The translations under genes were made by a program, and so were the position numbers. From positions 62,001 to 126,000 of the forward strand of contig JAHEBM010000001.1 of assembly GCA_024642245.1 (NCBI GenBank): DNA of 64,000 bases, in the 5' to 3' direction. Below, in pieces: positions 1 through 64,000 of the stretch (the stretch's first letter is position 1; every line of letters begins with the position of its first letter). The notes under the pieces were generated by a model. That model saw only the letters and a list, made by a program, of their open reading frames with translations. It ran no database searches and had not been told where the DNA came from. This stretch comes from Haliea sp. (GTDB lineage Bacteria; Pseudomonadota; Gammaproteobacteria; Pseudomonadales; Halieaceae).

Positions 1-297
1 CACATTGCAATCCTGGGACAGGCCGTATTCGATAAGCTTGCCAAACAGGCCGCTGTGATCGAAATAGCCGTGCACCAGCAGCAAATTGCGGGTCGCATCT
101 CGCTGCAGCCAGCGGTGCACGGCCAGGGTGAAACCGCCGGAAGGCACCGCGCCAAGCCGGTATTGGAGGCCCGGGCGGCCCGCACTGAAATCAATACCGT
201 AATAGCGACAGAATTCCCGTTGCAGGGGCGTGGTGCCCCTCGCCGCGGAAAACGCTGGCAACCCGGTTCGCAGTTTCTGCAGTTGCCCCGGTGTCAA
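1..297 (-). CDS. alpha/beta hydrolase (lysophospholipase-like), N-terminal part, truncated by window edge
   Basis: Reverse-strand translation ...RDATRNLLLVHGYFDHSGLFGKLIEYGLSQDC; LLVHGYFDHSG is a typical alpha/beta hydrolase oxyanion-hole strand. Start uncertain (TTG at 295-297 or CTG further upstream). Confidence 0.55.
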   Translation of the reverse strand, partial: MTPGQLQKLRTGLPAFSAARGTTPLQREFCRYYGIDFSAGRPGLQYRLGAVPSGGFTLAVHRWLQRDATRNLLLVHGYFDHSGLFGKLIEYGLSQDCNV

Positions 298-308
298 GAT
301 GTCGGGGC

Positions 309-1373
309 TCAGTTTACCCGCTGCTTTAACTCACCGGCATCATAGGCCTGCTGCATCCGCCCCAGGGATTTCACCCGGATCTTGTCGGCATTGCCGGCGG
401 TACCGAAAGCCTCGTAACGCGCAATGCAGATATCGCGCATGGCCACAATGGTTTCCGCGAGGTATTTGCGAGGATCAAATTCCGACGGCTTCTGGGCCAT
501 AAAGCGGCGTATCGCGCCGGTGGAGGCCAGGCGCAGGTCGGTATCGATATTTACCTTGCGCACACCATGGCGGATACCCTCCTGGATCTGCTCCACGGGT
601 ACGCCATAGGTTTCGGGGATTTCCCCGCCGTACTGGTTGATGATCGCCAGCCAATCCTGGGGCACCGAGGAGGAGCCGTGCATGACCAGGTGTGTGCCTG
701 GAATGCGCGCGTTGATCTCCTTGATACGATCAATTGCGAGAATGTCCCCCGTGGGGGGACGGCTGAACTTGTAGGCACCGTGGCTGGTGCCGCAGGCGAT
801 GGCCAGGGCATCCACCCCCGTGGCCTTGACGAACAGCGCCGCCTCTTCCGGGTCTGTCAGCATCTGGTCATGGGTCAGCTTGCCCTCGGCGCCAATACCA
901 TCCTCCTCGCCGGCTTCCCCGGTTTCCAGGGAGCCCAGGCAGCCCAGCTCGCCCTCCACGGAGACGCCGCAGGCGTGGGCCAGGTCCACCACCTGCCGGG
1001 TGACCGCGACATTGTAGTCGTAATCCATGGGGGTCTTGCCATCTTCCCCCAGGGAGCCATCCATCATTACCGAGCTGAACCCCAGCTGGATCGAACGCTG
1101 GCAAACCGCCGGTGAGACGCCGTGGTCCTGGTGCACCACCACCGGGATATGGGGAAACTCGTTCATCGCCGCCTCCATCATCGCCCGCAGGAACGGTGCG
1201 CCGGCATATTTGCGGGCGCCGGCACTGGCCTGCATGATGACCGGGGAATTGGTTTTGTCGGCAGCCTCCATGATGGCCCGGGTCTGCTCGAGGTTATTGA
1301 CGTTAAAGGCAGGTACCCCGTAGCCATGTTCTGCCGCGTGGTCCAGCAACTGACGCATACTGATTAATGCCAT
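309..1373 (-). CDS. fba: class II fructose-bisphosphate aldolase
   Basis: [30 protein letters not shown]..., [16 protein letters not shown] motifs; ORF track starts earlier, ATG at 1373 chosen. Confidence 0.95.
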
Positions 1374-1416
1374 GTCGTTCGTCCTTTTATCCGGAAATGT
1401 GAAATACAGTGCTCGC

Positions 1417-2595
1417 CTACTCGGGGGCCCGGCCGGCGCGCTGCTCAAGCATGGCAACCGCGGGCAGAATCTTGCCTTCCACGTATTCGAGGAAAGCGCC
1501 ACCGCCTGTGGAGATATAGGAGACCTTATCGGCGATGCCAAATTTGTCAATTGCGGCCAGGGTATCGCCACCCCCCGCGAGCGAAAACGCCGGGCTATCC
1601 GCTATCGCCCGGGACACCACTTCCGTGCCCGCGGCAAACTGGCTGAACTCGAAGACGCCCACCGGGCCATTCCACAATATGGTGCCGGCCTGCCGCAGAA
1701 TATCCGCTATCTCGGCGGCCGCCACCGGGCCAATGTCGAGGATCATGTCATCCGCTGCAACCTCGCTCGCGGGCTTGAGCATCGCACTTGCGGTCTCGGA
1801 AAATTCAGTGGCAGTCACCACGTCGGGGGGCAGCGGTATATGGGTTTTTTTCATCAGTGCCAGTGCGGCAGGCACCAGGTCGTGTTCACACAGGGACTTG
1901 CCCACAGGTAGACCACTGGCCGCAAGAAAGGTGTTGGCAATGCCACCGCCGACGATTAACTGGTCGACCTTGTCTGACAGGGTTTCCAGTACGGTCAACT
2001 TGGTGGAGACCTTGGACCCGCCAACAATAGCCACCATGGGCCGGGCCGGATTGGCCAGGGCCTTTTCCAGCGCTGCCAGCTCCCCGGCCAGCAACGGGCC
2101 GGCGCAGGCGACCGGCGCATACTTGCCCACCCCGTGGGTCGAGGCCTGGGCCCGGTGGGCCGTTCCGAAGGCATCCATAACGAAAACATCGCACAGGGAG
2201 GCATACGCCCGCGCGAGTGCCTCGTCATCCTTCTTCTCACCGGTGTTGAAACGCACGTTTTCCAGCATGGCCACTTCACCATCGGCCAGCTCAACGCCCT
2301 CCCGCCAGTCCGTTACCAGCGCCACGGGCCTGCCCAGCAAGTCCGCCAGGTGCCCGGCTACCGGTGCCAGCGAAAACTGGGGATCGAATTCACCTTCCAC
2401 CGGCCGGCCCAGGTGAGACATCAGGATCACCCGTGCGCCGGCGTTCACCGCCGCCTCTATTGTCGGCAGGGCGGCGCGGATGCGGGCGTCACTGCTGACC
2501 AGGCCGTCCTTGATCGGTACGTTGAGATCCTCGCGGATAAGCACGCGCTTACCCTTGAGATCCAGGTCTTGCATCAGGTCAACTTTCAAGCTCAT
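1417..2595 (-). CDS. pgk: phosphoglycerate kinase
   Basis: [16 protein letters not shown]..., [17 protein letters not shown], full length 392 aa. Confidence 0.96.
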
Positions 2596-3626
2596 TCCCC
2601 CATTTCACTCGGTTGCTGCAAACCACCCCAATAACCGGCCACATCCAACATCCTGTTGGCGTAGGCCCACTCGTTATCGAACCAGGTGAGCACCTTGACC
2701 AGGCGCTTGCCGCTGACCCGGGTCTGGCTCGCATCGATGATGCTGGAGCGGGCATCGTGGTTGAAATCACAGGAGGCCAGCAGCTCCTCAGTATAGCCCA
2801 GCACGCCGTTGAACCCGCTTTGAGCTGCGTCATGCAATGCGCGATTTATGGCAACGACATCGGTATCCGTGCGGGTATAAACCGTCAGGTCGAGGGCGGA
2901 GACGTTCAGGGTGGGCACTCTCAGGGCCTGGGCGCTAAAACGCCCGGCCATCTCCGGCAGTATTCGCTCAACGCCCTTCGCAAGGCCCGTATCCACCGGG
3001 ATGATCGACTGGGAGGCCGCTCGCGTTTTGCGCAGGTCGGTGTGGTGGTAGGCATCCAGTACCGGTTGGTCATTCATGGCGGAGTGAATGGTGGTAATGG
3101 TGCCACTGTCGATGCCGACCGCCTCGTGCACCGCCTTGATCACCGGCACTATGGCATTGGTGGTGCAGGAGGCGTTCGAAGCGATGCGGTGCTGCGCGCG
3201 CAATTGATGATGATTGACACCATAAACCACCGTGGCGTCGACATCGGCCTCGGCCGGCTGGGAAAACAGCACCTTGCCCGCTCCCTGCTGCAGGTGTAAC
3301 TCGGCGGTAGCCCTGTCGGAGAAGGCACCGGTACATTCCAGAACCATATCCACGCCAAGGTCTCCCCAGGGCAGGTCGCCGATATCCGGGCATCGCAACA
3401 GGGTGACGGTGTCCCCATTCACCTGGATCCGGCGTTCATCACCGGCGAGCGTACCGGCGAATCGGCCATGGGTGGAGTCGTAGCGGGTGAGATGTAAAAC
3501 CGTGCGTGCGTCGGCAAGTTCGTTGATGGCCACCACTTGCAGTGAGGACCGCAAGGGGCTTTCATACAGTGCCCGCAGCACGCTGCGGCCGACCCTGCCG
3601 TAGCCGTTTATCGCCAGTCGCAACAC
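2592..3626 (-). CDS. epd: erythrose-4-phosphate dehydrogenase / type I GAPDH family
   Basis: [65 protein letters not shown]; Epd-like features and location next to pgk/tkt. Confidence 0.85.
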
Positions 3627-3649
3627 GGGATTATCCTTACAATCGGCCG

Positions 3650-5647
<1,998 letters not shown>

Positions 5648-5786
5648 CGGTTTCTCCGGGAGGCGTGGGCGGGCGGGCACTCAAATGGGTCGGTATTTTC
5701 GCGTAAGCTGAGGCCAACGGCAAACAAACGGGCGGAAAATTTCAGTTTTCGGGCTTTTTGCCCGCCCCGTGGGAACAGCCGAAAAT

Positions 5787-5810
5787 CTATATCAAATTAT
5801 TTTGATATAG
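5787..5810. promoter_or_regulatory. perfect palindrome CTATATCAAA-TTAT-TTTGATATAG, candidate operator of the adjacent ArsR/SahR-like regulator
   Basis: 10-bp perfect inverted arms with a 4-nt spacer, in the tkt/arsR divergent intergenic region, 27 bp upstream of the ATG at 5838. Confidence 0.75.
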
Positions 5811-5837
5811 ACTGCAAGGCCTGCTAGACTCGCCGCC

Positions 5838-6842
5838 ATGCTGACTTCCACCACAGCCCCCGCCACCGTGAACGCAGACCCCGCATCCGGCGGGCGCCTT
5901 GCCGCGCTGTCCGCTCTTTGCAAGGCCAGCGCGGACCCACTGCGCCTGCAGGTGCTGCGTGTCCTGTGCAAGGACTCCTTCGGGGTGTCGGAGCTGTGCT
6001 CGATCTTCGGCATCCGCCAGCCCGCGCTGAGCCACCACCTCAAGGTGCTCTCAGGCGCCGGACTGGTGGCGACCCGCCGGGAGGGCAACTCCATCTTTTA
6101 CCGGCGCAGCAGCCTGGGCCAGCGCCCTGAACTGGAGCGGCTGCAAAGCAGTATTTTCGAGAGCGTGGATCAAATCGACTTGCCCGCGGAGACGGCCGGG
6201 CGCCTGGCGCAGCTGTATCGCCAGCGGGAGGAAAACTCCCGCAACTTTTTCCGGGAAAACGGCCACAAGTTTCGCCAGCAACAGGACCTCATTGCAAGCT
6301 ATGAACAGTATGCCGACACGGTGGCGCAAATGCTGCGGGACGCACACCTGGCACACCTGGACAGTGCGCTGGAGATAGGACCCGGGGATGGCGCGTTCCT
6401 GCTGGAACTGGCGCCGATGTTCAAACGTGTCGTGGCGCTCGATAACGCCGAGCTGATGCTGGCACAGGCCCGAGACCGGGCCGCGGCTGCGGGGCTGGAT
6501 AATATCGAATTCGTCCTGGGCGATACCGGCAGTGAAAAACTGCAGGGCCTGGCAGCCGACTGCGCCGTTATCAACATGGTGCTGCACCACACGCCGGAGC
6601 CCGGGCAAATCCTCCAGGATGTGTCGGGCTGCCTCGCCCCGGGTGGGGTGGTGCTGGTCACCGACCTGTGCAGCCACGACCAGGGTTGGGCCCGGGAAAA
6701 CTGTGGCGACCTCTGGCTGGGCTTCGAACCCCGGGCACTCACCGCCTGGGCCGCGGAGGCGGGACTCGACGATATCGCCAGCGTCTACCTGGCACAACGC
6801 AACGGATTTCAGATACAGGTGCGCCTTTTCGGCCGCTCCTGA
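5838..6842 (+). CDS. ArsR-family HTH regulator fused to a SAM-dependent methyltransferase domain (SahR-like)
   Basis: N-terminal wHTH ([59 protein letters not shown]); C-terminal motif [16 protein letters not shown]; located before metK. Confidence 0.85.
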
Positions 6843-6873
6843 ACCGGTTTTAACAGCCCCAAAGGAAGCAACT

Positions 6874-8028
6874 ATGAGCGAATACGCAATCTTCACCTCC
6901 GAATCGGTATCGGAAGGACATCCGGACAAAATGGCGGACCAGATTTCCGATGCCATCCTGGACGCCATCCTCAAGGATGACCGCAATGCCCGGGTGGCGG
7001 TGGAAACCATGGTCAAAACGGGCATGGCGATCATCGCCGGCGAGGTGACCACCTCGACCTATGTCGACCTGGAGGATGTGGTGCGCCAGGTAATCCTCGA
7101 CATCGGCTACAACAGTTCGGACGTCGGCTTCGATGGCGCCTCCTGCGCGGTACTCAACGCCATCGGCAAGCAGTCTCCGGATATCGCCATGGGCGTGAAC
7201 GAGAGCGAAAACCACGAACAGGGCGCCGGCGACCAGGGCCTGATGTTTGGCTACGCCACCAATGAAACCAGCGTGCTGATGCCCGCCCCCATCTACTACG
7301 CCCACCGCCTGGTAGAGCGCCAGGCGGAGCTGCGCAAGCACGGCACACTGCCCTGGTTGCGCCCCGACGCCAAGAGCCAGGTAACACTGCGTTATGAAGA
7401 CGGCAAACCTGTGGCGATCGATGCGGTCGTGCTGTCCACGCAGCACGACGAGGATATAAGCCAGGCCGATATTCGCGAGGCGGTTATGGACCTTATCATC
7501 AAGGAAGTGCTCCCCACCGATTGGTTACATGCCGGCACCCGTTTCCATATCAACCCGACCGGCCAGTTTATTATCGGCGGGCCCGTGGGCGATTGCGGCC
7601 TGACCGGGCGCAAGATCATCGTGGATACCTACGGCGGCATGGCCCGCCACGGCGGCGGTGCCTTCTCGGGCAAGGATCCATCCAAGGTCGATCGGTCAGC
7701 GGCCTATGCGGGGCGCTACGTCGCCAAGAACATCGTCGCCGCCGGCCTTGCCGATCGCTGCGAGATCCAGGTGTCCTACGCTATCGGCGTTGCGGAGCCC
7801 ACGTCCATTTCCATCGATACATTTGGCACAGGCAAAATTTCCGATTCACAAATTGCCAAGCTGGTGCGCGAGCATTTTGACCTGCGGCCAAAAGGCCTGG
7901 TGGACATGCTGGACCTGAAGCGCCCGATTTACAGGAAGACGGCGGCCTATGGGCATTTCGGGCGGGAGATGCCCGAGTTTACCTGGGAGCGTACTGATCG
8001 CGCGGAGGCCTTGAAGTCAGCGCTGTAG
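6874..8028 (+). CDS. metK: S-adenosylmethionine synthetase
   Basis: [33 protein letters not shown]..., [31 protein letters not shown]. Confidence 0.97.
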
Positions 8029-8136
8029 AGCCGTATCGGGAGCAGATCGAATCAGGGCGCGCTGCCGGATCGCGAGGCGGCGAGCCCAGGGGATTGTTAA
8101 CAAACAGAAACGCAGGATAAACCGAGGGAAACGAAG

Positions 8137-9528
8137 ATGAACACAGCAGAAAAACTGGCTAGCAAGCAGGACTACAAAGTTGCCGATATCAGCCTGGCCG
8201 ACTGGGGTCGCAGGGAGCTGGATATCGCCGAAGGGGAGATGCCCGCACTCATGGCCATGCGCGCCCGCTACCGGGACAGCAAGCCCCTGGCCGGCGCCAG
8301 GATCCTGGGCTGTATCCACATGACCATCCAGACCGGCGTGCTGATCGAGACGCTGCGGGAGCTGGGTGCCGAGGTACGCTGGTCCTCGTGTAATATTTTC
8401 TCCACGCAGGATCACGCCGCTGCCGCCATCGCCGCAGCCGGGGTACCCGTGTTTGCCTGGAAAGGCGAAACCGAGGAAGAGTATGACTGGTGCCTGGAGC
8501 AGACCATTTTGAAAGACGGAGTGCCCTGGGACGCCAACATGGTGCTGGACGATGGCGGCGACCTCACGGGAATGCTGCATGAAAAATACCCCGCCATGCT
8601 GGACAAGATCCACGGCGTCACCGAGGAAACCACCACCGGTGTGCACCGCCTGCTGGAAATGCTCAAGCAGGGCACCCTGAAAATTCCTGCAGTGAATGTG
8701 AACGACTCGGTGACCAAGTCGAAAAACGACAACAAGTACGGCTGTCGCCACAGTCTCAACGATGCCATCAAGCGCGGCACGGACCATTTGCTGGCTGGCA
8801 AGAAGGCACTGGTTATCGGCTACGGCGACGTGGGCAAGGGTTCGGCCCAGTCCCTGCGCCAGGAAGGTATGATCGTGCGCATCACCGAGGTGGACCCCAT
8901 CTGCGCCATGCAGGCCTGCATGGATGGTTTCGAGGTGGTTTCGCCCTTCAATAACGGGATCAACGACGGCACCGAGGCCAGCATCAATAACGCGCTGCTG
9001 GCCAGTATCGACCTTGTCGTCACCGCCACCGGCAACTTCAACGTATGCGACGCCAATATGCTCAAGGCCCTCAAGAGCGGTGCCGTGGTGTGCAACATCG
9101 GCCACTTCGACAATGAAATCGACACCGCCTTCATGCGTCGCAACTGGGAATGGCAGGAAGTGAAGCCGCAGGTGCACAAGGTATACCGTGACCAGGCCAG
9201 CAATGACCACCTGATCCTGTTGTCCGAGGGCCGTCTGGTAAACCTGGGCAATGCTACCGGCCACCCGTCGCGCATCATGGACGGCTCCTTTGCCAACCAG
9301 GTGCTGGCGCAGATTTACCTGTACGAACGCAAGTTTGCCAACCTGGAACCCGAGATGAAGCCTTCGGCCCTGAGGGTGGAGGTGTTGCCGAAGAAACTAG
9401 ACGAGGAAGTGGCGGCCCACATGGTGGGCGGTTTCGGCGCGGTGCTGACCCGGTTAACACCGGAGCAGGCAGACTACATCAATGTGAGTGTGGATGGCCC
9501 TTACAAGCCGGAAAGCTATAAGTACTAG
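8137..9528 (+). CDS. ahcY: adenosylhomocysteinase
   Basis: [28 protein letters not shown]..., [41 protein letters not shown], ends [11 protein letters not shown]. Confidence 0.97.
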
Positions 9529-9539
9529 GAAAAACCGCG

Positions 9540-10379
9540 ATGCCCAGGCAAAGACCCAGGATGAGCTTTGAATACTTCCCTCCCCGCACACAGGAGGGCA
9601 AGGCAAAGCTGTTGCAGGAAACCACGCCGGCGCTGAACGAGCTTGACCCGGCGTTTTTCTCCGTGACCTATGGTGCCGGGGGCACCACGCGCGACACCAC
9701 CCTCGGGGTGGTGTCCGCAATTCGCGAGGCGGGCATCGAGGTGGCACCCCACCTGAGCTTCGGGGGCGATGATGAAAATGCCATCGGCACGCTGATCGAT
9801 ACCTACCAGGAGCGCGGCATCAACCGTCTGGTGGCCTTGCGAGGGGATATGCCCTCGGGCATGGGTGGCTCATCCCAGCTGGTCTATGCCAATGAACTGG
9901 TGGCTTTTGTTCGCGAGCGCACCGGTGATCACTTTCAAATCGAGGTGGCCGCCTACCCTGAAATTCATCCCGAGGCGAAGAGTTACGACAATGATATCCA
10001 GTTCCTCAAAGGCAAACTGGACGCGGGCGCCAACAGCGCCATCACCCAGTACTTCTTTAACGTGGAGTCCTATTTTTACTTTCTCGACCAGTGCGCCGCC
10101 GCGGGCATAAGCAAACCGATCTATGCCGGCATAATGCCCATTATCAATTTTGCGAATCTCGCACGCTTTTCCCGCAACTGCGGTGCGGAAATCCCGCGCT
10201 GGATCTGCCAGCGGGTGGAGGGCTATGGTGAAGACCAGGAAAGCATCCGTAAATTCGGCATCGAAATAGTGACCCAGTTATGCCAGACACTGCTCGACAG
10301 CGGTGCACCGGGCATTCATTTCTACACCATGAACCATATTGAGCCCACCCGGGAAATCTACAGGAACCTGGGGCTCTAG
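9540..10379 (+). CDS. metF: 5,10-methylenetetrahydrofolate reductase
   Basis: MSFEYFPPRTQEGKAKLLQE..., FFSVTYGAGGTTRDTT, GIMPIINFANLARFS, GIHFYTMN. Confidence 0.94.
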   Translation: MPRQRPRMSFEYFPPRTQEGKAKLLQETTPALNELDPAFFSVTYGAGGTTRDTTLGVVSAIREAGIEVAPHLSFGGDDENAIGTLIDTYQERGINRLVALRGDMPSGMGGSSQLVYANELVAFVRERTGDHFQIEVAAYPEIHPEAKSYDNDIQFLKGKLDAGANSAITQYFFNVESYFYFLDQCAAAGISKPIYAGIMPIINFANLARFSRNCGAEIPRWICQRVEGYGEDQESIRKFGIEIVTQLCQTLLDSGAPGIHFYTMNHIEPTREIYRNLGL

Positions 10380-10391
10380 TTCGCCCACATC

Positions 10392-11132
10392 ATGCGCATA
10401 CCGCGGATATTCACCGGCCAGTCACTGCAGGCCGATACCCGTGTCGAGCTGGAGCCCGGCGCGGCCCAGCACGTGTGCCGCGTGCTGCGCATGCAGGTGG
10501 GCGACGCGCTTATCCTGTTCAACGGCAGCGGCGGCCAGTACCGCGCCACCATTGACAGGATCGACAAGAAATCGGTTCGCGTCGAAACCGCAGACTTTGA
10601 CCCTGTCGAGCGCGAATCCGACCTGCAAGTCGAGCTTGGCATCGCTATCTCCCGGGGCGAAAAAATGGACTGGGTGATCCAGAAGGCAACCGAACTGGGG
10701 GTCACGTGTATCGCCCCGCTCTTCAGTGAGCGCACTGAGGTCAGGCTACGGGGCGAACGCGAAGAGAAGAAGCTCCGGCACTGGCAGCAGGTAGCCACCA
10801 GCGCTTGTGAGCAATGCGGCCGTAACCGCGTTCCGCAAATCCTGCAGCCGCAGGCGATCGATCATTGGGTTCAATCCGTCGAAGCGGACGCACGCCTGGT
10901 TTTACATCACAGGGCCGGCAATGTCGGCACCGGGGTCATGCACCCCTCAAGCGTGGCCCTGCTGGTGGGTCCTGAAGGCGGCTTGAGCGCCCGGGAGATC
11001 GGCGTCGCCGAGACGGCCGGGTTCGAGTCCCTGCAGCTGGGGCCGCGGATTTTACGCACGGAAACCGCGCCGCTGGCCGCTATCGCCATCCTGCAGGCCC
11101 GCTGGGGCGATATGGACAGTGGCGCGAGTTGA
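10392..11132 (+). CDS. rsmE: 16S rRNA (uracil(1498)-N(3))-methyltransferase
   Basis: MRIPRIFTGQSL...AQHVCRVLRMQVGD, KMDWVIQKATELGV, LLVGPEGGLSAREI, GPRILRTETAPLAAIA. Confidence 0.92.
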   Translation: MRIPRIFTGQSLQADTRVELEPGAAQHVCRVLRMQVGDALILFNGSGGQYRATIDRIDKKSVRVETADFDPVERESDLQVELGIAISRGEKMDWVIQKATELGVTCIAPLFSERTEVRLRGEREEKKLRHWQQVATSACEQCGRNRVPQILQPQAIDHWVQSVEADARLVLHHRAGNVGTGVMHPSSVALLVGPEGGLSAREIGVAETAGFESLQLGPRILRTETAPLAAIAILQARWGDMDSGAS

Positions 11133-11152
11133 GCCCGCCCGCGGGCCCGGTA

Positions 11153-12430
11153 TCAGCTGGCCGCCTTCAGCTGCTGTTCCAGCCATTGCGCATGTGTCCA
11201 CTCCAGGAAATGGCCCACCGCATTTGCTGTGTGATCCGTACGCACGGAGTGAAACAACTCGAAGGCGTGTTGGGCACCCGGCAACTCCGCATAGGCGACC
11301 GGGTGGCTCGCCACCGGCTGCAGGGCGGAAACAAACGCCCGGGCCTCTTCCACCCACACCAGCGAATCGTGGGTACCGTGAATGACAAACATGGGTGGAG
11401 CGCTGGACGAAACATGATCCAGCGGTGACACGCTGGCCCATATCCCGGGGTTTTCCTCCCGGGTGCACTGCATCACCCTATCGGCAACCATTTCCTCCAT
11501 GGACATTTCCGGCCGAATATCAAAGCGGTCCAGGAAGTCGTATACCCCGTAAAAGGGCACCGCAGCCTGCAAGGTGGTATCCGCCTGCTCAAAACCGGGC
11601 TGCCATTCCTCGCGGTTGGGCGTAAGCGCCGCGAGGGCACTGAGATGCCCACCGGCAGAGCCGCCGGTAATAGCGATAAAATCCGGGTTACCGCCGTATT
11701 CACGGATATGCTCACGAATCCAGGCAATGGCTTTTTTTACATCAATAATGTGCGCTGGAAACGCCGCCTGGGGACTCAGGCGATAGTTTATCGCCACGCA
11801 CAACCAGCCGCGCTGCGCCATGTGATACATCAGCGGCAGGGCCTGCTGTTCTTTCTCGCCAATCATCCAGGCTCCACCGTGCACCTGCAACAGTACGGGG
11901 AAGCCCCCTTCGCGTGGTTCGTGCGGGTGGTAAATATCCAGCAGGTTGCGCTTGCCCGCATCTGAATAGCTGATTTGGCTGTGCCTGCGCACACCCTGCC
12001 GCTTGAAGCGAAACGGCTGGAGCCAGTGCCTGGCGCTGATATCGTCGGCCAGCAAGTGCTGGCGCTCAACCGGTATCCCCGCACGGTAATCCTGGCCGAG
12101 CCCGCGGCGCAGTGCCGCCCCCAGGTGGCGAGGGGTTTCCATCGCCTGGCAGTGCAGGTAAACCAGGCCGAGCCATGACAGGGCAAAAATACCCAGGCCA
12201 GCCTGTGCTAAAGGCTCGGACAGGCCCCCGGTAAAGGCGAGCAGCGCCGTGACTGCCACCTGCCAGATCAGGTGTATCAAGGCCAACTCACCCGCAAGCC
12301 AGCCCATCGCGAAGTATACGGGCACAAACCAGTAAACCTTGCGTGCCTGGATCACTGCGGTGGTGGTACATGCAGCACTCACCAGCGCGAGAAAAAAATA
12401 CGTTCCTGCCCAACTCATGCGCTTCTCCAT
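11153..12430 (-). CDS. alpha/beta hydrolase (esterase, BD-FAE type) with N-terminal hydrophobic membrane region
   Basis: LQVHGGAWMIGEKEQQ, ITGGSAGGHLSALAAL, IHGTHDSLVWVEEA; about three hydrophobic stretches in the first 100 aa. Confidence 0.8.
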   Translation of the reverse strand: MEKRMSWAGTYFFLALVSAACTTTAVIQARKVYWFVPVYFAMGWLAGELALIHLIWQVAVTALLAFTGGLSEPLAQAGLGIFALSWLGLVYLHCQAMETPRHLGAALRRGLGQDYRAGIPVERQHLLADDISARHWLQPFRFKRQGVRRHSQISYSDAGKRNLLDIYHPHEPREGGFPVLLQVHGGAWMIGEKEQQALPLMYHMAQRGWLCVAINYRLSPQAAFPAHIIDVKKAIAWIREHIREYGGNPDFIAITGGSAGGHLSALAALTPNREEWQPGFEQADTTLQAAVPFYGVYDFLDRFDIRPEMSMEEMVADRVMQCTREENPGIWASVSPLDHVSSSAPPMFVIHGTHDSLVWVEEARAFVSALQPVASHPVAYAELPGAQHAFELFHSVRTDHTANAVGHFLEWTHAQWLEQQLKAAS

Positions 12431-12581
12431 CTACGATCGGCAATTACAATGGCGCCTATTCTAAAGCAATTTCTACCCCATGCCCCTACCACCAATCCAA
12501 AAGCACCACCCTTGCGCCGGCTATCGGCTTTGCGTAAGTTAACCAGCCAATAATTTCCTGTTACGGCAGATAGGTAATGTG

Positions 12582-13538
12582 ATGACCTTAAAAGTGGGCG
12601 TGGTGATGGATCCTATCGCCAATATCAATTACAAGAAGGACAGTACCCTGGCCATGCTGTGGGCAGCCCAGGCCCGGGACTGGCAGCTTTTTTACATGGA
12701 GCAACAGGACCTGTACCTCGACCAGGGGGTCGCAGGGGCAAGCATGGCCCCACTGACGGTCTTCCACGACCCGGAATGCTGGTACCAGTTGGGCCCACGC
12801 CAGGACGTCCGGTTGGCCGAGCTGGACGTGATCCTGATGCGCAAGGACCCGCCTTTTGATAATGAATTCATCTATTCGACCTACATCCTGGAAGCGGCGG
12901 AGCGCCAGGGCACCCTGGTGGTCAACCGCTGCCAGAGCCTGCGCGATTGCAACGAAAAGGTCTTCGCTACCCGGTTCCCGCAGTGCTGTCCGCCGGTGCT
13001 GGTCAGCGCCGACAAGAAGCGACTGAGGGCCTTCCACAAGGAACACCGGGATGTGATTTTCAAACCCCTCGACGGCATGGGCGGCACGGCAATTTTTCGG
13101 GTGAGGCAGGACGACCCCAACGTGAGTGTGATCCTGGAAATGCTGACGCAGCACGGGCAACAGACCATCATGGCGCAGCGCTTTATTCCGGAAATCACCG
13201 CCGGCGACAAGCGCATACTCATGATTAATGGCGAGCCGATTCCCTACTGCCTCGCGCGGGTGCCGGAGGTGGGGGAAACCCGGGGCAACCTGGCGGCCGG
13301 CGGATCCGGGCGACCACAGCCCCTGTCGGAGCGCGACCGCTGGATAGCCTCACAAGTCGGCCCGGCGCTACGCGAAAAGGGCCTGTTATTCGCCGGCCTG
13401 GATATCATTGGCGACTACCTCACGGAGATCAACGTCACCAGCCCCACCTGCATACGTGAAATCGACGGGGCTTATGACCTGGATATCGGTGGGCAGTTGA
13501 TGGATTGTATAGCGCAGGTTTTAGGCAAAAAGCGCTGA
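12582..13538 (+). CDS. gshB: glutathione synthetase
   Basis: LKVGVVMDPIANINYKKDSTLAMLWAAQ..., RKDPPFDNEFIYSTYILE, PLDGMGGTAIFR, NVTSPTCIREI. GTG start at 12579 also possible. Confidence 0.95.
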   Translation: MTLKVGVVMDPIANINYKKDSTLAMLWAAQARDWQLFYMEQQDLYLDQGVAGASMAPLTVFHDPECWYQLGPRQDVRLAELDVILMRKDPPFDNEFIYSTYILEAAERQGTLVVNRCQSLRDCNEKVFATRFPQCCPPVLVSADKKRLRAFHKEHRDVIFKPLDGMGGTAIFRVRQDDPNVSVILEMLTQHGQQTIMAQRFIPEITAGDKRILMINGEPIPYCLARVPEVGETRGNLAAGGSGRPQPLSERDRWIASQVGPALREKGLLFAGLDIIGDYLTEINVTSPTCIREIDGAYDLDIGGQLMDCIAQVLGKKR

Positions 13539-13570
13539 CGTCGAGGTAGCCGGGCGGATAAACTGGCGGC

Positions 13571-14431
13571 ATGTACTATCTGGAATCGGGATACTCCAAA
13601 CACAGCCGGCTGCGCAACGCGATAGTGTTGGCAGTTGCCGTACATCTGATCCTGCTCATTGCCATTACCTTCGAAGCAAGCCCCGGAAACTACCATACAC
13701 CACAGATAGAGGTGACGCTGGCGGCCAGGCCCAGCGAGCAAGCGCCGGATGAGGCCCATCATATTGCCCAGGCGAACCAGGCAGGCGATGGCGAGGCAGC
13801 CGACCTGGCCCGCCTCACCAGCCCGAATAACGAGCTTTCCAGCGAAGGCGATCCGGGGGAGCAGGCACTTTTGCAGCCACAGGACGCGCCAACGGACCCG
13901 CACAGGGATGCCGTGACCACGGCTGCAGCGGCCCAGCGGGCCGTGGCCACCGAGCAACTGGAACAAGAGCAGCTGCCCTTGCTGGGGGTGAGCCCCGAAG
14001 TCGACAAACTGACCAGGGAATTGGCCAACCTGGAAGCCGAGCTGGACCAGCAGAGCCGCAACTATGCCGAGATACCCAGAGTCAGGCGCCTGACTTCCGT
14101 CTCGGCAAAACAATCCGTCGATGCAGCTTACCTGCTCGACTGGCAGCGCCGGGCCGAGGCGGTAGGGAACCAGTACTACCCGGAAGCCTCGATACGCTAT
14201 GGCCTGTTCGGCAGCCTGCGCCTGCTGGCTGTAATACGCGCCGATGGCAGCCTGGAAGATATCCGGGTGCTGTCATCCTCCGGCTACGCCGTACTGGACG
14301 AGGCGGCGGTCAAGACAGTGCGCATGGCAGCGCCCTACGCCCCTTTCCCGGCGGAGCTGAGGGCCACGACCGACAAGCTGGAGATAATTCGTACATGGAC
14401 TTATGGCGATAAGGGGCTAAGCTCAAAGTAG
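13571..14431 (+). CDS. TonB-family energy transducer (TonB3-like)
   Basis: N-terminal TM, C-terminal YYPEASIRYGLFGSLRLLAVIRADGSLEDIRVLSSSGYAVLDEAAVKTVRMAAPYAPFP; sits between gshB and yqgE. Confidence 0.82.
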   Translation: MYYLESGYSKHSRLRNAIVLAVAVHLILLIAITFEASPGNYHTPQIEVTLAARPSEQAPDEAHHIAQANQAGDGEAADLARLTSPNNELSSEGDPGEQALLQPQDAPTDPHRDAVTTAAAAQRAVATEQLEQEQLPLLGVSPEVDKLTRELANLEAELDQQSRNYAEIPRVRRLTSVSAKQSVDAAYLLDWQRRAEAVGNQYYPEASIRYGLFGSLRLLAVIRADGSLEDIRVLSSSGYAVLDEAAVKTVRMAAPYAPFPAELRATTDKLEIIRTWTYGDKGLSSK

Positions 14432-14489
14432 GTCACAAATTTCCCGCGACTCGCGGCCATGGTGAGCCCCGGAAGGAGATTTTCACGAT

Positions 14490-15080
14490 ATGTCAGCACG
14501 ATTTTCCGTCAATACGGCCAGGAGCAGCGACTGTCTGCGAGACCATTTCCTGCTGGCCATGCCGGGGCTGTCCGAGGGTATTTTTTCCCAGAGCGTCACC
14601 TACATTTGCGAGCACGGTGAAAGCGGCGCCATGGGTATCGTCATCAACCAGCCGCTGGACCTGTCCGTGGAGGAAATTTTTGAACATCTTGATATCTCAC
14701 CCGTCCGTGACTTCTCCGAGGTGGCGGTCATGGCGGGTGGCCCGGTACAGATAGACCACGGTTTCGTTCTGCACCGCAACAGCGAGAAAAACTGGGAGGC
14801 CAGCCTGAAGGTCACCGCCGATATCACACTGACAACCTCCTGCGATATCCTGCGCGCAATCGCCAGGGACGAAGGGCCCGCAGAGCACCTTATTGCCCTG
14901 GGCTATGCCGGCTGGGCCGCCGGACAACTGGAGCAGGAGCTGGCGGATAACAGCTGGCTCACCCTGCCCGCGAACAGCGACATCATCTTCCACACCCGGC
15001 CCCAGCTACGCCTCAGTGCGGCCGCCGCCCTGCTGGGGATAGACATGAACCTGATCTCCGGTGAAGCCGGACACGCCTGA
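14490..15080 (+). CDS. YqgE/AlgH family protein
   Basis: LRDHFLLAMPGLSEGIFSQSVTYICEHGESGAMGIVINQPL; IALGYAGWAAGQLEQEL. Confidence 0.93.
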   Translation: MSARFSVNTARSSDCLRDHFLLAMPGLSEGIFSQSVTYICEHGESGAMGIVINQPLDLSVEEIFEHLDISPVRDFSEVAVMAGGPVQIDHGFVLHRNSEKNWEASLKVTADITLTTSCDILRAIARDEGPAEHLIALGYAGWAAGQLEQELADNSWLTLPANSDIIFHTRPQLRLSAAAALLGIDMNLISGEAGHA

Positions 15081-15100
15081 CAGCTGCTGAAAGATCCCAG

Positions 15101-15532
15101 GTGAAATCCCGAGGCCACACTGTGATGGCGTTTGACTACGGCCTGCGCCAGATAGGCGTGGCGGTGGGCAACAGCCTGCTGGGCTCAACGCAGGCGCTGC
15201 CCATCATCAGGGCGAAGGACGGTATACCCAACTGGCAGGCGTTGGAGCAGCTGATGGTGGAATGGCGCCCCGACCGGCTGGTGGTCGGCGACCCGCTGAA
15301 CATGGACGGGACTGACAGCCCATTGTGCGAACGAGCCCGTAAATTCGCGCGCCGCCTGCATGGCCGTCTTGGCCTGCCGGTGGAAATGGTCGACGAGCGC
15401 CTGAGCAGCTTCGAGGCGAAACAACTCAGTCGGGAACATGGCCACAAGGGCGATTACAAGCGGCATCCGATAGACAGCCAGGCCGCAGAGCTGGTACTGC
15501 AAACCTGGCTGGGCAGCAGGATCGAAGATTAG
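15101..15532 (+). CDS. ruvX: Holliday junction resolvase-like / pre-16S rRNA nuclease YqgF
   Basis: MAFDYGLRQIGVAVGNSLLGSTQALPII, DERLSSFEAK, IDSQAAELVLQTWL. Confidence 0.92.
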   Translation: MKSRGHTVMAFDYGLRQIGVAVGNSLLGSTQALPIIRAKDGIPNWQALEQLMVEWRPDRLVVGDPLNMDGTDSPLCERARKFARRLHGRLGLPVEMVDERLSSFEAKQLSREHGHKGDYKRHPIDSQAAELVLQTWLGSRIED

Positions 15533-15570
15533 TGTAATGCCGCCCGATTATTGGCAGCACTGCATCAACA

Positions 15571-16716
15571 TCAGCGCCGGACGAATTTTCCCGGGTCGGG
15601 CGTGTCGTACGACAGTCCCAGTTCTTCCCGGCCGCCCTTGGCACCGGGTATTGTTTTTTCGAACATCTTGATCTGCAAGCGGACGTCGTTGGTGGAGTCG
15701 GCATACCGCAACGCATCCTCCTTGCTGATAACGCCGGCCTTGAAAGCGTTCACCAGGGACTGATCGAGGGTCTGCATGCCCAACTCGGTGGATTTGGCCA
15801 TCAGGTCCTTGATCAGGTGCACCTCTCCCTTGCGTATATAATCGGCTATCAGTGGTGAATTCAGCAGCACTTCCACTACTGGCGCACGCCCTTTCCCATC
15901 TTTTCGCGGCAGCAGTTGCTGGGCCACCATCGATTTCAGGTTGAGGGACAGGTCCATCCAGACCTGGCTGTGCAATTCCGCGGGGAAAAAACTCTGGATA
16001 CGGTCCAGCGCCTGGTTGGCATTGTTGGCGTGCAGGGTACACAGGCACAGGTGACCTGTCTCCGCAAAAGTCAGGGCCTGGGCCATGGTCTCGGCGGATC
16101 GCACCTCACCAATCATGATGACGTCGGGTGCCTGCCGCAGGGTGTTTTTCAGTGCCACATCGAAGGACTCGGTGTCCATTCCCACTTCCCGCTGCGTGAC
16201 GATGCAATTTCCGTGTTCGTGGATATATTCGATGGGATCTTCGATGCTGATAATGTGGCCATGGCTATGCTGGTTGCGATAACCCACCATTGCCGCCAGT
16301 GACGTTGACTTACCTGTTCCCGTAGCGCCCACGAATATGACCAGGCCGCGCTTGGTCATGGACAGTTCCTTGATGATCGGCGGCAGGCCCAATTCATCTA
16401 TGGTCGGGATTTCAGTGTTGATGCGCCGCACAACCAGGCCGCATTTTCCGCGCTGGACAAAAGCACTGGCGCGAAAGCGGCCGAGTTGCTCGTAACTCAG
16501 GGCATAATTGCATTCATGGTGCTTGAGAAAGGTTTCTTTCTGGTCCTCCCGCATGGTGGACAAAACCAGCTCCCGCGATTCTTCTTCCGTCAGCGGGGTT
16601 TCCGCGATGGGGCGTATTTCACCATCAACCTTGATACTCGGTCGCGCGCCCGCCGAGATGAATCCATCGGAAGCCTGTTCTTTTACAACTTGCTCAAGCA
16701 ATTGTTCAATTTTCAT
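15571..16716 (-). CDS. pilU: type IV pilus twitching ATPase PilU
   Basis: GATGTGKSTSLAAMVGYRN, IISIEDPIEYIHEH, downstream of and paralogous to pilT. Confidence 0.92.
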   Translation of the reverse strand: MKIEQLLEQVVKEQASDGFISAGARPSIKVDGEIRPIAETPLTEEESRELVLSTMREDQKETFLKHHECNYALSYEQLGRFRASAFVQRGKCGLVVRRINTEIPTIDELGLPPIIKELSMTKRGLVIFVGATGTGKSTSLAAMVGYRNQHSHGHIISIEDPIEYIHEHGNCIVTQREVGMDTESFDVALKNTLRQAPDVIMIGEVRSAETMAQALTFAETGHLCLCTLHANNANQALDRIQSFFPAELHSQVWMDLSLNLKSMVAQQLLPRKDGKGRAPVVEVLLNSPLIADYIRKGEVHLIKDLMAKSTELGMQTLDQSLVNAFKAGVISKEDALRYADSTNDVRLQIKMFEKTIPGAKGGREELGLSYDTPDPGKFVRR

Positions 16717-16754
16717 AGTGGTTCACTCCCTCATGCTACCGCGACCAGTGAGTC

Positions 16755-17789
16755 CTAGAAATTTTCCGGCATCCGCGCTTTTTCACGTGCCACATCCCTG
16801 GTCACTACCCGCTTCTCAACCATTTCGTGCAAGCACTGGTCCATGGTCTGCATACCCATCGCGCTACCGGTTTGTATCGCCGAATACATTTGCGCGACCT
16901 TGTCCTCGCGAATCAGGTTACGGATCGCCGAGGTGCCACGCATGATCTCGTGGGCGGCCACTCGACCCCCGGTAGCGCGCTTGAGCAGTGTCTGGGACAC
17001 AACCGCTTGCAGCGACTCGGACAGCATCGAGCGCACCATGGATTTCTCGGCAGCGGGAAATACGTCTATCACACGGTCGATGGTTTTTGCCGCGGAAGTC
17101 GTGTGCAGCGTGCCGAACACCAGGTGGCCCGTTTCCGCCGCCGTTAGCGCCAGGCGAATGGTTTCGAGGTCGCGCATCTCGCCCACAAGGACGATATCCG
17201 GGTCTTCCCGCAGCGCAGAGCGCAGCGCCTCGGCAAAACCCAGGGTATCGCGATGCACTTCGCGCTGGTTTACCAGGCATTTCTTGCTCTCATGAACAAA
17301 TTCGATCGGGTCCTCGATGGTGAGGACATGCTCGTATTTATTGTCGTTGATATAATCGACCATCGCCGCCAGGGTGGTGGATTTACCCGAGCCGGTAGGG
17401 CCCGTGACGAGCACCAGGCCCCGCGGCATCATACATATGTCGCGAAACACCTGGCCCATGGAGAGATCCTCCATCGACAAGACTTTAGAGGGAATGGTAC
17501 GAAATACGCCCCCTGCGCCACGGTTCTGGTTAAAGGCGTTGACACGAAAACGGGCCACCCCGGGCACTTCAAACGAGAAGTCTGTCTCGAGGAACTCCTC
17601 GTAGTCCTTGCGCTGCTTGTCGTTCATGATGTCGTAGATGAGATCATGCACCTGCTTGTGGTCCATCGGCGGCAGGTTGATTCGGCGGATATCGCCATCC
17701 ACGCGAATCATCGGTGGCAGGCCAGCCGACAGGTGAAGGTCAGATGCTCCCTGCTTGGCGCTGAACGCCAGTAGTTCTGTTATGTCCAT
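16755..17789 (-). CDS. pilT: type IV pilus twitching motility ATPase PilT
   Basis: MDITELLAFSAKQGASDLHLSAGLPPMIRVDGD, GPTGSGKSTTLAAMVDYIN, AADE-like C-terminus; ORF track extends to 17849. Confidence 0.94.
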   Translation of the reverse strand: MDITELLAFSAKQGASDLHLSAGLPPMIRVDGDIRRINLPPMDHKQVHDLIYDIMNDKQRKDYEEFLETDFSFEVPGVARFRVNAFNQNRGAGGVFRTIPSKVLSMEDLSMGQVFRDICMMPRGLVLVTGPTGSGKSTTLAAMVDYINDNKYEHVLTIEDPIEFVHESKKCLVNQREVHRDTLGFAEALRSALREDPDIVLVGEMRDLETIRLALTAAETGHLVFGTLHTTSAAKTIDRVIDVFPAAEKSMVRSMLSESLQAVVSQTLLKRATGGRVAAHEIMRGTSAIRNLIREDKVAQMYSAIQTGSAMGMQTMDQCLHEMVEKRVVTRDVAREKARMPENF

Positions 17790-17933
17790 ATGCTCCCCTG
17801 CATGCTCCCCTGTGCTATCGGCACCCATGGCCGACTGTTCCATGGACAACGCCGCCTTGCGGCAACAAAGTTCCGCCCCAGCTTTTTATTCTGCAGTCGC
17901 CCCCCGCGGCCGTAATCGGCTAAGATTCAGGCC

Positions 17934-18626
17934 ATGGATGAGCGACTACTTTCTGACAATATAGCAAAGCTACTCGAGAGAGTACGACTCAGCGCTGAAA
18001 AAAGCCAGCGAGTAACTGGCGATATTCTGGTGCTCGCGGTGAGCAAAAATCACCCCGCGGAGGCCATTCGAACCGCCTGCCAATTCGGCCTGGGAGCATT
18101 CGGCGAAAGCTATTTGCAGGAGGCGCTGACCAAGATGTCCCAACTGGGTGACCTGCCGATTAGCTGGCACTTCATCGGCCCCATCCAGTCCAACAAAACC
18201 CGCGCGATAGCCGAGCACTTTGACTGGGTTCACAGTGTCGATCGCGGCAAGATCGCCAGGCGCCTGAGTGATCACCGGCCCGCTACCATGGCGCCACTGA
18301 ATATTTGTCTGCAGGTCAATATTTCCGCAGAGGAAAGCAAGTCGGGCGTCTCCATTGCAGAACTGCCGCTGCTCGCACGGGAGGTACTGGCTTTGCCAAG
18401 GCTGCGACTGCGCGGCCTGATGACAATTCCCGCACCCTCGCAGGACCCGGTGCAGCAGCGCGCGGCTTTTGCCAGGCTGCGCCTCGCACTGGGACAAATT
18501 CAGGCGCTTGCCCCCGGGATAGACACCTTGTCGATGGGTATGTCCGATGACCTGGAGGCCGCTATTGCCGAGGGCGCGACGATACTGCGAGTGGGCACCG
18601 GGATATTCGGCAGCCGCAACAGGTGA
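17934..18626 (+). CDS. yggS: YggS family pyridoxal phosphate-binding protein
   Basis: LVLAVSKNHPAEAIRTACQFGLGAFGESYLQEAL, WHFIGPIQSNKT, LSMGMSDDLEAAIAEGATILRVGTGIFGSR. Confidence 0.93.
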   Translation: MDERLLSDNIAKLLERVRLSAEKSQRVTGDILVLAVSKNHPAEAIRTACQFGLGAFGESYLQEALTKMSQLGDLPISWHFIGPIQSNKTRAIAEHFDWVHSVDRGKIARRLSDHRPATMAPLNICLQVNISAEESKSGVSIAELPLLAREVLALPRLRLRGLMTIPAPSQDPVQQRAAFARLRLALGQIQALAPGIDTLSMGMSDDLEAAIAEGATILRVGTGIFGSRNR

Positions 18627-19519
18627 TTTTGACAGAAGCGGCCGTGTATACTGACAGACTTGTTTTTCCAGCTTCAGTAACTCAACGGGCAGGTTTCTTG
18701 GACGCACCCCATATCGCATTTATCGGCGCCGGCAACATGGCAAGCAGCATTATCGGCGGCCTGGTCCAGAGCGGCCATCCCGCCAGCTCCATCAGCGCGG
18801 CCGATCCCTTCCCGGCCAGCCTGGAGCGGCTTGGCGAGATAGCCGCGGTCACACTGTGCGCAGACAACGCCGCGGCGGCTGAGCAGGCCGATGTCGTGAT
18901 AATGGCGGTAAAGCCCCAGGTCATGGCGGCGGCCACCAACAGTATTGCGCGGGCAGTACGGGCGAGGCGCTCCCTGGTGATCTCAATCGCTGCGGGCGTC
19001 ACCATCACCAGTATGCAGGCGCGCCTCGGACCCCAGGCTGCCATCGTGCGCTGCATGCCCAACACCCCGGCACTACTGGGCTGCGGAGCCACCGCACTGT
19101 ATGGCAATGCCAACGTATCCGCGCTGCAGCACGAGTATGCGGAGTCGATTCTCTCGGCGGTTGGCATGACGCGCTGGGTTCCCACCGAGGGTGCGCTGGA
19201 TGCGATCACGGCGCTTTCAGGCAGCGGGCCCGCTTATTTTTTCCTGTTCATGGAAGCAATGATCGACGCTGCCTGTGAGCTGGGCCTGGATCGCGAGACT
19301 GCGACGGCGATGACGCTGCAAACCGGGCTGGGCGCTGCCCGCATGGCCGTGGAGAACGATGTCGACCTGGTCGAGCTTCGACGTCGCGTGACCAGCCCCG
19401 GAGGTACCACAGAACGCGCTATCCAGAGTTTCGAGGACAGCGACCTGCGCAATATCGTCGCAAAGGCCCTGGACGCGGCGGCAGATCGCGCAGCCGAAAT
19501 GGCGCGGGAAATGGGCTAG
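18623..19519 (+). CDS. proC: pyrroline-5-carboxylate reductase
   Basis: IAFIGAGNMASSIIGGLVQSG, VRCMPNTPALLGCG, ALSGSGPAYFFLFMEAM. Start uncertain: GTG 18623 or TTG 18698. Confidence 0.92.
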   Translation: MILTEAAVYTDRLVFPASVTQRAGFLDAPHIAFIGAGNMASSIIGGLVQSGHPASSISAADPFPASLERLGEIAAVTLCADNAAAAEQADVVIMAVKPQVMAAATNSIARAVRARRSLVISIAAGVTITSMQARLGPQAAIVRCMPNTPALLGCGATALYGNANVSALQHEYAESILSAVGMTRWVPTEGALDAITALSGSGPAYFFLFMEAMIDAACELGLDRETATAMTLQTGLGAARMAVENDVDLVELRRRVTSPGGTTERAIQSFEDSDLRNIVAKALDAAADRAAEMAREMG

Positions 19520-19533
19520 GAGAGTATTGATTC

Positions 19534-20121
19534 ATGGGTGCAGTCAATGAAATCGTCGGATACCTGATACAGACCTTTCTCAGCCTGTATCTGGTGGCCA
19601 TGTTATTGCGGTTTTTACTGCAACTGGTGCGGGCTGACTTCTACAACCCGATAAGCCAGTTCCTGGTCAAGGTAACCAATCCCCTGGTGATTCCGCTGCG
19701 AAAGGTGGTACCTGGCTTCGCCGGAATGGACATCGCCTCCCTTTTACTGGCTTTCCTGCTGCAAATGGCCGGTATCACGGCGATGGTTTTCCTGAAATTT
19801 GGCGGTTTCCCACCCCTCGGGCTGCTACTCACAGGTAGCCTGCTGGGAATCGTGGCCCTGCTGGTGAACATTTATTTTTTCGCCCTGTTGGCAATGATCA
19901 TCCTCAGCTGGGTCGCGGCGGGCAGCCGTCACCCGGCCATTTACCTTTTATACCAGATCACGGAACCCGTGATGGCCCCATTCCGCAAGGCACTGCCCCC
20001 TATGGGCGGCCTGGATTTTTCCCCGATCCTGGTGTTCATCCTGATCAATGTCATTCAGATCGCCCTGCACCACATGTCCGCTGCGGCCAATGTGCTGGGG
20101 CTCGCTCCCTGGTTGACCTGA
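19534..20121 (+). CDS. yggT: YggT family membrane protein
   Basis: Two YggT-like repeats, hydrophobic; [35 protein letters not shown]. Confidence 0.9.
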
Positions 20122-20125
20122 CATT

Positions 20126-21274
20126 ATGGCGCCAGCGGTAAATCAGCATTCGGTCGGCATCGTCGAGCCCAGGGTAGCGCGTTTCACGGAGCCGCTGGCG
20201 CTCGCCTGCGGCCGGGATCTGGCGACTCACGAACTGGTCTTTGAAACCTACGGCGAACTCAACGAGCAGCGCAGCAACGCCGTCCTGATATGCCACGCGC
20301 TGAGCGGCAATCACCACGCGGCGGGTTATCACAGCCCCGAAGACAAAAAAGCCGGCTGGTGGAACGAATGCATCGGGCCGGGCAAGCCCATCGATACCAA
20401 TCGATTTTACGTGGTCAGCCTGAACAACATCGGTGGTTGCCACGGATCCACCGGCCCCACCTCCATCAATCCCCAGACCGGGAAACCCTGGGGGCCCGAC
20501 TTCCCACCCCTGCGGGCCCGGGACTGGGTGAACAGCCAGGCCCGGCTGGCGGATTACCTGGGCATCGACTGCTGGGCTGCCGTGGTGGGCGGCAGCCTGG
20601 GTGGTATGCAGGCCATGCGCTGGTCACTGGAATATCCGGAACGCGTCAGGCACTGTATCGTGATTGCCGCTGCGATGAAGCTCAGCGCACAAAACCTGGC
20701 TTTTAACGAGGTCGCGCGCCAGGCTATTTTGTCCGACCCGGCCTTTTCCGAGGGGCGTTACCAGGAGCAGGGCACGCTGCCGGTCCAGGGCCTGGCGCTC
20801 GCGCGCATGGTAGGTCATATCACCTATCTTTCAGACCATGCCATGGCAAACAAATTTGGGCGGGACCTGCGCTCGGGTAGTCTGGACCAGGGCAATGACG
20901 AGAATGTCGAATTCCAGGTGCAGAGTTACCTGCGTTACCAGGGCAGCCAGTTTTCAGGCAGCTTTGACGCCAACACCTATATCCTTATGACCCGGGCGCT
21001 GGATTACTTCGACCTGGCCAGGGAGTACAACAACGATCCCGTGGAGGCCTTCGGCCACGCTAAATGCAGCTACCTGGTGGTCTCTTTTTCCACCGACTGG
21101 CGCTTCTCCCCGGCGCGATCGCGGGAAATCGTGAACGCGCTGATTGCGGCAGACCGACCCGTCACTTACGCTGAAATCGAAGCGGATGAGGGGCACGACG
21201 CTTTTCTGTTGCCTATTCCCCGTTATATGGACGTGTTCTCGGCCTACATGCAGCGTGTCGGGGCAACCAATTGA
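20126..21274 (+). CDS. metX: homoserine O-acyltransferase (MetX)
   Basis: [48 protein letters not shown]; overlaps metW by 4 nt. Confidence 0.93.
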
Positions 21275-21864
21275 TGCGCCTGGACCTCGCCCACATCCAA
21301 CGCTGGATCCGGCCTGGCTCGCGGGTACTCGACCTGGGCTGCGGCGACGGGGAGTTCCTGCAGCTGCTGCGGGACCAGCGCCAGGTACGCGGTACCGGCA
21401 TCGAGATTGGCGAGCGGGAGATCACCGCGGCCATCGCCCGCGGGCTCAATATCGTCGAGCAGAACATGGACGAGGGCCTGGGCAATTTCCCTGACCAGAG
21501 TTTTGATACCGTGGTAATGGCACATGCGCTGCAGGCCGTACACTTTCCCGATCGCGTGCTGGACGAGATGCTGCGTATCGGCCGTGAGGGTATTGTGACC
21601 TTCCCCAATTTCGGCCACTGGCGCTGCCGACTCTACCTGGGCACCCGCGGCAGGATGCCGGTATCGCGTTTCATGCCCTATAACTGGTACGACACCCCGA
21701 ACATTCACTTTTGCACGGTGAAAGATTTTGAGGCGCTCTGTGAACAGAAAAATATCCGCATACTGGCCCGGGACGTCGTGGGTAATACCGACCGGCAACC
21801 CTTGTTTGCCAGTGTCTGGCCGAACCTTTTCGCCGCCACGGCGATCTACCATATTACCCGCTGA
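21271..21864 (+). CDS. metW: methionine biosynthesis protein MetW
   Basis: [32 protein letters not shown], downstream of metX. Confidence 0.93.
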
Positions 21865-21865
21865 G

Positions 21866-22309
21866 ATGGCTGCGCTGGCACGACTGGGCCTGCTGCTGTT
21901 AGGGATTTTCGGCGGCGCCAACGGCGCCCATGCCCAGCAATCGAAAATGTTCGGCCCTTACGAGCTGCATTACAGCGTGGTTAACACTACATTCCTGGCA
22001 CCCGACGTCGCAGCTACTTACGGCATCGTACGCGGTGATAATCGCGCGATCCTCACGCTGGCGGTGCGCGAGCACCAGTCCGGCACCAGCGAGATTCGCC
22101 CCATGCTGCTGAAGGGGCGTACCTGGGACCTGATCCAGAACCAGGACCTGGACTTCCTGGAGATCCGCGAGGGCAAGGCGGTGTACTACATTGCCGATTT
22201 CAAGTTCATCAATGAGGAATGGCGCTTTTTCGAAGTGGACTTTCGACCCGAGGGTGCGGACCAGACCTACACATTCGAATTCAAACATCAGCTGTACGTG
22301 GAAGAATGA
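21866..22309 (+). CDS. DUF4426 domain exported protein
   Basis: Signal peptide then FGPYELHYSVVNTTFLAPDVAATYGIVRGDNRAILTLAVRE; between metW and rdgB. Confidence 0.82.
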   Translation: MAALARLGLLLLGIFGGANGAHAQQSKMFGPYELHYSVVNTTFLAPDVAATYGIVRGDNRAILTLAVREHQSGTSEIRPMLLKGRTWDLIQNQDLDFLEIREGKAVYYIADFKFINEEWRFFEVDFRPEGADQTYTFEFKHQLYVEE

Positions 22310-22911
22310 ACGACCCCGCTCAGGAGCAGGTAGTGGTACTGGCCAGCGGCAACAAGGGGAAGTTGCGGGAACTGGCCGGTATACTCGCCCCGCTCGGGCT
22401 ACGCCTGAAATCCCAGGCAGAGTTCAATGTACCGGAAGTAGAGGAAAACGGACTCAGCTTCGTGGAAAATGCCATCATAAAGGCCCGGGCTGCGGCCGGT
22501 TGCAGCGGACTTGCTGCCATCGCGGACGATTCGGGGCTGGAGGTCGACTTCCTCAATGGCGCACCGGGTATCCATTCAGCCCGCTACTCCGGGCAAGGTG
22601 ATGCCGCCAACAACGCCAAGCTGCTGGCCGCGCTGGGGGAACTTCCCCGGGAGCAGCGCACTGCCCGTTTCCAGTGTGCACTGGTGTTCATGCGTCACGC
22701 ACTGGACCCGATGCCCCTGGTCTGCCAGGCGAGCTGGGAGGGCTATATCCTGGAGGCACCCAGGGGCGAGAACGGTTTTGGCTATGATCCCCTGTTCTAT
22801 GTGCCCCGCTACCAGTGCAGCAGTGCCGAACTGCCCGCCGGGGTAAAGAACCGGATCAGTCACAGGGCCATGGCCAGCGCCCGCCTGCTCGAGGCCCTGC
22901 GCCAGCGCTGA
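22306..22911 (+). CDS. rdgB: RdgB/HAM1 non-canonical purine NTP pyrophosphatase
   Basis: VVLASGNKGKLRELAGIL, FVENAIIKARAAA, ADDSGLEVDFLNGAPGIHSARYSG, GFGYDPLFYVP. Confidence 0.95.
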   Translation: MNDPAQEQVVVLASGNKGKLRELAGILAPLGLRLKSQAEFNVPEVEENGLSFVENAIIKARAAAGCSGLAAIADDSGLEVDFLNGAPGIHSARYSGQGDAANNAKLLAALGELPREQRTARFQCALVFMRHALDPMPLVCQASWEGYILEAPRGENGFGYDPLFYVPRYQCSSAELPAGVKNRISHRAMASARLLEALRQR

Positions 22912-24050
22912 TGCAGCTGCTACCGCTGAGTCTTTATATTCACCTGCCCTGGTGCGAGCGCAAATGCCCCTACTGCGACTTCAACTCCCACGAGGCCCGT
23001 GATATCCCGGAAACCCAATACGTGGACGCATTGCTGCGGGACCTGGAGGGCGATCTGCCGCTCGCCCGGGGGCGTCCGGTCTCCACCGTGTTTATCGGTG
23101 GCGGTACACCCAGCCTGTTTTCAGCCCGGGCAATAACGCGCCTGCTGGCCGGCATCGGCTCACGCCTGGCCCTATCGCCCGGCCTCGAGGCCACCATGGA
23201 GGCAAACCCGGGCAGCGCGGAAGCCGGCAAATTTGCCGATTTCAGGGCGGCGGGTATCAACCGACTGTCACTGGGGGTGCAGAGTTTCGACGACCACTGC
23301 CTGTCCACCCTGGGCCGGGTTCACAACGGTAAGCAGGCCCGCTCAGCCGTCGAGTACGCCCGCGCAGCGGGCTTTGACAGTTTCAATATCGACCTGATGC
23401 ACGGCTTGCCCGGACAGACCGTCGCCACCGCCGAGGCCGACCTGCGCACCGCACTGGCCTTCGACCCGCCCCACCTGTCCTGGTATCAGCTCACCATCGA
23501 GCCAAACACCGTGTTCCATAAACGCCCCCCACGTCTGCCGGTGGAAGATGCGCTGGCCGACATACAGCAAGCAGGAGAAAGCTTGCTGGCCGCCGCGGGT
23601 TACGGCCAGTACGAGGTCTCCGCCTACAGCCGGCCGGGGTTTCGCTGCCGCCACAACCTCAACTACTGGTCCTTCGGCGATTACCTGGGTATTGGCGCGG
23701 GCGCTCACGGCAAGATCAGCCATGCAGATGGGCGGGTCGAGCGCTACGCGAAAAAGCGACAGCCGGGGGACTATATGGCGGCGTCCCAAAGGGGTTTTAC
23801 CAGTAGCCGGAGATACCTGTCCCCTGCAGATATCACCGGGGAATTCATGCTGAATGCGCTGCGCCTCAATGACGGTTTCAGCCTGGCACAATTTGCCGCC
23901 ATGACCGGGCAGGACCCGGCGGACCTGGAGCCCCGTTTGCTGGAATTCCGTCAACGCGGCCTGCTGGATATTGACAACTCCCGGGTGAAGACCAGTGAAC
24001 TGGGGCGGCGTTTCCTGGACACGGTGGTTGCCGGATTCTTCCCCGACTAG
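22911..24050 (+). CDS. hemW: HemW (coproporphyrinogen III oxidase-like radical SAM protein)
   Basis: LSLYIHLPWCERKCPYCDFNSHE (CxxxCxxC), GGGTPSLFSARAITRLL. Confidence 0.94.
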   Translation: MQLLPLSLYIHLPWCERKCPYCDFNSHEARDIPETQYVDALLRDLEGDLPLARGRPVSTVFIGGGTPSLFSARAITRLLAGIGSRLALSPGLEATMEANPGSAEAGKFADFRAAGINRLSLGVQSFDDHCLSTLGRVHNGKQARSAVEYARAAGFDSFNIDLMHGLPGQTVATAEADLRTALAFDPPHLSWYQLTIEPNTVFHKRPPRLPVEDALADIQQAGESLLAAAGYGQYEVSAYSRPGFRCRHNLNYWSFGDYLGIGAGAHGKISHADGRVERYAKKRQPGDYMAASQRGFTSSRRYLSPADITGEFMLNALRLNDGFSLAQFAAMTGQDPADLEPRLLEFRQRGLLDIDNSRVKTSELGRRFLDTVVAGFFPD

Positions 24051-24114
24051 TGACGCGCCGCCCGATCAGTGACAGCTGAACACCGGTACATACTCCGCGC
24101 GATCGATAGCTGAA

Positions 24115-24807
24115 TCAGTCCCGGTTTTTACGGAACACCAGGTCCCACACACCGTGGCCCAGGCGTTCACCGCGAAGTTCGAACTTGGTCAGGGGGCGAT
24201 GCCCGGGCCGGGGGGCGAATTGACCTTCACCATAATCGTTGACCAGGCTCTCCTGCGCCGACAGCACCGCCATCATCTGCTGGGCATAGTCTTCCCAGTC
24301 AGTCGCCAGATGCAAGGTAGCGCCGATTTTGAGCCGGGTAACGAGTTGCGTAACCAGGGCAGGCTGGATCAACCGTCGCTTGTTGTGTTTCTTCTTGTGC
24401 CAGGGGTCGGGGAAAAAAACCTGGATGGTATCGAGCGTGGCCGGTGGTATACAGTCTCTCAGGACTTCCACCGCGTCGTGGCAGTAGACGCGGATATTGT
24501 CGACACCCCGGCCGGCCATGGTGTGCAGCAGTTTACCGACACCCGGGCGGTGCACCTCGATCCCCACGAAATTGCTTTGGGGCGCCGCAGCCGCCATCTC
24601 CACCAGGGACTGGCCCATACCAAAGCCAATTTCCAGTACCCTCGGGCCGGGCCGGCCAAACACCGAATCGAAGTCCATCGGGCCGTCCGCGTATTCCAGG
24701 CCCCAGCGCTCCCAGTCCCGGTCGAACGCGCGCTGCTGGCCGGGTGTCATGCGACCGGTGCGCAGCACGTAGCTGCGTATGGGTCGCCTCTTTTGGGTTT
24801 CAGTCAC
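24115..24807 (-). CDS. trmB: tRNA (guanine-N7-)-methyltransferase
   Basis: RPIRSYVLRTGRMTPGQQRA, VLEIGFGMGQSLVEMA, FPDPWHKKKHNKRRLI. Confidence 0.94.
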   Translation of the reverse strand: MTETQKRRPIRSYVLRTGRMTPGQQRAFDRDWERWGLEYADGPMDFDSVFGRPGPRVLEIGFGMGQSLVEMAAAAPQSNFVGIEVHRPGVGKLLHTMAGRGVDNIRVYCHDAVEVLRDCIPPATLDTIQVFFPDPWHKKKHNKRRLIQPALVTQLVTRLKIGATLHLATDWEDYAQQMMAVLSAQESLVNDYGEGQFAPRPGHRPLTKFELRGERLGHGVWDLVFRKNRD

Positions 24808-24825
24808 AGCCCCCGCACAACCGGG

Positions 24826-25203
24826 TCAGGCCAGCATTTTCCAACTGGCGGCAGCAAGGCAGCCCCAGCCGGCAATGAACGACAGGCCCCCCAGCGGCGT
24901 GACCGCCCCCAGCCAGCGCAGTCCACTGAAGCTGAGCAGGTAAAGGCTGCCCGAAAACACCACTATCCCCACCAGGAACAACCAGCCGCTGCTGCGCAGC
25001 AGCACCGTGTCGGGTTGGCTGAGCGCGATTACGCCAACGGCCAGCAGGGCAAGGCTGTGGTAGAAGTGGTACTGCACTGCGGTGTGAAACACGCCCAGGG
25101 CGTAATCATCGAGCCGACCCTTGAGCGCGTGCGCACCGAAAGCGCCAAATGCCACGGCCAGCATGCCGCTGAGTGAAGCCAGGGTAAGAAACAATTTAGC
25201 CAT
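24826..25203 (-). CDS. DUF423 family membrane protein
   Basis: LASLSGMLAVAFGAFGAHALKGRL...FHTAVQYHFYHSLALL. Confidence 0.9.
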   Translation of the reverse strand: MAKLFLTLASLSGMLAVAFGAFGAHALKGRLDDYALGVFHTAVQYHFYHSLALLAVGVIALSQPDTVLLRSSGWLFLVGIVVFSGSLYLLSFSGLRWLGAVTPLGGLSFIAGWGCLAAASWKMLA

Positions 25204-25242
25204 GGGGGGTCCTGTCCGGCTAATAAAAATATCGCATGACGA

Positions 25243-25261
25243 GGGGCGGCATGACCGCCCC
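25243..25261 (-). terminator. GC hairpin GGGGCGG-N5-CCGCCCC downstream of rpoH
   Basis: 7-bp perfect stem immediately after the rpoH stop on the minus strand; no strong T-tract next to it. Confidence 0.4.
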
Positions 25262-25274
25262 CGGGTTTGACGGG

Positions 25275-26129
25275 TCAGTCGACCATCGCGGTCCGCAGTT
25301 TTTTCATGGCGCTTTGTTCAAGCTGGCGGATGCGCTCGGCGGAGACATTATACCTTGCGGCGAGATCATGCAGGGTTGATTTTTCCTCTGCCAACCAGCG
25401 CTGGGCAAGGATATCGCGACTGCGCTCATCGAGTTCGGCCAGCGCCTGGTGCAGGCGCTCTTCGCTGCTCTGCTGCCAGTCGCTCGATTCCGCTGCGAGT
25501 GCGGGATCGGCGCTGTGGTCTTCCAGGTAGTACTGGGGAGCCAGCCAGCCGTCTTCGTCATCGGCATTGAGCGGCGCATCGTAAGCCAGGTCCCGGCTGC
25601 TCAGGCGGCCCTCCATGCGCTGCACTTCCTTCACGTCCACGCCCAACTCGTCGGCCACTGCCCTGGCCTCATCGGCACTGAGCCAGGCCAGGTCTTTCTT
25701 GGCGCTGCGCAGGTTAAAAAACAACTTGCGTTGGGCCTTGGTAGTGGCGACCTTGACGATGCGCCAGTTGCGCAGGATGTACTCGTGCATTTCCGCCTTG
25801 ATCCAGTGCACGGCAAACGACACCAGTCGCACACCCTTTTCGGGGTTGAAGCGCTTGACCGCCTTCATCAGGCCAACGTTGCCTTCCTGGATCAGGTCGG
25901 CTTCCGCCAGGCCATAACCGGAGTAGCTGCGGGCTATGTGAACAACGAAGCGCAGGTGGGACATAACCAGTTCGCGCGCGGCCGCGAGGTTGTCATTGAA
26001 ATACAAATCCTCCGCCAGTTCACGCTCGCGCTCCGCACTCAGTATCGGAATGCTGCTGACGGCCTGGACGTAGGCCGGGAGATTGGCTCCGGGCACCATC
26101 TGGTCGACTGGCTGCAAGCTTTTACTCAT
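25275..26129 (-). CDS. rpoH: heat-shock sigma factor sigma-32
   Basis: [27 protein letters not shown], region 2 [63 protein letters not shown] (RpoH box). Confidence 0.97.
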
Positions 26130-26157
26130 ATTTGACCTCCACGTTAGCCGAGTGATT

Positions 26158-26184
26158 TTAGCACTCTTTGGATTAGAGTGCTAA
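26158..26184. promoter_or_regulatory. CIRCE element (HrcA operator), perfect: TTAGCACTC-TTTGGATTA-GAGTGCTAA
   Basis: Exact match to the CIRCE consensus (9-bp arms, 9-nt spacer), 28 bp upstream of the rpoH start codon. Confidence 0.92.
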
Positions 26185-26199
26185 TAGTGGAAAAGTTCC
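26173..26199 (-). promoter_or_regulatory. sigma-E (RpoE)-like promoter GGAACTT-N15-TCTAA for rpoH
   Basis: Minus strand: -35-like GGAACTT (26193-26199), 15-nt spacer, -10-like TCTAA (26173-26177) lying within the CIRCE. Confidence 0.55.
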
Positions 26200-26288
26200 C
26201 AGCGACATCCATGCCGTGAATAAATATCTTTTAAAATCATATAGTTATTGTCTTGAAATTTCAGGCTTGCCCGGGTCGGCCGGCAGTC

Positions 26289-27287
26289 TCAGCGCGGCTG
26301 GATATCCGCCAGGTGCCGGGCAACGGCGAGCCAGGACCCCGCCAGGCCAAGTAGACCGCCGAGAATAACCAGGTTCAGGCCGCCCATGACACCGAGCCCG
26401 CGTAGCCGGAACTCACTCTGGTAAAGCCCGGCGAGCTCGCTGATAGGCTGGCGCAGAAACCACAGGGACGCCGCAACCAGCACGGCGGCGAAAACACCCC
26501 CGCCCACGCCATACCACAGGCCGGTGTACAGGAAAGGCCGGCGCACAAAGGCGTTGCTCCCTCCCACCAGCTTGACGATAACAATCTCCTCCCGCCGACT
26601 CTCGATGGCCAACCGAATCGTGTTACCCAGAATCAACAACACCCCCACCACCAACAGTCCACCCACAGCCAACACCAGCCTTCGGCTCAGCTCCATGAGG
26701 CTGTTTAGCCGCTGCAGCCACTCCATATCGAGCACCGCCTGGGCCACGTCCGGGTAGGCCTGCAGGTCCTCCCGCAGGGCGAGGGCGGCGGACTGCGCGG
26801 CAGCGCCGGCGGGGGATACCAGGATGAGGTGTGGCAGCGGATTGCTGTCCAGGCTGGCCAGTACATCGGCAAAACCGGACAGGGTCCGGAATTCATCGAG
26901 GGCCTCTTCCCGGGATACAAAGCGGGTTTCCGCCACGTCGGGCCGCTCATCCAGTTCTGCCTGCAGCTGCCGGGCCCGGTCGTCGCTCACGCCATCCTGG
27001 AGAAACAGCGATATCTGGGCCGGGCTATCCCAGCTGGAGCTCAACTGGCTGACGTTGTCCAGCGCCACATTCAGACCCGTGGGCAGGGCGAGCGCGATGC
27101 CGATCACCAGCCACGTCATGACACTTGATACGGGATTATCGATTACCCTGGTCATACTGTCGGCGGCGGACAGGCGATGGTGCTGAAGCCAGGCCTGGTA
27201 CCGGTCACGCAAGCCCGTGCGGCTCTGGCTGGCGCCCTCCCGGCGGCCGCCGGGCACACTGCGAGTGGCCTTCAGGCGCCCGATCAC
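26289..27287 (-). CDS. ftsX: cell division protein FtsX
   Basis: Hydrophobic ABC permease, TM after SMTRVIDNPVSSVMTWLVIGIALALP, VKLVGGSNAFVRRPFLYTG; overlaps ftsE. Confidence 0.93.
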   Translation of the reverse strand: MIGRLKATRSVPGGRREGASQSRTGLRDRYQAWLQHHRLSAADSMTRVIDNPVSSVMTWLVIGIALALPTGLNVALDNVSQLSSSWDSPAQISLFLQDGVSDDRARQLQAELDERPDVAETRFVSREEALDEFRTLSGFADVLASLDSNPLPHLILVSPAGAAAQSAALALREDLQAYPDVAQAVLDMEWLQRLNSLMELSRRLVLAVGGLLVVGVLLILGNTIRLAIESRREEIVIVKLVGGSNAFVRRPFLYTGLWYGVGGGVFAAVLVAASLWFLRQPISELAGLYQSEFRLRGLGVMGGLNLVILGGLLGLAGSWLAVARHLADIQPR

Positions 27288-27949
27288 GATTTGCCCCCCG
27301 CTACCAGGCGCCCGTCGCGCAAGGTGATTATGCGGTGGTGCAGCCTGGAGATAAGGGCAAGATCGTGGCTGGCAATGAGCACGGTTACGCCAACCTGGTT
27401 GAATTCCTCAAACAACTGCATGATTTCGGCAGACAGCCCCGGATCCAGGTTGCCTGTGGGCTCGTCGGCCAGCAGGATTTTAGGTTTACCCACGACGGCA
27501 CGGGCAATACCCACCCTCTGCTGCTCGCCCCCGGACAGGGTGACAGGCATGGCGCGCTCGCGCTTGAGCAATCCCACTTTATCCAGCGCCGCGCGCACCC
27601 TCCTGCCCACCTCCCGGTGATCGTGGCCCGCTATCACCAACGGCAGGGCAACATTGTCAAAAACGGTCCGGTCCAGCAGGAGACGATGGTTCTGGAATAC
27701 AACCCCGATATTGCGACGATGCCTGGGTATACCGCGGGAGCCGATGTTTGCCAGATTCTGGCCGTCGACCAGCACCTGGCCGCGGGATGGGCGCTCCATC
27801 AGCATGATCATGCGCAACAGGGTGGTTTTACCCGCCCCTGAATGGCCTGTAATAAAGACCAGTTCATCCTTGCCGATGTTGACACTCACTTCGCGCAGGG
27901 CGTCGTGACCCTCGGCGTAGCGCTTGCTCACACGGTCAAAACTGATCAT
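27284..27949 (-). CDS. ftsE: cell division ATP-binding protein FtsE
   Basis: MISFDRVSKRYAEGHDALREVS, GHSGAGKTTLLRMI, LSGGEQQRVGIARAVVGKPKILLADEPTGNLD. Confidence 0.96.
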   Translation of the reverse strand: MISFDRVSKRYAEGHDALREVSVNIGKDELVFITGHSGAGKTTLLRMIMLMERPSRGQVLVDGQNLANIGSRGIPRHRRNIGVVFQNHRLLLDRTVFDNVALPLVIAGHDHREVGRRVRAALDKVGLLKRERAMPVTLSGGEQQRVGIARAVVGKPKILLADEPTGNLDPGLSAEIMQLFEEFNQVGVTVLIASHDLALISRLHHRIITLRDGRLVAGGKS

Positions 27950-29091
27950 GCAGCGGCATCGTCCCCGGCAAAAAGTGCGTCAATAAACTGTTGGGCCTGA
28001 AACGGCCTCAGGTCATCCACCGCCTCGCCGACACCTATATAACGGATCGGCAGGCCGAGCTTCTTGGCGATGGCGAAAATCACCCCGCCCTTTGCAGTGC
28101 CATCGAGCTTGGTCAGGCTGATACCGGACACGCCCACCCACTGCTGGAAATGTCCCGCCTGGGCAAGGGCGTTCTGGCCGGTACCGGCATCCAGTACCAG
28201 CATCACCTCGTGGGGGGCAGCGGGGTCGAGCTTGCCCAGGACACGCACCACCTTTTTCAGTTCCTCCATGAGATTATCCTTGTTGTGCAGGCGGCCTGCC
28301 GTGTCCGCGATCAGCACATCGACATCCCGGGCCTGGGCCGCCTGCAGCGCGTCAAACAACACCGAGGCGCTGTCCGCCCCGGTATGTTGCGCGATAACAG
28401 GCACGCCGTTGCGATCGCCCCACACCTGCAGCTGCTCTACCGCCGCTGCCCTGAAGGTATCGCCGGCCGCCAGCATCACAGAGCGGCCCTCGGCCTGGTA
28501 GCGTTTGGCGAGCTTGCCGATAGTCGTGGTCTTGCCAACCCCGTTCACTCCTACCATGAGTATGACGAAGGGTTTCTTGCCGCCCACGTCCAGCGCCTGC
28601 TCGCAGGGCTTCAGCAGGCTCAGCAGCTCTTCCTGCAAGGCCGCCTGCAGACCCTGGGCATGTGTGAGCTCCTTGCGCGATACCCGCTGTGTGAGGCGCC
28701 CGATAATCTCAAGGGTTGCATCCACGCCGACATCGGCCAGCAACAGGCGCGATTCCAGTTCCTCGAGCAGGTCCTCGTCGATCTCCTTGCGCCCGAGAAA
28801 AAGTGTGCCCATGCCCTGCACCAGGTTTTCGCTGGTGCGACCCAGTCCGCGGCGCAAGCGCGAGAAAAAGCCGGCCTTGGCCGCTTCGCTCCCGCCACTG
28901 TCCACGGCGGGCTTCGTCGTCTCCTGCGGAGTGGCCTGACCCTGCGGTGCAACACTCGCACCTGCGGGCTCCCCCGGCGCCGGGTCCGCGGGCACGGGCC
29001 GTTCCGGTATTGCGGCCTCGTCAGCTGCCGGTACAAGTTCCGGGTGAACAGCGCCTTCATCCGCTGCTTTTTTGCGTTTGAAAAATTTCAT
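27946..29091 (-). CDS. ftsY: signal recognition particle receptor FtsY
   Basis: MKFFKRKKAADEG..., VGVNGVGKTTTIGKLAKRYQ, DTAGRLHNKDNLMEELKKV; start taken at 29091. Confidence 0.95.
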   Translation of the reverse strand: MKFFKRKKAADEGAVHPELVPAADEAAIPERPVPADPAPGEPAGASVAPQGQATPQETTKPAVDSGGSEAAKAGFFSRLRRGLGRTSENLVQGMGTLFLGRKEIDEDLLEELESRLLLADVGVDATLEIIGRLTQRVSRKELTHAQGLQAALQEELLSLLKPCEQALDVGGKKPFVILMVGVNGVGKTTTIGKLAKRYQAEGRSVMLAAGDTFRAAAVEQLQVWGDRNGVPVIAQHTGADSASVLFDALQAAQARDVDVLIADTAGRLHNKDNLMEELKKVVRVLGKLDPAAPHEVMLVLDAGTGQNALAQAGHFQQWVGVSGISLTKLDGTAKGGVIFAIAKKLGLPIRYIGVGEAVDDLRPFQAQQFIDALFAGDDAAA

Positions 29092-29169
29092 AATTGTCGT
29101 GCTAGAGTAGGCGCAGGCGAGCGCCTGCAAAAAAACGACTATCCTAACACCCTTGCACAAAGCGACGAA

Positions 29170-29790
29170 ATGGCCAGATCCGGCAAACACCCCACAAGGC
29201 AAAGTACCCTGCGCATTATTGGCGGGCAGTGGCGAGGCCGCAAACTCCGGTTTACCCCCGCAGAAGGCTTGCGGCCCACCCCTGACCGCGTGCGCGAAAC
29301 CCTGTTCAACTGGCTGGCCCCTGGCATTCACGGCGCCAGATGCCTGGACCTGTTCGCCGGCAGCGGCGCACTGGGCCTGGAGGCCCTGTCCCGGGGCGCT
29401 GCCAGTTGTGACTTTGTGGATACCTCTGAACCGGCCTTGCGCCAGATCCGGGATCACCTGGACATACTGCAGGCCGGCGCAACGGCCCGCTGCCACCCCA
29501 TGCCGGCCCTGGCTTTCCTGCGTAGCGCCCGCGGTCCCTACGATATTGTGTTTCTCGACCCGCCATTTGGTAAAAACCTGATCGACCCGGTTTGCGCGCT
29601 GCTTTTTTCCCGGCAACTGGTGGCCACTGGCGGCTCTGTCTATGCGGAATCGGCTGCGCGCGATCCTGTTCCAGGGGTACCGGTGAACTGGCAGTTGCAC
29701 CGGGACAAGGTGGCCGGTGATGTGGCCTACCGCCTGTACGCGTGCGTCGGGGAGGAAACCCCCGGCACCGCGCGACAGGAGCGATTGTAG
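29170..29790 (+). CDS. rsmD: 16S rRNA (guanine(966)-N(2))-methyltransferase
   Basis: LRIIGGQWRGRKLRFTPAEGLRPTPDRVRETLFNWLAPGIHGARCLDLFAGSGALGLEALSRGA, FLDPPFGK. Confidence 0.94.
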   Translation: MARSGKHPTRQSTLRIIGGQWRGRKLRFTPAEGLRPTPDRVRETLFNWLAPGIHGARCLDLFAGSGALGLEALSRGAASCDFVDTSEPALRQIRDHLDILQAGATARCHPMPALAFLRSARGPYDIVFLDPPFGKNLIDPVCALLFSRQLVATGGSVYAESAARDPVPGVPVNWQLHRDKVAGDVAYRLYACVGEETPGTARQERL

Positions 29791-30354
<564 letters not shown>

Positions 30355-30406
30355 GTGCAGTGTCCGGTGACAGGGGGACAAGCCGGTGGTGACAGACAGC
30401 CGAACG

Positions 30407-30431
30407 CGGGCAAATGCCACGCATTTGCCCG
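30407..30431. terminator. strong intergenic hairpin CGGGCAAATGC-CAC-GCATTTGCCCG between convergent genes
   Basis: 11-bp perfect stem, 3-nt loop, between the coaD stop and the convergent ORF end at 30453; no T-tract. Confidence 0.5.
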
Positions 30432-30452
30432 GATGCCGGCTCCGCGGAGGTT

Positions 30453-30839
30453 TTACTCGTCGGCCGAGGCGGCCTTGCGCTTTTCGTACTGATCTATATC
30501 GCTGTAGGTATAGCCTGATTGCCGGCAGCCCAGGCAGCGCATGAAGGTCTGTTCGCCCGGGCCCAGTATCAGCGTATCCGCGGCCTCATTGGCATTGCCC
30601 GCCAGCAGTGTGAACGGCAGGCTGACCAGCCACAGGGCCGCTCCGCCCGCCGTCAAAACCAGCCCTATGGGCCGTGCGACCAGAAAATCCCCCAACATCG
30701 CAAACCCGTTGGGGTTTTCATCGACGGCGCCTTCGCGTCCCATCATGGTCGCATCCTGCGCCCAGAGTGACTGGGGCAGTATAAGGCAGCTGATCAGGAG
30801 TGCCGCCGTAAGGCGACCGGCGCGTGGCATTATTTTCAT
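30453..30839 (-). CDS. small membrane/exported hypothetical protein with CLGC motif
   Basis: Signal peptide (LTAALLISCLILPQSLWA), a hydrophobic segment, C-terminal FMRCLGCRQSGYTYSDIDQYEKRK. Confidence 0.65.
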   Translation of the reverse strand: MKIMPRAGRLTAALLISCLILPQSLWAQDATMMGREGAVDENPNGFAMLGDFLVARPIGLVLTAGGAALWLVSLPFTLLAGNANEAADTLILGPGEQTFMRCLGCRQSGYTYSDIDQYEKRKAASADE

Positions 30840-30895
30840 ACTTAACCCCCGGGTTATCATCCCGTTTTCCCCTATTCGTCGCCAGTGTAGCCTTT

Positions 30896-31708
30896 TCAGC
30901 GCTGGCAGGTCACGCAGAAAACTGTAGATCGCTGGCCCAGCCGGATCTCCCTCAGCGCGCCCCCACAACGCTTGCAGGGCTTCCCCGCCCGGCCGTATAC
31001 ATAGAGCTGCTGGGCAAAGTACCCCGGCCGGCCGTCACCCCCAACAAAATCTCGCAGTGTAGTGCCGCCTTGATCTATAGCCATAGTAAGCACTGACTTT
31101 ATGCGTTCGGCCAGGAGCCGGTAGCGAGTCAGGGATACGCGCCCGGCGGGGCGCCGCGGATGGATACCGCTGAGAAAAAGCACCTCGTTAGCGTAAATAT
31201 TACCAACCCCGACAACCACTTTTCCATCCATGATGAAACTCTTGACCGGACCGGAGCGGCCTCGCGACAGGCGGTAAAGCAAATCCCCGTCGAAGTCTTT
31301 GCCTAGCGGTTCGGGTCCCAGGTGAGCGAGCAGGGGATGCTGCTCACCGGGCTCCAGCCAGAGAAAACAACCGAAGCGCCTGGGGTCGTGATAGCGCAGA
31401 CAGGCGCCGGATTGCAGTACGATATCTATATGGTCGTGCTTGCCTGGCACCTGCTGAGGGTCTACTACTCGCATTGACCCGGACATGCCCAGGTGCACCA
31501 GCAGTGATCCGGCCCCGGTTCGAAACAGCAGGTATTTCGCCCGGCGTTCTACCGAACTGATTTGTTGGCCGCAAATCCGCTGTGGCAGCCGCTGTGGGAC
31601 GGGCCACCGCAGGCGGGATTCGCGCACCACGAGGCGCTCGACGGTCTCGCCCTCGCTGTACGGCGCGATGCCCCTACGGGTGGTTTCAACTTCTGGCAGT
31701 TCCGGCAT
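30896..31708 (-). CDS. mutM: formamidopyrimidine-DNA glycosylase
   Basis: [21 protein letters not shown]-terminal zinc finger [26 protein letters not shown]. Confidence 0.96.
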
Positions 31709-31781
31709 AAGGTCCTGGCCTGGTCTTCGAGCGTCCCGGCGCAGACTGCGCCGCGATCCGCCTTTGCGCAATCCTGAAGCA

Positions 31782-31807
31782 AAAACCCCGGCTGTCGCCG
31801 GGGTTTT
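31782..31807 (-). terminator. Rho-independent terminator downstream of rpmBG
   Basis: AAAACCCCGGC-TGTC-GCCGGGGTTTT, 11-bp perfect stem with a T-run on the minus strand. Confidence 0.85.
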
Positions 31808-31832
31808 CAATCGTATTGCCTGGGGAAGGGAA

Positions 31833-31988
31833 TTACTTGATTTTGCCTTCCTTATACATGACATGCTTGCGCGCCACTGGATCGTACTTTTTCATCTCCA
31901 GTTTGTCAGGGGTGGTACGCTTGTTCTTGTCAGTCGTGTAGAAATGCCCTGTACCGGCTGACGAATTCATCCTGATTTTGTCTCTCAT
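31833..31988 (-). CDS. rpmG: 50S ribosomal protein L33
   Basis: Minus-strand translation [51 protein letters not shown] (51 aa); absent from the ORF track because of its length. Confidence 0.95.
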
Positions 31989-32000
31989 GACTCTTCTCCC

Positions 32001-32237
32001 TTAAACCTTTTCGCCACGAGCGCGTAGATCGCCCAGCACCTGCTCGATGCCATTCTTGTCGATGATGCGCATACCCTTGCTGGACACGCGCAGGCTCACG
32101 AATCGCTTCTCCGACTCCACCCAGAAACGGTGATGGTGCAGGTTAGGCAGAAAACGGCGACGTGTGCGGTTTTTCGCATGTGATACATTGTTTCCGGTAA
32201 CCGGGCGTTTGCCCGTCACCTGACATACTCTTGCCAT
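32001..32237 (-). CDS. rpmB: 50S ribosomal protein L28
   Basis: [52 protein letters not shown]. Confidence 0.97.
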
Positions 32238-32328
32238 GGTCTTCTCGCTCCCAAAAGTACGCGGGATTTAGGTAAATTAATGAGGTCAGGATGGGCGTAA
32301 AACATGCCCCCGCCGCGCAGAGCGCGAC

Positions 32329-32357
32329 TTTATAACAGAACACCCTGGCCATATCAA
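32329..32357 (-). promoter_or_regulatory. sigma-70-type promoter of rpmBG, TTGATA-N17-TATAAA
   Basis: Minus strand -35 TTGATA (32352-32357), 17-nt spacer, -10 TATAAA (32329-32334), upstream of rpmB. Confidence 0.65.
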
Positions 32358-32392
32358 GCGAAAGATAGGACCTGCCCGGCCCCGCCGGCCCG

Positions 32393-33067
32393 CTATAAAA
32401 GGCCCTCCCGGGCGAAGGAAAACTCCCTGCCGCGGCCAACAATGACGTGGTCCAGCACCCGGATGTCGAGCAGGCCCAGGGCCGCGCACAGCCGCTCGGT
32501 GATTCGCCGGTCCGCCGCGCTGGGCTCGGCCATCCCGGAGGGATGGTTATGGGCAAAAATGACCGCAGCGGCCCGGTATTGCAGGGCCCGGGTCGCCACC
32601 TCCCGGGGATATACCGCAGCACCGTCCAGTGTGCCGAAAAACAGGTCCTCACAGCACAACACCCGGTGCTGGCTATCGAGAAAAATACAGCAGAACACCT
32701 CGCGGTCGCGGGTGCCAAGGTGGTACTGCAGGAAACGCACGGTCTCTCCCGGGCTGGACAGGACATCACTCGCCCGCACGACCTGCAGGGCCTGCCGCCG
32801 CGCCAGCTCCAGGGAAGCCCGCAACTGGGCGTACTTGGCATCCCCCACACCGGGCCATGCAAGCAATCTGGCGCTATCGGCCCGGACCAGTCCCGCGAGT
32901 CCCTGGAACTCCTCCAACAGCTCGCCGGCCAGGGCCACGGCACTGCAATTGCGGTATCCGGTGCGCAGGATGACCGCCAGCAACTCCGCGTCCGACAAGG
33001 CGTGCTCACCGCGCTGGAGCAGCCTTTCCCGCGGCCCCTCGCCCGCCTGCCATTGGGCAATACCCAT
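32393..33067 (-). CDS. radC: RadC family JAB/MPN domain protein
   Basis: MGIAQWQAGEGPRERLLQRGEHALSDAELLAVILRTGYRNCSAVALA, AVIFAHNHPSGMAEPSAADRRITERL. Confidence 0.93.
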   Translation of the reverse strand: MGIAQWQAGEGPRERLLQRGEHALSDAELLAVILRTGYRNCSAVALAGELLEEFQGLAGLVRADSARLLAWPGVGDAKYAQLRASLELARRQALQVVRASDVLSSPGETVRFLQYHLGTRDREVFCCIFLDSQHRVLCCEDLFFGTLDGAAVYPREVATRALQYRAAAVIFAHNHPSGMAEPSAADRRITERLCAALGLLDIRVLDHVIVGRGREFSFAREGLL

Positions 33068-33168
33068 AACGCTCCTCCCTGGGCCGCGGCCCGGCGCGTG
33101 TGTCAAATCAGCTAACGGGGTGGTATCTTTCCACTCCCTTTGGCTATTTTCCCGATTCAGGCGTCTGA

Positions 33169-34374
33169 ATGGCACATCTTTTCAATCGCAATGTACTGCT
33201 GGGCGTCAGTGGCGGAATTGCCGCCTACAAGTCAGCCGAGCTGGTGCGACAACTCCAGGAGCTGGGGGCCACAGTGCGGGTCGTGATGACCCGTGGCGCC
33301 CAGGAGTTCATTACACCCCTGACCCTGCAGGCACTGTCGGGGAACCCGGTACACACCGAGCTGCTGGATGCCGAGGCGGAGCTCGGGATGAGCCATATCG
33401 AGTTGGCCCGCTGGGCAGATTTGCTGTTGATTGCACCGGCAACCGCCGACCTGCTGGCCAGGCTGGCCGCCGGGCGCGCGGATGACCTCCTTACCACCGT
33501 GGCCCTGGCCACCGCGGCGCCGCTGGTACTGGCGCCGGCGATGAACCAGCAAATGTGGCGGGATCAGGCGACCATCGCAAATGTTGCCGCCCTCGCCTCC
33601 CGGGGCTATACCTTCGTGGGTCCCGCCAGCGGGGAGCAGGCCTGTGGGGATATCGGTCCGGGTCGCATGGAACAGCCGGCTATCATTGCCGCAGCGGCCG
33701 CGGGCGTATTCGAAAATGGCCTGCTCGAAGGCAAGCGGGTGGTTATCACCGCGGGGCCCACCCGCGAGGCCCTGGATCCGGTAAGGTATATCTCCAACCA
33801 CAGCTCGGGAAAGATGGGCTATGCGTTGGCCCAGGCCGCGGTCGATGCCGGCGCCAGAACCACGCTGGTCAGCGGGCCGGTAAACCTGTCAGCACCGGAC
33901 CACGCACGGGTGCTCCATGTGGAGAGCGCCACGCAGATGCTGGAGCAGTGCCTGCAGTTGCTGCCCGAATGCGATATTTTTATTGCCTGCGCCGCCGTTG
34001 CAGACTATCGCCCCGCCGCCATCGAGCAGCAGAAAATCAAGAAGGGACCCGAACACATCAATCTACAGCTGGTCCGCAACCCCGATATCGTGGCGGCCGT
34101 AGCCGCCAGCGAGCACAGGCCATTTACCGTGGGGTTCGCCGCGGAAACCAACGACTTGCTGGCGCATGCCCGCGATAAAATGAAGCGCAAGGGGCTGGAC
34201 ATGATTGTCGCAAATGACGTTTCCAACAGATCCATTGGCTTTAACAGTGATAATAATGAAGCCACTGTATTGTGGGCAGACGGCGAGCAGGTCCTGGCGA
34301 TGACCGGCAAGAGTGCCATGGCCCGCCAGATTATCCAGATCATCGCACGGCAGCTCGGCAGCCCTGCTGGCTGA
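33169..34374 (+). CDS. coaBC: bifunctional phosphopantothenoylcysteine decarboxylase / phosphopantothenate-cysteine ligase
   Basis: VLLGVSGGIAAYKSAELVRQLQE, LAPAMNQQMW, ITAGPTREALDPVRYISNHSSGKMGYALAQAA. Confidence 0.96.
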   Translation: MAHLFNRNVLLGVSGGIAAYKSAELVRQLQELGATVRVVMTRGAQEFITPLTLQALSGNPVHTELLDAEAELGMSHIELARWADLLLIAPATADLLARLAAGRADDLLTTVALATAAPLVLAPAMNQQMWRDQATIANVAALASRGYTFVGPASGEQACGDIGPGRMEQPAIIAAAAAGVFENGLLEGKRVVITAGPTREALDPVRYISNHSSGKMGYALAQAAVDAGARTTLVSGPVNLSAPDHARVLHVESATQMLEQCLQLLPECDIFIACAAVADYRPAAIEQQKIKKGPEHINLQLVRNPDIVAAVAASEHRPFTVGFAAETNDLLAHARDKMKRKGLDMIVANDVSNRSIGFNSDNNEATVLWADGEQVLAMTGKSAMARQIIQIIARQLGSPAG

Positions 34375-34467
34375 ATTGCCAATCCCAAATTAAATACAAC
34401 TGCACGTTTATGTAGTCCCCGCGGCGTAATATCATTGCCCCAATAAAGAGCCGGATAGAAACGCAGA

Positions 34468-37086
34468 ATGTTGAAGCGCAAGAAAATTGAGGCCACGGCG
34501 GAGTCTGGCGGTAAACGCGCCGGCGCAAGCAATCCGCAGGGTATTGTCGGCAAGGGCAATGCCCTGGCACGGATAGCCGCGACTGCGCTGGTGGTGCAGC
34601 TGGTACTGGTTGGACTGGGCTTTGGCTACCTCATTTTCCTGCGGGAGCCCGTGCTGCAACAGGCGCAGATCGACCGGGTTGCCGCTTCATTCGCTACCCA
34701 GCAGGCGACCAACATTGGCCAGCTGATGTCGCGTATCAAAAGCCGTATGCAAGGTGCGGCCAGGTCTCCACTGGCCATGTCGGCAATTGCCAGTACCTCT
34801 GCGGATGACATCGGCCTGGTAGAGCAGGCTGTGCTCGATTACTTCCCGGAAGTGATCAGTCTTCGCATCATCCCCATGGGCGAGATGGGAACGGCTGATT
34901 TCGAAGGGGGCAGCCAGGGGCTGCGCAACCATATTGAGATCGACCTGGTGCGGCGCGCCGGTGCAGGGGAAGCCACGCGGGCCGAATCCTACCAGTTCGA
35001 AGGTCAGTGGATGACCTCCCTGGCGGCACTGGTAACCCACCCCCGGGTCACTGATCGCCAGGCCGTGGTTATAGCAACGATTAGCAACACTTTGCTGTCA
35101 GATCAGCTCAAGTCGCTGGATGTTACTATCGGTAAGTTTGCACTCGAGCAATTGTACGTAAGCTCTACCGGGCATGAGCGCAGGGATGTCATTGCCATGG
35201 CCGGCAGCGGGGATGGCAATGAATACGCCCACAGCGAGAGTATTCCCGAGAGCAACTGGGTCGTAACTTTTACCCCATCACAAGCACTGCTCAGTGAGTT
35301 ATCACTGAGCCAGACGCCGTTGTATTTTGTACTTGCGCTAGGCGCTCTCGCCGCCATTTGCGCCATTATCTATATTTTGATGATATTTAACCGGGTGCTG
35401 GAAGCGCAGGTCAACAAGGTCATTTCCGCTGCGGATGTAAAGTCGCCTCTGGAGTTGAGTGTTCCCGCCCTGGTGTCGATCGCCAAGCAATTGCGTCGCG
35501 CCACTCTGCGTACGCTGCGCCAGAGCAGTGCCAGCGCACTGGCGGATATTCCCCAGCCGAAAGTGGAAGTCATCCCGCGCTCCGGCACCGACCTCACCAA
35601 CCCCATGTTTCAGTCCGGGAGCATTCTGGACGAAGACCTGGACGCGGGCCCGGGCTTGGACCTGAACCTCGCCGGGGCAGGACAGGCCGAGAGCCCGCCA
35701 TCAAGAGGCGGCAGTGGCTTTCCGGACCATATCTTTCGCGCCTACGACATTCGGGGCAACGCGAAGACCGAACTGACCGACGAGCTCGTCACCCGGATCG
35801 GCAAGGCAGTGGGCTCTATCGCCGGCGAGATGGACGAACAGACCCTGATAGTCGGCTGCGACGGACGCAAATCAAGCCCGCGTATCAAATCGGCACTGAT
35901 CAAGGCACTGATGGAAAGTGGCAGGGATGTTATCGATATAGGCCTGGTGCCCACCCCGCTGTTGTACTTCGCCACCCGCCACCTCAACTGCAGGTCCGGT
36001 GTCATGGTCACCGGCAGCCACAATCCGGGTGATGATAACGGCCTGAAGATCGTACTCAACCAGAAAACAATTGCCGCTGGTGGCATCAAGCAAATCCAGG
36101 AGCGGGTAATCGACAACCAGTTCACCACGGGCAGCGGGCGCATGATCCGGGAGAATGTCGTAAACGACTACACCGATGAAGTGTTGAGTGATATCGCCAT
36201 CGCCGTGCCGCTGAAAATAGTCATCGACGCCGGCAACGGCGTGACCGGTAGTATCGCGCCCCAGCTGTTCGAGCATCTGGGCTGCGAAGTAGTGCCGATG
36301 TACTGCGAGGTGGATGGCAATTTCCCCAACCATCCCCCGGATACCAGCGATGAAAACAACCTGGCGGACCTGATCGAAGCCGTACAACGGGAAGAGGCTG
36401 ACTTCGGCGTGGCCTTTGACGGCGATGGCGATCGTCTCGCGGTGGTGACTGCCAGCGGCAAGATCGTGCGCTCCGATATGCTGCTTATGATCTATGCCAA
36501 GGACGTCGTCTCCCGTAACCCGGGCGCTGATGTGGTATTTGACGTCAAATGCAGCCGCAACCTGACCCAATTGGTAACACGCTATGGTGGAAGGCCGGTA
36601 CTGTGGAAAACCGGCCATGCATTCATGAAGGAGAAAATGGCGGAAACCGGCGCCCTGCTCGGGGGTGAATTTTCCGGGCACATGTTTTTCGGCGAACGCT
36701 GGTATGGCTTTGACGATGGCATGTACGCGGCAGCGCGACTGGCCGAAATTCTCAGCACCCACGGCGACAGCCTCGACGCGACCCTCGCGGATTTCCCCAC
36801 CACCGTGAATACCCCCGAAATCCTGATCCCGGTACCGGAAAAGCAGAAATTCGGGCTCATGGAAAAAATTATCCGCGGCTGTGACTTTTCCTCCGGTAAA
36901 ATCAACACGATGGACGGCATAAGAGTAGACTTCACCGATGGTTGGGGGCTGGTGCGCGCCTCCAATACCAGCCCTGCACTGACCGCCCGCTTTGAGGCCG
37001 ATACCCAGGAATCACTCGAGTCCATCAAAGCGGAATTCCGCGCCCAGATAGCACTGGTCATTCCCGACCTGGAGCTCAACTTCTAA
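34468..37086 (+). CDS. algC: phosphomannomutase/phosphoglucomutase with N-terminal membrane-anchored extracytoplasmic domain
   Basis: C-terminal half FRAYDIRGNAKTELTDELVTRIGKAVGS..., VTGSHNPGDDNGLKIVL, FDGDGDRLAVV; N-terminal about 400 aa with two TM segments flanking a ~240-aa extracytoplasmic region. Confidence 0.9.
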   Translation: MLKRKKIEATAESGGKRAGASNPQGIVGKGNALARIAATALVVQLVLVGLGFGYLIFLREPVLQQAQIDRVAASFATQQATNIGQLMSRIKSRMQGAARSPLAMSAIASTSADDIGLVEQAVLDYFPEVISLRIIPMGEMGTADFEGGSQGLRNHIEIDLVRRAGAGEATRAESYQFEGQWMTSLAALVTHPRVTDRQAVVIATISNTLLSDQLKSLDVTIGKFALEQLYVSSTGHERRDVIAMAGSGDGNEYAHSESIPESNWVVTFTPSQALLSELSLSQTPLYFVLALGALAAICAIIYILMIFNRVLEAQVNKVISAADVKSPLELSVPALVSIAKQLRRATLRTLRQSSASALADIPQPKVEVIPRSGTDLTNPMFQSGSILDEDLDAGPGLDLNLAGAGQAESPPSRGGSGFPDHIFRAYDIRGNAKTELTDELVTRIGKAVGSIAGEMDEQTLIVGCDGRKSSPRIKSALIKALMESGRDVIDIGLVPTPLLYFATRHLNCRSGVMVTGSHNPGDDNGLKIVLNQKTIAAGGIKQIQERVIDNQFTTGSGRMIRENVVNDYTDEVLSDIAIAVPLKIVIDAGNGVTGSIAPQLFEHLGCEVVPMYCEVDGNFPNHPPDTSDENNLADLIEAVQREEADFGVAFDGDGDRLAVVTASGKIVRSDMLLMIYAKDVVSRNPGADVVFDVKCSRNLTQLVTRYGGRPVLWKTGHAFMKEKMAETGALLGGEFSGHMFFGERWYGFDDGMYAAARLAEILSTHGDSLDATLADFPTTVNTPEILIPVPEKQKFGLMEKIIRGCDFSSGKINTMDGIRVDFTDGWGLVRASNTSPALTARFEADTQESLESIKAEFRAQIALVIPDLELNF

Positions 37087-37114
37087 GCCCGCATTTTCCC
37101 GAAAACCCGGCTAA

Positions 37115-38032
<918 letters not shown>

Positions 38033-38134
38033 TCTTTACCGGCGATAAAAATGTCGCCTCATTAGGCGAGACTTATTGCAGGCATGGCGGGTAATCGCTA
38101 GCATTGCCCGATACGCGACAGACTGTGGAACGAT

Positions 38135-38770
38135 ATGCCACCCAGAAACTCCCAACGGCGTCAGCAAATCCTGGAAGCCCTGGCCCAGATGCTGGAAGCC
38201 AGCCCCGGCAATCGCATAACCACCGCAGGGCTTGCTCGCCAGGTCGGCGTTTCTGAAGCAGCCCTGTACCGCCACTTCCCCAGCAAATCCAAAATGTTTG
38301 AGGGCCTGATCGAGTTCATCGAGGAAACCCTGTTCAGCCGCATCAAGATAATCATCAACGAGGAGCGCACAGCCGCCCTGCGTTGCGAAAAAATGCTGAT
38401 GCTGTTGCTGACATTTGCCGAGCGCAACCCCGGAATTACCCGTATCCTGACTGGCGACGCCCTCGCCGGCGAAACCGAGCGCCTGCACCTGCGGGTGGCG
38501 CAGTTGTTTGATCGCTTCGAGACCCAGCTCAAGCAGATCATACGGGAAGCGGAAATGCGCGAGGGGCTGCGTCCGGTTATTCCGCTGCCCGCGGCCGCAA
38601 ACCTGCTGATGGCCGCTGCCGAGGGTCGCATCTCGCAGTATGTACGCAGCGGCTTCCAGCGCTCGCCAACGGCGGACTGGGCGCAACAATGGGAATTACT
38701 GATCGGGGGGTTTTTCCGGCAGGCTGTCAGCCAGCCGATTCCGGGCCAGACCAGCTCACTGGCCGGTTAG
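38135..38770 (+). CDS. slmA: nucleoid occlusion factor SlmA (TetR family)
   Basis: [63 protein letters not shown]; downstream of argB. Confidence 0.93.
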
Positions 38771-39463
38771 TCAGCGCCGCGGGTCGGCCTTTTCCTGCTC
38801 CCTTTCGGCCTGTTGCCTGGCCAGAAGGGTCTGCCTCAGCTCCACCACTTCCAGCAACATCCTGAATCGCTCGATATCCTGCTGGTACGCCGCCGAGACG
38901 TCCTCGATCTCCCGGGCCCGGTCATTGATTGAGCGCTCAGTAGACTCGATTTCCGTCTGTATATCCTCGATTGCACTGATCCGGGCCATGTCGACCTCCC
39001 GTCCACTGCGCTCCAGGTCCGCCGCCTGAGCCTGGTAGTTTTCCACCTGCTGCCTGAGCGAACGCTTATTGCTTTTAAGAATACTCAGGCGAATGCGCAA
39101 ATCCCGCAGCGCCCTCTCCCGCGCCGCTTCGATGTCTTCCACCGTGCTGTAACGCAGCAGCAGTGACTCATCCCACTCGCGCAGGCGCTGCTGCTCGGCC
39201 TTGGCGGCCGCTTCAAGCTCCTGCTGCGCATTCAGTACTTTTTTCTCTTCGCCCGTGAGTTCCCTGGGAACCACCTGGACAACCACACCATCCTTGTTGA
39301 GGACTTCATACCCCTTGCCCACGAAGGCCGCGGGCACCTGGTAATCCACCACGGTCACGCCATCGTCATTGATATAGCGATAAAGGTTCGCGGCAAAAGA
39401 AGCCGGCGCCATTACCAGGGCCATGGCTAACAGGGCATAGCGGAGATTGGTTGTGGATATCAT
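38771..39463 (-). CDS. DUF4124-like exported coiled-coil protein
   Basis: Signal peptide, ANLYRYINDDGVTVVDYQVPAAFVGKGYEVLNKDG, then a long charged coiled-coil. Confidence 0.72.
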   Translation of the reverse strand: MISTTNLRYALLAMALVMAPASFAANLYRYINDDGVTVVDYQVPAAFVGKGYEVLNKDGVVVQVVPRELTGEEKKVLNAQQELEAAAKAEQQRLREWDESLLLRYSTVEDIEAARERALRDLRIRLSILKSNKRSLRQQVENYQAQAADLERSGREVDMARISAIEDIQTEIESTERSINDRAREIEDVSAAYQQDIERFRMLLEVVELRQTLLARQQAEREQEKADPRR

Positions 39464-39499
39464 CGGCTTAATATAGTGACTGCAGCGACTGGTAACAAG

Positions 39500-40144
39500 T
39501 CAGACGCCGTACCTGTCCCTATATTCCCTCATTGCCTGCAGGGACTGGCCCCCACCCGCTTCCCCGGCCTCCAGATAGGCGATTATGTGGTCCATGTCGA
39601 TAATGCTGAGCACCGGCACCTGGTAAGCCTGCTCCAGCTCCTGTATGGCTGACAGCGTCCCCGCCCCGCGCTCCTGGCGGTTGAGCCCGACGGCCACTCC
39701 GGCCAACTCGGCACCGGCCGCGCTAATCATGTCTATGACCTCGCGCACTGCAGTTCCGGCGGTAATAACATCGTCGATAACCAGCACGCGACCCCGCAGG
39801 GGGGCTCCCACCAGTACCCCGCCCTCGCCATGGCTCTTGGCTTCCTTGCGGTTATAGGCAAAGGGGATGTCCCTGCCATGGTGGTCCGCCAGGGCCACCG
39901 CGGTGGTCGTGGCCAGGGGAATACCCTTGTAGGCTGGTCCGAGCAGGATATCAAACTGCACGCCGGATTCGACGATTCTGCGCGCGTAACAACGGCCGAG
40001 CTCCGCCAGGGCTGCGCCACTGCAAAATGCCCCTGCGTTGAAGAAATAGGGGCTTATCCTGCCCGATTTCAACGTAAATTCGCCGAACTTAAGTACATCG
40101 TGCTGACGCGCCAGCTCGATAAAATCAATTTGGTAAGCTTGCAT
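39500..40144 (-). CDS. pyrE: orotate phosphoribosyltransferase
   Basis: [58 protein letters not shown]. Confidence 0.96.
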
Positions 40145-40399
40145 CTAAATGAATGGTCCCCGTATCAGGCTTTGTATTCCGCATATCCACCATATAAAAT
40201 GCCCCGCACATCTGGAAATGACTGCTTCATAAACAGCCCTGCCAACGCGAGCGCGGTGGGCAGCAGGCACTACAAGTAAAAGCGTCACTGCCAGCGGTTT
40301 TCTATACAGGATTTTGTACCTGGGCCCTGCCCGGCGGGAATCTGTCCCTGTCGGCGCGGGATGCGCCATGATACACGCTCTCATTATCAGGAGCTACGA

Positions 40400-41164
40400 A
40401 TGAGAATCATCAGTTTCAGTGCGGACGGCATTATCAACGCCGCAGAAAATGGATTTTACGACTGGATGAGTGAGCAGGATGCAGACTTTATCTGCATTCA
40501 GGATCTGCGCTGTTCGGAGTACGATTTACAGGATAACAAGTACTTTCCCCAGGATTATAACGCCTACTTTCTCGATGATATCGATGGCAAGGCCAATGGC
40601 GTCGCCATTTACTGTCGCAAATTACCCAAGGCCATCATGTCGGGACTGGGCTTTGCCGATTTCGATATGGAAGGTCGCTATATCCAGGCTGACTACGAGA
40701 ACCTGAGCGTGGGCTGCCTGCTGGCCCCCTATGCGGAACCGGGCAATGCAGATCAACTGGCGCGCAAAATGGCCTTTTACGAACAACTGGGCGGCCACCT
40801 GCAAAAGGTACGCAATAAGCGCCGTGAATTCATTATCTGTGGTAACTGGCAGCTGGCCCATACCGCGGCCGACGTCCAGGACACCGACCGCAACAGCAAT
40901 GCGCCCGGCTTCCTTACCGAGGAGCGCCAGTGGATCAACGAACTGCTTGATTCCGGTTATATCGACGCCTTCCGGGAAATCAATTCAGATCGGGATGAGT
41001 TCAGCTGGTGGCCCGAGGGTGACCGCGAACTCAATGGCTGGCGCTCGGACTTCCATATCATCTCAAAAGGCCTGCAGTACACGGTCGACTATGGCGCCAT
41101 CTACAAGAGCAAGGCATTTTCTACCCACGCGCCGATTATCATGGACTACGATATCGAGCTGTAG
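40400..41164 (+). CDS. crc: Crc-like (catabolite repression control) protein, degenerate exodeoxyribonuclease III fold
   Basis: MRIISFSADGIINAAENGFYDWMSEQDADFICIQDLRCSEYDL..., GRYIQADY, CGNWQLAH, SWWPEG, STHAPIIMDYD; divergent from pyrE as in Pseudomonas. Confidence 0.78.
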   Translation: MRIISFSADGIINAAENGFYDWMSEQDADFICIQDLRCSEYDLQDNKYFPQDYNAYFLDDIDGKANGVAIYCRKLPKAIMSGLGFADFDMEGRYIQADYENLSVGCLLAPYAEPGNADQLARKMAFYEQLGGHLQKVRNKRREFIICGNWQLAHTAADVQDTDRNSNAPGFLTEERQWINELLDSGYIDAFREINSDRDEFSWWPEGDRELNGWRSDFHIISKGLQYTVDYGAIYKSKAFSTHAPIIMDYDIEL

Positions 41165-41176
41165 GCCAGAGCCCGG

Positions 41177-41896
41177 CTAGCCGGCCAGCGCGGCCTTCTG
41201 CCGGGCAATCAACTGGTTGATGCCATCGGATGCCAGGTCAAGCATACTGTCCAGCTCGTCCCGTGCGAAGGGCGCGCCCTCGGCCGTACCCTGAACCTCG
41301 ATAAAGCCCCCCGACTCCCCCATGACAACATTCATGTCGGTATCTGCGGCGGAATCCTCGGGATAATCCAGGTCCAGCACCGGTACCCCCTTGTATACAC
41401 CGACCGACACCGATGCCACCATCTGCAATAGCGGGTCCTGGGTAAGCAGTTTTTTGCGCTGAAGGCCGTTGATTGCATCGACCAGAGCGACACAGGCTCC
41501 GGTGATGGCGGCCGTTCGTGTGCCGCCATCGGCCTGGATAACATCGCAGTCTATTGTGATGGTGAATTCCCCCAGCTTCGCCAGGTCGACCGCGGCCCGC
41601 AGCGAGCGACCAATCAGGCGCTGGATCTCCACGGTGCGCCCGCCCTGCTTGCCCTGGCTTGCCTCTCGCGCCATGCGCGTGCCGGTGGAGCGCGGCAACA
41701 TGCCGTACTCTGCGGTTACCCAGCCACGGCCCTGGCCGCGCATGAAGCGAGGCACCCCCTGCTCTACCGAGGCGGTACAAATCACGCGGGTGTCGCCAAA
41801 ACCCACCAGCACCGAACCCTCGGCGTGGCGAGTAAAGTTCCGGGTGATGGTGATATCCCTGAGTTGCGTTGGCGCTCGACCACTGGGTCTTTGCAT
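41177..41896 (-). CDS. rph: ribonuclease PH
   Basis: [83 protein letters not shown]. Confidence 0.97.
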
Positions 41897-42075
41897 GATT
41901 TATCTCCCTTGCATTGCTCGTTATACGCTGCCGTTGTTTTGGCAGGCGCAGTATACGCGAGCTGGCGTCCGCATGGTTGCGCTAATACGTTTTTCAGCGT
42001 GTCCCGGTGCGCTGTATGCCCCGATGACAAGCTGCTACACTCAAAACCCTCGATGTTTTCCCCCCGGGTTTGTAC

Positions 42076-42942
42076 ATGATTCACAGCATGACCGCCTTCG
42101 CCCGCGAAAGCGTGGCCACTGACCAGGGCCTGCTCACCGTTGAATTGCGCTCCGTCAACCACCGCTACCTGGATTGCACTTTCAAGTTACCCGATGCGCT
42201 AAAGGGACTGGAGCCACGCCTGCGCGAAACCGCCGCCACGGCATTGGCCAGGGGCAAAATCGACTGCCTGGTGAGACTGCAGGGTCATGCCGCCCCGGGA
42301 GGCGAGCTGAGTATCAACACCGGGCAGCTCGATAAATTGCTGGCAGCCACTGCACTCATAAACGAGCGTGTACCCGGGACCCGACCGCCCACTGCGCTGG
42401 AGATATTGCAGTTCCCGGGGGTCTGTGGTGGCGAAGAGGATTCGCAGGAAAACCTGCAGAAATCGACCGAAGCCCTGTTTCGCACGACCGTCGATAACCT
42501 GCTGGCAAATCGCCTGCGCGAGGGTGACAAACTCGCGACCCTTGTGCTGGACCGGCTGCACCAGGTAGCCGTGGCTGTAGCGGATACCCGTGAGCTCCTG
42601 CCGGCACTGAAGCAGCAGCAGCAAAACCGCATTATCGCCCGAATCGAGGAGCTGGATATCGAGCTGGATCGCAATCGGCTTGAGCAGGAGCTGGTTCACC
42701 TGGCCCAGAAATCCGATGTCGACGAAGAGCTGGACCGCCTTGAGGCTCATATTGGCGAAGTGCGGCACACCTTGGAAAAAGGGGGTCCTTGCGGGCGCCG
42801 GCTCGATTTCCTGATGCAGGAACTGAATCGGGAAGCCAATACCCTGTCATCAAAATCGATCGCCAGCAGCACCACCCAGAATGCGGTAGAGCTCAAGGTT
42901 TTGATAGAACAGATGCGCGAGCAGATACAGAACATCGAATAG
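42076..42942 (+). CDS. yicC: YicC family endoribonuclease
   Basis: MIHSMTAFARESVATDQGLLTVELRSVNHRYLD, C-terminal LDFLMQELNREANTLSSKS. Confidence 0.94.
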   Translation: MIHSMTAFARESVATDQGLLTVELRSVNHRYLDCTFKLPDALKGLEPRLRETAATALARGKIDCLVRLQGHAAPGGELSINTGQLDKLLAATALINERVPGTRPPTALEILQFPGVCGGEEDSQENLQKSTEALFRTTVDNLLANRLREGDKLATLVLDRLHQVAVAVADTRELLPALKQQQQNRIIARIEELDIELDRNRLEQELVHLAQKSDVDEELDRLEAHIGEVRHTLEKGGPCGRRLDFLMQELNREANTLSSKSIASSTTQNAVELKVLIEQMREQIQNIE

Positions 42943-42957
42943 CCATTAGAAAGATAA

Positions 42958-43599
<642 letters not shown>

Positions 43600-43871
43600 C
43601 CCCGCTTTCGGTGGCACGGGGCGTAACGCGCCGAATCGCCGCTTTCCCGCCGGCTCCCGGGGGGCGCCGGATGTGCCAATAATTAGGCAGCACTACACTA
43701 GTGCGGCCCCGGCTGTTAAGGGTATAATTTGCGGTTCCGCCGGCATTGCCAAACCATCCGGCAAGAGGTCGGGCGCCGCCTTCGGGATGGCCGCCGGCCC
43801 GGTTTTATTAACTCGCCGCCTGGAGCCCTTGGGCCCCGGTCCGGCGCACTCAATATGGGAAGTAACAAGCA

Positions 43872-44132
43872 ATGGCACGTGTAACCGTTGAAGATTGTCT
43901 GGAACATGTCGCAAACCGCTTTGAACTGGTCATGGTAGCCAGCAAGCGGGCGCGGCAGATGGCCACCGGGGGTAAAGACCCGATGGTACAGGAAGAGTCG
44001 GACAAGCCGACTGTCATCGCGCTGCGCGAAATTGCCGAGGGCCATATCACGCCGGATATCCTTATTCGGGAGGATGAGCTGGACGCCGAGCAGGAACTCG
44101 CCGATGTGATGGAGGCCAGCGAAGCCCTGTAA
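43872..44132 (+). CDS. rpoZ: RNA polymerase omega subunit
   Basis: [47 protein letters not shown]. Confidence 0.96.
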
Positions 44133-44171
44133 TTCCCCACGGGCATCCGTGGACAGGACCATTTAACCACA

Positions 44172-46286
44172 ATGCAAACCATTGATGCCCTCGACTCCAC
44201 GCTTCGCAGCTACCTCAACCCCGAGCAAACCAACCACGTAAAACGCGCATACTTTTTCGCTGAACAGGCCCATTTTGGCCAGGTCAGGCGCAGCGGTGAG
44301 GACTATGTGACCCACCCGCTGGCAGTGGCCGGCATCCTGGCCGACATGCACATGGATCACCAGAGCCTGATCGCCGCCATGCTGCATGACGTCATCGAAG
44401 ACACCGGCATCCCCAAAGCCGCCATTGGCAAGCAATTCGGGCCCGCCGTGGCGGAACTGGTTGATGGCGTCAGCAAGCTGACCCAGATGGAATTCGAAAC
44501 CCTGGAGGAAAAACAGGCGGAGAATTTCCAGAAAATGGCGCTGGCGATGGCTCGCGACATACGGGTAATCCTGGTCAAACTGGCAGACCGCCTGCACAAC
44601 ATGCGCACCCTGGGTGTGCTGCAATCCGGCAAGGCCCGCCGCATCGCCAGGGAGACCCTCGACATCTACGCGCCCATCGCCATGCGCCTGGGGATGAACA
44701 CCGTGCGGATGGAGTTCGAAGACCTCGGGTTCAACGCTCTGTACCCCATGCGTGCCCGCCGTATAGATGCCGCCCTGCGCAACGCCCGGGGTAACCGCAA
44801 GGAACTGGTCGATAAAATTCGTCACCAGATCGAGACCACACTGGCCCAGGAAGGGCACGAGGTGGAAGTGGTGGGCCGGGAAAAACACCTGTACAGCATT
44901 TACAAGAAAATGAAATCCAAGCGGAAGTCCTTTTCTGAAATCATGGACATCTACGCCTTCCGCATCATCGTGGACTCTGTGGACACCTGCTACCGGGTCC
45001 TGGGCTGCATCCACAGCCTGTACAAACCCGTGCCGGGCGAGTTCAAGGACTATATAGCCATTCCCAAGGCCAATGGTTACCAATCACTGCACACGGTGCT
45101 GATGGGAATGCATGGCGTTCCCATTGAAATACAGATCCGCACCCGCGAAATGGAGGCCATGGCCAATAACGGGATCGCGGCCCACTGGTTGTACAAGACC
45201 GACAGCCAGACCGCTAACGGCAGCCACACCCGCGCCCGGGAGTGGGTGCAGGGTCTGCTCGAGATGCAGCAGCGCGCGGGTAATTCCCTGGAGTTCATTG
45301 AAAACGTAAAAATCGACCTTTTCCCTGACGAAATTTATGTATTTACCCCGAAGGGCCGGATCCTGGAATTGCCCCGGGGCGCCACCGCGGTGGATTTCGC
45401 CTACGCGGTGCACACCGATGTGGGCAACAGCTGCGTGGCCTGCCGGGTCAATCGCCGCCTTGCACCGCTGTCTGAACCCCTGCAAAGTGGCGAGACAGTC
45501 GAGATACTCACCGCCCCGGGGGCCAGCCCCAACCCGTCCTGGTTCAATTACGCCGTATCCGCCAAGGCGCGCACCAACATTCGCCACTTCCTCAAGAACC
45601 AGACCCGGGAGGATTCCGTCACCCTGGGGCGGCGCCTGCTCGACAGGGCGTTGGCGGGCTTCGATAGCAGCCTCGACCGGCTGTCTGAGGACCAGCTTGG
45701 CGACTACCTCCAGCGCAATCATTACGCCCAGCTCGATGATCTGCTGGAGCAGATCGCCCGGGGCAACCGCCTGCCGGCAATCACTGCCCAGCAACTGCTG
45801 GGAGGCCTGGGTACGGATCCGGAACTCAGCAGCAGCGACGCCCTGCCGGTAGCCATTCGCGGTACCGAGGGCTTCATGGTCAACTACGCCAGGTGCTGCC
45901 ACCCCATCCCCGGCGACCCGATCGAGGGCTATCTCAGCTCCGAGAAGGGCGTGGTAGTGCATCGTGAGCGCTGTAAAAACCTGGCCGAGATGCGTGACAA
46001 AAGCGAGCGCCTGGTGGCCCTGCGCTGGGACGAGGCGGTCGAAGGCGAGTACCCGGTAGAGTTGCGTATCGAGGTGGAGAACCGCCGTGGCATGATCGCG
46101 GTGATCGCGACCCGCATCAACAGCATGGGCGTCAACATTGAGAAAATATCCACCAACGACAAGGACTACCAGTTCACTTACGTGGACCTTGAAATGATGG
46201 TCCGCAACCGTATCCACCTCGCGCACATAATGAAGCGACTACGCGCTATCAGCTCCGTGCGCAGGGTCACCCGAATCAAGAATTGA
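44172..46286 (+). CDS. spoT: bifunctional (p)ppGpp synthetase/hydrolase SpoT
   Basis: RSGEDYVTHPLAVAGILADMHMDHQSLIAAMLHDVIEDT (HD), synthetase, TGS and ACT regions; follows rpoZ. Confidence 0.96.
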   Translation: MQTIDALDSTLRSYLNPEQTNHVKRAYFFAEQAHFGQVRRSGEDYVTHPLAVAGILADMHMDHQSLIAAMLHDVIEDTGIPKAAIGKQFGPAVAELVDGVSKLTQMEFETLEEKQAENFQKMALAMARDIRVILVKLADRLHNMRTLGVLQSGKARRIARETLDIYAPIAMRLGMNTVRMEFEDLGFNALYPMRARRIDAALRNARGNRKELVDKIRHQIETTLAQEGHEVEVVGREKHLYSIYKKMKSKRKSFSEIMDIYAFRIIVDSVDTCYRVLGCIHSLYKPVPGEFKDYIAIPKANGYQSLHTVLMGMHGVPIEIQIRTREMEAMANNGIAAHWLYKTDSQTANGSHTRAREWVQGLLEMQQRAGNSLEFIENVKIDLFPDEIYVFTPKGRILELPRGATAVDFAYAVHTDVGNSCVACRVNRRLAPLSEPLQSGETVEILTAPGASPNPSWFNYAVSAKARTNIRHFLKNQTREDSVTLGRRLLDRALAGFDSSLDRLSEDQLGDYLQRNHYAQLDDLLEQIARGNRLPAITAQQLLGGLGTDPELSSSDALPVAIRGTEGFMVNYARCCHPIPGDPIEGYLSSEKGVVVHRERCKNLAEMRDKSERLVALRWDEAVEGEYPVELRIEVENRRGMIAVIATRINSMGVNIEKISTNDKDYQFTYVDLEMMVRNRIHLAHIMKRLRAISSVRRVTRIKN

Positions 46287-46317
46287 GCTATCGCCTACAC
46301 CGGCCAGGAGAATCGCA

Positions 46318-46701
46318 GTGAGCAACCGAGCAGTCATTTCCACGCCCAGCGCACCGGAGGCGATCGGCCCCTACTCCCAGGCCATCAAGGTGGGCAGTAC
46401 CGTGTGGTTGTCAGGCCAGATACCACTGGTACCGGGCTCCATGGAACTGGTCACGGGCGATATCAGCGCCCAGGCGAAGCAGGTCTTCAGCAATCTGGCG
46501 GCGGTGGCCGAGGCGGCCGGCGGAAGCCTGAACCATGCCGTCAAAATCAATATTTCCCTCACCAACCTGGAGCACTTCGGCGCGGTTAACGAGGTGATGG
46601 CGAGCTTCCTGCAAGAACCCTACCCCGCCCGGGCATGCGTGCAGGTGGCCGCATTGCCAAGGGGGGTGGATATCGAGGTGGAAGCCATCCTGGCAATCTA
46701 G
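46318..46701 (+). CDS. ridA: RidA family reactive intermediate/imine deaminase
   Basis: STPSAPEAIGPYSQAIKVGSTVWLSGQIPLVPGSMELV, YPARACVQVAALPRGVDIEVEAIL; GTG start. Confidence 0.94.
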   Translation: MSNRAVISTPSAPEAIGPYSQAIKVGSTVWLSGQIPLVPGSMELVTGDISAQAKQVFSNLAAVAEAAGGSLNHAVKINISLTNLEHFGAVNEVMASFLQEPYPARACVQVAALPRGVDIEVEAILAI

Positions 46702-47576
46702 TGTCGGGCCGCCAGAACCGCGCCATAGCCCCGGCGGTAATCCGGATAAACCAGCTGGTAGCCACTGGCATGAAGTAAGTGGTTACTACAGCGCTTATGC
46801 CCGCTGACAAATGATTCCGGTGCGCCCTCAAGGGGTTTTGCGGCATCCTGGGCAGGCGCCAACTGCACCCCCATTGCCGCGGCCAGCCAGGCCTCTACAT
46901 CGTATTGCGCCGCGGGCAGGTCATCGACACCGTTGTAAATCGGAGCCAGCACGGCTCCGCTTTCGCCGCGCCCCAACAAATGGCAGATGAAGCCCGCGCA
47001 ATCATCCCGGTGGATACGATTGCTGTAGCGTGTCGGTTGCCGGGGGCACAACTCACCTCGCCGGATACGTTCGAGCAGGCGCCCCTCGGGGTAGCCGTAG
47101 ATCCCGGCAAACCGGATGACGGTGGCCATGTCGAAGGCATCCAGCAGCAGTTTCTCGGCAGCGATAATCGCCTCGGCTCGCGGATCATCGCCGGCAAGGG
47201 CGCTGGCCTCGTCTACCCAGCCACCCTCGCGCTCGGCATACACCCGGGTGCTGGACACCCACAGAATCCGGCGGGGCCGGTGCCTGCCAAGACCCGCCAC
47301 CAGGTTTTTCGCGGCCCCGGTAAACCCCTGCCGGTAACCGTCAACTGTCCGGTCACTGGGGTTACAGGTCGCCACGATAAAATCGGGTTGCAGTGCGGCA
47401 ATAAACTCCAGGTCGCCGGGCACTGCATAGTCCCCGGCGAAACCGCGAAAGCCCGCGGGCAGGCGGCTGGTGTCGCGCCGCAGCCCCGATACCTGCCAGC
47501 CCCTGTCCAGCAACTGGCTCCCCGCCCGGCAGGCCAGGTCGCCGCAGCCGACAAATAGGATGGAATTGCTCTTCAT
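46698..47576 (-). CDS. NAD-dependent epimerase/dehydratase family protein (YeeZ-like)
   Basis: ILFVGCGDLACRAGSQLLDRGWQVSGLRR, RILWVSSTRVYAEREGGWVDE, RIHRDDCAGFI. Confidence 0.85.
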   Translation of the reverse strand: MKSNSILFVGCGDLACRAGSQLLDRGWQVSGLRRDTSRLPAGFRGFAGDYAVPGDLEFIAALQPDFIVATCNPSDRTVDGYRQGFTGAAKNLVAGLGRHRPRRILWVSSTRVYAEREGGWVDEASALAGDDPRAEAIIAAEKLLLDAFDMATVIRFAGIYGYPEGRLLERIRRGELCPRQPTRYSNRIHRDDCAGFICHLLGRGESGAVLAPIYNGVDDLPAAQYDVEAWLAAAMGVQLAPAQDAAKPLEGAPESFVSGHKRCSNHLLHASGYQLVYPDYRRGYGAVLAARH

Positions 47577-47726
47577 TAAGTTCTACCTCTGGTTACACTA
47601 TACGTTGCCAGGCTCCAGACATCTCACCATGAACCCAAACTATTCGCGCGCCCACGGCGCCCCGCAAAACAGCAGCCGCCCCGGCGAGGCGTGCCTGTTT
47701 GCCGCCCCCGGGCAGGCGCGGTAATC

Positions 47727-49790
47727 GTGACCGGTATCGCCAGCATCCCGGTGCGGGAACTGCGCGGAGTCGGGCCCAAACTGGCCGCGAAGCTGGCCGA
47801 TTACGGTGTACACCAGGTGGAGGACCTGCTGTTTCACCTGCCACTGCGGTACCAGGATCGCACTCGCGTCACCCCCATTGCCGGCGCCCGGGAGGGCGCT
47901 GACCTGGTGATCGAGGGAGAAGTGCGCGCCGCCGACGTGGTGATGGGGCGCCGTCGCAGCCTCGTTGCCCGCATCCAGGATAGCACCGGCACACTGACAC
48001 TGCGTTTCTTCCACTTCTCGGCGGCCCAGAAAAGCGGCCTGCGGGCGGGTACGCGGCTGCGCTGTTTCGGCCAGGTACGCCGGGGCAGCAGCGGCCTGGA
48101 AATGTTCCATCCCGAGTACCGCTCGCTGCAGGGGGAAGATGAGCCCGCCGAGGAGGCGCTCACCCCGATTTACCCCACCACCACGGGCATCGGGCAGAAC
48201 CAGTGGCGCATGCTTTGCAGCCAGGCACTGGCGAGACTCCGACGGCACCCGCCGCGGGACCTGTTGCCACCGGGACATAACCCCTACGACCTGGCCCGCG
48301 CCCTGGAATACCTGCACGCCCCCCCGCCGGATGCGCCCCAGGCCCTGTTGCGCGAGGGACAGCACCCGGCCCAGCAACGGCTGGCACTGGAAGAGCTGGT
48401 CGCGCATAACCTTTCGCTGCAACGCCTGCGCAATGCCCAACGGGCCGAAGGAGCACCCGCCCTGGCGGACCGGCCGGGCGAGCTTGCGGCCTTCCTTGCG
48501 AGCCTGCCGTTCGCACCCACCGCAGCCCAACGGCGGGTACTGGCGGAAATCGCCGGGGACCTGGCCAGGCCGGTGCCCATGCTGCGCCTGGTGCAGGGGG
48601 ATGTGGGGTCGGGCAAGACCCTGGTGGCCGCCGGGGCGGCGCTGCAGTCCGTCGCCAATGATTACCAGGTCGCGATCATGGCGCCCACCGAAATCCTGGC
48701 AGAGCAGCACTGGGCCAGCTTCAGCACCTGGTTCGGCCCCCTTGCGGTGCCCATGGAATGGCTGAGCGGTCGCACCAAGGGTAAAAAAAGGGAGGCCGCC
48801 CTACAGCGCATCGCCTCCGGTGAGGCGGCGCTGGTCATCGGGACCCATGCCCTGTTCCAGCAGGATGTGGCATTCAAGCGCCTGGGACTGGTCATCGTCG
48901 ATGAGCAACACCGGTTCGGTGTACACCAGCGCCTGGCGCTCACCGGCAAAACCGGGCCGGGACAGGGCAAACCCCATCAGCTGGTGATGACTGCCACGCC
49001 AATCCCGCGCACCCTCTCCATGGTGGCCTACGCCGACCTCGACTGCTCTGTCATCGATGAGTTGCCGCCGGGGCGCCAGCCCGTCACCACCGTGCTTATC
49101 GACAATGGCCGTCGGGACCAGGTCGTGGAACGGGTGGCCGCAGCCTGTGGCCAGGGCCGCCAGGCTTACTGGGTGTGCACACTGATCGAGGAGAGCGACG
49201 CACTGCAGGCGCAGGCCGCGCAGGCCACCGCGGAGGAATTACAGCTGGCCCTGCCCGAACTGCGCATCGGCCTGATCCACGGCCGTATGAAACCCGCTGA
49301 TAAAGAGTCGGTAATGGCGGCGTTCAAGGCAGGTGACCTGGCGCTGCTGGTGGCCACGACAGTTATCGAGGTGGGCGTGGATGTCCCCAACGCCAGCCTG
49401 ATGATTATCGAAAACCCGGAGCGCCTCGGACTGGCCCAGTTGCACCAGCTGCGCGGCCGGGTGGGACGGGGTCGCGACGCCAGTCACTGCGTACTGCTCT
49501 ACCAGGCACCGCTGTCCGCCTCTGGCAGGGAACGGCTGGCCGCGCTGCGCGACAGTACCGATGGTTTTTATATCGCGGAAAAAGACCTCGAGTTGCGCGG
49601 CCCCGGCGAGGTGCTCGGCACCCGGCAAACCGGGCTGATGGAGTTCCGCATTGCCCAGTTGCCAGCCCACAGCCACCTGCTGGACCAGGTGCAGGTCATT
49701 TCCAGGATTATCCTGGAGCACCATGGCGAACTTGCAGGCGCCCTGATCCAGCGCTGGACCGGTGCAAAGCAGGAATTCGGTAATGTTTAG
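47727..49790 (+). CDS. recG: ATP-dependent DNA helicase RecG
   Basis: PVRELRGVGPKLAAKLADYGV, GDVGSGKTLVAAGAAL, IVDEQHRFGVHQR, MTATPIPRTLSMVAYADLD. GTG start assigned. Confidence 0.95.
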   Translation: MTGIASIPVRELRGVGPKLAAKLADYGVHQVEDLLFHLPLRYQDRTRVTPIAGAREGADLVIEGEVRAADVVMGRRRSLVARIQDSTGTLTLRFFHFSAAQKSGLRAGTRLRCFGQVRRGSSGLEMFHPEYRSLQGEDEPAEEALTPIYPTTTGIGQNQWRMLCSQALARLRRHPPRDLLPPGHNPYDLARALEYLHAPPPDAPQALLREGQHPAQQRLALEELVAHNLSLQRLRNAQRAEGAPALADRPGELAAFLASLPFAPTAAQRRVLAEIAGDLARPVPMLRLVQGDVGSGKTLVAAGAALQSVANDYQVAIMAPTEILAEQHWASFSTWFGPLAVPMEWLSGRTKGKKREAALQRIASGEAALVIGTHALFQQDVAFKRLGLVIVDEQHRFGVHQRLALTGKTGPGQGKPHQLVMTATPIPRTLSMVAYADLDCSVIDELPPGRQPVTTVLIDNGRRDQVVERVAAACGQGRQAYWVCTLIEESDALQAQAAQATAEELQLALPELRIGLIHGRMKPADKESVMAAFKAGDLALLVATTVIEVGVDVPNASLMIIENPERLGLAQLHQLRGRVGRGRDASHCVLLYQAPLSASGRERLAALRDSTDGFYIAEKDLELRGPGEVLGTRQTGLMEFRIAQLPAHSHLLDQVQVISRIILEHHGELAGALIQRWTGAKQEFGNV

Positions 49791-50359
49791 GGCAGGTTGA
49801 ACAGGTCTCGCCAGCGCTGCTCCAGCACAGCAACACCCAGGTTTTCCAGGGTGGCGATGTTCCGCGCCGGAATTTCATCCGGGTCGGTACTGTCGTCCAG
49901 CACACGGGTCAGCATATCCTCCCGCAGCAGGTGCACCATGGGATAGGGCGAACGATTGCTATAATGGCTGGCCGCAGCGACCGCCTCCCCCGCAAAAAGG
50001 TAGTTCGGGTGGAAACTTGCCAGTTGCACCATGCCCTCAAGCCCCGCCGCCAACAACAGGTCCTGGGCATCGTCGATAAAATCCAGGTACTCCTCGAAGT
50101 CGCCCAGGGCGGCGGGAAAAGCAAGCAGCGTGGTCGCGACCTCCTCCTCACTACTGTGCTGGAACAGATCCAGCTCCCGCAGGAATGCCCTGCGCAAATC
50201 GGCAGGCTCGGTCTGCTCACTGATGGCAATGCGCAGGCTTGCTGCCCCCAGCAAGGGGCGCGCGAACGGGCAGAGATTCAGGCCGACGACAAATCTCGCC
50301 AGCCAGGCACGGATATGCGCTTCCGCGATGGCCGGGTCAACAGAGGGCGACAATGACAT
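49787..50359 (-). CDS. DUF1415 family protein
   Basis: AEAHIRAWLARFVVGLNLCPFARPLLGAASLRIAIS; YFAGEAVAAASHYSNRSPYPMVHLLRE. Confidence 0.85.
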   Translation of the reverse strand: MSLSPSVDPAIAEAHIRAWLARFVVGLNLCPFARPLLGAASLRIAISEQTEPADLRRAFLRELDLFQHSSEEEVATTLLAFPAALGDFEEYLDFIDDAQDLLLAAGLEGMVQLASFHPNYLFAGEAVAAASHYSNRSPYPMVHLLREDMLTRVLDDSTDPDEIPARNIATLENLGVAVLEQRWRDLFNLP

Positions 50360-51729
50360 CAGCCCATAATGGCCGGCAATTCCTTCTGCAGTGCCATCTT
50401 TTCCTTTGTCGCCTCGCCGGTCAGGGCAAAACCGAGCAGCTTGCCACTGCCGTCGCGGAACTCGGCTTTCACATTGCTACCCTGGGCCTCCACGGACCAT
50501 TCGCCCTCGGCCCCGGGCGCCGGTGGCGCAACCACGACCGGGCAGGCCGGGGTTTTGATCGTGACCGGCATGGCCGGGTAGGTGACCTCGGTTGGCTCTC
50601 CAGCCAGGGTCTTGCCCAGGGCCCGGGCCGCGGCTACCAGCGGTGCGACATACACCAGCACGTGGCCATCAACCTCGGCACAATCGCCCATGGCATAGAC
50701 ATTGGGGGTGCTGGTTTCCAGCAACCGATTGGTGATAATGCCCCGGTTGGTTGCAATCCCCGAGGCCCTGGCCAGGCCAGTGCGCGGCCTGACCCCCACC
50801 GCGGACAGGACGATGTCCGCAGCAATCGTCCGGCCGTTGTTCAGGCTCACTGCCACGCCGTTATCCGACCTGTTCACGGCGGTCACCAGCGGGCCGAAGT
50901 GGAATGTTGCCCCCTTCTCCTCCAGTGCGGCCTGCACGGCTTTACCCGCGGCTTCCGGCAACAGGGTTGGCAGGCAGTACGCCAGGGGATCGACTGCTTC
51001 CACCTCAAAACCACCATTGATCAGGTCGTTGGTAAACTCACAGCCGATCAGGCCGCCCCCGATAATGCAGATTTTCCTGACCTTGTTCTTGGCAACGGCC
51101 GTGCGAAAATCATCGTAATCGAGCAGGTCATTGACGGAGTAAACCAGCTCCAGCGCATCGCCCTGTAGCGGCGGACTGATCACCTCGGCACCCACCGCAA
51201 GCACCAGCTTACCGTAGTGAATTGCAGTCTGGGCATCCCCGACCTTGATCAGCTGTTGTGCCGTATCGATCTCGTTGACCCGGGTCATGGTCCAGACACT
51301 GGCCTTGAGCAGCCTGGCCATGCTGCCAGCGTCCAGCTGGGCAAGGTCGTTGGCGCTGTGGTCCTTGGTGTACCCGGTGGACAACATGGGCTTTGAATAG
51401 GAACGTCCGTCATCCGAGCTTATGAGAATCAGGGGCGTGCTGTCGTCATACTTGCGAAATTCTTTGGCGAGGCTGTAGCCCGCCAGGCCGGTACCGATAA
51501 TGACGACGGGGGCATTGACCTTATCAACGACCGGCTCCTCGTGATGGGGGGTATCATCTACAGGTGCTTCCTCGAGTAATTCGAAATCCTCCTTACCCAC
51601 GCCGCAGTCGGGACAAAGCCAGTCCTCGGGTACATCCTCCCACTTGGTGCCCGGGGCAATGCCGTCATCCGGCCAACCTTCTTTTTCATCGTAAATCAGG
51701 CCACATACAATACATTCCCACTTACTCAT
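50359..51729 (-). CDS. rubredoxin-rubredoxin reductase fusion protein
   Basis: N-terminal [49 protein letters not shown] followed by the FAD/NAD oxidoreductase motif [19 protein letters not shown] and [16 protein letters not shown]. Confidence 0.92.
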
Positions 51730-51972
51730 GCCTGGTCTCTCTCTGTATTCCCCGGAAGCTTTTTTCAGCGCCATTGCAGGCAGTCGACCGAAAATCGACT
51801 GCGGGGTTATGGTCAAAATTTGGATCGCAACACTATAGGGTTGTGTAAAAATTGTGCAAGGGTTTTATCCCGGCGCGGGTCGGACAAACTGAACCGGGTG
51901 GCCGGGCTTGCATGCACCTTCCCTATCAAGCATCCTCGCTGCCTCCCCGGACGAGAGCGAGCCCGAGATAGC

Positions 51973-52602
51973 GTGCCCAGTTCCCCCAATTTCCGCCGTA
52001 TTGACCGTGAACCCCGGTGGCGAGCGACACGGCTTTACACCACCTCCGGGTTGCCCCCGGCCTGCCGGCCCTGGCTGCTCGACGATGGCTCCCTGACGAG
52101 TCGCCTGGTTGACATGGGCCGCGGGGAATTCAGGGTGCAGCGCCTGTACCAGGGCTGGCAGCTGCCACTGCTCTCGGAGTGCAAGCTGCTCGGGGTGCCA
52201 ATCCGGCAGCGGGCGCTGGTGAGGGAGGTGGGCCTGATGCTGGGGAGCCGGGTTGTCGTCTTCGCCCGCAGCGTTTTTCCCGTGACCAGTCTCACAGGTG
52301 ACCTCGCCCACCTGCGCTATCTGCAGAACCAATCACTGGGCGCGATACTGTTCAGGCACCCCAATATGCACCGCAGCCCTTTTGAGGTGGTGCGGATGCC
52401 CGGCGACAGTGACTACCTCCCCCGGGAACTGCGCCAATCGTCACCAGCATGGGGGCGCCGCTCACGTTTCCTGATCGGCGGGCGCAGCCTGATGGTAAGC
52501 GAGGTGTTCCTGCAGGGCTTCACGCCGTGGATTTCAGCCCTGCCGGTGCACAGGGCCCAGCGTGGCACGGTCAGCGCTGCAATTGTGCCGCCAACCCAGT
52601 AA
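51973..52602 (+). CDS. ubiC: chorismate-pyruvate lyase
   Basis: [70 protein letters not shown]; directly upstream of ubiA; start uncertain. Confidence 0.87.
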
Positions 52603-52637
52603 GCTTGGTGTCTCCCGGACCCGTCACAGACCGATTC

Positions 52638-53498
52638 ATGCCGAAGACCTCGAAAACCAGCGCTCTGCTGCAGCTTATTCGCTTCGACAAGCCCATTGGT
52701 ACATTGTTGCTGCTGTGGCCCACGCTCTGGGCCCTGTGGATTGCTGCCGGCTCGGTGCCGGACATTCGCCTGCTGGCAATATTCGTGGCGGGCACCTTTC
52801 TCACGCGCTCCGCGGGCTGCATTGTCAACGACCTGGCCGATCGCCGTGTGGACGGGGCCGTCAAGCGAACCAGCGGGCGTCCGCTCGTCACCGGTGCTGT
52901 CACGGAAAAGGAGGCGCTGGCGCTTTTTTTCACCCTGATGCTGTTGGCCTTCGTGCTGGTATTGTTCACCAATGCCCTGACGGTAAGCCTGTCTGTTGTC
53001 GCGGTGGTGCTGGCCTCTACCTACCCGTTCATGAAACGCTACACCCAGCTGCCGCAGCTCGTGCTCGGGCTGGCCTTTTCCTGGGGTATCCCCATGGCTT
53101 TTGCCGCCCAGACCGGCACACTCCCGGCGGGGCTCTGGCTGGTGTTTCTGGGCAATCTCTGGTGGATCGTCGCGTACGACACCAAATACGCCATGGTAGA
53201 CCGCGATGACGACATACCCGCGGGCGTCAAATCCACCGCTATCCTGTTCGGTCGCCACGACCGTTTAGCCATTGCGATACTCCAGCTGTTGTGCCTGCTG
53301 ACACTGTACCTGGCGGGGCGGGCGTTCTCCCTGGGGCCCTGCTTCAACCTGTCCCTGGTGGTTTCAGGCGGCCTGTTTGGCTACCAGCAATATCTCATTC
53401 GCCATCGCGAGCGCGACGCCTGCTTCAGGGCCTTCCTTAACAACAACTGGGTGGGGCTGGTGATATTCGTCGGCATCGTTCTGCATTACGGCACCTGA
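52638..53498 (+). CDS. ubiA: 4-hydroxybenzoate octaprenyltransferase
   Basis: [59 protein letters not shown]. Confidence 0.96.
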
Positions 53499-54659
53499 GT
53501 GAATGGCTCAATGTCTGTGACAGTGGAGTTCCTCAGCAGTCTTGCACAGGTCGCCGCAACCGACTGGAACGCCGTTGCGGGGGAGGACTACCCGTTCATC
53601 CGCCATGAGTTTCTTTACGGTCTTGAGCAAACCCGTTCCGCCTGCGCAGACACGGGCTGGCAGGCCTGTCACCTGCTTATGCGGGACGCTGTGGGCATCC
53701 TCGCCGTCATGCCGCTTTACCTCAAATCCCACTCCTATGGCGAGTATGTATTTGACTGGTCCTGGGCGGACGCGTGGCAGCGCAGCGGCCTCAGCTATTA
53801 TCCCAAGCTGGTAAGCGCCATACCCTTCACCCCGGCCACGGGTCCCCGCCTCTGCATGCGGCCGGATGCGAACGCCGAAGCAACCTGGGCCACGGCCCTG
53901 CAGGCGATACGGCAATTGGCAAGCCGACAGGAAATTTCTTCCTGGCACCTGCTCTTTCCCGAGGAAAAAGTTGCCTCGCGCTTACTGCAGGCCGGCCTGC
54001 ACCGGCGAACCGCCACCCAGTTTCACTGGCTTAACCGGGGCTATGATTGCTTTGATGATTTCCTGGCGGAGTTCACCAGCCGCAAACGCAAGAACCTGCG
54101 CCGGGAGCGGGCCCGGGTCGCAGAGCAGGGCATCGTCCTGAAGACCCTCCACGGCACAGACATCGGTACACAGCACTGGCGGCAGTTTCACCGGTTTTAC
54201 CAGTTAACCTATGCCAAGCGCAGCGGGCACGGGGGCTATCTCACCGAAGCCTTTTTTACCGAAACCGCCCCGCGACTCGGCGACCAGGTGATCATGGTGC
54301 TGGCCTACCTGGAAGGCCATGCAGTGGCGGGCGCACTGTATTTTCGTTCCGCCGATACGCTTTACGGGCGTTACTGGGGCTGTGAGCGCGAATACGATTG
54401 CCTGCATTTCGAGGCCTGCTACTACCAGGGTATTGAATACTGCATCAAGCACGGTCTCAGTCGCTTTGACCCGGGCGCCCAGGGTGAACACAAAATCCAG
54501 CGGGGCTTTCGCCCGGTTCCCACCTGGTCAAACCACTGGATTGCCGATCCGCGCCTGTCGGCAGCCGTCGGTGACTTTACGCGCAGCGAGGCAGTTCACA
54601 ACGAGGCTTATCTGCGACAGGCATCCACTTTGCTGCCATTCAGGACAAGCGACGGCTGA
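53499..54659 (+). CDS. GNAT / FemAB-like family protein (DUF482-type)
   Basis: FIRHEFLYGLEQTRSACADTGWQACHLLM, YSYPKLVSAIPFTPATGPRL-like, HFEACYYQGIEYCIKHGLSRFDPGAQGEHKIQRGFRPVPTWSNHW. ATG at 53511 also possible. Confidence 0.87.
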   Translation: MNGSMSVTVEFLSSLAQVAATDWNAVAGEDYPFIRHEFLYGLEQTRSACADTGWQACHLLMRDAVGILAVMPLYLKSHSYGEYVFDWSWADAWQRSGLSYYPKLVSAIPFTPATGPRLCMRPDANAEATWATALQAIRQLASRQEISSWHLLFPEEKVASRLLQAGLHRRTATQFHWLNRGYDCFDDFLAEFTSRKRKNLRRERARVAEQGIVLKTLHGTDIGTQHWRQFHRFYQLTYAKRSGHGGYLTEAFFTETAPRLGDQVIMVLAYLEGHAVAGALYFRSADTLYGRYWGCEREYDCLHFEACYYQGIEYCIKHGLSRFDPGAQGEHKIQRGFRPVPTWSNHWIADPRLSAAVGDFTRSEAVHNEAYLRQASTLLPFRTSDG

Positions 54660-54675
54660 GACTAGCCATCACCCA

Positions 54676-55062
54676 TTAAACACGGCTCTTGTGCGCCAGG
54701 GTGTGTGCATGCTGCTCCCAGTTCCGACCGTCAAATTCGGTAATCCTGATTGCCTGGGGCCGGGTGTCCAGGCAATTTACATTGACATCGATACCGTCGG
54801 GATTGGAACGCGGCGTGTAAAACGGCTTGATGCCGCAATGACGACAGAACGTGTGCCTGGCAACCCCGGTATTGAATGTATAGCTCACCAGCGCCTCTTC
54901 ACCTGTAACCAGCGTGAAGTTTACGGCCGGTACTATCAGGTGCAGGAAACCGCCCTTTGTGCATATCGAACAATTGCAGCGCTCAACATCCAGGGTCCGG
55001 GGCGCTTCCACCGTAAAACTCACCGCCCCACAGTGACAACTGCCCCGATAGATCATATGCAC
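54676..55062 (-). CDS. GFA family (glutathione-dependent formaldehyde-activating-like) zinc protein
   Basis: GSCHCGAVSFTVEAP, RCNCSICTKGGF, HTFCRHCGIKPFY. Confidence 0.9.
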   Translation of the reverse strand: MHMIYRGSCHCGAVSFTVEAPRTLDVERCNCSICTKGGFLHLIVPAVNFTLVTGEEALVSYTFNTGVARHTFCRHCGIKPFYTPRSNPDGIDVNVNCLDTRPQAIRITEFDGRNWEQHAHTLAHKSRV

Positions 55063-55156
55063 CTGCCCAAGTTGATAAATAGGGCCCAGCGGCCCGGCTG
55101 CGACGGGAAAACCGGGTTTTTGTACAACACCCCGCGAGTACCGGCCACCATGTTAT

Positions 55157-55759
55157 CTATACCTTGCGCCACAGCAACAGGCGATTGTTGGCCGGCATCT
55201 CGTGATCGGCCTGCAGGCTGAAGCCCGCGCGCCCGGCCAGTGTGTTCACCGCATCAAAATCCCGAATGGCGCTCTGGGGGTGCTGCTGTGCCAGCCATTG
55301 GTCGAATCGGGCGTTGCTGGGGCTGGTGTACTGGCCGCCATAGTTGAAAGGGCCGTAAATCGCCAGCAATGTATCGGCGCCGGCCTGTCTGGCCAGGGCG
55401 GCGAAGCACTGCTCCACCGCGGGAAATGACATGATATGCAGGCTGTTGGCGCTGAACAGTGCGTCGGGGACAGCCACCGGCCAGGGATCGGCCCGCACAT
55501 CCAGCGCCAGCGGCGGCAGCAGGTTATTACCGGTGTACGCGGCGCAGCGCGGTTGCAGAACCGGCAGGTTACCGGGCAGTTCGGTAGGCTGCCACTGCAA
55601 CCAGGGCATATTGGCCGCAAAGTGGCAGGCATGCTGGCCGGTGCCGCTGGCGATTTCCAGCACAGCGCGCCGATCGGCAAAGGCCTGACACAACACCTCC
55701 AGGATGAAATCCTTATTGTTTTCGCAGGACTGGGAAAAAGGCAAAGCGTCCGGGTTCAC
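55157..55759 (-). CDS. DUF938 family SAM-dependent methyltransferase
   Basis: SQSCENNKDFILEVLCQAFADRRAVLEIASGTGQHACHFA, YGPFNYGGQYTSPSNARFDQWL. Confidence 0.9.
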   Translation of the reverse strand: MNPDALPFSQSCENNKDFILEVLCQAFADRRAVLEIASGTGQHACHFAANMPWLQWQPTELPGNLPVLQPRCAAYTGNNLLPPLALDVRADPWPVAVPDALFSANSLHIMSFPAVEQCFAALARQAGADTLLAIYGPFNYGGQYTSPSNARFDQWLAQQHPQSAIRDFDAVNTLAGRAGFSLQADHEMPANNRLLLWRKV

Positions 55760-55761
55760 GT

Positions 55762-56547
55762 TCAGGTCGCCGCGGGAGGTGCATCGCGGGTGAACACCAG
55801 CTCCCGGGCTGTGGACTCGGACGCGCTGTAGCGATAACCGTCACCCCTGAACTTCTTCAGGCCAGCGGGATCATTGAGTTCACGATCGATGATAAAGCGC
55901 GCCATTTGACCCCGGGCTTTTTTCGCGAAGAAGCTGATGATCTTGTACTTGCCCGCCTTCAGGTCCTTGAACACCGGGGTGATGATTTCGGCATCGAGGG
56001 CGCGAGGCCGGATGACCTGGAAATATTCGTTCGAAGCGAGGTTGACGAGGACTTTCGAACCGGATTTTTTCAGCTCACGGTTAAGCTCGACGGTAATGGC
56101 ATCGCCCCAGAATTCGTAGAGGTTGCGCCCACCACGGTTCGCGAACTTCAGGCCCATTTCAAGCCGGTAGGGCTGCATCAGGTCAAGCGGGCGCAACATG
56201 CCGTATAAACCGGAAAGAATGCGCAGGTGCTGCTGGGCAAAACCCAGGCCAGAGGAATCCAGGCTGTCCGCGTCCAAGCCAGTGTAAACGTCGCCCCGGA
56301 AGGCGAGTATGGCCTGCTTGGCATTGGCCAGGCTGAAGGGTACTCCCCAATCCATAAAACGCCGGTGATTCAACGCCGCTATCTTCTCGCTAACGCCCAT
56401 CAACTCGCGGATATCGGCAGGGTCGAGCACGCGGGCATCATCCACCAGGTCGGCAGAGCGTTCCAGGAAACGCGGCTGGGTTGACTTGCGGGTGGTTGGG
56501 GGGGTGTCGAAATCCAGCGTCTTGGCCGGGGAAATTACCGTCAACAT
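55762..56547 (-). CDS. yaaA: peroxide stress protein YaaA (UPF0246)
   Basis: MLTVISPAKTLDFDTP, FRGDVYTGLDADSL, KYKIISFFAKKARGQMARFII. Confidence 0.95.
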   Translation of the reverse strand: MLTVISPAKTLDFDTPPTTRKSTQPRFLERSADLVDDARVLDPADIRELMGVSEKIAALNHRRFMDWGVPFSLANAKQAILAFRGDVYTGLDADSLDSSGLGFAQQHLRILSGLYGMLRPLDLMQPYRLEMGLKFANRGGRNLYEFWGDAITVELNRELKKSGSKVLVNLASNEYFQVIRPRALDAEIITPVFKDLKAGKYKIISFFAKKARGQMARFIIDRELNDPAGLKKFRGDGYRYSASESTARELVFTRDAPPAAT

Positions 56548-56647
56548 ATCTATGATTCCGTGTCAGGAAGCCGGTCTGAATAAGTTTTCACGTCGGGGAA
56601 GTGGCTATGATACTCTGCGCCACAATAATCAAAAAGACTTATCAGAC

Positions 56648-57163
56648 ATGAGTCTACTACGCGCAACTGTGCATTACATTGACGTTTTCACCGATCGCAC
56701 CGGTCGCCTGCTGGCGTGGCTGGTGCTGGCCATGGCCCTGCTGACGACCGTGGTAGTGGTTATGCGATACGGCTTCAGTTACGGCTCGATAATGGCGCAG
56801 GAAGCCGTTACCTATATGCATGGTTGCCTGTTCATGCTGGGAACCGCCTACGCGCTCAAGAGCGAATCACATGTGCGCGTGGATATTTTCTATCGCGGTT
56901 TCAGCGCACGCACCAAAGCCTGGGTAAACAGTCTCGGTGGCATCGTCTTCCTGATGCCCCTGTGTGCTTTTATCGGTTTTTCCAGCTGGAACTACGTGAG
57001 TGAATCCTGGTTGATACGCGAAACCTCACCGGAGCCGGGAGGTATCCCCGCCGTATTCCTGCTCAAGAGCGTAATCCCGCTGATGGCATTCAACCTTTTT
57101 CTCCAGGGACTAGCGGAGACCTTGCGCAGCGCCCTGATACTGGTGGAGCCGCAGTCCGCATAA
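56648..57163 (+). CDS. TRAP transporter small permease subunit (DctQ)
   Basis: Four-TM protein; VRVDIFYRGFSARTKAWVNSLGGIVFLMPLCAFIGFSSWNYVSESW. Confidence 0.9.
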   Translation: MSLLRATVHYIDVFTDRTGRLLAWLVLAMALLTTVVVVMRYGFSYGSIMAQEAVTYMHGCLFMLGTAYALKSESHVRVDIFYRGFSARTKAWVNSLGGIVFLMPLCAFIGFSSWNYVSESWLIRETSPEPGGIPAVFLLKSVIPLMAFNLFLQGLAETLRSALILVEPQSA

Positions 57164-58524
57164 TGGATTATATCTCGCTCTATATGTTCCTGGCGGTTTG
57201 CCTGATGCTTATGTTCGGCTACCCGGTCGCTTTCACCCTGGCCGGCACCGCGCTGGGTTTCGCGGCTGCCGGAATTCTCACCGGCCACTTCGATGCCAGT
57301 TTTCTCGCCGCATTGCCGGGCCGCATATTCGGGACCATGAGTAACGACACGCTTATCGCGGTGCCGCTGTTCATCCTCATGGGAGTCATACTGGAAAAAT
57401 CCCGGGTGGCCGAAGAGTTGCTGGGAAGCATGGCAAAACTGTTTGGCACCATGCGTGGCGGCCTGGGTATCTCCGTCGTGGTGGTCGGTATGCTGCTTGC
57501 TGCCAGTACCGGCATCGTCGGCGCCACGGTGGTGACAATGGGGCTTCTCTCATTACCCTCAATGCTCAAGGCCGGCTACCGGCCGTCACTGGCCGCCGGT
57601 ACCATTTGCGCCACCGGGACCCTCGGGCAGATCATTCCGCCGTCCATCGCCCTGGTACTGCTGGGCGACATACTCTCCAATGCCTACCAACGCGCCCAGC
57701 TGAAAATGGACATCTTCAACCCCCAGACAGTGTCCGTGGGTGACCTGTTCGTCGGGGCGCTGATACCGGGAACAATGCTGGTCGGCATGTACATCCTCTA
57801 CCTGCTGGTTTACGCGCGCCTGAAGCCCAACGCCGCACCTGCCGCTGAAGTGGAGCACACCACTGCCATCGAGATCATGAAAGGGCTGCTGCCACCGCTG
57901 GTCCTGATCCTGCTGGTACTGGGGTCAATACTATCCGGAGCCGCAACACCTACCGAAGCAGCGGGTATCGGCGCAAGCGGTGCGCTTGTGCTGGCCTTCG
58001 GAAAAAGGCAGATGGACGTGGCGCGCTTGCGAGAGGTCGTGGTCAACACCATGGAGGTGACCGCGATGGTGTTCCTGATCCTCATAGGTGCCGCCGTATT
58101 CTCTCTCGTATTTCGTGGTTTTGGCGGCGAGGAATTAATCCACCAGTTTTTTATGGATCTTCCCGGCGGTGTGGTCGCAGCGACCCTGATCGTCATGCTG
58201 GTGATCTTCCTGCTGGGCTTTATCCTGGATTTTATCGAGATCACTTTCGTGGTCGTACCCATCGTGGGCCCCATCCTGCTGACCATGGGTGTGGATCCGA
58301 TATGGCTGGGTATCATGATCGCATTGAACCTGCAGACCTCGTTCCTCACGCCACCGTTCGGGTTCGCACTTTTCTACCTGCGTGGGGTTGCCCCGCCGGA
58401 GCTCACGACCGGCGCTATCTACCGCGGTGTTGTTCCCTTTATACTGATCCAGATCCTCGCCATGGTGGCCCTGTGGTATTGGCCGGCGATGGCTACCTGG
58501 CTGCCAGCACTGCTTAAAAACTAG
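57163..58524 (+). CDS. TRAP transporter large permease subunit (DctM)
   Basis: LMLMFGYPVAFTLAGTALGFA, ATGTLGQIIPPSIALVLLGDI, LQTSFLTPPFGFALFYLRGVAP. Confidence 0.95.
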   Translation: MDYISLYMFLAVCLMLMFGYPVAFTLAGTALGFAAAGILTGHFDASFLAALPGRIFGTMSNDTLIAVPLFILMGVILEKSRVAEELLGSMAKLFGTMRGGLGISVVVVGMLLAASTGIVGATVVTMGLLSLPSMLKAGYRPSLAAGTICATGTLGQIIPPSIALVLLGDILSNAYQRAQLKMDIFNPQTVSVGDLFVGALIPGTMLVGMYILYLLVYARLKPNAAPAAEVEHTTAIEIMKGLLPPLVLILLVLGSILSGAATPTEAAGIGASGALVLAFGKRQMDVARLREVVVNTMEVTAMVFLILIGAAVFSLVFRGFGGEELIHQFFMDLPGGVVAATLIVMLVIFLLGFILDFIEITFVVVPIVGPILLTMGVDPIWLGIMIALNLQTSFLTPPFGFALFYLRGVAPPELTTGAIYRGVVPFILIQILAMVALWYWPAMATWLPALLKN

Positions 58525-58587
58525 TCTGGTGTACCGCTGGAAGAAACATTGCGGCAATAAGCGACCAACAATAATTAGGCCTATACC

Positions 58588-58980
58588 ATGAGCGACATCG
58601 ACAGCGCACCAGTTCCCCAGGGTGACCTCGCCCTGCAGACCGTAGCCATGCCGAAGGATACCAATGCCAACGGCGACATCTTCGGTGGCTGGCTATTGTC
58701 ACAAATGGATATCGCCGGCATGGTCACCGCCAGCGAGGTGGCCGGCGGCCGCGTGGCGACGGTGGCTATTGACGGCATGGCATTCCTGACCCCGGTTCAC
58801 GTGGGAGCGGTCGTTTCCTGCTACTGCGACGTGCTGGAGATAGGCCGCAGTTCCATTCGCATCGTAGTGGAAGTGTGGATCAATTCGCCCCACGACGGTG
58901 AGCCGCTCAAGGTAACCGAAGGTGAGTTTGTCTTCGTCGCCATCGACCAGTCCGGGCGGACCAGGGCAATCCAGAACTAG
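58588..58980 (+). CDS. YciA-like acyl-CoA thioesterase (hotdog fold)
   Basis: LQTVAMPKDTNANGDIFGGWLLSQMDIAGMVTASEVAGGRVATVAIDGMAFLTPVHVGAVVSCYC. Confidence 0.92.
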   Translation: MSDIDSAPVPQGDLALQTVAMPKDTNANGDIFGGWLLSQMDIAGMVTASEVAGGRVATVAIDGMAFLTPVHVGAVVSCYCDVLEIGRSSIRIVVEVWINSPHDGEPLKVTEGEFVFVAIDQSGRTRAIQN

Positions 58981-59034
58981 TGTCGCACTGCCTCTGGATA
59001 TGCCAATAAGCAGACAGCGCCCGTCCCACGAAAA

Positions 59035-60204
59035 CTACTCTGTCGGCGCATCGATAACCTGGTCACGGGCGTTGATATACGACTGTTCGGAAATGTGGTG
59101 ATAGGCCCGGGCGCCATCGTAGAACTTCTTGTAGGACGTGTAGACTTTTGCCGCCATCGGGTCCTGGGCTACCAGCTGCCCCATCACCTTTTCACTGGCC
59201 CGGTAAAGGGCCAGCATGACGTCGTCGGGGAGTCGCCGCAGCTGGACCCCGTGATTGTTTACCAGGTCCTGCAGGGCGGCATTATTGCGCGCGGTAAACT
59301 CATCCAGCATATCCTGGTTCGCTGCCCTGGCGGCGTAGGTGACTATTGCCTGCAAATCCTCTGGTAGGGCGTCGAAAGAATCCTTGTTTACTATCAACTC
59401 CAGCATCGAGCCTGGCTCGTGCCAGCCGGGGTAGTAATAATATTTGGCCACCTCATGCAGGCCCAACGCCAGGTCATTGTAGGGGCCCACCCACTCGGTG
59501 GCATCAATCACACCCGTTTGCAGCGAGGTGTAAAGCTCGCCGCCCGGTATGCGCACCGCGGTGCCACCGGCCTCGGCAAATACATCCCCGGCCAGTCCCG
59601 GGATGCGCATTTTCAATCCCTTGAGGTCCTCGATGGAGTTAATTTCGCGGTTAAACCAACCCGCCATCTGTACACCGGTGCTGCCTCCGGCAAACGGTAT
59701 GAGATTAAAGGGCGCGTAGGCCTCGCGCCATAATTCCAGACCGCCACCGTAGTGAAACCAGCCGTTCATCTCCTGGGCATTCATTCCGAAAGGTATGGTG
59801 GTAAAAAATACCGATGCGGGGACCTTGCCCTTCCAGTAGTAGCTGGCCCCGTGACCTGCATCCGCAACACCCTGGGATACCGCGTCAAATACCTCGAAAG
59901 CCGGGACGATCTCGCCCGCGCCATAAACATGGACCTTGAGCCGACCAGCGCTCATTTCATCAACGTAGCGGGAAAAATTTTCTGCGGCGGAACCCAGCCC
60001 GGGAAAGTTCTTTGGCCAGGTGGTAATCATCTTCCACTGGTACCTCCCGACTTCCATCGCCGGGCCTGCGGTAACGACATTGTCCTCCTTTGCGCGACCT
60101 GTCGCCCACAAGCCCAGCACCAGTACCAGTGTGGCGACCAGCACCAGAATGACAAGTGGGGTAAACCGCTGCTCGAGTGTTCCTGCTGCCATACCCTGCT
60201 CCAT
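59035..60204 (-). CDS. TRAP transporter substrate-binding protein (DctP/TakP-like)
   Basis: YQWKMITTWPKNFPGLGSAAENFSRYVDEMSAGRLKVHVYGAGEIVPAFEVFDAVSQG, VIDATEWVGPYNDLALG; single N-terminal hydrophobic segment. Confidence 0.9.
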   Translation of the reverse strand: MEQGMAAGTLEQRFTPLVILVLVATLVLVLGLWATGRAKEDNVVTAGPAMEVGRYQWKMITTWPKNFPGLGSAAENFSRYVDEMSAGRLKVHVYGAGEIVPAFEVFDAVSQGVADAGHGASYYWKGKVPASVFFTTIPFGMNAQEMNGWFHYGGGLELWREAYAPFNLIPFAGGSTGVQMAGWFNREINSIEDLKGLKMRIPGLAGDVFAEAGGTAVRIPGGELYTSLQTGVIDATEWVGPYNDLALGLHEVAKYYYYPGWHEPGSMLELIVNKDSFDALPEDLQAIVTYAARAANQDMLDEFTARNNAALQDLVNNHGVQLRRLPDDVMLALYRASEKVMGQLVAQDPMAAKVYTSYKKFYDGARAYHHISEQSYINARDQVIDAPTE

Positions 60205-60233
60205 TCCTTTTTATATTGTTGTGCCTGTCACGC

Positions 60234-62384
60234 CTACATCAACTGCAAATTGGCGTATTGCAGCACCAGCCACTTGGTGCCATCCGTATCAAAATTAACC
60301 TGCACCCGGGCGCTTGCACCTCGCCCCTCAAAGTTTAGCACCACCCCCTCACCAAAGATCTGGTGGTATACCGGCTGCCCGAGACTGAGTTCGGTATCCG
60401 GGACCTGAGCGTGCATCATACTGCTGACCGGCCGCGCCACACTGCTGTGCAGGCGCACCTCCTGCAGCAGTTCTGCGGGAATTTCCCGGATAAATCGCGA
60501 CGGCGTGTTGAGGGTTTCACTGCCGTGCAGGCGCCTGCTCTCGGCATAGGTAATCATCAGCCTTGTCATCGCACGGGTAATACCCACGTAACACAGGCGA
60601 CGTTCCTCCTCCAGGCGCCCGGGTTCTTCGATCGACATGCGGTGGGGAAAGAGGTTCTCCTCCATACCCGCGAGAAACACCAACGGAAACTCCAGGCCCT
60701 TTGCGGAGTGCAGGGTCATCAACTGGACGCTGTCCTCGTGTTCGTCCGCCTGGGCATCACCGGCGTCCAGTGCCGCGTTGTCAAGGAACTGCTGCAGGGG
60801 CGAGAGATCGCCGTCCTCGGGGATAAACTGCTTGGCGGCGCTGACCAGCTCTTCCAGGTTTTCTACCCGCGCCTGGCCTTTCTCGCCTTTTTCCTTCTTG
60901 AAAAACTCGATGAGCCCGGAGCCCTGGATGGCATGCTCTGCCACCTCCTCCAGCGGCATCTCATCGGTACCGCAATCGAGCTCATTGATCAGGGCAATAA
61001 ATCCATCGAGCGCCCCCAGCGCCCGCGGGGGCAGGAGTTTCTCCTCCATGACAGCACCGATAGCCTGCCACAAAGGTATTTCCCTGCTACGGGCACAGTC
61101 GCGCACTACCTCCAGGGTCTTGCCCCCTATGCCCCTTGGGGGCGTGTTGATCACCCGCTCCACCGCGGCATCGTCTCCCCGGTTTAGCAGAAGGCGCAGG
61201 TAGGCCAGGGCGTTGCGAATTTCCATTCGCTCGTAAAAGCGCTGGCCACCATAGATACGGTAGGGCATCTGGGCCCGAATCAGCGCCTCTTCAAGTACCC
61301 GGGACTGGGCATTGGAGCGATAGAGAATCGCGGTTGAGGCGCGCTCATTCCCGGCAGCGGTCCACTGCTCGATCTGCTCCACGATAAAGCGCGCTTCATC
61401 CTGCTCATTGAAACCTGCATAGAGCGTAATTGGCTCCCCGGACTCCCCGGCTGTCCACAGCTCCTTGCCGAGGCGGCCCTGGTTGTTCGCGATGACACCG
61501 TTGGCCGCCCGCAGGATGGTCTGGCTGGAGCGGTAGTTCTGCTCCAGGCGCACCGTTTTCGTACCGGAAAAATCTTCGGTAAACCGCTGAATATTTTCGA
61601 TTTTTGCACCGCGCCAGCCGTAGATGGACTGGTCGTCATCGCCCACCGCAACCACCGGGATATGCTTGCCCGCAAGCACCCGCAGCCAGGCGTATTGAAT
61701 AGTATTGGTGTCCTGGAACTCATCCACCAGGATCTGCCGGAAGCGGCCCTGGTAGTGCCGCAGGACGTCGGGGCTTTGCAGCCATAATTCGTGGGCGCGC
61801 AATAGCAGCTCGGCAAAGTCCACCATACCGCCCCGTTCACAGGCCAGCTCATAGGCGCGGTATACCTGCACCATGGTATGGGCAAACAGGTCACCGGGCG
61901 GCGCTTCAATATGCGCAGAGCGCAGTCCCTCGTCCTTTTGTGCGTTGATATACCACTGGGCCTGCCGCGGCGGCCAGCGCGATTCATCGAGTTCCAGTTC
62001 ACGGCAAACGCGTTTTACCAGGCGAAGCTGGTCGTCACTGTCGAGGATCTGGAAGTTCTGCGGCAGCCCCGCCTCCTTCCAGTGCGCCTTGAGCAGTCGA
62101 TGAGCCAGGCCGTGAAACGTCCCCACCCACATACCGTGGGATGGAACCTGCAGCATTTCCTCGATACGGCCACGCATCTCCCGCGCCGCCTTGTTGGTAA
62201 AGGTTACCGCGAGTATCGACCAGGGTGAAAAACCCTCGGCACGGATCAGCCAGGCAATACGGTGAACCAGCACCCGTGTCTTACCGCTGCCGGCTCCCGC
62301 GAGCACCAGCATGTTCTGGTTGTCGGCGGCTACGGCATCGCGCTGGGCGTCATTGAGAGGGGAGAGAATATCAGATACATCCAT
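60234..62384 (-). CDS. uvrD: DNA helicase II UvrD
   Basis: ILSPLNDAQRDAVAADNQNMLVLAGAGSGKTRVLVHRIAWLI, DEFQDTNTIQYAWLRVL, GDDDQSIYGWRGA, TLHSAKGLEFPLVFLAGMEE. Confidence 0.96.
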   Translation of the reverse strand: MDVSDILSPLNDAQRDAVAADNQNMLVLAGAGSGKTRVLVHRIAWLIRAEGFSPWSILAVTFTNKAAREMRGRIEEMLQVPSHGMWVGTFHGLAHRLLKAHWKEAGLPQNFQILDSDDQLRLVKRVCRELELDESRWPPRQAQWYINAQKDEGLRSAHIEAPPGDLFAHTMVQVYRAYELACERGGMVDFAELLLRAHELWLQSPDVLRHYQGRFRQILVDEFQDTNTIQYAWLRVLAGKHIPVVAVGDDDQSIYGWRGAKIENIQRFTEDFSGTKTVRLEQNYRSSQTILRAANGVIANNQGRLGKELWTAGESGEPITLYAGFNEQDEARFIVEQIEQWTAAGNERASTAILYRSNAQSRVLEEALIRAQMPYRIYGGQRFYERMEIRNALAYLRLLLNRGDDAAVERVINTPPRGIGGKTLEVVRDCARSREIPLWQAIGAVMEEKLLPPRALGALDGFIALINELDCGTDEMPLEEVAEHAIQGSGLIEFFKKEKGEKGQARVENLEELVSAAKQFIPEDGDLSPLQQFLDNAALDAGDAQADEHEDSVQLMTLHSAKGLEFPLVFLAGMEENLFPHRMSIEEPGRLEEERRLCYVGITRAMTRLMITYAESRRLHGSETLNTPSRFIREIPAELLQEVRLHSSVARPVSSMMHAQVPDTELSLGQPVYHQIFGEGVVLNFEGRGASARVQVNFDTDGTKWLVLQYANLQLM

Positions 62385-62522
62385 GCCTGCATTCTAACCA
62401 AATTAATGACGGGCAACACGACCCTGCAGCCCTCGGGCTGAATTTTATGGGCCTGAGGTAATTGGTACTTGGGTCTGCTACTATCTGCGAGGTTTTTTCT
62501 TCCAGACAGGCCGTGCCAGCCC

Positions 62523-63656
62523 ATGAATGACAACGAATCGCACCGCAAGCCCGCCAGTGACAAATCCGGGGCCGACTCCAAGCGAGGCGACCCCCTCGAT
62601 GCCACCCCCGGAGACCGGCGACGGGAACCCGTGTTCACGGATTTTGACGAGGATGAAGACTACGAGGAGTCTGATCGCGATACCGATTACGCATCCGCCT
62701 ACGAAGAAGACTCCGAGGACGATGAATACCTGGAACCGCTGGAAGACGAGGAGCCTGATGACGTCACGACAGAGTGGCAGGTACTGGGTGACCCGGCTCC
62801 CCGGCCCCGCGACACGGGCGGAAACCCCTGGGATGTAAAGGACCCGGCTGGAAAAGATGAAGAGGATGAGCACGGGTTTGACGACGAAGAAGCTGCCGAA
62901 TTGGCAAGCGCAGAGTCTGACCTGTTCGAGGATGATGAGCTGGTCGAAGACGAGTCCCTCGAAGGCTGGGATGAGGAAGAAGAGTACCCGGACGACGTCG
63001 AGGACTATGAGATAGAGCACGAGGAACGCGCACACAGCTGGCCACTGGGCCTGGTGATCGTGGGTGTTGTAGCGCTGGTATTGCTTGCCGCCGGGGGATA
63101 CGGCGTCATCCAGCAACGCTCGGCAACCCAGGAAGAAATTCGCCAGCTGCAAGCCACGCTCGCCACGGCGGCCAACCCCGCGGAGGTCGCTGCCAACAGG
63201 GAAGCGCTGCGAGAAATGGAGGAGCTCAATACAAAGTACCAGGCTACGATTGACAACCTGACCCTGGAAAACAGGCGCCTTACCGACATCGTGACAGGGC
63301 TGGAAAAACAACTGGCGTCCAGCAAGGCGGCAGCACCCAGGTCACCTGCGCCAAAACCTGCCCCGGCCAGGGCCGCTCCGGCAAAAACAGCACCCAAACC
63401 CGCCAGCGCGACCGGCACCGGGGGGGACTGGTTTGTGAACTTCAGTTCCTACGCCCAGCGCAGCGTTGCCGAGGACTGGGCCAGAAAACTGCGGCCCTCC
63501 GCTGGCAGGGCGGTGGTAGCGGTCAGCACCAAGGATGGCAAGACTTTTTACCGTGTACGAATCGTAGGTCTGGCTGATCGCACACAGGCCCAGAAAGTCG
63601 CCGGGCAACTGGCATCTGCCTACAAACTGCCACCACTATGGGTAGGTGCGGAATAG
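62523..63656 (+). CDS. SPOR-domain membrane protein with strongly acidic cytoplasmic N-terminus
   Basis: ~165 aa D/E-rich N-terminus, TM (WPLGLVIVGVVALVLLAAGGYGV), coiled-coil, Pro/Ala linker, SPOR-like GGDWFVNFSSYAQRSVAEDWARKL..FYRVRIVGLADRTQAQKVAGQL. Confidence 0.85.
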   Translation: MNDNESHRKPASDKSGADSKRGDPLDATPGDRRREPVFTDFDEDEDYEESDRDTDYASAYEEDSEDDEYLEPLEDEEPDDVTTEWQVLGDPAPRPRDTGGNPWDVKDPAGKDEEDEHGFDDEEAAELASAESDLFEDDELVEDESLEGWDEEEEYPDDVEDYEIEHEERAHSWPLGLVIVGVVALVLLAAGGYGVIQQRSATQEEIRQLQATLATAANPAEVAANREALREMEELNTKYQATIDNLTLENRRLTDIVTGLEKQLASSKAAAPRSPAPKPAPARAAPAKTAPKPASATGTGGDWFVNFSSYAQRSVAEDWARKLRPSAGRAVVAVSTKDGKTFYRVRIVGLADRTQAQKVAGQLASAYKLPPLWVGAE

Positions 63657-63730
63657 TTTAAACCCCGGGCTCTTGGCAGGTGCCCGGTGTCCTGTTAATG
63701 TTTTCACGTCTATCAAGGAGAGGTTTTGCT

Positions 63731-64000
63731 ATGAAGAAATTGCCGTTTACAGCATTGGGCCTGGCACTGGCACTGGGAAGTACTGTCAGTATCGCAGCAG
63801 ACTGCACCGCTCCCACTGCGCCACAGGTGGCCGAGGGTAAAAGCTCCAGCCTGGAGCAAATGCTGGCAAGCCAGAAGGCCGTTAAAGAATTCCAGGCTGC
63901 CAACCTTGCCTATATGGGTTGTCTTGAACCTTTGCTCACCGCCGCCGAGGAAGCCGTCACGGCAGGTACGGAGGGGGCAGCCGAGACCTACCAGAAAATC
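63731..64000 (+). CDS. exported hypothetical protein, truncated by window edge
   Basis: MKKLPFTALGLALALGSTVSIAADCTAPTAPQVAEGKSSSLEQMLASQKAVKEFQAANLAYMGCL; signal peptide and good RBS (aaggagag). Confidence 0.7.
   Translation, partial: MKKLPFTALGLALALGSTVSIAADCTAPTAPQVAEGKSSSLEQMLASQKAVKEFQAANLAYMGCLEPLLTAAEEAVTAGTEGAAETYQKI

Follow-up and report, generated by a model that had tools for sequence, protein, structure and literature searches.

Textbook accounts of the bacterial heat-shock response describe two circuits, a positive one operated by sigma32 and a negative one operated by HrcA, and control by HrcA through CIRCE is known for the groESL and hrcA-grpE-dnaK operons. The locus considered here carries CIRCE close before rpoH, the sigma32 gene. 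This raises the question of whether the activator of one circuit is governed by the repressor of the other, and how such an operator would be placed relative to the promoters of rpoH.

In the window, the whole 64,000-nt stretch of DNA that was analysed, the sequence TTAGCACTC-TTTGGATTA-GAGTGCTAA at 26158-26184 matches CIRCE at 18 of 18 positions, with 9-bp arms, a 9-bp spacer and no mismatch. It was the sole match in the window when up to three mismatches were tolerated, and 100 dinucleotide shuffles yielded none. The ATG of rpoH follows after a gap of exactly 28 bases (26157-26130); the initial annotation, which had placed an exact CIRCE 28 bp before the sigma-32 start, was right in both coordinates and spacing. 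The site lies in the promoter or leader region of a heat-shock gene and is kept in relatives, as detailed below. The identity of RpoH was confirmed with NCBIfam profiles (TIGR02392 at 393 bits against a cut-off of 323, with NF005143 also matched), and the gene order ftsE-ftsX-rpoH is common to the window and E. coli K-12. The features of the region are as follows.

25275-26129, minus strand: rpoH (sigma-32), the putative controlled gene; TIGR02392 393 bits, NF005143 421 bits.
26136-26140, minus strand: GGAGG, ribosome-binding site of rpoH, from the sequence.
26155-26163, minus strand: TGCTAAAAT, extended -10 of a probable sigma70 promoter, made of the CIRCE right arm plus AAT; a promoter-like match.
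26158-26184, no strand: CIRCE, predicted HrcA operator; exact match, present in all readable family upstreams and tracking hrcA in the order.
26173-26177, minus strand: TCTAA, -10 of the sigmaE-type promoter at N15 spacing; its TC closes the left arm of CIRCE.
26193-26199, minus strand: GGAACTT, -35 of the sigmaE-type rpoH promoter; offset of 14-16 from the CIRCE start in most relatives.
26236-26264, minus strand: CTGAAA-N17-TATGAT, weak second sigma70-like candidate upstream of CIRCE, from a consensus scan only.
26289-27287, minus strand: ftsX, upstream gene of the ftsE-ftsX-rpoH cluster; ORF of 332 aa.

The assembly (3.66 Mb in 133 contigs, 81% complete) was searched for hrcA and for further CIRCE copies, two checks proposed with the initial annotation. 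A full-length hrcA was found beside grpE (TIGR00331 319 bits, PF01628 202 bits). Within three mismatches, the genome-wide scan returned two CIRCE sites only, the perfect one at rpoH and one with a single mismatch at groESL, 89 bp before groES (ATG at L002:1617); no CIRCE within three mismatches was present at the hrcA-grpE locus in this whole-assembly scan. As predicted from these sites, the HrcA regulon visible in the 81%-complete assembly is groESL plus rpoH. A sigma32-like promoter, CTTGAAA/CCCCAAT, lies beside the groESL CIRCE.

The rpoE gene was also present (TIGR02939 316 bits, above cut-off), followed by two genes (L154:2124-2714 and 2722-3549) that are rseA/rseB-like by position alone. 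Upstream of rpoE, at L154:1344-1420, two sigmaE-type motifs were observed, GGAACTT-N16-TCCCA and GAACTT-N16-TCTAC, and this pairing suggests autoregulation of rpoE.

Within the family Halieaceae, 115 of 120 genomes yielded rpoH, and in 113 cases the region upstream of the gene was readable. Every one of the 113 contained CIRCE with 17 or 18 of 18 positions matched, usually 27-57 bases and in a few cases 76-177 bases from the start codon, while the upstream flanks showed almost no conservation apart from the promoter motif. Conservation of the motif before the rpoH genes of relatives, a further check attached to the initial annotation, was thus complete among the readable family upstreams. Neither refuting condition within reach of sequence analysis, a genome without hrcA or close relatives without the motif at rpoH, was observed. 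The hrcA gene was detected in 115 of 120 family genomes and in 79 of the 79 near-complete ones, and 14 named Halieaceae contigs, including Haliea, Parahaliea and Chromatocurvus, share the CIRCE-rpoH layout.

A further motif, [CT]TGA[TA], was enriched about 60-51 bases before CIRCE in the family (44 of 109, versus 1-11 in other bins); it lies in a stretch of the rpoH upstreams, -60 to -30, that is rich in A and T. It is possibly another promoter or an UP-like element.

The initial interpretation of a link between HrcA and rpoH is supported by these data; what it had overlooked is that the arms of the palindrome overlap two promoters, one of sigmaE type and one with an extended -10. Read along the rpoH strand, the promoter region is GGAACTTTTCCACTATTAGCACTCTAATCCAAAGAGTGCTAAAATC. 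Its GGAACTT-N15-TCTAA (26199-26173) agrees with the sigmaE-type consensus GGAACTT, N15-16, TCnnA. GAAC at the fixed offset occurred in 67.6% of 225 flanks, versus a mean of 0.8% elsewhere, and in 0 of 30 groESL CIRCE flanks at the same offset. Genome-wide, the motif had two matches versus three in a reversed control; it is not rare and this count is uninformative, so only the conserved position speaks for it.

By the scoring used, a good sigmaE motif was missing in roughly one in five of the 113 family members, and many of these belong to genus g12. The g12 upstreams without GGAACTT were L268, L270, L272, L274-L277, L279, L280, L284 and L289, and many of these carried a TGAAA/GTAAA...GGTAnTTTT-like stretch just before CIRCE. 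In g12, the sigmaE type may have given way to another promoter.

On the other side of the palindrome, TGCTAAAAT (26163-26155) agrees with the TGnTAnnnT consensus of an extended -10 element. Its final T, at +3 after CIRCE, was present in 113 of 113 family rpoH copies versus 1 of 30 groESL CIRCE copies, and in 102 of 112 rpoH copies among the matches listed in a broad scan. This T is not explained by the operator, because it is outside CIRCE and is absent at groESL. Family members without GGAACTT keep both CIRCE and the T, which suggests that the extended -10 alone would be enough to keep the operator in place.

The relation between operator and repressor was followed across the order, sampled as one genome per family with at least 15 of 18 CIRCE positions required at rpoH. 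CIRCE was observed at rpoH in 13 of 14 genomes with hrcA, the upstream region of the fourteenth being cut by a contig end, and in 1 of 25 without hrcA. The co-occurrence was significant by Fisher's test (p = 2.3e-8), a value that ignores phylogeny and leaves independent losses of hrcA and CIRCE uncounted, because the rpoH tree, with one supported pair only, was too poorly resolved. The sigmaE-type motif stood at the fixed offset in all 14 CIRCE-positive order genomes, and the sigmaE-type promoter was often kept in genomes without hrcA (13 of the 25 CIRCE-minus genomes). In three hrcA-minus genomes (G351, G383 and G386), an intact sigmaE-type motif was followed at the expected offset by a CIRCE-like sequence of 13/18; tentatively, given these low scores, the operator may have decayed there while the promoter stayed.

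In the class, at least 33 of 232 genomes showed a strict CIRCE-rpoH pattern, a lower bound since this pattern misses longer leaders and mismatched sites. It was found in 32 of 173 genomes with hrcA versus 1 of 59 without (p = 8e-4), and only about a fifth of the hrcA-positive class genomes fitted it. Taken together, the presence of hrcA, the conservation in the family (113/113) and the distribution in the order (13/14 versus 1/25) strongly support, at the level of sequence, the original proposal that rpoH is under HrcA control.

Two genomes departed from this pattern. The order genome G366 (L215), 96% complete, has a CIRCE of 17/18 at rpoH with hrcA undetected, and the class genome G237, 97% complete, has the strict CIRCE-rpoH pattern, likewise with hrcA undetected; the gene may have been lost recently or lie on a missing contig, or a different regulator may act there. 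Two RpoH-like genes each were observed in G352 and G354, the second being far more distant (48% and 55% identical, respectively, to RpoH of the window).

Our preferred reading, to which a probability of roughly 0.8 is assigned, is that CIRCE functions as an HrcA operator within the promoter region of rpoH, where one dimer would block both promoters under feedback from GroE. A narrower action of HrcA, confined to the extended -10 promoter or exerted as a roadblock to transcription arriving from upstream, with the sigmaE motif incidental or immune to HrcA, is considered unlikely. It would fit the part of the family that keeps CIRCE and TGCTAnnnT without a good GGAACTT, the T at +3 in 84% of broad-set copies without GAAC (among the matches listed) and the candidate sigma70-like site upstream of CIRCE. 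However, GGAACTT is found at a fixed offset in most relatives, including all 14 CIRCE-positive order genomes, the TC of its -10 lies inside CIRCE, and a sigmaE promoter is documented at rpoH elsewhere, namely the sigmaE-dependent P3 of E. coli (PMC8103513) and the P3 of P. aeruginosa, which is under AlgU (PMC13104619).

As RNA, CIRCE forms a stable hairpin (z = -2.1 for the region), and the inverted repeat could conceivably work at that level, as a thermometer or stability element in the 5' leader or as a terminator of ftsX. Yet no T-run follows the repeat on either strand, its arms are invariant in sequence with no compensatory double changes, and it tracks the presence of hrcA; a terminator or RNA-hairpin function was rejected on these grounds. 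The predicted starts, moreover, are inside or beyond CIRCE, and therefore most transcripts would not contain the whole of it, which leaves the RNA reading highly improbable. Least probable of all is a site that arose by chance or survives as a fossil and has no function in this organism. The near-intact CIRCE retained by the hrcA-minus G366 would speak for it, but none is expected from the shuffles, the site persists in every readable family upstream amid almost unconserved flanks, and hrcA is full length in this genome.

Returning to HrcA as repressor of both promoters, we infer HrcA binding, the use of each promoter, the repression of both and feedback by GroE, the last being carried over from other species. 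In C. jejuni, GroE enhances HrcA binding and HrcA activity is lost with heat, and the same paper also cites B. subtilis and Chlamydia on HrcA (PMC8533110). In the proposed circuit, free GroE would keep HrcA active, and rpoH and groESL would be held down. CIRCE lies over both -10 elements, so that active HrcA should deny RNA polymerase access to either; a single dimer would suffice for the sigmaE-type and the sigma70-type promoter. When GroE is drawn off by unfolded protein, or HrcA loses its activity in the heat, the repressor would leave CIRCE and free rpoH and groESL together; transcription of rpoH would be stronger if sigmaE is also free, its strength being set by sigmaE.

RpoH would then drive groESL transcription from the sigma32 promoter beside the groESL CIRCE, and the new GroE would re-arm HrcA, giving a feed-forward loop closed by negative feedback. 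Spare chaperone capacity would in this way very probably switch off rpoH, the main heat-shock activator, via HrcA. Since the arms overlap the sigmaE-type and extended -10 promoters, sigmaE and HrcA inputs would meet at rpoH.

A broad scan of GTDB species genomes looked for CIRCE standing ahead of a start codon and the HLR motif of RpoH. It returned at least 120 contigs, at least 117 of them with an rpoH match; three without an rpoH match were set aside. Among the matches listed were Rhodocyclales, Nitrosomonadales, Burkholderiales, Hydrogenophilales, Methylococcales, Chromatiales, Cellvibrionales, Kangiella and Desulfuromonadia. The CIRCE-rpoH layout is common, occurring in many beta- and gammaproteobacteria and some deltaproteobacteria. 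In a Kangiella sp. single-cell genome (L145), rpoH is preceded by two CIRCE-like repeats in tandem: the first, TTAGCACTC-ATATAGACA-AAGTGCTAA, is degenerate, and the second, a few bases further on, is a perfect CIRCE.

With at least 117 rpoH contigs from many families showing it, the layout is therefore not peculiar to this genome, and the initial view of the HrcA-RpoH link as exceptional had to be given up. The link had also been predicted before: Rodionov et al. 2004 report CIRCE upstream of Geobacter sulfurreducens rpoH as a computational prediction (PMC545781). In the open literature, CIRCE at rpoH was found only as this Geobacter prediction, a mention for beta- or gammaproteobacteria elsewhere being possible, and no account of promoters built into CIRCE arms was found there.

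If the preferred reading is true, the sigma32 and HrcA circuits would be wired in series in many Proteobacteria, and GroE would feed back on rpoH transcription, not only on sigma32 activity. That CIRCE comes and goes with hrcA offers a natural experiment on the dismantling of a regulon, and cultured Halieaceae make the proposal testable; Parahaliea mediterranea and Chromatocurvus halotolerans, for instance, share the layout. A wider proposal is more tentative, its chances being put at somewhat below even: that one palindrome would serve as operator and as the -10 core of two promoters, that this rpoH gate would read envelope stress (sigmaE) and chaperonin occupancy (HrcA-GroE), that the composite would be widespread and possibly old in beta- and gammaproteobacteria, and that rpoH control of the E. 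coli type would be a remnant after hrcA loss.

Compared with known HrcA/CIRCE operons, the operator is the same and a groESL copy is present in this genome; unlike in the control of groESL and hrcA-grpE-dnaK, the target here is a sigma-factor gene. G. sulfurreducens resembles the present case in having a perfect TTAGCACTC-N9-GAGTGCTAA close before rpoH (-51) in addition to groESL sites, but it is one deltaproteobacterium, and the accessible part of that paper describes no embedded sigmaE or extended -10 promoter (PMC545781). Thermodesulfobacteriota CIRCE-rpoH loci, among the matches listed, differ in being without the GAAC element and mostly without T at +3. The rpoH upstream region of E. coli is without a CIRCE-like sequence (best 10/18), and the control search gave no hrcA match in that species, whereas its P3, GAACTT-N16-TCTGA at -120 and downstream of ftsX, matches the sigmaE-type motif of the window.
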